From the NCBI GenBank assembly GCA_021772075.1, contig JAETNQ010000038.1:1-33707 (forward strand): DNA of 33,707 nucleotides. Direction: 5' to 3'. A program made the translations under genes and the position numbers. This document shows, piece by piece, positions 1 to 33,707 of the stretch. How positions within the stretch are numbered: position 1 is the first letter of the stretch; each line of letters opens with the position of its first letter. The notes under the pieces were generated by a model. The model was not told the origin of the DNA, did not search any database, and saw only the letters and a list, made by a program, of their open reading frames with translations. Source of the stretch: Lachnospiraceae bacterium (lineage in GTDB: Bacteria; Bacillota; Clostridia; Lachnospirales; Lachnospiraceae).

Positions 1-1
1 A

Positions 2-418
2 ACAAGTAAGAACGGCGAAAAAAATATCCTGTCCAATATGTATGTGGCAACAGTGATCACCGCGATCTGCGGCTTTATCCTCTGCCTGGCAGGTTATCAG
101 AAAGTATGGCCTTTGTTTGGCGCGGCAAACCAGCTCGTAGCTGTTCCCGCATTCCTTGCGGCAGCTACCTACTTAAAGAAGATCGGCAAAAACAACAAGA
201 TGCTCTATTTCCCGATCATCTTCATGTCCGCTGCAACACTTTGTTCTCTGGTATTATCCTTCAAGAACAATATCGCAGCTATTGTTGGGGGGGCAGAAGG
301 CACGGCATTATTTACCTGCATCCTGCAGGATGTGATCATCGTTCCTCTTGTGATTCTGGCTGTTATTCTGATTGTTGAAGGTACTCAGGTACTGACAGGG
401 AAGAAGAAAGTGGCTTAA
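2..418 (+). CDS. cstA: CstA-family transporter, C-terminal part
   Basis: The gene enters from the left edge; the frame is open from base 2 and ends with TAA at 416-418, leaving the last 138 residues. These hold several hydrophobic helices and a stretch with AGYQKVWPLFGAANQLVA, typical of the end of CstA (carbon starvation protein A) transporters, which take up peptides or pyruvate across the cytoplasmic membrane. The C-terminus is short and basic (TGKKKVA). A strong terminator follows at 454-537, so it ends its transcription unit. The family call rests on the conserved tail only; the substrate cannot be told from this fragment. Confidence 0.85.
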   Translation, partial: TSKNGEKNILSNMYVATVITAICGFILCLAGYQKVWPLFGAANQLVAVPAFLAAATYLKKIGKNNKMLYFPIIFMSAATLCSLVLSFKNNIAAIVGGAEGTALFTCILQDVIIVPLVILAVILIVEGTQVLTGKKKVA

Positions 419-453
419 GAATTGACTGTAATATTGAAATAGAACTGAAACAG

Positions 454-537
454 AATCCGCCCGTCCGGATCGTGATAACCTTGAAGATGCAAAAAGCAGT
501 AATACAGGGTTTGGGATCCGGGTGGGCGGATTTTTAT
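454..537 (+). terminator. Rho-independent terminator of cstA
   Basis: Arms at 454-471 and 515-532 pair over 18 positions, two of them G-U wobbles, around a 43-base loop, and a run of T follows. The position just after the cstA stop fits a transcription terminator. The loop is longer than usual. Confidence 0.7.
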
Positions 538-575
538 TTGGGAAGCAGAGGATGTCGGGCAGAACAGAAGAATGA

Positions 576-604
576 TTGCAATATGAATGGAAGAATGCTA
601 TAAT
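576..604 (+). promoter_or_regulatory. Sigma-A promoter of the transglutaminase-like gene
   Basis: TTGCAA at 576-581, a 17-base spacer, and TATAAT at 599-604 preceded by TG one base upstream (extended -10). Transcription would start near 611, about 50 bases before the GTG start at 660. This is close to a consensus vegetative promoter. Confidence 0.8.
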
Positions 605-659
605 GAATTCGGGAAAGCACCAGTAAGTACATGATAAATTACCTAACAGGAGGGATGCA

Positions 660-2435
660 GTGAAAAAAATTTTATTGAAACATTTATCAAGTGGTATATT
701 GATACTTTTCTTTGTGTTGCTTTGCTCAATGCCGGTTTTTGCCAAAACAGTTTCTGGAAATGATCCGGAACTTGTTACCGGGGGGGTGATGCGGGCAGCG
801 TCAGGTACAACAACCTGGGAAGCTGAAGAAGACGGCGTTACATTCAAGGTTACATATCCTTCTGACATTTCCTGCGGTGAGCCTGTCGCTTTCAAATTTG
901 AAACCGTGGATGATAGTGGCCAGTTAATGGCGGATGTGAAATACAGAATACATTCCTTAATGGTTTATGATGGTGCCGAGTATGTAAGCGTATATGATGT
1001 AAGCTATGGCCAGAACAGTGCGTATAAACCCGATACGGCCTGGAATTTTACATTTTACGCTTCCGGGAAGTATTATATCAGATTTAATGCATTGGTTAGC
1101 GGGAAGAGTATGGATACGGGCTCTTTTGATCGGGGAATTGTGTTAAATATTAATGATCCATCTTATCCTTCTGTAGAGGAAATTGTTGAGGAAGTAGCCG
1201 GAACATGTGTGACTCAGTGTGCAACGGATTTTGATAAGGCGTTATGGTTGAACGACTGGCTGGTTGACAACTGCAGCTATGACAATACTTTATCTTTCTG
1301 TTCGGCGGAAGGGGCGCTGGCAAGGAAAGCAGGTACCTGCGAGGCCTATCACAGAGCGTATGTGATGCTTTTGAATAAGGCAGGGATTGCTACCGGCAGA
1401 ATTACAGGCAACGGGCATGTGTGGACTGCAGTGAAGCTGGATGGGAAATGGTATCAGGTAGATACTACATGGAATGATGCCGGTTATGAAGATCCGAATG
1501 TGGATCTGCAGCATTTGTATTTTGGACTCAATGATACCATCACATCTATGGTGCATTCAGAGCATAAACCTGTTCCGGGATATGAATCCAATTCTCTGGA
1601 AAATAATTATTTTATTAAAACAGGGAAAATAGCAAAATGGGCGGAGCCGCAGATACAGGCAGTGCAGAAGCATATTGATGCGGGAGAGACAAGTTTTTCC
1701 CTCGAAATTAAGAATACCTATTATGCGGATGTGTTGTACAGTCTGGTGGCTCATGTTCTGACAAATACATCATGGTCAGCCAATGGCCATAAGGTAGATC
1801 TTAAGGCGGAATACCGTCCGAATTATTTGGACAACGGAAATATAGACGAACAGAATGGCACCATACTCTGCCAGGTTCAGGATAATGCTGATACAGGCGA
1901 AAACGGAAGCAACGGTGGAAATGGAAGCAGCGCCGGAAGCGGAAACGGTGGCGGAAATGGAAGCAGCGGCGGAAGCGGAAACGGTGGCGGAAATGGAAGC
2001 AGCGGCGGAAGCGGAAACGTTGGTGGAAATGGAAGCAGCGGCGGAAGTGGAAACAGCGGCGGAAGTGGAAGCAGCAGTGGAAATGGTGGATGGACCGGAA
2101 GCCTGAGCGAAGACGGAAGAATAATCAAAAATGGAAGATGGGGCGTAACCGTATACGGGGGCGTAGAATATGCGCCGGTGTTTAATTTTGATTATTATGT
2201 CAGCAGATATGCAGATATCAGGATGGCGTTTGGCAATAACGAACAGGCAGTATTAGATCATTTTATAAATTATGGAATGATGGAAGGCCGTTCGGCACAG
2301 GCAGATTTCAATGTATATTTTTACAGAAACAGCTATCCGGATTTGGAAGATGCATTCGGCGATGATTTAAAAAGTTATTTCTATCATTATCTGAATTATG
2401 GTATCAAGGAAGGGCGTAAGGGAATTCCGCAGTAA
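660..2435 (+). CDS. Secreted transglutaminase-like protein with Gly/Ser linker and C-terminal repeats
   Basis: 591 residues. The GTG start at 660 is chosen because AGGAGGG (648-654) sits 5 bases upstream. Residues 1-29 are a signal peptide ending PVFA-K. A transglutaminase-like core lies around residues 170-290 with the triad Cys227 (KAGTCEAYHRA), His253 (NGHVWTAV) and Asp268 (YQVDTTWND); such domains act as cysteine proteases, deamidases or crosslinkers on exported proteins. Residues about 425-480 are a low-complexity linker of Gly, Ser and Asn built from repeated GSGNGGGNGSS units. Residues about 509-591 hold two copies of a 40-residue repeat ending in YG..EGR, also found three times in the next gene. 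That shared module probably anchors both proteins to the surface, but its ligand is unknown. The substrate cannot be predicted. Confidence 0.85.
   Translation: MKKILLKHLSSGILILFFVLLCSMPVFAKTVSGNDPELVTGGVMRAASGTTTWEAEEDGVTFKVTYPSDISCGEPVAFKFETVDDSGQLMADVKYRIHSLMVYDGAEYVSVYDVSYGQNSAYKPDTAWNFTFYASGKYYIRFNALVSGKSMDTGSFDRGIVLNINDPSYPSVEEIVEEVAGTCVTQCATDFDKALWLNDWLVDNCSYDNTLSFCSAEGALARKAGTCEAYHRAYVMLLNKAGIATGRITGNGHVWTAVKLDGKWYQVDTTWNDAGYEDPNVDLQHLYFGLNDTITSMVHSEHKPVPGYESNSLENNYFIKTGKIAKWAEPQIQAVQKHIDAGETSFSLEIKNTYYADVLYSLVAHVLTNTSWSANGHKVDLKAEYRPNYLDNGNIDEQNGTILCQVQDNADTGENGSNGGNGSSAGSGNGGGNGSSGGSGNGGGNGSSGGSGNVGGNGSSGGSGNSGGSGSSSGNGGWTGSLSEDGRIIKNGRWGVTVYGGVEYAPVFNFDYYVSRYADIRMAFGNNEQAVLDHFINYGMMEGRSAQADFNVYFYRNSYPDLEDAFGDDLKSYFYHYLNYGIKEGRKGIPQ
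1900..2095 (+). repeat. In-frame tandem repeat encoding the Gly/Ser/Asn linker
   Basis: Imperfect tandem units of about 36 bases built on GGAAATGGAAGCAGCGGC alternate with GGAAGCGGAAACGGTGGC. Copy-number change in multiples of three would lengthen or shorten the linker without breaking the frame. Confidence 0.75.
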
Positions 2436-2509
2436 GGAACGAGAGTATAGTGAAAGAAAAGAACCGGAATCGGGCTTTAAAAACGGGATTCAGAACAGGA
2501 GATGATAAC

Positions 2510-3400
2510 ATGAGAAAAAGACTTCAAAAACTGTTTGCAGGTGTCGGTATGATGTTTGCGCTGTTCATCGGAGGTGGTATTGTGGCTGATGCGGCGAATT
2601 ATGCGGATCTGTTCGATGCATCTTATTACGCAGAGAAGAATCCCGATGTAGTGGCGGCATTCGGTACGGATGCAAACGTGTTGTACAGTCACTATGTCAA
2701 TAATGGTATCCATGAGGGACGAAATGCAGGGCCCCTCTTTGACGTAAAAAAATACAGGGAAAATAATAGCGATCTGGAAGGGCTCTATGCTGATAACTGG
2801 GCGGCATATGTCAATCAGTATCTGACGGAGGGACTGAAGGAAGGCCGTATCGGTTATGGCGAGGAATTTGATGCTGCATCATATGCCAACAGATATTCAG
2901 ATCTGAGAAATGTCTACGGCTATGATGTGAAGAGGCTTTATACTCATTACATAACGTGTGGAAAAAAAGAGGGGCGAAATGCTTCCTGGGAGACAACAGA
3001 CGCCGAGAAAAAAGAGGAAAATAAAAAGCCGGTATTAAACGGTCATCTGGTATCAAGAAAGGCAAATCAGTTATTTAAAATAACCAATGAGGAGAGAAGA
3101 CTGTGGGGCGTAAGAAACCTCACCTGGGATAATTCTCTCGCGGCGCTTGCAGAAACCCGTGCAATGGAACTGCCGATCAGGTATGACCATGTACGCCCCA
3201 ATGGAGACAGCATCTATGAATATCATGTCGATGAAGAAAATATTTCCATGTGGTACGATGATGCTGAGGATGTTCATTATGCTTTCATGAAAGACTGGAG
3301 AGATGCCAATATTATCATCGATCCGGATCTCAGGAAAGTCGGAATTGCCTGCTATGAGGTGGGCGGTGTGTACTATTGGTGCGAACTTTTCCGTGAGTAA
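2510..3400 (+). CDS. Secreted CAP/SCP-domain protein with three surface repeats
   Basis: 296 residues from ATG 2510, chosen over an upstream in-frame GTG (2450) because AGGAGAT (2497-2503) is 6 bases upstream and the product then begins with a signal peptide (MRKRLQKLFAGVGMMFALF, cut near ADAA). Residues 35-71, 77-113 and 119-156 are three copies of a repeat with the pattern D..YY....PD...FG.....L..HY...GI.EGR, matching the two at the end of the preceding protein. Residues 185-296 look like a CAP/SCP domain: NEERRLWG, LTWDNSLAALAETRAMEL, then H227 and RPNG. Bacterial CAP proteins are exported and mostly of unknown function. The 74-base gap after the transglutaminase-like gene, without a terminator, suggests one operon. 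Confidence 0.8.
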   Translation: MRKRLQKLFAGVGMMFALFIGGGIVADAANYADLFDASYYAEKNPDVVAAFGTDANVLYSHYVNNGIHEGRNAGPLFDVKKYRENNSDLEGLYADNWAAYVNQYLTEGLKEGRIGYGEEFDAASYANRYSDLRNVYGYDVKRLYTHYITCGKKEGRNASWETTDAEKKEENKKPVLNGHLVSRKANQLFKITNEERRLWGVRNLTWDNSLAALAETRAMELPIRYDHVRPNGDSIYEYHVDEENISMWYDDAEDVHYAFMKDWRDANIIIDPDLRKVGIACYEVGGVYYWCELFRE

Positions 3401-3460
3401 ACGACAAAAAATTTAAAAATATCGGAATTTTTGGGAGAATTGCTGCTTCATTGTAAAATG

Positions 3461-3503
3461 AAATGCGACAAGAGTTAATAAACTCTATCGCATTTCTTTT
3501 TTT
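3461..3503 (+). terminator. Rho-independent terminator after the CAP-domain gene
   Basis: AAATGCGA (3461-3468) pairs with TCGCATTT (3488-3495) and AGAGTT (3471-3476) with AACTCT (3481-3486); a T-rich run follows. It closes the host operon and marks the latest point at which the host sequence is clearly recognisable. Confidence 0.75.
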
Positions 3504-3518
3504 ATACGCTTTTATAGG

Positions 3519-3562
3519 GGAATGTGTCAAGGGTTTAAAGACTTTTGGCACATTCCTTTTTA
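3519..3562 (+). terminator. Second rho-independent terminator at the host-prophage boundary
   Basis: GGAATGTGTCAA (3519-3530) pairs with TTGGCACATTCC (3545-3556) with one G-U pair around a 14-base loop, followed by TTTTTA. Two terminators in tandem, the second just before the first phage-like gene, would insulate the prophage from host transcription. The attachment site could lie here, but the other end is not in the window. Confidence 0.65.
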
Positions 3563-3590
3563 TTTTGGAGCGATAGGAGGTGTAGAAAGC

Positions 3591-3773
3591 GTGAGAAAAG
3601 GTAATAGGCGATTGAACTATGAGGACAGAAAACGGATTGAAAAAATGAAAGAGCAGGGGGCGAGAGTGATTGTAATTGCTGACACTATCGGGGTCCACCG
3701 TGCGACTATCTACAACGAGTTAAAGCGTGGAGGTACACCCTATCGGGCGGAAGTCGCACAAAGGACGGTATAG
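3591..3773 (+). CDS. Small helix-turn-helix protein, IS30-N-terminus-like
   Basis: 60 residues from GTG 3591, which has AGGAGGT at 3575-3581. An upstream ATG (3522) in the same frame lies inside a terminator hairpin and is not used as start. The product is one helix-turn-helix: RLNYEDRKRIEKMKEQGAR followed by IADTIGVHRATIYNELKRGG, as in the DNA-binding head of IS30-type transposases and many small phage regulators. There is no transposase catalytic domain, and the gene is complete, so it is probably a stand-alone DNA-binding protein. It is the first gene of the phage-like block. Confidence 0.7.
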   Translation: MRKGNRRLNYEDRKRIEKMKEQGARVIVIADTIGVHRATIYNELKRGGTPYRAEVAQRTV

Positions 3774-3775
3774 GT

Positions 3776-3988
3776 ATGGAAATGGTAGGGGAAGCGTTGC
3801 AGGAAAAGGCTAGGGAATTGGCGGATATGGTCGGTAGCGTGGTAGTAGATGAAGCGTTGCCGTTGGAGGTATTGGAAGCCGTGGCGGATTGTCCGAAAGA
3901 GGATTGCAGGCAGATTAGGCAGGCGGTACAGGATATGCAGGAAGAGCAGCAGGCAATAGAGAGAATGACCGCAGGAAAGGAGGGGTAG
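3776..3988 (+). CDS. Hypothetical acidic helical protein
   Basis: 70 residues, starting 2 bases after the previous stop and ending 1 base before the next start, so translation is probably coupled. Composition is rich in Glu, Ala, Val and Gln, with a predicted helical C-terminus (QAVQDMQEEQQAIERM). Two cysteines (CPKEDC) are four residues apart. I do not recognise a family. Confidence 0.5.
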   Translation: MEMVGEALQEKARELADMVGSVVVDEALPLEVLEAVADCPKEDCRQIRQAVQDMQEEQQAIERMTAGKEG

Positions 3989-3989
3989 C

Positions 3990-4193
3990 GTGGCGAGTAA
4001 AACGGAAAAGCACACGGTAGCGTACAGGAACGTGAAAAAGTGTGAGTTTCATAATATCGGGTCGCATATCGTGGCGACAAGCATAATCGGCGGTACTACG
4101 TTTTGTGCGTTCTTTGATTCGGGATTGCATACCGAGGAAAGCATAAGGCGGAGAGGAAGCATAAAGTTACATTCAATTTATTCTAAAAAATAG
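3990..4193 (+). CDS. Hypothetical small basic protein
   Basis: 67 residues from GTG 3990, with AAAGGAGGGG just upstream. The central part (HNIGSHIVATSIIGGTTFCAF) could form a small beta fold; the C-terminus is basic. No family is recognised. It directly precedes the DGR-type target gene and probably shares its transcript. Confidence 0.45.
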   Translation: MASKTEKHTVAYRNVKKCEFHNIGSHIVATSIIGGTTFCAFFDSGLHTEESIRRRGSIKLHSIYSKK

Positions 4194-4207
4194 GAGGAAA
4201 AGAGGAA

Positions 4208-5203
4208 ATGAGCGAAGCAATCAAGCACAACAATGTAGTGATTTTTGATGATAGGGGGATTCCCTCTATTATGGTCCGGTTTGAGAATCCGAGGGCAGCA
4301 GTTACCCCGGAAATGTTCATTATCGGAGGGGAAGAGGTAGACGCTATCTATATTTCCAAGTACCCCAATAAGGTAATCAAGGGCAGGGCGTACAGTCTGC
4401 CAATGGTAGACCCGACAACGGAAATTACCTTTGATGAAGCCTTGGCAGCTTGCCGGACAAAGGGCGAGGGGTGGCACTTAATGACCGCTACCGAGTGGGA
4501 ATATCTGTTAAATGACAGCCGGAAGAAAGGCACATTGCCCCACGGTAATACGGATTGGGGAAATGACTATTACCACAAGGAAGAGCAGGGGGAGCGTGAG
4601 GGTTGCGGATACGGCAGGACGCTTACAGGAAGTGGCCCGGATACATGGAATCACGACCACACCGTATACGGAGTATCAGACCTTAACGGCTTGGTATGGG
4701 AATGGTTGGCAGGGGTGCGTATCGTAAACGGCGTATTGGAGTACATACCGAACAATGACGCAGCCTTGGCAGGGTGCGACCTTTCAAAGGATAGCGAGAA
4801 ATGGCAGAGGATTACCACGGACCAGGGAGGAAAAACCGCCGTGAGGGTCAATGTCGAAGGCGGGGGAATCACGATTACCGACAAGGCAGCAGGCGAGGAC
4901 TACACCCCGGACTATGACGGCGTATCTTGGGAGGATTTAAAGGTTGACTTGCAGGAGATACCGCAGGCGTTACGGTACTTGGGAATCCTGCCCGAAAACG
5001 GCATAGAAGAGGAAAAGAATACCTATGTATGGTTTGACGCTACCGAGGGGGAATATCTGCCTTTCCGGGGGTCGGGTTTCAACTCTACGTCCCATTCGGG
5101 ACCGTCCGCCCTCCCCTTGCTTGATCCCCGTTCCTACTCTGGCATCAGCGTGGGCTTCCGCTCTGCTTTTTACGAGGTAAACGGCAAACTGATTACTGAA
5201 TAA
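4208..5203 (+). CDS. Formylglycine-enzyme/C-type-lectin-fold protein, probable DGR target
   Basis: 331 residues from ATG 4208 (AGGAGGAAAAGAGG upstream). The body resembles SUMF1/FGE-sulfatase folds as used in phage variable proteins: FDEALAACRTKGEGWHLMTATEWEYL near residues 79-104, then SDLNGLVWEWLAG near 157-169. The last 45 residues have the layout of a DGR variable region: PFRGSGFNSTSHSG, then LLDPRSYSGISVGFRS. Variable codons are followed by the conserved VGFRS end. Adenine is scarce here on the coding strand (9 in 100 bases at 5061-5160 by hand count), as expected where template adenines have been randomised. A GGTA-loop hairpin lies 7 bases after the stop. In known phages such proteins sit at tail tips or fibres and bind receptors. 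No reverse transcriptase is in the window. Confidence 0.8.
   Translation: MSEAIKHNNVVIFDDRGIPSIMVRFENPRAAVTPEMFIIGGEEVDAIYISKYPNKVIKGRAYSLPMVDPTTEITFDEALAACRTKGEGWHLMTATEWEYLLNDSRKKGTLPHGNTDWGNDYYHKEEQGEREGCGYGRTLTGSGPDTWNHDHTVYGVSDLNGLVWEWLAGVRIVNGVLEYIPNNDAALAGCDLSKDSEKWQRITTDQGGKTAVRVNVEGGGITITDKAAGEDYTPDYDGVSWEDLKVDLQEIPQALRYLGILPENGIEEEKNTYVWFDATEGEYLPFRGSGFNSTSHSGPSALPLLDPRSYSGISVGFRSAFYEVNGKLITE
5066..5167 (+). other. Putative DGR variable region (VR)
   Basis: Spans codons 287-320 of the lectin-fold gene. Coding-strand adenines are strongly depleted and C/T-rich codons dominate, unlike the purine-rich flanks. Several likely mutated positions have the NNC form expected from AAC template codons (TAC, GGC, AGC in the PRSYSGISVGFRS segment). 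The GC-rich end GTGGGCTTCCGCTCTGC could be the initiation-of-mutagenic-homology site. No matching template repeat was seen in the window. Confidence 0.7.
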
Positions 5204-5210
5204 CTGTTTA

Positions 5211-5228
5211 GGGGTGCGGTAGCACCCC
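5211..5228 (+). other. DGR-type target-recognition hairpin
   Basis: GGGGTGC (5211-5217), loop GGTA (5218-5221), GCACCCC (5222-5228): a perfect 7-bp stem with a four-base loop of the GRNA type, just downstream of the variable region. Hairpins of this size, loop and position are known to be needed for efficient retrohoming in phage DGRs. There is no T-run, so a terminator is less likely. Confidence 0.7.
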
Positions 5229-5251
5229 ATGAGAAGAAAGGAGTGGTAAAC

Positions 5252-5494
5252 GTGGCGGATAAAATCAGATGTGCAGATTGCGGACATTGCAAAGGGTTTC
5301 GGAAAATGAGTAATACAAGGTCGAGTTTTTCATGTGAACACCCCGACCAAAGATATATCTTGGATTATTTCAAAGACCATAGAATACAAAAAATGCCCGG
5401 TTTCCTTGGGTACGGAAAGCCGTTTTCAAGCGAAGTGCCTATAAAAACGTCCCCGGCGTGGTGTCCTAAGAAAAAGCAGGAGGGCGGAAAGTGA
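5252..5494 (+). CDS. Small cysteine-rich (zinc-ribbon-like) protein
   Basis: 80 residues from GTG 5252, preferred over GTG 5243 because AAAGGAG (5237-5243) is then 8 bases away. CADCGHCKG near the N-terminus plus later cysteines (SCEHPDQ, PAWCPKK) suggest a metal-binding knuckle. Similar small proteins are common in Firmicutes phages and have no assigned role. It overlaps the next start by four bases (GTGA). Confidence 0.55.
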   Translation: MADKIRCADCGHCKGFRKMSNTRSSFSCEHPDQRYILDYFKDHRIQKMPGFLGYGKPFSSEVPIKTSPAWCPKKKQEGGK

Positions 5495-5661
5495 AAATAA
5501 TATCACAGGTAAGCGATTTTGGATTGACCGAGGGCAGGGAGTACGAGGTATTGGAAGAAAGTGCAGGATTCTACAAAGTGCAGCTTGACAACGGCAATAT
5601 TTCATACAGGAACGGCTATTTGTTCAATAAAGGCGAGGGAGGGGCGGAAGATGAAGTATAG
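5491..5661 (+). CDS. Small SH3-like hypothetical protein
   Basis: 56 residues from GTG 5491, overlapping the previous stop. It has GGAGGG upstream (5480-5485). The sequence begins MKIISQVSDFGLTEGREY and continues with alternating hydrophobic residues (YEVLEESAGFYKVQLDNGN), as in small SH3-like barrels of phage proteins. Its end overlaps the next gene by 11 bases. The function is unknown. Confidence 0.5.
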   Translation: MKIISQVSDFGLTEGREYEVLEESAGFYKVQLDNGNISYRNGYLFNKGEGGAEDEV

Positions 5662-6130
5662 GGCATTGGCGTACAACAAGGCGGAGGACAGATTTTATTA
5701 TGTTTACGGTCTGCCCTCTTACGGATTCGATACGGACGAAATCGGGGAAATGGGAACGCCGGACGGCGATTTTACGGAGATTAACCCCGCAACCCTTGGC
5801 AGGGGGACCGGCTACAAGGACATAACAGGCACGGAGATTTTCACGGGCGATATTACGGAGTTGGAAGTAGACGGAGGAAAACGGCGGTTTACGGTAATTG
5901 AAACTACGGTTGACCGGGAATATAACACCCTGCCCGGATTTGACGGTAAGACCGTGAAAGTGAGGTTGCAGGGGGTAATAGCCTTTGAGTGGCAGCAGGA
6001 CGGAAAAACCTATATCCTGCTACCGTGCGTGGATAAAAAGGGCGTATGCGATACGGAACGTATGCGGATTGTCGGGGATATTCACACAAGGGCGGAAAGG
6101 GGCGGTAATGGAAGCAAGGGCAAAGAGTAG
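5651..6130 (+). CDS. YopX-family protein
   Basis: 159 residues from ATG 5651, with GGAGGGGCGG upstream; an ATG at 5561 in the same frame lies inside the preceding small gene and has no ribosome site. It begins MKYRALAYNKAEDRFYYVYG and carries the YopX signature TGYKDITGTEIFTGDITELE near residues 53-72, followed by a beta-rich C-terminal part. YopX-like proteins are frequent in Gram-positive phages and have no firm function. It overlaps the following YopX-like gene. Confidence 0.7.
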   Translation: MKYRALAYNKAEDRFYYVYGLPSYGFDTDEIGEMGTPDGDFTEINPATLGRGTGYKDITGTEIFTGDITELEVDGGKRRFTVIETTVDREYNTLPGFDGKTVKVRLQGVIAFEWQQDGKTYILLPCVDKKGVCDTERMRIVGDIHTRAERGGNGSKGKE

Positions 6131-6719
6131 CGATACGCCCTACCCTATATGGGTGTATGGCGAATATATGACAGAACCGCCAAGGCGACCGGGCGGGGCA
6201 TTACGCCCCGTGGGTCACTACATAGATAAGGGCGGTTATCCGGGTGCAAATGTGTACGCCGTGGATATTGCCACCCTCTGCAAAAGCACGGCAGCGGTTG
6301 ACGGCAGGGGCAGCAGGATATACACGCAGGACATTCTTTTACACGAAGCAGAGGACGAAATAGGGTACTTTGTGGTTGAGGACGAAGAAACGGCGGTTGA
6401 TGTGGTTTGGGGCGAAATAGTGGCATTAGGACGCTTGCAGGCAGGGGATATAAGCGTGGTCGGCAATATGGTAGACTACCCGGACTTTGTGGAGGGTATG
6501 AGATACCACGTTGAGAACGGCTTAGAAGTGCCTTATCTGCCTGCATTGGATGTAATGGCTACACCTTTGCCGTTTCTGAAAATGACCTGTTTAAAATGCG
6601 GATATGTTACGCTTGGTTGCCGTTATGTGGCAAAGCATAAGGATTGTGGCGGATTCTTTACAATGGATTTTGCAACGAAAATATACAGAAAAGGAGAAAA
6701 GGAAAAGGCGTTTGCATAG
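6108..6719 (+). CDS. Second YopX-like protein with C-terminal zinc knuckle
   Basis: 203 residues from ATG 6108 inside the end of the previous gene; an earlier in-frame ATG at 5985 would overlap it by 145 bases and has no good ribosome site. The middle follows the YopX order (TLCKSTAAVDGRGSRIYTQD, then ILLHEAEDEIGYFVVED). A cysteine set near the end (CLKCGYVTLGCRY and KDCGG) may bind zinc. The tandem position suggests duplication of the upstream gene followed by divergence. The last codons form one arm of an inverted repeat at 6704-6739. Confidence 0.6.
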   Translation: MEARAKSSDTPYPIWVYGEYMTEPPRRPGGALRPVGHYIDKGGYPGANVYAVDIATLCKSTAAVDGRGSRIYTQDILLHEAEDEIGYFVVEDEETAVDVVWGEIVALGRLQAGDISVVGNMVDYPDFVEGMRYHVENGLEVPYLPALDVMATPLPFLKMTCLKCGYVTLGCRYVAKHKDCGGFFTMDFATKIYRKGEKEKAFA

Positions 6720-6739
6720 TGGCATACGCAAACGCCTTT
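6704..6739. repeat. Inverted repeat at the end of the left gene block
   Basis: AAAGGCGTTTGC (6704-6715) and GCAAACGCCTTT (6728-6739) form a perfect 12-bp stem with a 12-base loop. No T-run follows on the plus strand, so termination is possible but not clear. It separates the YopX genes from the replication region. Confidence 0.55.
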
Positions 6740-6743
6740 CATT

Positions 6744-6788
6744 GCCTTATAGCAAATAATTAAACCTACTCAAATTATACTATAAGGC
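6744..6788. repeat. Second inverted repeat upstream of the replication gene
   Basis: GCCTTATAG (6744-6752) and CTATAAGGC (6780-6788) form a perfect 9-bp stem with a 27-base AT-rich loop. With the neighbouring inverted repeat and the operator pair it makes the 262-base gap before the initiator gene rich in symmetric sequence; it could belong to an origin or a control region. Confidence 0.5.
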
Positions 6789-6885
6789 TTATGGAAAGTC
6801 AATAAGCAACCTCTGAAAACGTGTAGGAAATGGCACGTTTCGGACCTTGTATGGGGTATTAACATCAAGGACAATACTATATTAT

Positions 6886-6919
6886 ATACTTATATAAGTA
6901 CATATAGTTATATAAGTAT
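6886..6919. promoter_or_regulatory. Two operator-like palindromes upstream of the replication gene
   Basis: ATACTTATATAAGTAC (6886-6901) and ATAGTTATATAAGTAT (6904-6919), 18 bases apart centre to centre. They match the 16-base palindrome ATACTTATATAAGTAT found again at 14038, 14076 and 14119. TATACT at 6885-6890 could be a -10 box overlapping the first copy, so a bound protein would block transcription of the early genes. Binding by a repressor is inference; iterons or a centromere are alternatives. Confidence 0.6.
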
Positions 6920-6981
6920 ATGGTTGGTTTGATGTACCATTTATGAGGGGAGGGGTTGGGTAGTATAAGGAGAGTGCAGGA

Positions 6982-7839
6982 ATGGCAAGAAAAAAATTTA
7001 TAAGAGAGAAAAGGATTTATTGCGGGGAGGAATATTTAGAGGTTGATATAGTACCTGTTACCAATATGCCGGAAGCAGGAAAGGGAAAAAAGGGGAAGTC
7101 CTCACAGGCTCAAAAGAATCTGAATGACAAGCGGAGTAAAAGGCGTTTCGTACAGATAGCCAATACCAACTTTGGGGCGGATGATTTGCATATATCAGCA
7201 ACCTATAACGAAGAGCATTTACCTATAACCTTGGAGGAAGCGGAAAGGAACGTACATAACTATCTTGACAGGGTAAAAAGGAGAATGAAGAGGGTCACGG
7301 GGCAGGACTTAAAATATATGCTTGTCACGGAGTATACGCCGGAAGATGAAGAGGGGCAGTTGACCCTAGAGGGCATGGAGGATAAGCAGACAAGGGCGGT
7401 TAGAATCCACCACCATATTATCTTGAATGGAGGGTTGAGCCGTGACGATTTGGAATTGATGTGGAGTGCGACCCGGATTAACTGGAAAAAGGCACAGAAT
7501 GACCCGAAATATAGGAAAACCGTAGATTATTTGGGATTCGTGAATTGTGACAGATTGCAGCCAAACGAGAACGGCATAGAGGGATTAGTAAACTATATCA
7601 ACAAGAGGAAAAAGGGGTGTAAAAAGTGGTCTACCTCTATGAATCTGAAAAAGCCAAAGGAGAAGAAAAACGACCATAAATATAGTTTCCGAAAGTTGCG
7701 GACATTGGCACAGACCCCGGAAGATAAAGAGGTATGGCGTAAGCAGTATAAAGGGTATGAGCCTACTAAGATAGATTTTCAGTATAACGAGTATACCGGG
7801 TGGAGCGTCTACCTACGGTTACGGAAAGCGAGGGAATGA
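6982..7839 (+). CDS. HUH-type replication initiator-like protein
   Basis: 285 residues, very basic. Order of motifs: YMLVTEYTPE near 112-121, the metal-binding histidines IHHHIILNGG at 142-151, and the nicking-tyrosine helix LVNYINKRKKG with Tyr205 followed by lysines. This arrangement is that of rolling-circle initiator proteins of the phage G2P/ORF2 type. Such proteins nick one strand at the origin and stay joined to the 5' end. The gene follows a promoter-operator region with paired palindromes and heads the early block. An origin is not proven; the palindromes and inverted repeats at 6704-6919 are the obvious place. The alternative is a relaxase-like nickase used for mobilisation. Confidence 0.7.
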   Translation: MARKKFIREKRIYCGEEYLEVDIVPVTNMPEAGKGKKGKSSQAQKNLNDKRSKRRFVQIANTNFGADDLHISATYNEEHLPITLEEAERNVHNYLDRVKRRMKRVTGQDLKYMLVTEYTPEDEEGQLTLEGMEDKQTRAVRIHHHIILNGGLSRDDLELMWSATRINWKKAQNDPKYRKTVDYLGFVNCDRLQPNENGIEGLVNYINKRKKGCKKWSTSMNLKKPKEKKNDHKYSFRKLRTLAQTPEDKEVWRKQYKGYEPTKIDFQYNEYTGWSVYLRLRKARE

Positions 7840-8106
7840 ATGGCAGATTATACACAGCAGGAGGAAAAAGAATTAAATGCGGAGTTGAGGAAGCGGCAGA
7901 ACAGGGCAAAAAGGCTTATAGCAAGTGCCTATTATGATTCGATAGCAAATGATTTAAGCGATAATGATATTTCTATTCTGACAAAGGTAACAAATGCAGA
8001 GAGCCACAAAGATATACACCCGTATCTTTGGAATTGCGGAGTAATTGAAAGGGTGCTTGACAAAATATCAAGGAAGCTAAAGGAAGCAAGGAAAGGAAGT
8101 CGGTAA
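7840..8106 (+). CDS. Hypothetical charged helical protein
   Basis: 88 residues starting immediately after the initiator stop, so the two are probably translated together. Both ends are highly charged (EEKELNAELRKRQNRAKR and LDKISRKLKEARKGSR). No family is recognised. The link with the initiator suggests a role in replication, without direct evidence. Confidence 0.5.
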   Translation: MADYTQQEEKELNAELRKRQNRAKRLIASAYYDSIANDLSDNDISILTKVTNAESHKDIHPYLWNCGVIERVLDKISRKLKEARKGSR

Positions 8107-8107
8107 A

Positions 8108-9052
8108 ATGTTTGTAGGGTTGCATGACAGCGAAAAAGAGCATTTCAAGCATAAAAAGACATTCCCTAACTATGCCCTTATGAAAATATCCGCATACCAC
8201 AAGGCAAAGGGGGATTCCGTGGAGTGGTGGGACCCTGCAAAGGATTACGATTTGGTCTATTCGTCAAAGATATTCGATTTTACGGAGGAAAACAAAGACC
8301 TACCGCCGGATACAGTAAAAGGCGGTACAGGATACGACATAGAAAAGAAGTTACCGCAGGAAATAGATGATATGTACCCGGACTATTCCATATATCCCGA
8401 TTGCAATTATGCGATAGGCTACATTACAAGGGGTTGCCCCAATAAATGCCCTTGGTGCTACGTTCCGAGGAAAGAGGGGAATATAAAGCCTTACAGACGG
8501 TGGACGGAATTAGTACGGTACGATACGCCGGATTTAATCTTAATGGATAATAACATATTGGCAAGCGAATACGGAATATCGCAGCTAAAGGATATGGCAG
8601 GCAAGGGGTGGAGAATAGACCTCAATCAAGGAATGGACGCACGATTGGTAACGGAGGAAATAGCGGACGTATTGGCAAGCCTGCAATGGATAAAGTATAT
8701 TCGGTTTTCTTGCGATACCGTAAGCCAAGTAAAGCACATTGACAGGGTAGCGGGATTATTGGCGAAAAGGGGAATTAAACCGTATCGGCTCTTTGTCTAT
8801 CTGCTTGTGAGGAAAGACCTAGACGAAGCAGATTATAGGGTGCAGCAGTTGAGGAAACATAAGGGCATACACCTATACGCCCAGGCGGAACGTAACGAGG
8901 GTTTGGGTATCAGACCAAACAAGGCACAGCTTGAATTTACCAACCGCTACATATACGGAAATCTGTATAGGAAAGAAACTTGGAAAGAGTATATAAATAA
9001 AAGACCTTGGATAAAGCGGAGATTGGAGGTATCAGATGATTGTAACGATTGA
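8108..9052 (+). CDS. Radical SAM protein of unknown function
   Basis: 314 residues. GYITRGCPNKCPWCYVPRK (residues 104-122) has the CxxxCxxC cluster motif (Cys110, Cys114, Cys117) that binds the 4Fe-4S cluster used to cleave S-adenosylmethionine. The 100 residues before it resemble the Rossmann-like N-terminal part of B12-type radical SAM proteins but lack an obvious cobalamin histidine. After it comes an (alpha/beta) barrel pattern: LILMDNNILAS, RIDLNQGMDARL, YIRFSCDTVS. No C-terminal auxiliary cluster is seen. The substrate is unknown; the position next to a DnaQ-like nuclease, an ASCH protein and a RecU-like resolvase points to nucleic acid modification or metabolism. It overlaps the next gene by 17 bases. 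Confidence 0.8.
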   Translation: MFVGLHDSEKEHFKHKKTFPNYALMKISAYHKAKGDSVEWWDPAKDYDLVYSSKIFDFTEENKDLPPDTVKGGTGYDIEKKLPQEIDDMYPDYSIYPDCNYAIGYITRGCPNKCPWCYVPRKEGNIKPYRRWTELVRYDTPDLILMDNNILASEYGISQLKDMAGKGWRIDLNQGMDARLVTEEIADVLASLQWIKYIRFSCDTVSQVKHIDRVAGLLAKRGIKPYRLFVYLLVRKDLDEADYRVQQLRKHKGIHLYAQAERNEGLGIRPNKAQLEFTNRYIYGNLYRKETWKEYINKRPWIKRRLEVSDDCND

Positions 9053-9548
9053 TTTTGAAACAACGGGATTCAGAGCAGGAAAGGACGAGGTTTTACAGGT
9101 GTCTATCATAGACGAGGAATTTAATACCCTGCTTAATGCGTATTGCAGACCGAACAATAAGGACAGTTGGGAGGACGCACAGAGGGTACACGGAATCACA
9201 CCACAGAAAGTAAAAGCCTGCTGCCCTTTTTCCTGCTATGTGCAGGCGGTAACGGAAATTCTGAATAAGGCGGATAATGTGATAGCCTACAATGCGGATT
9301 TTGAAAACGGATTCTTGAAAGCCTACGGTATCTACATAGACCCCGGAAAATGGATTGACCCTATGATAATGTTTGCGAGAATCTACGGAGAATACGACAG
9401 CTACCACGATTCGTACAAATGGCAGAAACTTAGCAAATGTGCGGAATACTACGGATATGAGTTTAAAGCACATGATTCTTTAGAGGACGCAAAAGCAACT
9501 TTTTATTGTTATAAGAAAATGGAAGAGGGGAGGGAAAAGAAGTGTTGA
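9036..9548 (+). CDS. DnaQ-like 3'-5' exonuclease (DEDDh)
   Basis: 170 residues. The catalytic set of the DEDDh family is complete: Asp6 and Glu8 (TIDFETTGF), Asp88 (YNADFENGFL), His146 and Asp151 (AHDSLEDAKAT). It is a single-domain exonuclease without polymerase parts, so it may proofread, trim recombination ends or degrade RNA primers for the phage. The start lies inside the end of the radical SAM gene, and AGATTGGAGG lies just upstream. Confidence 0.85.
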   Translation: MIVTIDFETTGFRAGKDEVLQVSIIDEEFNTLLNAYCRPNNKDSWEDAQRVHGITPQKVKACCPFSCYVQAVTEILNKADNVIAYNADFENGFLKAYGIYIDPGKWIDPMIMFARIYGEYDSYHDSYKWQKLSKCAEYYGYEFKAHDSLEDAKATFYCYKKMEEGREKKC

Positions 9549-9880
9549 CCCTGCCAATAAAAAAGAAATGGTTTGATATGATTCTGTCCGGCAAAAAGAA
9601 AGAAGAGTATAGAGAGATAAAGCCGTATTACAATAGCAGATTTGCAAAAGAATTAGGTATCAGCCAAGATATTATTTTTTACGAGTGGTGGAATAACAAG
9701 ATTGAAATTGATACCAATATGGATATTTGTTTTAGAAACGGTTATTCTGCAAAATCCCCTAGTTTCATTGCAAAGTGTGAATTATCCATAGGGATAGGTA
9801 GGGCAGAATGGGGAGCAGAGCCGGGAAAAGATTATTACAAACTGACAATAAAAGAGATTGAGGAAAGGAGCGGTTGTTGA
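9542..9880 (+). CDS. ASCH-domain protein
   Basis: 112 residues from GTG 9542, overlapping the previous stop by 7 bases. The N-terminal LPIKKKWFDMILSGKKKEEY matches ASCH (PUA-like, RNA-binding) domains, where an Ile-x-x-Gly-x-Lys-x-x-Glu-x-Arg core marks the ligand pocket. ASCH proteins bind or act on RNA or modified nucleosides. It is common in phage early operons; the target is unknown. Confidence 0.7.
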   Translation: MLTLPIKKKWFDMILSGKKKEEYREIKPYYNSRFAKELGISQDIIFYEWWNNKIEIDTNMDICFRNGYSAKSPSFIAKCELSIGIGRAEWGAEPGKDYYKLTIKEIEERSGC

Positions 9881-9881
9881 T

Positions 9882-10124
9882 ATGCAGGCAGCAGGATTTG
9901 TAGCACGTTGTCCTTATGAGGTAGGGGATAAGGTCAATATAACATTTCATGGCGGTATCGGAATAGTTGGGGGACCGGTTACGGCAAGGTCCGCAGAGGT
10001 AACAATAACGGATATATTGGCGGTACATTCCGTTAAAAAGAATCAAGTAACTTTTATGTATGAGATTAACGATACAAAGGTACTAAAATTAGTTGATTGG
10101 GAGGTGTTAAAGCGTGAGAAATAG
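9882..10124 (+). CDS. Hypothetical protein
   Basis: 80 residues from ATG 9882 (AAAGGAG at 9863-9869); an upstream in-frame TTG is less likely. The sequence is rich in Val, Thr and Gly (YEVGDKVNITFHGGIGIVGG) and is probably all-beta. The end overlaps the RecU-like gene by 11 bases, so translation is coupled. No family is assigned. Confidence 0.5.
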   Translation: MQAAGFVARCPYEVGDKVNITFHGGIGIVGGPVTARSAEVTITDILAVHSVKKNQVTFMYEINDTKVLKLVDWEVLKREK

Positions 10125-10725
10125 CGGATTTGTGACCAATTCGGACACGGAAAGAGAATTGCGGAAATGGCAGCAGGCAAGGGATATGCCAATAGACGCA
10201 GAGAAGATAAGGCAGCAGTACAAAAACAGACAGAACAACGCCCAAGGACAGCATTTTGAGCGTGAAATACTTGCAGGGTGCAGGATGTACGAACAGAAAG
10301 GCATAGCCACGATAGACAAAACGCCGGAGCCGTTCCGTGTGACGAGCAAAAACCATAGGACGGGGGAATTTACGGGGCGTTTCAGCACACACGCACAACC
10401 CGACTTTCAAGGGACCTTATACGGCGGTCGCTCTATCATGTTTGAAGCGAAGAGGACCGGGAAAGACAGGATAACCCGGAATGTCCTTACAGATACGCAA
10501 ATGGACGTATTGGAGAAGCACAACCGATTAGGGGCGTTGTGCGGGGTATGTATCTGTATACAAGATTATTTTTTCTTTATCCCTTGGAATGTATGGCGTG
10601 ATATGAAAGAAATGTACGGACGGCAGTATTTGAAAGCAGATGATATAGAGGAATACAAGGTAAGATTTGACGGTGCGGTACATTTCTTACAGAACATAGA
10701 CACGGGGATATTTACGGAGGGGTAA
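10114..10725 (+). CDS. RecU-like Holliday junction resolvase
   Basis: 203 residues from GTG 10114 with GGGAGGTG upstream. The PD-(D/E)xK nuclease core is visible: QPDFQGTL with Asp97, then IMFEAKRT with Glu111 and Lys113, followed by a Gln helix (LTDTQMDVLEKHNRLGA) and a hydrophobic end FFFIPW, in the same order as RecU. Phages use such nucleases to resolve branched DNA before packaging. The N-terminal residues 7-12 (VTNSDT) are encoded by the first copy of the 17-base near-palindrome. Confidence 0.75.
   Translation: MRNSGFVTNSDTERELRKWQQARDMPIDAEKIRQQYKNRQNNAQGQHFEREILAGCRMYEQKGIATIDKTPEPFRVTSKNHRTGEFTGRFSTHAQPDFQGTLYGGRSIMFEAKRTGKDRITRNVLTDTQMDVLEKHNRLGALCGVCICIQDYFFFIPWNVWRDMKEMYGRQYLKADDIEEYKVRFDGAVHFLQNIDTGIFTEG
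10132..10148. repeat. 17-base near-palindrome, copy 1
   Basis: GTGACCAATTCGGACAC, one base different from the copies at 17037 and 32100. It lies in the RecU-like gene in the frame V-T-N-S-D-T. Confidence 0.65.
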
Positions 10726-10727
10726 GC

Positions 10728-11111
10728 ATGAGCGATAAGGATATGATTATTGAGTTGTTGGGGATTGCGGAGGTAGCAGAGGACGGAACGGTAGATTTTA
10801 CAGACCGTGCAAAGGAAATCATTATGGACTTGGCGGAGAAGTACAGAAAAACGCCCATATATGAGCAGGCGAAGAAAGAAACGCCGGAATGGGTCGATAC
10901 CGCCACGGCAGCAGAGATTTACATACAAATGTGCGACCGTATCGTAGAAGCACCTACCGTAACACACATGATTTTTTCTACAAAGATTCTGATACCGATT
11001 CTTTGGAAAAAGATACAGGAGGAAGAGGGAAAGGTATATTTTCGCAAGACGGCAGCAGTCGGTAAAACGGAATCCTGCTTAAATCAAATGGGCGAGATAT
11101 TGGAATCTTAG
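10728..11111 (+). CDS. Hypothetical protein
   Basis: 127 residues, helical by composition, with a hydrophobic stretch (MIFSTKILIPILW) near residue 80. It follows the RecU-like gene by 2 bases, with GGAGGGGT at the ribosome site. No family is recognised; gene order suggests early expression. Confidence 0.5.
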   Translation: MSDKDMIIELLGIAEVAEDGTVDFTDRAKEIIMDLAEKYRKTPIYEQAKKETPEWVDTATAAEIYIQMCDRIVEAPTVTHMIFSTKILIPILWKKIQEEEGKVYFRKTAAVGKTESCLNQMGEILES

Positions 11112-11121
11112 GAGGTAGCTT

Positions 11122-11418
11122 ATGGCAGCAGGCGACAGAATATTAAGCGGTTGTATTCCTTGCTATGGAATGATAAAAAAGGCAATGCCTGGACCGGAAA
11201 AGAAGAGCAGAAAGAAATATAAAAACCGCAGGCTTACAGAGATTGACCCCAAGACCAAAAAACCAAGGCTGAAAAATGGAGTAAGCACGGATAGGGCGGT
11301 TGAAGTCCTCTATATGTTTGAGAATACGGACGTATTGCCCTATCAGATTGAGGAAATGAAAGCAACCATAGCAAACTTGCAGGCGAGGGTTAAAAAATTG
11401 GAGGATTGGCAGGAGTGA
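11122..11418 (+). CDS. Small basic protein with C-terminal coiled coil
   Basis: 98 residues starting MAAGD, a start sequence (ATGGCAGCAGG) shared by several genes of this phage. The middle is basic (KKSRKKYKNRR), and the end (IEEMKATIANLQARVKKLED) has a coiled-coil heptad pattern. It could be a small DNA- or RNA-binding dimer. The function is unknown. Confidence 0.5.
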   Translation: MAAGDRILSGCIPCYGMIKKAMPGPEKKSRKKYKNRRLTEIDPKTKKPRLKNGVSTDRAVEVLYMFENTDVLPYQIEEMKATIANLQARVKKLEDWQE

Positions 11419-11618
11419 TAGCAGGAATCGTTATTATGCTAATAATTATTGTTTCTGTATCTGCACTATGGGTCTACTCATTAAGCAGGACGGCAGATAA
11501 TGACGAGCAGGACCGGCAGCGGGAAGCAGACAGAGAGGAAGAGGACAGGGAGCAGGAAGAATATTTAAGGCAGTATAGGGAGAAACAGAAAGCAAAGAAG
11601 AAAAGAAAGGGGCGGTAA
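11415..11618 (+). CDS. Single-pass membrane protein with charged tail
   Basis: 67 residues if the GTG at 11415 is used, overlapping the previous stop (GTGA) with GGAGG 10 bases upstream; a TTG at 11406 is possible but too close to that site. One transmembrane helix (residues about 2-22, IAGIVIMLIIIVSVSALWVY) is followed by a tail almost wholly of Asp, Glu, Arg, Gln and Lys. The topology suggests a small inner-membrane protein exposing a charged helix to the cytoplasm. Function unknown. Confidence 0.5.
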   Translation: MIAGIVIMLIIIVSVSALWVYSLSRTADNDEQDRQREADREEEDREQEEYLRQYREKQKAKKKRKGR

Positions 11619-11619
11619 T

Positions 11620-11754
11620 ATGCCGACAAAGAACGCTGAAAGGATAGCACAGGCAGCAGTATACATAGACGGCAAGCCAATAAAAGGGATACAGGAAATA
11701 AGACCACAGAAAATTAAAATTATTAAGTCAAGGCATAGAAGAAAGGGGCGGTAA
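11620..11754 (+). CDS. Very small basic protein
   Basis: 44 residues from ATG 11620 with AAAGGGGCGG upstream. It starts MPTKNAERIAQAAVYIDGKP and ends in a basic patch (KIIKSRHRRKGR), close to the ending of the preceding gene. It fills the gap exactly to the methyltransferase start. Coding is supported by the ribosome site and tight spacing only. Confidence 0.45.
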   Translation: MPTKNAERIAQAAVYIDGKPIKGIQEIRPQKIKIIKSRHRRKGR

Positions 11755-11756
11755 TA

Positions 11757-12503
11757 TTGCAGGAATTGACGCTAGGCAGCCTATTTGACGGTATCGGCGG
11801 TTTCTGTTATGCAGCACAGCTAACAGGCAGGATAACGCCGATATGGGCCGCAGAGATAGAGCCGAGTTGTATTGATATAACACGCTACCGATTCCCGGAG
11901 GTTATGCACGTTGGGAGCGTGACGGAGTTAAAAGGCGACGAAATACAACCCGTGGATATAATCACTTTCGGGAGTCCGTGCCAAGATTTAAGCATAGCAG
12001 GACAAAGAAAAGGTTTAAAGGGCAACCGTTCCGGGCTGTTTATGGAAGCAATCAGAATCATAGAGGAAATGAGGTTAGCAACAAATGGTAAATATCCAAC
12101 TTTCATTATTTGGGAGAACGTACCCGGTGCTTTTTCATCAGCAGACGGAGCAGATTTTAGAGCCGTGCTTGAAAAAGTCACAAAAACCAGTATTCCAATG
12201 CCTGCAAGTGGCAGGTGGGCAACCGCAGGAATGGTTAGAGGGGGAGAAGTTGACGCAGCTTGGAGAGTGCTTGACGCTCAATTTTGGGGAGTACCCCAAC
12301 GTAGAAAGAGAATCTACCTTGTCGGAGATTTTGGAGGACAACGTGCCGGAGAAATACTCTTTAAGTCCGAAAGCCTGCTTGGGTATTCTACGAAGAGCAA
12401 AGGCGAAAGGGCGGAAGTTGCCGGAGAATCTACGGGTAGCCTTAGAACAGAAAATAGCGGAACAGGGGGGGGAGATAATCGGGTTAGACTTTGCACACGC
12501 TGA
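11757..12503 (+). CDS. Cytosine-C5 DNA methyltransferase, catalytic part (motifs I-VIII)
   Basis: 248 residues from TTG 11757. Motifs in order: I LGSLFDGIGGF (SAM binding), IV FGSPCQDLSIAGQRKG with the catalytic Cys of PCQ, VI IIWENVPGAFSS, VIII VPQRRKRIYLVGDF. The frame stops at 12503 without a target-recognition domain or motifs IX and X, which are in a second frame (12085-13365). The two frames overlap by 419 bases. Either the enzyme is made of two polypeptides, as in split C5-methyltransferases, or one frameshift joins them. A run of 8 G at 12465-12472 would join them if one G were lost or two gained. The enzyme probably protects phage DNA from host restriction. Confidence 0.8.
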   Translation: MQELTLGSLFDGIGGFCYAAQLTGRITPIWAAEIEPSCIDITRYRFPEVMHVGSVTELKGDEIQPVDIITFGSPCQDLSIAGQRKGLKGNRSGLFMEAIRIIEEMRLATNGKYPTFIIWENVPGAFSSADGADFRAVLEKVTKTSIPMPASGRWATAGMVRGGEVDAAWRVLDAQFWGVPQRRKRIYLVGDFGGQRAGEILFKSESLLGYSTKSKGERAEVAGESTGSLRTENSGTGGGDNRVRLCTR

Positions 12504-13365
12504 CAGCGTAGTAAGGACTTTTGAGGATAAGACCCCTACGTTATTACAGAATATGGGAAGTGCAGGCGGTCAAATACCTTGCGTAATGCACGAAAGGCGG
12601 ACGGTTGCAGGATTTACATATAACCAAGGCGGAGAGGGTAAGGGGTTAGGATTCGAGGAAGAAAAAGCACCTACTATTATGACAGGTGGCAGAGGGGCGG
12701 TATTCATGGAAAAGAAAAGCGTTATCCCTTTGCGTGATGAAGTGACCCGGAATAAGGCAAGCAACGGATTAGGCGTTGGGGAAGTCGGGGGACCATGCCC
12801 GACACTTACCACGGCGGACATACATAGCGTTTTCTACGAAGCCTATCAGCACCACGGATACAGGGAGAGCAGCACAAGCGGTACGCTTACGGCAGACCAA
12901 AACAGCACCATAAGGGGCGATACGCCTTTAGTGGTCCGCACGGATAAGAGAGCCTTTGAATTGAATCAGCACGGCGGATATAGGGAAACGGACGCAAGCG
13001 GTACTTTGAGGGCAGCAGGGGGGGATTACGGCGGAGGGTCGGAAACAATCGTAACCGAGAGCCACAGGACAAAGGAGAATACCCCTAGCAAGCCAAGAAG
13101 CATAAAGGATATTCTGAAAAAGGCGGTACAACGTGTTATCTATGTTATACGCAGATTGACCCCGGTAGAGTGTGAGAGGTTGCAGGGATACCCGGATAAC
13201 TGGACAAAATACGGTGCAGACGGCACGGAAATAGCCGATACGGCACGTTATAGGGCAATAGGCAATAGTATATGTGTCTTTTGTGCGGAAAGGGTGTATT
13301 TGGGGATTTTAGACGCATTGACGGAGGTATCAGAAAGTGAAAGAGAAAAGGAAAGTATTTTATAA
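12085..13365 (+). CDS. Methyltransferase second frame: overlapping N-part plus target-recognition and motifs IX-X
   Basis: 426 residues in the +1 frame relative to the catalytic part. Its first 127 codons overlap that gene and still look protein-like (ESTLSEILEDNVPEKYSLS, then KACLGILRRAKAKGRKLPEN), resembling segments I associate with Firmicutes phage proteins. From about residue 130 come repeated units with PTLL, PTIM, PTLT and GTLTADQ motifs (FAHADSVVRTFEDKTPTLL, GTLRAAGGDYGGGSE), as in the variable recognition region of phage C5-methyltransferases, then motif IX (RRLTPVECERLQGYPDNW) and motif X (YRAIGNSICV). A stop-free frame this long is improbable by chance, which favours true dual coding over a simple sequencing error. 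Confidence 0.65.
   Translation: MVNIQLSLFGRTYPVLFHQQTEQILEPCLKKSQKPVFQCLQVAGGQPQEWLEGEKLTQLGECLTLNFGEYPNVERESTLSEILEDNVPEKYSLSPKACLGILRRAKAKGRKLPENLRVALEQKIAEQGGEIIGLDFAHADSVVRTFEDKTPTLLQNMGSAGGQIPCVMHERRTVAGFTYNQGGEGKGLGFEEEKAPTIMTGGRGAVFMEKKSVIPLRDEVTRNKASNGLGVGEVGGPCPTLTTADIHSVFYEAYQHHGYRESSTSGTLTADQNSTIRGDTPLVVRTDKRAFELNQHGGYRETDASGTLRAAGGDYGGGSETIVTESHRTKENTPSKPRSIKDILKKAVQRVIYVIRRLTPVECERLQGYPDNWTKYGADGTEIADTARYRAIGNSICVFCAERVYLGILDALTEVSESEREKESIL
12465..12472 (+). repeat. Poly-G (8) tract in the methyltransferase overlap
   Basis: Eight consecutive G in both frames of the overlap. Loss of one G or gain of two would fuse the catalytic frame to the frame carrying motifs IX and X, giving one product of about 535 residues. 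A second run of 7 G occurs at 13018-13024. Confidence 0.6.
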
Positions 13366-13531
13366 GACCGTGTTTCGGTATTGGGCCAGGGAGAAGTTAA
13401 AGCCGTTCTTAATCAAGTTGCTTATTGTATCATTGATTGTTGCGGTTGGATTCTTTGCCTTTGTATGGTTAATGGCTTATTTGTTGGCGTGTGGGGAAGC
13501 AGCGGGATTAGGGCAGGGGTTGAGGGTATGA
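13337..13531 (+). CDS. Small membrane protein
   Basis: 64 residues from GTG 13337 inside the end of the methyltransferase frame; GGAGGT lies at 13323-13328. A basic start (KEKRKVFYKTVFRYWAREK) precedes one strong transmembrane helix (LLIVSLIVAVGFFAFVWLM). Its stop overlaps the next start (ATGA). Function unknown. Confidence 0.5.
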   Translation: MKEKRKVFYKTVFRYWAREKLKPFLIKLLIVSLIVAVGFFAFVWLMAYLLACGEAAGLGQGLRV

Positions 13532-13794
13532 AAAAATGTAGCATTTGCGGTAAGCCTGCCTTGGAGGTCGTGGAGGTCTGCCCGGAATGTTTGCAGAGGG
13601 CAGCAGTTGACCCCGGACAGATAAAGCGGTTGAAGCAGATCAGCAACATATTAAGCATTACGGCAGGGACCGACACGAACATAAAGGAGTGTATGGAAAG
13701 CATATTGGAGATTGCGGAGGATTTGGAAAGGAGCGGTAACGTTGGCGAAAAAGAGCGGACGGAAAAGGGGGCAGCAGTTCCCGAAAAGCAATAA
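13528..13794 (+). CDS. Small zinc-ribbon protein
   Basis: 88 residues from ATG 13528, overlapping the previous stop by four bases; the same frame is open further upstream but without a start with a ribosome site. CSICGKPA and CPECLQ near the N-terminus form a four-cysteine zinc ribbon, followed by a helical part. It may bind nucleic acid; no family is assigned. Overlaps the next gene by 53 bases. Confidence 0.55.
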   Translation: MKKCSICGKPALEVVEVCPECLQRAAVDPGQIKRLKQISNILSITAGTDTNIKECMESILEIAEDLERSGNVGEKERTEKGAAVPEKQ

Positions 13795-14038
13795 GGTTAC
13801 ATACAACAAATACAATCCGAACAGGCAGGCAAGGCGGTTAGGGATAAAGGCGGAAACACCGCCGAAGCAGGAAGAGCCTAAGAGGGTATCCAAGGCGGAG
13901 GTATTGAGGGATAAGGTGCAGCAGGCAAAGGAAGCGGAAAGGCGGATAGTACCGCAGGGCATGACCTACGGGGAATATCTGCAATATCTGAAAGGAAAAC
14001 GGCAGGAGTTGGAGGGGAAAAGGGCAAAAACTGAATAA
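13742..14038 (+). CDS. Small very basic protein
   Basis: 98 residues from TTG 13742, with AAAGGAGCGG upstream; a longer in-frame start at 13712 is less well placed. The first 45 residues are rich in Lys, Arg, Gln and Asn (LAKKSGRKRGQQFPKSNK), the rest is a charged helix. Likely nucleic-acid binding. The stop codon touches the first operator palindrome of the next region. Confidence 0.5.
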   Translation: MAKKSGRKRGQQFPKSNKVTYNKYNPNRQARRLGIKAETPPKQEEPKRVSKAEVLRDKVQQAKEAERRIVPQGMTYGEYLQYLKGKRQELEGKRAKTE

Positions 14039-14134
14039 TACTTATATAAGTATACAGATTGCACAAAGAACGGCTATACTTATACAAGTATATTTGTTGA
14101 TGTTTCCGGGTTGTATTTATACTTATATAAGTAT
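14038..14134. promoter_or_regulatory. Cluster of three 16-base operator palindromes
   Basis: ATACTTATATAAGTAT is perfect at 14038-14053 and 14119-14134 and has one change at 14076-14091. The sites are 38 and 43 bases apart. The last one overlaps a possible -10 box (TATACT, 14118-14123) with TTGTTG 18 bases upstream. The same element occurs twice upstream of the initiator gene. The two clusters bracket the early region, so one regulator probably controls both; a ParB-type centromere is an alternative. Confidence 0.65.
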
Positions 14135-14176
14135 ATAATAGAATCATCAAAGGAAAGCAAACGGAGGTAGCCGGAT

Positions 14177-14416
14177 ATGAAGAAAGAATACACATTTGAG
14201 GAATTAGGATATTTTGCAGAGAGGGAATGTAAGGCAATCAAGGACAGCTTGCAGGGATACAGTTACATGAACTTTGATATTTCTTGGAGTAATTGGGCGG
14301 GTAATTGCACTCTGATAGTTGCCACCGACTACGAAGCAGAGGAAAAGGAAATAAAGGATTTCTTCTTACATTGTGCTTTAGGCATGATATTTCAGATTAA
14401 AAGGACGGTTCAATAG
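14177..14416 (+). CDS. Hypothetical small acidic protein
   Basis: 79 residues, first gene after the operator cluster, with GGAGGT at 14163-14168. Contains YTFEELGYFAERECKAIKDS and an acidic middle. No family recognised. Its transcript would continue into the structured stretch at 14417-14731. Confidence 0.5.
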   Translation: MKKEYTFEELGYFAERECKAIKDSLQGYSYMNFDISWSNWAGNCTLIVATDYEAEEKEIKDFFLHCALGMIFQIKRTVQ

Positions 14417-14700
14417 CCGAAATAGCGGTTTATCCGCTATCAAGACAGGTCGGCAACCTGTTTTCTGACGAGGGCAAGCCAATAGCCGTAGCAGGGATAG
14501 AGTGAAAAAATAGCAGCGGGCACACCAAGCTAGAGAGTGTGTAGACGGTCAACAAGTTTTTAGCAATTTTTTAAGGGGAAAAATTGCAACGCCTATCACA
14601 AATGCCGGGAAAGGCGGTTGGATTCCATGACAAGGGGACCACCGAAGCGAAAGGGCGATTGCACATTTTATAGAGTGCAAGCCTTGGGGATTGTATAAAG
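14417..14700 (+). ncRNA. Candidate structured RNA in a 315-base gene-free stretch
   Basis: No credible gene between 14416 and 14732. Consecutive hairpins are visible: ATAGCGG/CCGCTAT (14422-14440), AAGACAGGT/ACCTGTTTT (14442-14464), CACAC/GTGTG (14521-14541), GCAATTTTT/AAAAATTGC (14563-14587, perfect 9 bp), TTGCAC/GTGCAA (14659-14680). The stretch lies in the transcribed direction between two short genes. It matches no tRNA or riboswitch I know. It could be a phage ncRNA or an origin region. Confidence 0.45.
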
Positions 14701-14731
14701 TGTGCAAACACACCTAAAGGAGGATAAGACA

Positions 14732-15061
14732 TTGATTAAAGGGAATACGGTAAAAATGCGTGTGGAGGATATGCCGTTTTACCATAGGAGAGGGGCAGAA
14801 AACGGAAATACCTATGTTTCTTTCGGGAAAGTAAAAAGGGGCGGTAATGAGCCGTATTGTTATACGCAGGAAAAACAGTGTGCAGGGCATATATGCCGTG
14901 TGCTGACCCCGGAAAAGGTCATAGATAAGGCGGTTGTTATCCGTGAGGACGGCACGGTATGGGATATATGGTTAAGCAACTTTGAATCTTGGGAACTGAT
15001 AGAGATTGTAAAGGAGGGCGGAAATGGCAGCAGGAAAAGCGGAAATGACGCAGGAGGATAA
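14732..15061 (+). CDS. Hypothetical protein
   Basis: 109 residues from TTG 14732, selected because AAAGGAGG lies at 14716-14723; an upstream in-frame ATG at 14702 overlaps the end of the structured stretch. Cysteines near residue 45 (PYCYTQEKQCAGHICRV) may bind metal. Overlaps the next gene by 38 bases. Function unknown. Confidence 0.5.
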   Translation: MIKGNTVKMRVEDMPFYHRRGAENGNTYVSFGKVKRGGNEPYCYTQEKQCAGHICRVLTPEKVIDKAVVIREDGTVWDIWLSNFESWELIEIVKEGGNGSRKSGNDAGG

Positions 15062-15293
15062 AACGTATTTCAAAAATGGGGTAAAGACCCTATGCGGTAC
15101 GGAATTGATTCTTGCAACCAAGGTTATCAATGACCCGGATATAAAAAAGATATTCACGCAAGGCGACCTTGATTTTATGAATAAGGAGTTAGGCAGACGG
15201 GCAGGGGCGATATTTGCAGGGATATTAAGGGGATTTAAGAAAAAAGACTTTGCGGAAGTGCAGAAAATATTAACAGGAGGTAAGGAAGCATGA
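15024..15293 (+). CDS. Hypothetical protein upstream of ParA
   Basis: 89 residues from ATG 15024, beginning MAAGKAEMTQEDKTYFKNG. It overlaps the ParA start by four bases, so translation is coupled. A helical, slightly basic protein. It could be a small regulator of the partition operon; no direct evidence. Confidence 0.5.
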   Translation: MAAGKAEMTQEDKTYFKNGVKTLCGTELILATKVINDPDIKKIFTQGDLDFMNKELGRRAGAIFAGILRGFKKKDFAEVQKILTGGKEA

Positions 15294-16042
15294 AAACTAT
15301 TGCAGTTATCAACATGAAAGGCGGATGTGCAAAGACCACGACAACGGTAAATATGGCTCATATCTTAGCCAAGGACTACGGTAAAAAGGTATTGGTTATT
15401 GACAATGACAAGCAGGGCAATCTTTCCAAGGCTTGCGGTGTATGGAGTTATGAGAAGCCGAGCCTTGCGGATATTCTGACAGGGCAGCAGGACATAGAAT
15501 CCGTGACGCAGGAAACGAACACGGAGCGGTTAAAGGCGATTCCTGCAAATATGCACCTTTTGACCGCTAACCTCATGGTAATTAAGGACGAGGAACGGCA
15601 GCAGGCAACCATATTAGCCGAGGAATTGGAAAAAGTAAAGGGCGAGTACGACTATTGCATTATTGATTGTCCGCCGGATATAAATATTTCCGTTATCAAC
15701 GCCCTTGTGGCAGCGGACGAGGTTATTATACCGATTAAGATTGATGGGTACGCCTTTGACGGCATGGACGAACTGGAAGAGCAGATAAACAACGCCAAGC
15801 AGCTTAACCCGAAACTGAAATTGAGGGGTTGCCTTGTGACAATGTTCTATAACCGTGACGTATGTAGGCAGGGGGAGGAATGGTTGCAGAATCAGCGTTA
15901 CCCGGTATTTAAAACGCATATCCGCAGGACGGAAAAGGCGGACGAGGTTACTTTTACAAATGAAAGCCTTATGGAGTATTCCCCACGTTCCGGGGCCGCA
16001 AGGGATTACAAGGCGTTTGTGCGTGAGTATATGGAGGTATAG
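15290..16042 (+). CDS. parA: ParA/Soj-type partition ATPase
   Basis: 250 residues. It starts MKTIAVINMKGGCAKTTTTV: the deviant Walker A motif with the signature Lys10 and P-loop Lys15. DYCIIDCPPD near 120-129 is the Walker A' / B segment, and VIPIKIDGYAFDGM and LRGCLVTMFYNR follow as in other ParA proteins. With ParB at 17084 it forms a DNA segregation pair, which in plasmids and plasmid-like phages keeps the replicon in daughter cells. Three small genes separate the two. Confidence 0.88.
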   Translation: MKTIAVINMKGGCAKTTTTVNMAHILAKDYGKKVLVIDNDKQGNLSKACGVWSYEKPSLADILTGQQDIESVTQETNTERLKAIPANMHLLTANLMVIKDEERQQATILAEELEKVKGEYDYCIIDCPPDINISVINALVAADEVIIPIKIDGYAFDGMDELEEQINNAKQLNPKLKLRGCLVTMFYNRDVCRQGEEWLQNQRYPVFKTHIRRTEKADEVTFTNESLMEYSPRSGAARDYKAFVREYMEV

Positions 16043-16043
16043 C

Positions 16044-16253
16044 ATGGGAGGGTACAAAAATACAGAGGGATACCCCGACCCGACCGCAGGAATGGCGATA
16101 CATGAGGTACAGAAAGAGGAAAGGCGGAAAGAGCATAACGAAGCCGTGAGTACGCTTATCACAATGCTAAAGCAGATAATCAGTCTTGCCGGGTTTGAGT
16201 TGGTCGGGCGTATCGTCTTAAAGGATAAAGAAACAGGAAAGGAGTACAGGTAA
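16044..16253 (+). CDS. Small hypothetical protein
   Basis: 69 residues from ATG 16044 with GGAGGT just upstream in the end of parA. Starts MGGYKNTEGYPDPTAGMA; the rest is a charged helix followed by LAGFELVGRIVLKDKETG. Its stop overlaps the next ATG (TAATG). Lies within the parA-parB segment. Confidence 0.5.
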   Translation: MGGYKNTEGYPDPTAGMAIHEVQKEERRKEHNEAVSTLITMLKQIISLAGFELVGRIVLKDKETGKEYR

Positions 16254-16708
16254 TGCTTGTAAATTTAAAGGATTTAAAGAAACCCGAAGAGCAGAGGGCG
16301 GAACTTAAAAAGAGTATCTACCGTGCAAAGGGGCAGATAGGGAAGCAGACGGAAAACCTCAAAGAGTTATTCGAGTTGATAAAGAAACGCCCGGACCTGC
16401 CAATAGTAGCAATGGTAGATAGCGAGATTGTGGCAGATGATGGTTGCTGCTATTGGATGGGGAGTTGGGGAAGTTGTCTTATTGATAAATATATCGTGCA
16501 TGAGGATTACGGTGTTATCTTCTACGAAGAGGGAAAACCCGATACGGTGGATATTTTTGAAAAGTATTTTGATTATGCGGAATGTGGAATAGATGAAGAG
16601 TTGCCGGACGAGGAAGCCTTACCGCTAATGAGGGAAAAGGTTGATTCCTTGGATTGGAAAGAAGCAATTATAGTATATATCCAAGTGCCGGACGCTGAAA
16701 TTTGTTAG
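16253..16708 (+). CDS. Hypothetical acidic protein
   Basis: 151 residues. The N-terminal 45 residues look like a coiled helix (RAELKKSIYRAKGQIGKQ); the rest is acidic and beta-rich (YGVIFYEEGKPDTVDIFEKY). No known domain is recognised. Coupled to the gene before it. Confidence 0.5.
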   Translation: MLVNLKDLKKPEEQRAELKKSIYRAKGQIGKQTENLKELFELIKKRPDLPIVAMVDSEIVADDGCCYWMGSWGSCLIDKYIVHEDYGVIFYEEGKPDTVDIFEKYFDYAECGIDEELPDEEALPLMREKVDSLDWKEAIIVYIQVPDAEIC

Positions 16709-16718
16709 GAGGGAGAGT

Positions 16719-17072
16719 ATGGAGCGTAGACCTATTATCATGGTTGACACAAGCAATATGCCTACATTTTGCAGGAATCATTGTTGTAACGGAGATTGCA
16801 GCAGGCATATTTCTAAGGGTATGGCATATATGGGACCCTGCAAGTTTTCTTTACTGAAAGATACCGAGGATTGCGAGGGGCACATATCAAGACGGCAGCA
16901 GGCGTTAGAGAAATGCGAGTTATGCGGTAAGCCGTGCCGGGACCGTATCACGATAAAGAACAGAATAAACGGTAACGAATTAAAGGTATGCCGTAAGTGC
17001 GTAAAGAAGTTTGATATTAAGCAGGAAAATAGTAATGTGACCGATTCGGACACGGAGAAAAAAGGAAAGTGA
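16719..17072 (+). CDS. Cysteine-rich, probably zinc-binding protein
   Basis: 117 residues with GGAGGGAG upstream. Twelve cysteines: FCRNHCCNGDC at the N-terminus and a double knuckle CELCGKPC ... VCRKC near residues 66-95. Probably two zinc sites. The last residues (VTDSDTEKK) come from the second copy of the 17-base near-palindrome. It sits directly before parB. Confidence 0.55.
   Translation: MERRPIIMVDTSNMPTFCRNHCCNGDCSRHISKGMAYMGPCKFSLLKDTEDCEGHISRRQQALEKCELCGKPCRDRITIKNRINGNELKVCRKCVKKFDIKQENSNVTDSDTEKKGK
17037..17053. repeat. 17-base near-palindrome, copy 2
   Basis: GTGACCGATTCGGACAC, identical to the copy at 32100; 31 bases upstream of the parB start. Confidence 0.65.
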
Positions 17073-17083
17073 GGTAATGGAGA

Positions 17084-18556
17084 ATGGCAGGGTTTGACCT
17101 TAATAGTTTACTGAACGGAAAGAGCAAAGGGGCAGCAGGACAGAAGCAGGAAACAGCGGTAGCAGGGCAGGGACCGGCAGAGGGGCAGGAAAACAGTTTT
17201 GAGGTTGTAATGCTTGATGTAGAGGATTTAATGCCGAGTAAGGATAATTTCTACACAACCGAGGGAATAAACGAGTTGGCGGACGCTATCGAGTTGTCGG
17301 GCGGTATCGAGCAGAATTTGGTTGTCAAGCCGGAAGCACATGGAAAGTATGAGGTTATCGCAGGACACCGCCGGAGATTGGCAGCGTTAAAACTGATAGG
17401 GGAGGGCAAGGAAGAGTATAGAAAAGTGCCGTGCCGTATCAAGCATGAATCCGACACCATAAAGGATAAGTTAAGCCTTATTCTTACAAATGCCACCGCA
17501 AGGGAATTGACCGATTGGGAAAAGGTGCAGCAGGCAAAGCAGTTAAAGGAACTTCTTACCGAGTATAAAAAGGCGTTGGCGGAAGAAAACAAGGATAAGC
17601 CGAAAGAAGAGCGGGTAAGAATGGGGCGTATCCGTGAAATCGTGGCTCAAATGCTTAACACGTCCACTACGCAGATTGGCAGAATGGAAGCCATAGAAAA
17701 CAACTTATCCCCGGAATTTAAGCAGGAGTTGGAAAAGGGTAATATCGGCATTTCTACCGCCCATGAACTTAGCAGGCTTGACGGGGAGGGGCAGGCAAAA
17801 GCCTATCAGCAGTACGAGGAAAAAGGGGAAATGCACATTAAGGACGTGAAGCAGGAGCAGAAAGCAGAAATCACGGACGAACAGGTAGAGCGTGTGCAAA
17901 TGGCGATTAAGGACGCTATAAAAGGGGAAGCCAACCGGGATATTTTTAAGGTAAAGGATAAGCTGGAGGGAATAGAAAAAATGCTTAGAAAGCATTTTGA
18001 AAGGACTTTCAAAGGCTCAAAAATCAACTTGGAGGACGGCAGGCACTTTGTATACAGATTTGCAGCAGAGGGAATAACGATTATCAATGAGGAATGGCAG
18101 AATTATTTAATTGAATACGCCGACCTTGCAGGGATTGTAGCGTTGATGATTGAAAACGGCGATTTGGTTTATGACGATTCCCCGGAAGAGATACAGGAGG
18201 AAGCAGAGGAAGAAACCGAGGAAGCGTTTAACGGAATGAATGAGCCAACGGCAGCAGTTGACCCGCAGGAGGAAGAAAAACCTTTGCCGAGACAGCAGGA
18301 TATGAGTGATTACCCGGATTATGTGCCGGAGGTACAGGAAAAGGGATTAAGTTTCACGGAATGGATTGCCAAAAAGTACGGCATGGGTCAATATACGCTT
18401 ATCGGAAAGGAGGTTAGGGCGGTAGTAGCGTCCGCACTGGAAGCAAACAAAGGGAATATGCCTTGTCCGGCAGAGTGGGAAAACAAAGTAACCAACGCTT
18501 TATCTGTTTGGGTATCGGGCAAGACAAAAGAGTATCAGCAGTATTTACAGAGTTAG
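17084..18556 (+). CDS. parB: ParB-family partition protein, long form
   Basis: 490 residues, against about 280-300 for a usual ParB. Residues 40-125 form the ParB N-terminal domain with the CTP-binding GHRRR motif (94-98, VIAGHRRRLAALKLIGEG). Residues about 170-230 carry a helix-turn-helix for site binding (MLNTSTTQIGRMEAIENN, GISTAHELSRL). The extra C-terminal 230 residues are acidic in the middle and end in a helical segment (YTLIGKEVRAVVASALEAN) of unknown role. It partners ParA (15290). A parS consensus of the usual chromosomal type was not seen; the repeated palindromes are candidate sites. Confidence 0.85.
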   Translation: MAGFDLNSLLNGKSKGAAGQKQETAVAGQGPAEGQENSFEVVMLDVEDLMPSKDNFYTTEGINELADAIELSGGIEQNLVVKPEAHGKYEVIAGHRRRLAALKLIGEGKEEYRKVPCRIKHESDTIKDKLSLILTNATARELTDWEKVQQAKQLKELLTEYKKALAEENKDKPKEERVRMGRIREIVAQMLNTSTTQIGRMEAIENNLSPEFKQELEKGNIGISTAHELSRLDGEGQAKAYQQYEEKGEMHIKDVKQEQKAEITDEQVERVQMAIKDAIKGEANRDIFKVKDKLEGIEKMLRKHFERTFKGSKINLEDGRHFVYRFAAEGITIINEEWQNYLIEYADLAGIVALMIENGDLVYDDSPEEIQEEAEEETEEAFNGMNEPTAAVDPQEEEKPLPRQQDMSDYPDYVPEVQEKGLSFTEWIAKKYGMGQYTLIGKEVRAVVASALEANKGNMPCPAEWENKVTNALSVWVSGKTKEYQQYLQS

Positions 18557-18566
18557 GAGGTGCAGT

Positions 18567-18902
18567 ATGGACCGTATCGAATGTAGGGAGGGAATCATAT
18601 ATTACGGTGGCAGCAGGGCAGGAACGGCGTTAGAAACAGCTATATTTACTCTGTCTGCCATAGGCAGTAAAACAGTAAGTGAAACGTGCGATTTACTGAA
18701 TCAGTTAATGCAATCCTTTGATGATACATTGGCAAGCCTAAAAGACCTTGCGGAGGAAATAGGCGAATTGTTGGAGGTATCACAAGATATTTGCGAATCC
18801 TGCAAGAGCAGGAGGACACGGCACGGCAGCAGGATTAAGGCAGGAAAGCCAAGAAAAGCGGTAGCAAGTATCAAATGGCATGAGAAATACAGACCGCCAT
18901 AA
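18567..18902 (+). CDS. Hypothetical protein
   Basis: 111 residues with AGGAGGT upstream. Middle part helical (LLNQLMQSFDDTLASLKDLAEE is one amphipathic run), end basic and proline-ended. Two cysteines (CESCKSRR) may be part of a metal site. No family. Between parB and the late regulator. Confidence 0.5.
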   Translation: MDRIECREGIIYYGGSRAGTALETAIFTLSAIGSKTVSETCDLLNQLMQSFDDTLASLKDLAEEIGELLEVSQDICESCKSRRTRHGSRIKAGKPRKAVASIKWHEKYRPP

Positions 18903-18920
18903 AAGAAAGGATATGCAATT

Positions 18921-19400
18921 ATGAAAAATTTGGAAGTGGAAGCAATCTTAAAGTTTTACAGATATGTTGACCTTGATATAAAGGTGGCGAGTGAGTGGCT
19001 AGAGCAGTACGAAGCCGGGTATAATCCGCTTGGGGCCGTTGTCTATGACGGTATGCCCCACGGTAGCACTCTATCCGATTCCACGGCTCTACTTGCCGTC
19101 AAATTGGCGGAAGCTGACACAAGGGAGAGTATCGACACTCTGAAAAAGAGGATTAAGGAGTTGAAAAAACTTAGGACGGAGATTTTCAAGGAAATTTCAG
19201 CACTTACGCCGATACATAAAACCATTATCAGCGGATTCTACATAAAAGGTCAAAAATGGGAACGCATAGCGGAACAAATTAGTTACAGTGTAAGGCAGAG
19301 TAAAAATATAAGGTGCGTTGCCTTGGAAGCCTTGGGCGGAAAATTTGCGAGGAATAGGAATATTTCACGAAGCAAAATTATAGGCGAAATCACGAAATAA
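18921..19400 (+). CDS. Sigma-70-region-4/ArpU-like late transcription regulator
   Basis: 159 residues. The C-terminal third has a helix-turn-helix of the sigma region 4 kind: LTPIHKTIISGFYIKGQ, then WERIAEQISYSVRQSKNIR. Proteins of this size and position, directly before the terminase genes, drive late gene expression in many Firmicutes phages (ArpU, RinA, DUF1492 types). A repeated TTGCCCG element begins 3 bases after its stop (19403) and is the likely target. Confidence 0.7.
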   Translation: MKNLEVEAILKFYRYVDLDIKVASEWLEQYEAGYNPLGAVVYDGMPHGSTLSDSTALLAVKLAEADTRESIDTLKKRIKELKKLRTEIFKEISALTPIHKTIISGFYIKGQKWERIAEQISYSVRQSKNIRCVALEALGGKFARNRNISRSKIIGEITK

Positions 19401-19402
19401 AA

Positions 19403-19438
19403 TTTGCCCGCCATTGCCCGATTTTTTGTGATATAATG
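19403..19438 (+). promoter_or_regulatory. Late-promoter-like element, copy 1
   Basis: TTTGCCCGCCATTGCCCG followed by an AT-rich stretch ending TATAAT. TTGCCCG is repeated directly with a 10-base period, which is one helical turn. A near copy (33 of 36 bases) is at 23789. Spacing to the -10 box does not fit a plain sigma-A promoter, so an activator or alternative sigma is likely. Confidence 0.65.
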
Positions 19439-19457
19439 CAAAAGTAAAATACCGCAG

Positions 19458-19494
19458 GGGCAGCAGGGATAAAGTTAAAATCCCGCTGCCCTTT
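19458..19494 (+). terminator. Hairpin just downstream of late element 1
   Basis: GGGCAGCAGGGA and TCCCGCTGCCC pair with one bulged A around an AT loop, then TTTG. It is about 20 bases into the expected late transcript and could be an attenuator or leader hairpin. The T-run is short, so full termination is doubtful. Confidence 0.45.
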
Positions 19495-19586
19495 GACGTT
19501 GCATTTTTGAAATTCTGAAAAAATGTGATGATTCCGAGGGAATGGAACGGCGGAAAATGGAGAAACAAACGAAAGGAGGTTTTGCC

Positions 19587-20393
19587 GTGGCACGAAAAAA
19601 GGACGAAAACCGGGAAAAGGCAAAGCAGCTTTTTTTAGATTCCGAGGGGTTAATGAGCAACCCGGAAATAGCGGAAGCCTTGGGCGTGGATTCTGCCAAG
19701 GTCCGCAAATGGAAGTGTATAGACAAGTGGAAAGAAGCACTTGAAAACAAGCCGAAGAAAAAGGGCGGACAGAAAGGCAACCAAAACGCCAAGGGCCACG
19801 GGGCCCCGCCGAGGAATAAAAACGCAGAAACCCACGGGGCATATTCCACGGTCTATTTTGACGAATTGACGGAGGAAGAAAAGACCCTCATAGAATCCGT
19901 TACCCTTGATACGGCGGATAATATGTTAAGGGAATTGCAGACCCTTATAGCCAAGGAAAACGACCTAAAGAAGCGTATAAACAGCCTTAATAATGACGAT
20001 ACAGGGCAGCTATACACGGATAAGGTCGTGGAAATGCGTACCCCGAAAAAGGCGGATAATGAGGACAGCGACCCATACGGGGAGTATGCAGGGGGCGAGG
20101 GAGAGGGAAAGAAGCCTGCCCTTGATGTGGCTATGGAAACCACCATAAAATCGTCTGCCTTTGAAAGGGCAATGAAATTAGAAGCAGAACTAAACAAGAT
20201 ACACGGACGCATTATAAAGCTATTGGATTCCATTAAGTCCTATGAGTTGGAGCAACGCCGTATCTCACTGGAAGAGAAGCGGTACGCACTGATGAAGCAG
20301 AAACTAAAGGGAGAGTATGAGGTAGACCCGGACACGGGGGAGATAGACGACACATACACCGAGGACGAAGAGGGATTAAGCGATACAGAATAA
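19587..20393 (+). CDS. Terminase small subunit (YqaS/P27-like)
   Basis: 268 residues from GTG 19587 with AAAGGAGG upstream; an in-frame ATG at 19542 lacks one. Helix-turn-helix at the start (MSNPEIAEALGVDSAKVRKW), then a basic Gly/Lys-rich stretch (KKKGGQKGNQNAKGHGAP) typical of phage small terminases, a coiled central domain, and an acidic end. The small subunit selects the viral DNA for packaging. A second small-subunit-like gene follows at 20554, so the assignment of roles is uncertain. Confidence 0.7.
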   Translation: MARKKDENREKAKQLFLDSEGLMSNPEIAEALGVDSAKVRKWKCIDKWKEALENKPKKKGGQKGNQNAKGHGAPPRNKNAETHGAYSTVYFDELTEEEKTLIESVTLDTADNMLRELQTLIAKENDLKKRINSLNNDDTGQLYTDKVVEMRTPKKADNEDSDPYGEYAGGEGEGKKPALDVAMETTIKSSAFERAMKLEAELNKIHGRIIKLLDSIKSYELEQRRISLEEKRYALMKQKLKGEYEVDPDTGEIDDTYTEDEEGLSDTE

Positions 20394-20553
20394 TCAGCAG
20401 GAAAGAAGCAACGCCGGGGCAGCAGGCGGAGGGCAAAAGGTACTGTGACGGGGCGGAAAGCCTTGCGGGTGCCGTGACCCCAAGACTTGCCTAGATTCCG
20501 GGCGGAAAAATCGGCTTCCAAAATTCCGGAAATTTTTTTAAGGGGGTAGGATT

Positions 20554-21048
20554 TTGAAACTCTATGATAAAAATGCGGTGGCAAAATTCCTAGATATGAC
20601 CCCTAAGAATGTGCAGAGGTTGACGGAAAAGGGAATCTTGCAGACCAAGCAGGGCGGTTTGTATTCATTGACGGAAGCGACCCACGCTTACATAAAGTAT
20701 TTGAGGGACCGCAACCCGGAGAATGAAGAAAATATAGACCTTAACGAAGAGCGGGCGAAGCTGACAAAGGCAAAAAGGCTTAATGAGGAATTGGACTTGT
20801 CGGTAAAAAAAGGGGAGTTGCACAAGGCGGAGGACATAGAAAAAATAATGTCCGCCACTCTGATAAATTTTAAAAGCCGTTTAAGTGCGATTCCGGCAGA
20901 GGAAGCCGAGAAGTTGGCGACCATGACAGACAAGGCGAAAATCTTTGTATACCTCAACGGCAGGATAAAGGAAGCGTTAGCCGAGTTGTCAAATTTTGAG
21001 GAAGTTTTTAAGGAGGAAATAAAAGAAGATGAAGAGGGAAACGATTGA
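20554..21048 (+). CDS. Nu1-like terminase small subunit
   Basis: 164 residues from TTG 20554. The N-terminal winged helix (DKNAVAKFLDMTPKNVQRLT, EKGILQTKQGGLYSL) and the helical rest resemble lambda Nu1-type small terminases, which pair with the gpA-type large subunit found next. It overlaps that gene by 20 bases. Because Nu1 and GpA are natural partners, this is the stronger candidate for the packaging recognition subunit. Confidence 0.7.
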   Translation: MKLYDKNAVAKFLDMTPKNVQRLTEKGILQTKQGGLYSLTEATHAYIKYLRDRNPENEENIDLNEERAKLTKAKRLNEELDLSVKKGELHKAEDIEKIMSATLINFKSRLSAIPAEEAEKLATMTDKAKIFVYLNGRIKEALAELSNFEEVFKEEIKEDEEGND

Positions 21049-22876
21049 CCTTTTCAATCGGATATTTAAGGTATTAGAGCCACCGCCCGACCTTACATTA
21101 TCCCAATGGGCGGACAAATACCGCCGTCTTTCCTCTGAATCCGGCAGCAAGGGCGGGCGTTGGGATACATCAAAAGCACCGTGGCAGCGGGAAATCATGG
21201 ACGCTATAACCGATATATCCATTGAAAAGGTCGTGGTAATGAGTGCTGCACAAATGGGGAAAACAGACGCTTTTCTGCTTAATACCATAGGTTATTATAT
21301 GCACTATGACCCTTGCACAATGCTATGTATGCAGCCGACATTATCGCTTGCGGAAACCATGAGCAAAGATAGGCTTATGCCAATGGTAAGGGATACCCCG
21401 GCTTTAAGGGATAAGATAAACGAGAAGAGCAGGACGAGCGGAAACACGATATTTAAAAAGGCATTTCCCGGCGGACGTATCACAATGACCGGGGCAAATT
21501 CCCCGACAGAACTTAGAAGCCGTCCTATCCGTGTTCTGCTTGCGGACGAAATAGACGCATACCCGCCGACAGCAGGGGCGGAGGGGGACCCTCTGATACT
21601 TGCGGGGAAGCGTTTAACGACATATTGGAATCGTAAGGAGGTAGACACAAGCACCCCTACCATAAAAGGCGTATCCCGTATTGAAATGGAGTATGAACAT
21701 TCCACAATGGAGGAATGGAATGTACCTTGTCCGAGTTGCGGGGAGTTGCAGCCGTTGGAATGGGGAAACCTTACATACACGGTTGACGCAGACGGGGAGG
21801 TACAAAGCATTACATACGCTTGTGCAAAGTGCGGTTGCATCCATTCCGAAATTGAATGGAAAGACCATTTTAACGAGGGGAAATATGTAGCCAAGTACCC
21901 TAACCGAAAAGTGAGGGGTTTTCATTTCAATTCTTTAGCGTCTACGTTCTTTGGTTGGGAAAAGATTGTAAAAGGATTTATCGAAGCGGACCAGGCACTA
22001 AAAAAGGGCAATGTGGAGCTGATGAAATCTTGGGTCAATACCGAGTTGGGGCAGACTTGGGAGGAAGAGGGCGAAAGTGCCAACAAAGAGGATTTGTTAA
22101 AACGGCGTGAGAAATACCGTTGCGAAGTGCCGGAAGAGGTCATAGCGATAACGGCAGGGATTGACACGCAGGACGATAGATTTGAAATTGAGGTTGTCGG
22201 TTGGGGCGTAGGGCATGAATCTTACGGAATCGTCTACAAGAGGATATATGGGGATTTGAAGCAAGCCGAGATATGGAAAAATCTTGATGAATTTCTTTTG
22301 CAGAAATTCAAGAAAGCGGACGGTACGGAATTGCGTATAATATGTGCCTGCATGGATTCCGGCGGACATTTCACAAATAAGGTTTACCGATTCTGCAAGG
22401 CACGGACAGCAAGAAAGATATTTGCCATAAAGGGAAAGGACGGCACAGACCGCCCGTATATCCCGAAGCCGTCAAAGAATAACCGAGAACAGGCGTATTT
22501 GTTCACGTTGGGGGTAGATACCGGGAAATCCCTGCTATTGCAGAGGTTACAGATTGAGGAAGAGGGACCGGGATACTGCCACTTCCCGAAAGATGAAAAC
22601 GGATATATCCGGGGGTATGACGAGGATTATTTTAAGGGGTTGACGGCGGAGAAACAGGTATTGCGGTATAAGAAAGGCAGACCGTACTTTGTTTGGGAAC
22701 TGACAGGGGAAACGAAACGTAATGAGCCTTTGGATTGCCGTAATTATGCACAGGCAGCAATAGAAATAACAGGTTTGACCCTCAAAGAGCCGTCAAAAAA
22801 GGCAGCAGGAAACAGCACACAGACACCGCCGAAGAGGGGCAGACGGCGGGGGAATAGAAGCGGAGGTATCACATAA
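21029..22876 (+). CDS. Terminase large subunit, GpA type
   Basis: 615 residues. ATPase motifs: Walker A SAAQMGKT (72-79), Walker B VLLADEID (169-176). CPSCGE and CAKCGC form a zinc ribbon in the middle, and the nuclease part begins near TAGIDTQDDRFEIEV. This is the lambda gpA arrangement, so the phage probably cuts at specific cos-type ends. The C-terminus is basic. The stop overlaps the next start by one base. Confidence 0.9.
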   Translation: MKRETIDLFNRIFKVLEPPPDLTLSQWADKYRRLSSESGSKGGRWDTSKAPWQREIMDAITDISIEKVVVMSAAQMGKTDAFLLNTIGYYMHYDPCTMLCMQPTLSLAETMSKDRLMPMVRDTPALRDKINEKSRTSGNTIFKKAFPGGRITMTGANSPTELRSRPIRVLLADEIDAYPPTAGAEGDPLILAGKRLTTYWNRKEVDTSTPTIKGVSRIEMEYEHSTMEEWNVPCPSCGELQPLEWGNLTYTVDADGEVQSITYACAKCGCIHSEIEWKDHFNEGKYVAKYPNRKVRGFHFNSLASTFFGWEKIVKGFIEADQALKKGNVELMKSWVNTELGQTWEEEGESANKEDLLKRREKYRCEVPEEVIAITAGIDTQDDRFEIEVVGWGVGHESYGIVYKRIYGDLKQAEIWKNLDEFLLQKFKKADGTELRIICACMDSGGHFTNKVYRFCKARTARKIFAIKGKDGTDRPYIPKPSKNNREQAYLFTLGVDTGKSLLLQRLQIEEEGPGYCHFPKDENGYIRGYDEDYFKGLTAEKQVLRYKKGRPYFVWELTGETKRNEPLDCRNYAQAAIEITGLTLKEPSKKAAGNSTQTPPKRGRRRGNRSGGIT

Positions 22877-23112
22877 TGGCAGCAATCACATTAGAAGTAG
22901 CAAAGAAGCACTTGGAAACGTGGCTAGAAGCCGAAACAGAGGTTGCAATCAACCAAGCCTATACAATAGGGGGTAAATCCTTTACAAGGGCGGATTTGGG
23001 CGAAATACGCAGGCAGATAGAGTATTGGAGTAATAAGGTATCTGCATTGGAGAACGTAGCCAAGAATAAGGGGAGGAACAGGGTATATAGGATTGTGCCG
23101 AGGGATTTATAA
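22876..23112 (+). CDS. Head-tail joining protein, gpW/DUF6148-like
   Basis: 78 residues: LEVAKKHLETWLEAETEVA, then YTIGGKSFTRADLGEIRRQI and a basic end. This pattern, size and place between terminase and portal fit the gpW-like proteins that seal the head and join the tail. Start overlaps the terminase stop (AATGG). A homing-endonuclease-like gene separates it from the portal. Confidence 0.75.
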   Translation: MAAITLEVAKKHLETWLEAETEVAINQAYTIGGKSFTRADLGEIRRQIEYWSNKVSALENVAKNKGRNRVYRIVPRDL

Positions 23113-23114
23113 TT

Positions 23115-23786
23115 ATGGGTAGAAAAATAAATGATATGACGGGATACACAAGAGGAAGAATAAAGGTAATAGAGCGTGTAGGGAAAAATAAAAGCGGTAA
23201 TATTCTTTGGAGGTATGAGTGCAGTTGTGGAGGTGGCGGTATTACTACGACAGACGCAATAAGGCGTATATCTTCTTGTGGGTGCATTAAAGCGGAGAAT
23301 GGAAAAGAATTTTTCAGAAAAAGAAACACTATCCACGGAGAGAGCAACACAAGGCTTTACACTATTTGGGAAAATATGATAAATAGGACAACCAATAGTA
23401 AAAGCAAGGATTATAAAAATTATGGGGGTCGTGGGATTACCGTCTGCCAAGAGTGGAAAAATTTCTTGAATTTTAAGGAATGGGCATTAAATAACGGATA
23501 TTCGGAAGAATTAACGATTGATAGAATGGAGAATGATAAAGGATATTCCCCCGATAATTGCAGATGGGCGGATAGGGAAACACAAGACAATAATAAAAGG
23601 CAGACAATAAGGCTTTTATACAAAGGTAAAATGCAGAGTGCGGAACAATGGGCGAAAGAATATAATATAAACCGCAGCACTTTGATACACAGATTAAACC
23701 GTGGAATGAGTATAAAAGAAGCGTTGGAAACGCCCATAAAAGGCGGAAAGGGAATAGGGTATAAGCCGAAAAAGAAAGAAAAATAA
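23115..23786 (+). CDS. Homing-endonuclease-like protein (HNH/AP2-related)
   Basis: 223 residues. N-terminal Cys pairs (CSCGG at 36-40, SCGC at 54-57). Residues 81-161 carry the homing-type pattern YTIWENMINRTTN, YGGRGITVCQEW, LTIDRMENDKGYSPDNCRW, as in free-standing phage endonucleases with HNH and AP2-like parts. The C-terminal MSIKEALETP segment is a NUMOD-like DNA-binding piece. It is AT-richer than its neighbours, lies between gpW-like and portal genes, and is probably a selfish insertion. A late-promoter copy and a hairpin follow it. Confidence 0.75.
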   Translation: MGRKINDMTGYTRGRIKVIERVGKNKSGNILWRYECSCGGGGITTTDAIRRISSCGCIKAENGKEFFRKRNTIHGESNTRLYTIWENMINRTTNSKSKDYKNYGGRGITVCQEWKNFLNFKEWALNNGYSEELTIDRMENDKGYSPDNCRWADRETQDNNKRQTIRLLYKGKMQSAEQWAKEYNINRSTLIHRLNRGMSIKEALETPIKGGKGIGYKPKKKEK

Positions 23787-23788
23787 AC

Positions 23789-23824
23789 TTTGCCCGCCAT
23801 TGCCCGATTTTTTATGATATTATA
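23789..23824 (+). promoter_or_regulatory. Late-promoter-like element, copy 2
   Basis: Copy of the element at 19403 with 3 differences in 36 bases, including the two TTGCCCG units 10 bases apart; the -10-like part is TATTAT. It starts 3 bases after the endonuclease stop, like copy 1 after the regulator stop. It would restart late transcription for the portal and downstream genes. Confidence 0.65.
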
Positions 23825-23833
23825 TAAAATAGC

Positions 23834-23878
23834 AAAAGCACCAAAGGAAACGCACAGACGTTTCTAAGGTGCTTTTTT
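23834..23878 (+). terminator. Strong hairpin with T-run before the portal gene
   Basis: AAAAGCACC (23834-23842) pairs with GGTGCTTTT (23868-23876); inside, GGAAACG pairs with CGTTTCT. TTTTTT follows. It resembles a terminator only 10 bases after the late element, so it may attenuate the late transcript. Its outer arms recur at 33291. Confidence 0.6.
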
Positions 23879-23939
23879 CATGCGAAAGATTGTAGCACGG
23901 AATCAGGATTTTGTAGCACGGAAAGGAGGTAAGGGCGTT

Positions 23940-25562
23940 GTGAATTGGTTAGACAGGGCGGTAAATGCAATTTCCCCCGAAAGGGCATTGAAAAGAGAGG
24001 TTGCAAGGCAGAGGTTAAGCCTAATCAATAGCGGATATGGGAACTATGGGGCAAATTCCACCAAGAAAGCCGTTATAGGGTGGACGCACGGCGGAGGAAG
24101 CCACAGAGAGGACATAGAAGAGCATGTAGACACGTTACGGCAGAGAAGCAGGGATTTATATTGCGGAGGGTCAAACATTGCCACAGGGGCGGTAAAACGG
24201 CTTAGGACAAATGCAGTAGGTACGGGGTTGCACCTTAAAAGCACAATCAACGAGGAATTTTTAGGGATAACGCAGGAGGAAGCAAGGGAGTTAGAGGAAA
24301 CAATAGAAAGGGAGTTTGCACATTGGGCGGAATCCGAAAATTGCGATATTGAGCGGATAGATAATTTTTATCAGTTGCAGCAGTTGGCGTTACTCAATGC
24401 CCTGCTTAGTGGGGATTCCTTTGCACTTATGACAACCACGAAGAGAATAGGGAGTATTTACGATTTAAGGATTGAACTTGTGGAAGCTGACAGGGTAAGC
24501 ACCCCGGACGCAGAGAGGGTAAACCCTTTATTTTGTGAGGGAGTGGAAAAGAACAGTGCCGGGGAAGTGATAGCCTATCATATATCAAAATTCCACCCTC
24601 TTTCATTCCAAGACAGGCAGCCGAGGGAGTGGGTAAGGGTAAAGGCGTTTGGAGAGAAAACAGGCAGGAGGAACGCAATACACGTTATGAATCGGGAGCG
24701 TATCGGGCAAGTCCGGGGCGTTCCTTTTTTATCCCCCGTTATCGAAACCATAAAGCAGCTTGGACGGTATACGGACGCAGAGGTATTAGCAGCCGTTATC
24801 AATGGATTGTTTACGGTATTCATTGAAAAGGAGGGGGCGAGTGATGATATACCGCTTGGGGAATCCGTGCCGGAAGATATGCAAGTAGACGCAGAGGACG
24901 AAGGAAGTATAGAACTTGCCCCCGGAGCGGTAATTGACCTTGGAGAGGGCGAAAAGGCAAATATGGTAAATCCGGGCAGACCCAACCCGAACTTTGACCC
25001 CTTTGTAATGGCAGTAATTAAGCAGATTGGGGCAGCATTGGAGATACCTTACGAAATCCTCATTATGGCGTTTAGTAACAATTATTCAGCGTCAAGGGCC
25101 GCTATATTGGAATTTTTCGAGGTTATCAAAATGTACCGGGCGTGGTTTGTGACGGATTTTTGCCAACCAATCTACGAGGAATGGTTGAGCGAAGCCGTGG
25201 CAAAAGGCAGGGTAAACGCCCCCGGCTTTTTCAATGACCCGATTATTAAACACGCATATTGTACCGCAGAGTGGAACGGTCCAGGCATGAGGCAGTTAGA
25301 CCCGAAAAAAGAGGTTGAAGCAGCAGAACTAAGGGTAGAGGGTGGTTTTTCTACACGGCAGAGGGAAACGGCGGAACTTACAGGTACAGACTTTTACAGA
25401 AATATAAAGCAGCGTAAGCGTGAGGAAGAATTGTTAAAGGAGGTTAGAGGAAATGCAGGGCAGAAAAGGCAGGAAGCCAATGCGGATAACGGGGATATGG
25501 AATCAGACCCCGACAAAGACGCAGACAGACAGGACGCAGCAGAGGAAGAAACCGAAGAATAA
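23940..25562 (+). CDS. Portal protein, lambda gpB family
   Basis: 540 residues from GTG 23940, with AAGGAGGT 9 bases upstream; the open frame starts earlier (ATG 23880) but inside the hairpin region. Starts VNWLDRAVNAISPERAL, as lambda-type portals do, then GWTHGGGSHREDIEEHVDTL, and near the end WNGPGMRQLDPKKEVEA. The portal forms the ring through which DNA enters the head. Its last 110 bases overlap the protease gene. Confidence 0.88.
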   Translation: MNWLDRAVNAISPERALKREVARQRLSLINSGYGNYGANSTKKAVIGWTHGGGSHREDIEEHVDTLRQRSRDLYCGGSNIATGAVKRLRTNAVGTGLHLKSTINEEFLGITQEEARELEETIEREFAHWAESENCDIERIDNFYQLQQLALLNALLSGDSFALMTTTKRIGSIYDLRIELVEADRVSTPDAERVNPLFCEGVEKNSAGEVIAYHISKFHPLSFQDRQPREWVRVKAFGEKTGRRNAIHVMNRERIGQVRGVPFLSPVIETIKQLGRYTDAEVLAAVINGLFTVFIEKEGASDDIPLGESVPEDMQVDAEDEGSIELAPGAVIDLGEGEKANMVNPGRPNPNFDPFVMAVIKQIGAALEIPYEILIMAFSNNYSASRAAILEFFEVIKMYRAWFVTDFCQPIYEEWLSEAVAKGRVNAPGFFNDPIIKHAYCTAEWNGPGMRQLDPKKEVEAAELRVEGGFSTRQRETAELTGTDFYRNIKQRKREEELLKEVRGNAGQKRQEANADNGDMESDPDKDADRQDAAEEETEE

Positions 25563-26667
25563 AAGCGAGATACACAGGTTTTGGGATTTTGTGGCGAGCC
25601 AAGAGGGAAACACCGCCGAACTTCTCTTATACGGCGAAATTTCAGATTATTCTTGGTACGGGGACGAGATAACCCCGGCGGAGTTTAACAATGACCTTAA
25701 AACCTTGGGGGCAGTTGATGAAATTACCGTGCGTATCAATTCGGGTGGTGGCGACGTTTTCGCAGCGGTAGCCATTTACACCCGATTAAAAGAGCATAAA
25801 GCGAAAATAACAGTCAAGATTGACGGTTGGTGTGCGTCCGCAGCTACAATTATAGCTATGGCAGGCGACACAATCGAAATATCGGTAGGCGGTATCTTTA
25901 TGATACACGACCCGGCAGCAGGCGTATTAGGGTATTACAAGGCGGACGAACTGAAAAAGATAGCGGACGAACTGGAAACCATAAAACAATCAATCGTTAA
26001 TTGCTATATGACGGTATCGGATAAGTCCGAGGAAGAAATAAAAAGCCTTATGACAGATGAAACATGGTACACGGGGCAGGAAGCGGTAGAAGCCGGATTC
26101 TGTACCGCAGTCATGTTTACGGAGGTACAGACGGAGGTAGAGGACGCAGAAAAGGTAATTGTTAATTCAATCCCTATCAGTATCAGCGGATTCCATACCG
26201 TGCCAAAAGGATTATTAGGCTATGCCAATAGCCATAATAATAAACCCAATGCAGAAAACAGCAAGGAGGATAAGAAAATGACATTGGAAGAGTTGAAAAA
26301 AGACCACCCGGAGGTAGCCAATGCCTATAAAAATGAGATTATGGCAGGCATGGGCGGAACGGACCAGACCGCAGCAGTGGACGCAGAGAGGGCAAGGATA
26401 AAGGCGATTGATGAAATTACCCTGCCCGGATTCGAGGATATGGCAAACAAGGCAAAATATGAAGAGCCTGTAAGTGCCGAAGCGTTCGCTATGCAGATTG
26501 TGGCAGCACAGAAAAAGGCGGGCAAGTCGTTTCTGAATGACCGTGAGGACGATATAAACGATTCCGGCGTAAAGGACGTTACACCCGCACCGAACAAAGG
26601 GCATAACGGAGAGGAAGAGGACCCTTACGGCGACCTTATCGACAAGTTATACCCGGAAACAAAATAA
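25453..26667 (+). CDS. Prohead protease (ClpP/S49-like) fused to a scaffold-like tail
   Basis: 404 residues from ATG 25453 with AAAGGAGG 8 bases upstream, so the start lies within the portal gene. Residues about 40-225 are a ClpP-fold serine protease: INSGGGDVFAA, catalytic Ser129 in GWCASAAT, His152 in MIHDP, Asp202 in MTDETWYTG. Residues 260-404 are helical and charged, as in lambda gpC/Nu3-type scaffold regions. It matures the head. The basic N-terminal 40 residues are unusual. Confidence 0.85.
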   Translation: MQGRKGRKPMRITGIWNQTPTKTQTDRTQQRKKPKNKSEIHRFWDFVASQEGNTAELLLYGEISDYSWYGDEITPAEFNNDLKTLGAVDEITVRINSGGGDVFAAVAIYTRLKEHKAKITVKIDGWCASAATIIAMAGDTIEISVGGIFMIHDPAAGVLGYYKADELKKIADELETIKQSIVNCYMTVSDKSEEEIKSLMTDETWYTGQEAVEAGFCTAVMFTEVQTEVEDAEKVIVNSIPISISGFHTVPKGLLGYANSHNNKPNAENSKEDKKMTLEELKKDHPEVANAYKNEIMAGMGGTDQTAAVDAERARIKAIDEITLPGFEDMANKAKYEEPVSAEAFAMQIVAAQKKAGKSFLNDREDDINDSGVKDVTPAPNKGHNGEEEDPYGDLIDKLYPETK

Positions 26668-26686
26668 CAGCAGGAGGTAAAGAGAA

Positions 26687-27076
26687 ATGGCAGCAGGAAA
26701 AGAGTTGTTGGGAAGTTACAACCCCAAAATGGTACACGCAGGGGATTACCCCGTTGTGACCGATTCGGGCACAGTGGCAGAGGGCGAAACAATCTTAGAA
26801 CTTATGCCCGTTGTGCTTGGCACGGACGGCAAATTAAAAGCCGTCACGTCTGATACGGTGGCAAATGTCTACGGATTGGCAGCGGAGAACGCAGACGCAG
26901 GGCAGGAGGTAGTAATCTACCTTACGGGGGAATTTTTCGGGGATTCAATCGAAGTACCCGCAGGAACTACGGCAGCGGATTTTAAAGCACCGTTTAGAAA
27001 GTTATGTATCTTCTTAGTGGATACGGAAAACGCAGCAGCCACAAGCGGAGGTACGGGGGAGAACCCGACAGAATAA
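26687..27076 (+). CDS. Head decoration protein, gpD-like
   Basis: 129 residues starting MAAGKELLGSYNP. Contains GDYPVVTDSGTVAEGETIL and LGTDGKLKAV, the gpD pattern of capsid-cementing trimers. Lies between protease and major capsid as in lambda. Residues 24-29 (VTDSGT) are encoded by the third copy of the 17-base repeat. Confidence 0.75.
   Translation: MAAGKELLGSYNPKMVHAGDYPVVTDSGTVAEGETILELMPVVLGTDGKLKAVTSDTVANVYGLAAENADAGQEVVIYLTGEFFGDSIEVPAGTTAADFKAPFRKLCIFLVDTENAAATSGGTGENPTE
26756..26772. repeat. 17-base near-palindrome, copy 3
   Basis: GTGACCGATTCGGGCAC, one base different from the copies at 17037 and 32100; inside the decoration gene. Confidence 0.55.
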
Positions 27077-27100
27077 GAGCAGAAAAGGAGATAAAAAATT

Positions 27101-28156
27101 ATGGCAATCAGCATTTACGACCCCCGGACAATGGGGAAATTAGTGGAGCGTATGCCGAAAGTGCATACTTTCATCAAGTCAACCTTTTTCCGCAATACCG
27201 AAACATTCGATACGCAGAAAATTGACGTTGACTTTAAAAAGGGGAATCGGCAGTTAGCACCTTTCGTACATAAGAAGATTGGCGGGGCGACAATCGACAA
27301 CGAGGGTTTTCAGACCAACACATACGAACCGCCCCTTGTAGCACCAAACAAGATTACGACCGTGGACGATATTTTGAAGCGGACACCCGGCGAGAGCCTT
27401 TACAACGGTAAATCCCCCAATCAGAGGGCGGTTGAGAAAATGCAGCGTGATTTTACCGAGTTGGACGAAATGATTACACGCCGGGAAGAATGGATGTGCT
27501 GCCAGTCCTTATTTACGGGTAAAATCCCGATTCTTGACAAGGACGGAAAGGCGATACAGGAGGAAATAGATTTTCAGTTTACGAACAAGGCAACGCTTAA
27601 AACCGCTGACAGTTGGAAAACCAAGAAAGGCGGTAAGATTGCACAGTTAAAGGCATGGCGTAAGCAGGTGCAGAAAACAGGCTTTGTAAACTGTAATATC
27701 TGCCTTATGGGGTCGGACGCACTGGAAGCGTTCTTACAGGACGAGGAAGTACAGAAAGTGCTTGACGTAAGGCGTTTTGAGGTTGCGGTTATCGCACCTA
27801 AAGAACTGCCTAACGGTGCTACTTATATCGGCACTATCCATGAAATAGCAATGGATATTTACACCTATAACGAGTGGTATCTTGATAACTGGACAAACAA
27901 GGAAAAGCCGGAGGATAAGCCGTTGTTGCCTGCTAATATCGTTGCCCTGTTATCCACGGAAGCCAATTATTCCATGTACTACGGGGCGGTCGGTATCGTG
28001 GATGAAGCAGGAAAGACGATTGCGGTTGTCGAGGGGTCAAGAATCCCCGAACAGTGGGTAGAAAGACGCCCGGCACGGCGTTTCTTGCAGTTGTCCGCTG
28101 CCCCTCTTTGCGTACCGCATGAGGTGGATTCTTGGTTTATTGCTACCGTCTGCTAA
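27101..28156 (+). CDS. Major capsid protein, GpE type
   Basis: 351 residues. It begins MAISIYDPRTMGKLVERMPK and continues HTFIKSTFFRNTETFDTQ with later GKSPNQRAVEKMQRDFTELD, which match the lambda GpE capsid family. Forms the icosahedral shell. AAAAGGAG precedes the start. Confidence 0.88.
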   Translation: MAISIYDPRTMGKLVERMPKVHTFIKSTFFRNTETFDTQKIDVDFKKGNRQLAPFVHKKIGGATIDNEGFQTNTYEPPLVAPNKITTVDDILKRTPGESLYNGKSPNQRAVEKMQRDFTELDEMITRREEWMCCQSLFTGKIPILDKDGKAIQEEIDFQFTNKATLKTADSWKTKKGGKIAQLKAWRKQVQKTGFVNCNICLMGSDALEAFLQDEEVQKVLDVRRFEVAVIAPKELPNGATYIGTIHEIAMDIYTYNEWYLDNWTNKEKPEDKPLLPANIVALLSTEANYSMYYGAVGIVDEAGKTIAVVEGSRIPEQWVERRPARRFLQLSAAPLCVPHEVDSWFIATVC

Positions 28157-28171
28157 AGGCGGTGGCGACCC

Positions 28172-28510
28172 ATGAAGAATTTTAAAGAAATGCTTGATAG
28201 GGATTTGGATACAACCTTTTACAATACAAAGGAATTTGCACAGGTCAAACGGGTTAAGTATGACGGTATCATAAAAAATATTCCTGTTATATTCGATTCG
28301 GAGGAAACAAAGGAACGAAATGCAGCAGGGGGCGACCATGCAGAGGGTATTTACGGGAGGTATACGGTTATCCGGGTCCGTTTAAGCGATATGGGGAAAG
28401 AACCAAGGCAGGGGGCGAGGTTTTACCTTGAAAACGAACTTTTCACGGTGGCAAGCGTCCTAAACGAGTATAACGAGTTAATCATAGACTTGGAAAGGTT
28501 TGACGAGTAA
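28172..28510 (+). CDS. Head-tail connector protein
   Basis: 112 residues. Compact alpha/beta protein with GIYGRYTVIRVRLSDMG and ARFYLENELFTVASVL. Position after the capsid and before the tail-completion genes suggests a connector (gpFII-like). Stop overlaps the next start by one base. No strong motif. Confidence 0.6.
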   Translation: MKNFKEMLDRDLDTTFYNTKEFAQVKRVKYDGIIKNIPVIFDSEETKERNAAGGDHAEGIYGRYTVIRVRLSDMGKEPRQGARFYLENELFTVASVLNEYNELIIDLERFDE

Positions 28511-29124
28511 TGATTGAGGTATCAGAACAGACCATAAACAGGATACACGCCATACTTGCAGGGGTTGAAAATGCCGACAAAAAGGTATTAAAGCCTGCAT
28601 TGACAAGGGGGTTAATGGCAGGAAAGACGGCAGCGGGAAAGGCGGTTAGGCAGACTTACCACATATCGGCAGGGGATTTTAACAGCCGGGGGTATATGAA
28701 GTATAACAGCGTAAGCCAAGGGGGCGACGGAATCGTAGGGAGCATTGAGTATTCCGGCGGAGTGATACCGCTTATCAGATTCAAAGTATCCCCGAACACG
28801 CCGAAACGGAAAAAGACCCCAAGTGCAGCAGTATTGAAAGCGAGCAGCCTTGTGAAGTTTGGCAGGGAAAACAATGTTTTCGTGCAGCAAATGAAATCGG
28901 GGCATATCGGTATCTTTGAAAGGAAATCGGGGGAATATTCGGCAAGCCGTGGGAGCGGTCAAAACAAGCACACGGAAAAGCTGAAAGAATTGTTGTCCCC
29001 GGCAGTACCGCAGATGGTCGGCAATGATGAAGTTATGCAGACCGTGGAAGAGAGGGTAAACGAGGTTATAAACCAAAGGATAGACCACGAAATAGAAAGG
29101 CTATTGAATAAGGGCGGAGGTTGA
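28510..29124 (+). CDS. Tail completion/minor tail protein (gpZ/gp10-like)
   Basis: 204 residues, basic. N-terminal MIEVSEQTINRIHAILAGVE, a basic middle, and helical C-terminus resemble the gpZ-like family that completes the head-tail interface. The identification rests on order and composition more than on motifs. Confidence 0.6.
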   Translation: MIEVSEQTINRIHAILAGVENADKKVLKPALTRGLMAGKTAAGKAVRQTYHISAGDFNSRGYMKYNSVSQGGDGIVGSIEYSGGVIPLIRFKVSPNTPKRKKTPSAAVLKASSLVKFGRENNVFVQQMKSGHIGIFERKSGEYSASRGSGQNKHTEKLKELLSPAVPQMVGNDEVMQTVEERVNEVINQRIDHEIERLLNKGGG

Positions 29125-29126
29125 TA

Positions 29127-29600
29127 ATGACACCGTTGGAATTATTGGAATCCTTGAAAGCATATTGCGAGGAAATCACAAAGGATATGTTGTTGGTCGC
29201 AAGGGTCCCGGAAAATGGGACCGAAGCAGGAGAGCGACCGCCGAAAGCCTTTATAGGCAATCTGCCCGACAAGGAAGCAGAGAAAAAAGCAGCACCCTAC
29301 ATACTCTTAAAACTTCTCACAAAGAAAACAGATGATGAAGAAAGCGTATGCAGGGTGCGTATTATTTGCGTGACCTTTTCCGAGGATAAGCAGGAGAATT
29401 ATATACAATGTCTGAATCTTCTTACGAGGATTGAAACGAAGTTATTGGAGGATGTTGTAATAGACAACCGCTATTCCTGCCAAAAGCCGATTGAATCAAT
29501 TTTGTATGATGATGATTTGGAGGTATACCAGATTGGGGAAATGATGACTATTTGGGAAATGCAGAAAGCGGAAAGGAACGTAAGACAATATTTGGAGTAA
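29127..29600 (+). CDS. Tail terminator-like protein
   Basis: 157 residues from ATG 29127 (GGCGGAGG 6 bases upstream). Contains LLLKLLTKKTDD-like beta pattern (ILLKLLTKKTDDEESVCRVR) and ENYIQCLNLLTRIETKLLED, as expected for gpU-type terminators that end tube growth. Size and position agree. Confidence 0.6.
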   Translation: MTPLELLESLKAYCEEITKDMLLVARVPENGTEAGERPPKAFIGNLPDKEAEKKAAPYILLKLLTKKTDDEESVCRVRIICVTFSEDKQENYIQCLNLLTRIETKLLEDVVIDNRYSCQKPIESILYDDDLEVYQIGEMMTIWEMQKAERNVRQYLE

Positions 29601-29613
29601 GGAGGTAGCCGGA

Positions 29614-29976
29614 ATGGCAGCAGGAAAGCGTACAACCGCCGAAAAGGCGGTTGAAAATGAAAAGGCGGTAAATCCTACCCCTAAAGCAGAAAAGGGGCAG
29701 GAAACGGCAAATACGGAAGCCACAGAGGGTAAATTTATCTATATCGGGCCGACCACAAGGACCGGCTTAGTGGAGAATACCATATTTTCCGGGAGCCGTG
29801 AGAGTGTCGAAGAGCATTTAAAGGACACTTTGGAAAAGATTCCACAGGTAAGGTTGCTTATCGTGGCAACGGAAAGCCTTGCAGTAAACAAGGCAAAGGT
29901 AAGAAAGACAGGCACATTACTTAACAAGTATTACAATGACGTTTTGAGCCTGTCAAGCAGGAATAAGGAGGGTTAA
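29614..29976 (+). CDS. Hypothetical tail-region protein
   Basis: 120 residues starting MAAGKRTTAEKAVENEKAVN, an Ala/Glu/Lys-rich disordered start, then a folded part (FIYIGPTTRTGLVENTIF). It precedes the sheath gene with 2 bases between. Its homologues in similar positions are annotated only as phage structural proteins. Confidence 0.55.
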   Translation: MAAGKRTTAEKAVENEKAVNPTPKAEKGQETANTEATEGKFIYIGPTTRTGLVENTIFSGSRESVEEHLKDTLEKIPQVRLLIVATESLAVNKAKVRKTGTLLNKYYNDVLSLSSRNKEG

Positions 29977-29978
29977 GA

Positions 29979-31442
29979 ATGGCTTATTATCATGGAGCGA
30001 AAGCGAGTAAGCAGGCTACGACAGTTTCAACGCCTGTTACCGCAGACAGCAGTATTCATTTTATCGTAGGTGCTGCCCCCGCCCATACGGTAGGCGGTGC
30101 GGTAAATGAGCCGATTTTAGCATATTCCTACGCCGAAGCAGTACAGGCAATGGGATATAGCGAGGATTGGAAGAACTACGACATTTGCGAGGAAATCTAT
30201 GCAAGTTTCCGGCTTTATCAGAATGGGCCTATTGTTATGGTTAATGTCCTGGACCCTGCAAAGCATTTGACGGGGGAAAGCACGGAGGATATGACATTGG
30301 CAGCAGGCGTTACGGATTTGCCGTTTGAAGCGTTGGCGGATTCCGTGGTTGTGAGGGGGTACAACGGAGAGGAAGAGTTGACCGAGGATTACGGCAGGGG
30401 GATTGATTACGACCTTATCTATACGGACGGCGTTTTACGTTTGGAGCGTATCGAGGGCGGGAAAATTACATCAGACACCGCAAAACTCAATATCAAGTTT
30501 AACGCCGTGGACCCGTCAAAGGTTACAAAAGCGGACGTTATCGGCGGATACGATACCGCAACGAAGAAATCGAAAGGTTTTGAGTTGGTGGATTCCGTTT
30601 TCCCGAAATACCGGGTTATCCCTACGCTTTTCCTTGCACCCAATTTTTCGCATGACAGCGAAGTAGCTGCAATCATGGCAGCCAAGGCGGAGAATATCAA
30701 CGGCTTGTTTGTGGGGAAAGCGATTATTGACGTTGACACAACGGAAGCCACGACATACACGGAAGCGGTGGAATGGAAGAATAAGAACAACATTACGCAG
30801 CCGTCCGAGTTATTGGCGTGGCCCATGCTGACGCTTGGAGGGAAACTGTACCATTATTCTACACACCTTGCCGGGAGTATGTCGGCAACGGACGCTAACG
30901 AGGATTTGGGAAAAGGTACGCCGTGCGAATCGGCAAGCAATAAGACTTTGCAGATTGACGGCATGGCGTTAGCGGACGGAACGGAGGTATTGTTAGACCT
31001 TACCAAGGCGAACTACCTCAATTCGCAGGGTATCATAACAGGGTTAAACCTCATGGGCGGTTATGTGTCTTGGGGGAATGAAACCGCCTGCTATCCTGCC
31101 AATACGGACGTGACGGATTATTTCTATTGCGTAAGCCGTATGTTCGGTTGGGTGGCAAATTCTGTTATCCTTTCCGTGTGGAATAAGGTTGACAGGAAAT
31201 TAAACAGACGCTTGATAGAATCCGTGGTACAGAGCCTTAACCTTTGGCTTAACGGTCTAATGGCAGAAGAGGTAATTTTAGGAGGGCGTATTGAGTTTTT
31301 GGAGGAAGAGAATACCGACACGGATTTAATGGCGGGTATCGCTCATTTCCACATTTACCTTACCCCGCCTAGTCCTGCCAAGGAACTTGATTTTGTCCTT
31401 GAATATGACATAAGTTACCTTGAAAATCTATTCGCAGCATAA
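29979..31442 (+). CDS. Contractile tail sheath protein
   Basis: 487 residues. Starts MAYYHGAKASKQATTVSTPV, then IHFIVGAAPAHTVGGAVNEP and YDICEEIYASFRLYQNGPIV, and ends with AHFHIYLTPPSPAKELDFV, all typical of myovirus sheath proteins. It shows the phage has a contractile tail. It is followed by the tube gene, 14 bases on. Confidence 0.9.
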   Translation: MAYYHGAKASKQATTVSTPVTADSSIHFIVGAAPAHTVGGAVNEPILAYSYAEAVQAMGYSEDWKNYDICEEIYASFRLYQNGPIVMVNVLDPAKHLTGESTEDMTLAAGVTDLPFEALADSVVVRGYNGEEELTEDYGRGIDYDLIYTDGVLRLERIEGGKITSDTAKLNIKFNAVDPSKVTKADVIGGYDTATKKSKGFELVDSVFPKYRVIPTLFLAPNFSHDSEVAAIMAAKAENINGLFVGKAIIDVDTTEATTYTEAVEWKNKNNITQPSELLAWPMLTLGGKLYHYSTHLAGSMSATDANEDLGKGTPCESASNKTLQIDGMALADGTEVLLDLTKANYLNSQGIITGLNLMGGYVSWGNETACYPANTDVTDYFYCVSRMFGWVANSVILSVWNKVDRKLNRRLIESVVQSLNLWLNGLMAEEVILGGRIEFLEEENTDTDLMAGIAHFHIYLTPPSPAKELDFVLEYDISYLENLFAA

Positions 31443-31456
31443 GGAGGTAAGAGGAT

Positions 31457-31975
31457 ATGCCGAAGATTGACGAAACCGTAATAGGGTTTGCGGTGTATGA
31501 GGACGCAACCGAGTATATGGGGTTGTCGGAGGTGGCGTTGCCCGAAATTTCCAACATTACCGAGGAAATCAGCGGGGCAGGCATTGGCGGTAAGATTGAA
31601 TCCGTTATCTTGGGTGCAATCGAAGCAATGACAACCACTTTCAATTTCAGAACCGTAACAAAGAACGCCATTAAATTAAATGAGCCTAGACAGCACAACA
31701 TTGATTTAAGGGCAGCACAGCAGCAGAAAGATACCGTAAAAGGCACAACGGAGGTAGTGAGGGTTAAGCACATTTTGGTACTGACACCCAAGAAACTTAA
31801 CCCCGGAAAGGTGGCTACGGCGAGCGCAGCGGAGGTAAGCGGGGAATATGCGACCTCATATTACGCTACATACATTGACGGTAAGAAAATGCTTGAAATT
31901 GACCCGCTGAATTATATCTATTTTGTGAACGGAAAGGACTACTTGGCGGATGTAAGAAAGGCACTTGGAAAGTAA
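31457..31975 (+). CDS. Tail tube protein
   Basis: 172 residues with GGAGGTAAGAGG upstream. Beta-rich: VALPEISNITEEISGAGIGG, TTFNFRTVTKNAIKLNEPRQ, EIDPLNYIYFVNGKDYLADV. Forms the inner tube inside the sheath. A strong terminator follows, which keeps the high tube/sheath expression separate from later tail genes. Confidence 0.85.
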   Translation: MPKIDETVIGFAVYEDATEYMGLSEVALPEISNITEEISGAGIGGKIESVILGAIEAMTTTFNFRTVTKNAIKLNEPRQHNIDLRAAQQQKDTVKGTTEVVRVKHILVLTPKKLNPGKVATASAAEVSGEYATSYYATYIDGKKMLEIDPLNYIYFVNGKDYLADVRKALGK

Positions 31976-31997
31976 GCACGGGAAGCCGTGCTTTTTT
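31974..31997 (+). terminator. Rho-independent terminator after the tube gene
   Basis: AAGCACGG, loop GAAG, CCGTGCTT, then TTTT. Compact 8-bp stem directly after the stop codon at 31973-31975. Confidence 0.8.
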
Positions 31998-32030
31998 CCT
32001 GCCTAAAATCAGATTATGGAGGATTAGAAA

Positions 32031-32414
32031 ATGGAAGATATTAAGAAAGCAGAAAACAAACAGGAAAAGACAGAGGAAGTAAAGACAGAGGTTGCAGGTG
32101 TGACCGATTCGGACACACCGCAGGGGGCGTATGTGCATAAATTTCAGAAACCTTACACATACGAGGATAAAACTTACACAGAGTTGGTATTTGACTTTGA
32201 AAAACTGATAGGCGACGACCTTGTAGCCATTGAAAACGAAATGGCAGCAGTCGGAGAATTTGCATTATCCCCGGAAATTTCAACCTCTTTCCTCTACCGC
32301 TTGGCAGCAAGGGCAGCAGGTGTAGGAAGTGACGTTATATCAAGCCTGCCTATCCGTGACTTTGGCAAAATCAAAAATAAGAGCAGGGATTTTTTAGTAA
32401 GCACGGGATTATAA
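32031..32414 (+). CDS. Tail assembly chaperone, short (G-like) form
   Basis: 127 residues. The N-terminal 30 residues are charged; the folded part (FDFEKLIGDDLVAIENEMAA, FLYRLAARAAGVGSDV) is typical of the chaperone that guards the tape-measure protein. It lies between tube and tape-measure genes, where lambda has G and GT. A slippery site near its end leads to a longer form. Residues 24-29 (VTDSDT) come from the fourth copy of the 17-base repeat. Confidence 0.75.
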   Translation: MEDIKKAENKQEKTEEVKTEVAGVTDSDTPQGAYVHKFQKPYTYEDKTYTELVFDFEKLIGDDLVAIENEMAAVGEFALSPEISTSFLYRLAARAAGVGSDVISSLPIRDFGKIKNKSRDFLVSTGL

Positions 32415-32566
32415 AACAGAATCCCGTTAAGTGGTTTAAGCGTAACAGCCTGCTACTTTCAAGGGCAACGTATACAGGCTTGGATTTTTGGTTGAGCCGG
32501 ACAATAGGGGAGTTAAATTCTTGGATTGGAGAATATAACGAACTTGTCAAAGAAGAGAAAAAATAA
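32031..32566 (+). CDS. Tail assembly chaperone, -1 frameshift (GT-like) product
   Basis: At T TTT TTA (32390-32396) the reading frame can slip back by one base, after which the frame stays open to TAA at 32564-32566. The product has 178 residues. The added tail reads SKHGIIKQNPVKWFKRNSLL and then FWLSRTIGELNSWIGEYNEL, a sequence like those of the downstream T part of phage GT fusions. The zero frame stops at 32414. The T-like frame has no start of its own with a ribosome site. Confidence 0.75.
32100..32116. repeat. 17-base near-palindrome, copy 4
   Basis: GTGACCGATTCGGACAC, identical to the copy at 17037; inside the chaperone gene. Confidence 0.65.
32390..32396 (+). other. Programmed -1 frameshift site
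   Basis: TTTTTTA in the zero-frame phasing T TTT TTA, the classic slippery heptamer. It is 16 bases before the zero-frame stop. The -1 frame is open from 32381 on. Confidence 0.75.
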
Positions 32567-32577
32567 AGATGAAATAT

Positions 32578-32624
32578 GTACCTCTTTGTGGTAAGATGTA
32601 AAATAAAAAGCCACAAGGAGGTAC
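32578..32624 (+). promoter_or_regulatory. Hairpin occluding the ribosome site of the cargo gene
   Basis: GTACCTCTTTGTGG (32578-32591) pairs with CCACAAGGAGGTAC (32611-32624) over 14 bases with one wobble. AAGGAGGT (32615-32622), the ribosome site of the next gene, lies inside the stem. Translation would be low unless the hairpin opens or a ligand, temperature change or passing ribosome melts it. It could instead be a DNA operator. Confidence 0.65.
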
Positions 32625-32630
32625 AAAAGT

Positions 32631-33269
32631 ATGACACAGGAAAACACGACACAAAACGAAAAAACGAACATATTTTCGGGGGGGGGGGTACTGTTAGACG
32701 TACTTAAACAGATTGACGAATTACCCGCCGAGATTGCAATAGAATTAAGAGGTATCGTATATTCACATGAGAAAAACGGACAGATAATAGAAAAAAGAAG
32801 AAATAAAAATCTGGACGAATTAGTACGGCTTGGATATTTGAAAGAGATTATATGCGATAGTGAAACTTTAGATAAAAAATACACAAAAGATAAACTATTC
32901 GTGGAATTAAGCAAAAAGATGTACGACTTTCAGCCTAAGTCTAATACTACAAAAAAAGAAATGGTAGAATATATATTATCAGACGAAAAAGCCGTTAAAA
33001 GGTTGGCGAGAAAGTATTTTACAGCGGTTTATACGGACGAATTTAAAGTATATGCAAGAGATTTAGGAAATTTTCTTGAAAAATTGCTTATTAAACACCC
33101 TTATATGACAACAGATGTAAAACTTGTAGATTTTTACTATGAATTGCAGGGGGAAAGAAAAAGAGAAGAACAGAAAATTGATACTATGGCGAAAAACCTT
33201 GTATCGGATAACAAGAAGGAAACGCAAGGCAGGAAAGATACTTTTTTTTCACGCCTTTTCAAAAAATAA
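32631..33269 (+). CDS. Cargo (moron-like) gene of unknown function with poly-G tract
   Basis: 212 residues, AT-rich and lysine-rich compared with its neighbours, between the tail chaperone and the tape measure, where no structural gene is expected. Eleven consecutive G (32678-32688) lie at codons 16-20 (SGGGV); a change of one or two G would stop the product early. The rest is helical and charged: LDELVRLGYLKEIICDSETL, TTKKEMVEYILSDEKAVKRL (similar to SAP-type helix pairs), and a basic end FFSRLFKK. No catalytic motif is seen. A phage-defence, superinfection or lysogenic-conversion role is possible but unproven. Confidence 0.6.
   Translation: MTQENTTQNEKTNIFSGGGVLLDVLKQIDELPAEIAIELRGIVYSHEKNGQIIEKRRNKNLDELVRLGYLKEIICDSETLDKKYTKDKLFVELSKKMYDFQPKSNTTKKEMVEYILSDEKAVKRLARKYFTAVYTDEFKVYARDLGNFLEKLLIKHPYMTTDVKLVDFYYELQGERKREEQKIDTMAKNLVSDNKKETQGRKDTFFSRLFKK
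32678..32688 (+). repeat. Poly-G (11) tract
   Basis: Eleven G in a row near the 5' end of an AT-rich gene, the longest single-base run seen in the window. Such tracts slip during replication and can switch genes on and off. Confidence 0.8.
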
Positions 33270-33290
33270 TATTATAAATCGAATTTGGGT

Positions 33291-33322
33291 AAAAGCACTT
33301 GCAGAAATGTAGGTGCTTTTCT
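33291..33322 (+). terminator. Hairpin after the cargo gene
   Basis: AAAAGCAC (33291-33298) pairs with GTGCTTTT (33313-33320). The outer arms match those of the hairpin at 23834. The following T-run is weak. It separates the cargo gene from the tape measure. Confidence 0.5.
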
Positions 33323-33344
33323 TATGCCCGGAAAGGAGGGAAAA

Positions 33345-33707
33345 GTGGCAGCGGGTAAAACATTTGAATTTTTGTTTCAGTTGACCGCAAAATTAGGACC
33401 GAACTTTTCACAATCATTTAAGAACGCTCAAAAGACAATGGGCGTTTTGCAAAACGATTTAGCAAATGCCAATAAGAAATTAAAAGACGTATCAGCGTAT
33501 CAGAAACAGCAGAACGCAGTAGCAAAAAGCAGAGATAGAGTAAATGAGTTACAGGCAGAACATGAACGGCTTACAAGAGAAATTGAGGAAGCAGGGCAGG
33601 CGACGCCAGAACTTACACGAAAGTTACAAGCAAATGAAAAAGCATTAGCAAAAGCGAAAGACGCAGCAGCAAGTGAAGAGGAACGATTACAGGAATTAAG
33701 CGAAACC
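33345..33707 (+). CDS. Tape measure protein, N-terminal part
   Basis: GTG 33345 with AAAGGAGGG upstream; 121 codons to the right edge without a stop. Reads MAAGKTFEFLFQLTAKLGPN, then a long coiled coil (ANANKKLKDVSAYQKQQNAV, RLTREIEEAGQATPELTRKL). This is the usual start of the long protein that sets tail length. The rest, and the baseplate genes, lie beyond the window. Confidence 0.8.
   Translation, partial: MAAGKTFEFLFQLTAKLGPNFSQSFKNAQKTMGVLQNDLANANKKLKDVSAYQKQQNAVAKSRDRVNELQAEHERLTREIEEAGQATPELTRKLQANEKALAKAKDAAASEEERLQELSET

Follow-up and report, generated by a model that had tools for sequence, protein, structure and literature searches.

A gene of predicted lectin fold just inside a prophage end

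The window, by which we mean the whole stretch of 33,707 bases analysed here, is the complete contig C4 of a gut-bacterium genome of 103 contigs and 3.48 Mb. Sequence common with related phages begins at position 3445, and the DNA before it is taken as host because it is different between relatives. An identical left end stands behind differing DNA in eight loci; it was not recognised in L156, G302, G303 and G146. The row of genes that follows is opened by a helix-turn-helix protein and two small ORFs, and its fourth ORF, of 331 residues, is the gene studied here, VP1 (Table 1). Further into this integrating phage lie genes for a replication initiation protein (6982-7839) and a ParA-like ATPase (AAA_31, 15290-16042).

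Table 1. Features around the left prophage end in the window.
Feature	Position	Strand	Basis
Host bases, presumably the left-hand repeat of a 15-bp target-site duplication	3430..3444	.	Repeats of G282, G300 and G301
Prophage left end GCTTCATTGTAAAAT, with -10-like TAAAAT at 3454-3459	3445..3459	+	Same start in 8 loci
Terminator-like long inverted repeat with a T run behind it	3460..3496	+	Read from sequence
Small helix-turn-helix protein (HTH_38), opening the left-end row	3522..3773	+	Pfam HTH_38, 39.3 bits against a cut-off of 27
Two small ORFs (3776-3988 and 3990-4193), immediately 5' of VP1	3776..4193	+	No Pfam family; both also in L030
VP1, protein that is probably a remote DGR target; C-type lectin/FGE fold like that of TaqVP (predicted)	4208..5203	+	ORF, PHROG, predicted structure
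Variable region VR1 of VP1	5060..5167	+	Template of G300/G301; alleles vary at template adenines
Target-site hairpin (stem of 7 bp, loop GGTA)	5211..5228	+	DNA fold; same kind after 12/12 relatives' targets

The initial annotation, made from the bare letters of the DNA, had given VP1 a lectin/FGE fold and read it as the target of a diversity-generating retroelement (DGR). The fold is borne out by the predicted structure. An FGE-type Pfam match stays under its cut-off (21.4 against 23.3 bits), and PHROG 2889 matches strongly (E 1.7e-106). Prediction from 9 input sequences reached a mean pLDDT of 31.6; 64 sequences yielded a usable model (pLDDT 91.3). This model matches the Thermus aquaticus protein TaqVP (PDB 5VF4; PMC6328139) with E 7.7e-36, a TM-score of 0.86 on query length and 31% identity, and profile comparison of the two proteins gives E 7e-100. 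The host differs; the predicted fold appears to be the same over the full length of VP1. The model also resembles Treponema denticola variable protein 1, less strongly than TaqVP. Against Mtd of Bordetella phage BPP-1 we obtained E values of about 3e-5 to 3e-4 and TM-scores of 0.32-0.34, VP1 being nearer to TaqVP in predicted structure. The variable end of VP1 is predicted to sit on a C-type lectin or similar scaffold, and the protein presumably binds a ligand.

Adenine-poor variable region and downstream hairpin

As first noted, the 3' end of VP1 is poor in adenine, with 9 A in the 108 bases of VR1. Equally poor 108-base stretches make up 0.027% of those on the plus strand of the window and 1.07% when counted on the minus strand; because of the latter figure, adenine poverty is by itself only suggestive. 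The motif PRSYSGISVGFRS is present as described, although it does not end the protein: 12 further residues, AFYEVNGKLITE, come after it.

The hairpin reported downstream of the gene is there, as GGGGTGC-GGTA-GCACCCC, and its DNA fold (-9.1 kcal/mol, z -5.0) was equalled by 0 of 200 shuffles. Phage DGR targets are described as having a downstream hairpin with a GC-rich stem of 7-10 bp and a GRNA loop, in which both stem structure and loop sequence count (available text of PMC3240598), and the hairpin in the window agrees with this rule. An Rfam scan of 3000-7500 returned nothing above a gathering score.

Complete cassettes in related prophages

Seven of 299 genomes of the family have VP1 homologues, the window's own genome among them. 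An RVT_1 match was found in four of the other six. There was none in G076 and G154, both with VP1-like genes; no template/target pair was found in G154, and the sole pairing in G076 is at a paralogous locus. The genome_contigs scan for VP1 gave eight loci, and the genomes of five were searched for reverse transcriptase (RT): four have one at E < 1e-200, and in the remaining one, G299 (the genome of L156), just a distant RT was found.

A single contig holds both a complete cassette and a VP1 homologue in six genomes (G282, G300, G301, G302, G303 and G146), and the order in all six is VP1, then at a distance baseplate J, the tail target VP2, Avd, the template repeat and RT. An IS30-family integrase comes after RT in five of them, G303 being without it. 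Avd of G282 scores above its NCBIfam cut-off (94.2 against 80). The RT bears YMDD and GNLTSQ, motifs that count in favour of a DGR; in G302 the RT frame stops at residue 362, past YMDD.

In the six genomes 35.9-39.2 kb of chromosome separate VR1 from the template; in the circle the distance is 9.0-9.9 kb for the three in which both phage ends could be mapped (G282, G300 and G301). In these three, RT, Avd and template stand towards the right end, where the initial annotation had thought they might be, and in the relatives the placing of a DGR target at the left end holds. The attachment site had also been thought to split the DGR cassette. This was mistaken: the cassette is whole, with VP2 as its own adjacent target, and VP1 is very probably a second, remote one. 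A circular distance of about 8-10 kb between template and VR1 is common to six phages, namely those of G282, G300 and G301 together with Lagaffe, Dulem 37 and L133, the last three worked out from coordinates.

All 12 targets of the six complete relatives (VP1 and VP2 in each) have a GRNA-loop hairpin 3' of the variable region, at a distance of 36-43 bases; the stem measures 7-9 bp and the loop reads GGTA, GATA or GAAA. No such hairpin stands at that distance after any of their six templates (0/6), two of which have other hairpins instead, with loops TAGA or TACG. L027 and L028 also have the VP1 hairpin. A wider count covered 139 distinct sites with the 3' end motif of the repeat, in the window and loci L027-L185 with templates included: within the next 100 bases 76 have a four-base loop on a stem of 6 bp or more, and GRNA fits 56 of those 76 loops.

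Other arrangements occur as well. Template/target pairs in G029 have targets spread over several contigs; contig C88 of this genome holds a tandem pair of VP1-like genes (L061 134-2427). In G037 a template/target pair was found for the adjacent target only.

Variation at template adenines

Compared with the template over 108 bases in each of the six genomes, VR1 departs from it at 75 template adenines in all and at 1 other position. In the order G282, G301, G300, G303, G302 and G146, the adenine differences number 15, 12, 13, 7, 11 and 17, the single other difference falling in G302. For the variable region of VP2 (VR2) they number 13, 13, 15, 12, 12 and 16, and the only non-adenine differences are two in G282. 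At loci without a matching template, VR1 leaves 23-31 non-adenine mismatches at best. VR1 of the window itself differs from the template of G300/G301 at 15 adenines and 3 other positions of 108, one of the three being a first codon position, and from that of G282 at 15 adenines and 14 other positions. By its pairing with the template, VP1 counts as a DGR target in the relatives, the window being judged against the relatives' template.

A comparison of adenine sites across strains had been proposed, and its outcome agrees with this. We used the alleles of the window, L027, L156, L157 and L158, chosen for one template type, with VP1 92-94% identical to the window; L028, L029, L160, L161, G282 and G029 were treated apart. 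In these five, nearly every template-adenine column is variable (22 of 23), in contrast to 3 of the 85 remaining columns (Fisher p 1e-18). Upstream of the variable region 56 of 852 columns vary, mainly at third codon positions (13, 7 and 36 at positions 1, 2 and 3), and inside it the pattern flips to 12, 10 and 3. These differences between genomes suggest that a DGR has acted on VP1.

The orthologue in L029 (5118-6170, VP1 84% identical) matches none of the templates compared and has a longer C-terminus without the hairpin. For these reasons it is perhaps a lost DGR target, and it may be either that or a different one.

The missing right part of the prophage

No RT had been seen near VP1, and indeed all six RVT_1 matches of the genome are on contigs other than C4, which stops amid tail genes, behind the sheath and tube genes. 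Queries with baseplate J and the IS30-family integrase of G282 gave no match in the window's own assembly, and the G282 RT gave no close match there, only RTs of 26-37% identity. As controls, the same queries in relatives found a close RT in 4 of 5, baseplate J in 4 of 4 and the integrase in 3 of 4 (G303 again without). Since the three queries fail here and succeed in relatives, the right part of the prophage is most likely missing from the assembly. The missing RT is thus most likely an assembly gap and the orphan look of VP1 the work of the contig end; we infer that the absent right end carries the same cassette. A contig break can in this way make a remote target look orphaned.

A near-copy of VR1 had also been sought as a possible template. 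BLAST in the window's own genome returned the gene itself and matches of 14-22 bases, taken as chance. Elsewhere in the window no near copy of a template turned up, in line with the original statement, the best other placement leaving 30 non-adenine mismatches of 108. The matching template exists in the relatives.

The same host genome has three further DGRs, on contigs C76 (L018), C41 (L021) and C102 (L022). Each has an RT, a template and a target to itself, with 0 non-adenine mismatches in 60 bases. An Avd-like candidate ORF of 163-164 residues stands ahead of RT in C41 and C102. The suggested search for a host RT led to these three loci, and VR1 fits none of them.

How VP1 may be diversified

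We consider VP1 very probably the second, remote target of the phage's DGR. The core of the element (the tail target VP2, Avd, the template repeat and RT) would be found towards the prophage's right end, and VP1 just within the left one, in a row running into early genes. Template RNA would be copied by RT and Avd, with mistakes made at adenines. The resulting cDNA would take the place of the matching 3' end in both VP2 and VP1, with the hairpin downstream and the invariant end of the repeat as its guides. The C-type lectin scaffold would stay fixed, and each target would come to have its own set of altered adenine columns, 7-17 of them in VP1 and 12-16 in VP2. From the architecture that it has in common with VP2, VP1 is plausibly a second adhesin, alternative or additional to the first.

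The variable end of VP1 could instead be refreshed by gene conversion from the diversified VP2, rather than directly by RT, and VP1 and VP2 of one genome do have a matching 3' stretch in common. However, VR1 and VR2 differ in 12 to 17 template-adenine columns within each of the six genomes, so that neither can have been copied recently from the other and the two must have been diversified separately. Conversion would not require a hairpin at VP1 either, yet one with a GRNA loop is kept in 6 of 6 genomes, in the window and in L027 and L028. Given this separate diversification and a hairpin of its own, homing likely reaches VP1 directly and not via VP2; we regard conversion as improbable.

Diversification in trans by one of the other host DGRs would have at hand an RT, a template and a matching target in the same genome, on C76, C41 or C102. 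Tried as drivers, these were rejected: at its best placements there VR1 leaves 31, 23 and 29 non-adenine mismatches of 108, respectively, and the relatives hold a matching template beside the RT of their own prophage. The chance that such a driver is at work seems very slight. A lectin tip that simply evolves fast, its adenine poverty being due to codon bias, would be compatible with an adenine-poor stretch taken alone, given how often the other strand is equally poor. This reading is hardly credible once the alleles are considered, in which variation tracks the template adenines and the remaining columns are nearly fixed.

Prophage ends and the circular junction

Direct repeats of 15 bp flank the prophages of G282 (L056/L058), G301 (L177/L179) and G300 (L180/L181). 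Because they are different at each of the three sites, we read them as target-site duplications and not as a fixed att core. IS30 elements duplicate only 2-3 bp of their target. All four right ends recognised by the end motif (L056, L179, L181 and L184) lie 26-27 bases upstream of a sigma-A-like promoter that points away from the phage, with 9-11 of 12 consensus matches and a 17-base spacer; random stretches reach 9 at that position in 0.21%. The right ends of G029 C19 and G146 are without the end motif, and the promoter scoring covered the four above. TnGBS elements, with a Mutator-type transposase, insert 15-17 bp upstream of such promoters (available text of PMC3942029).

That circularisation brings the right end next to the VP1 end had been supposed from the window, and IMG/VR contig L030 presents such a junction, running from the 3' end of the integrase through the right end and the left end into VP1. 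The right end is read, then two bases, then the left end. A search for more copies returned L030 alone, so that the evidence for the circular junction is one contig.

The junction in L030 sets a right-end TTGACA 18 bases ahead of the left-end TAAAAT. Integrated left ends, of which eight were compared, reach at best 0-4 of 6 matches to a -35 element, and the window is among the two that have 4. It is conceivable, if rather unlikely, that VP1, rather than being a spare tail adhesin, is a hypervariable product in its own right, made from a left-end operon turned on by circularisation. This would depend on a near-consensus promoter before the HTH and VP1 genes that forms in the circle only. The evidence here is one contig and a promoter predicted by consensus match, and read-through would be required, since the terminator-like repeats at 3460-3559 sit downstream of the junction promoter. 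A terminator scan gave a further terminator-like site at 3516-3559, the number of sites (2) equalling the shuffle mean. If circularisation did act in this way, one template would diversify both a virion protein (VP2) and an early protein of the newly infected or induced cell (VP1). HTH_38 is common to the left-end protein and the N-terminus of the right-end IS30-family integrase P0002, and the left-end protein might regulate or assist this integrase.

An old paralogue lineage and comparison with known systems

In a tree of 42 targets with the variable region removed, 25 RT-adjacent targets split from 17 others with an ultrafast bootstrap of 100; of these 17, 13 are labelled remote (the window and L027-L029 by orthology) and 4 are unassigned. 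By this tree VP1 belongs to a separate, old paralogue lineage. Because the tree separates them fully, two old lineages of hypervariable protein are seemingly kept by these phages, and perhaps they serve different jobs. With 36-39 kb in the prophage and 9-10 kb in the circle, the two geometries lend themselves to a natural test of the timing and distance of mutagenic homing.

The DGR of Bordetella phage BPP-1 (Mtd, Avd, TR and Brt) has a single adjacent target. Adenine pairing, Avd, RT and a GRNA-loop hairpin are found there as here (available text of PMC3240598). Faecalibacterium phage FP_Lagaffe also has an IS30-family integrase, and an Mtd-like target, Avd and RT together (PMC5883640, in the part available). 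Past the integrase and an HTH gene it has a second, FGE-type target, and the template lies about 9.6 kb upstream of the variable region of that gene. That variable region is already published (PMC11792537), and in the available part of that text nothing was found on its place relative to the prophage ends. The Lagaffe template pairs with the Mtd-like target with 0 non-adenine and 10 adenine mismatches in 60, and with the remote FGE gene with 0 and 8 in 60. Unlike VP1, the second Lagaffe target is longer (a CDS of 1,263 bases) and weakly placed in the tree, joining beside the adjacent group with a support of 70.

Remote targets of the Treponema denticola and cyanobacterial DGRs form chromosomal sets, not one extra target across a prophage. 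They resemble VP1 in lying away from the RT (PMC4891356 and PMC7517822, available parts). The phage DGRs nd4 and nd12, like the one here, serve two target genes from one template, and two targets are quoted for about 13% of analysed DGR cassettes (available text of PMC10743442). The second target of nd4 and nd12 is described in the same text as tentaclin, with the variable part near its start and within the cassette, whereas VP1 is a paralogue of the first target and lies across the prophage. The approach of a large DGR survey would itself miss remote targets, according to the part of PMC8144416 available, and a second hypervariable phage protein is for this reason easily overlooked.

In Dulem virus 37 the template matches a remote FGE gene with 1 non-adenine and 10 adenine mismatches; its annotated integrase stands on the far side of that gene, so the attachment point does not necessarily come between cassette and remote target in all such phages. 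Of the IMG/VR RT loci, taken from the best 80 of 110, 14 extend for 8 kb or more downstream, and one of these 14 (L133) has a second target. This gives no prevalence, since a gene at the far end of an integrated prophage would escape the count. L133 pairs with 0 non-adenine and 15 adenine mismatches in 80 at its adjacent target, and with 1 and 12 at the second.

Four relatives' contigs stop within VP1, L030, L159, L162 and L163 after residues 92, 263, 77 and 27, respectively, and perhaps the assembly was broken there by variants.
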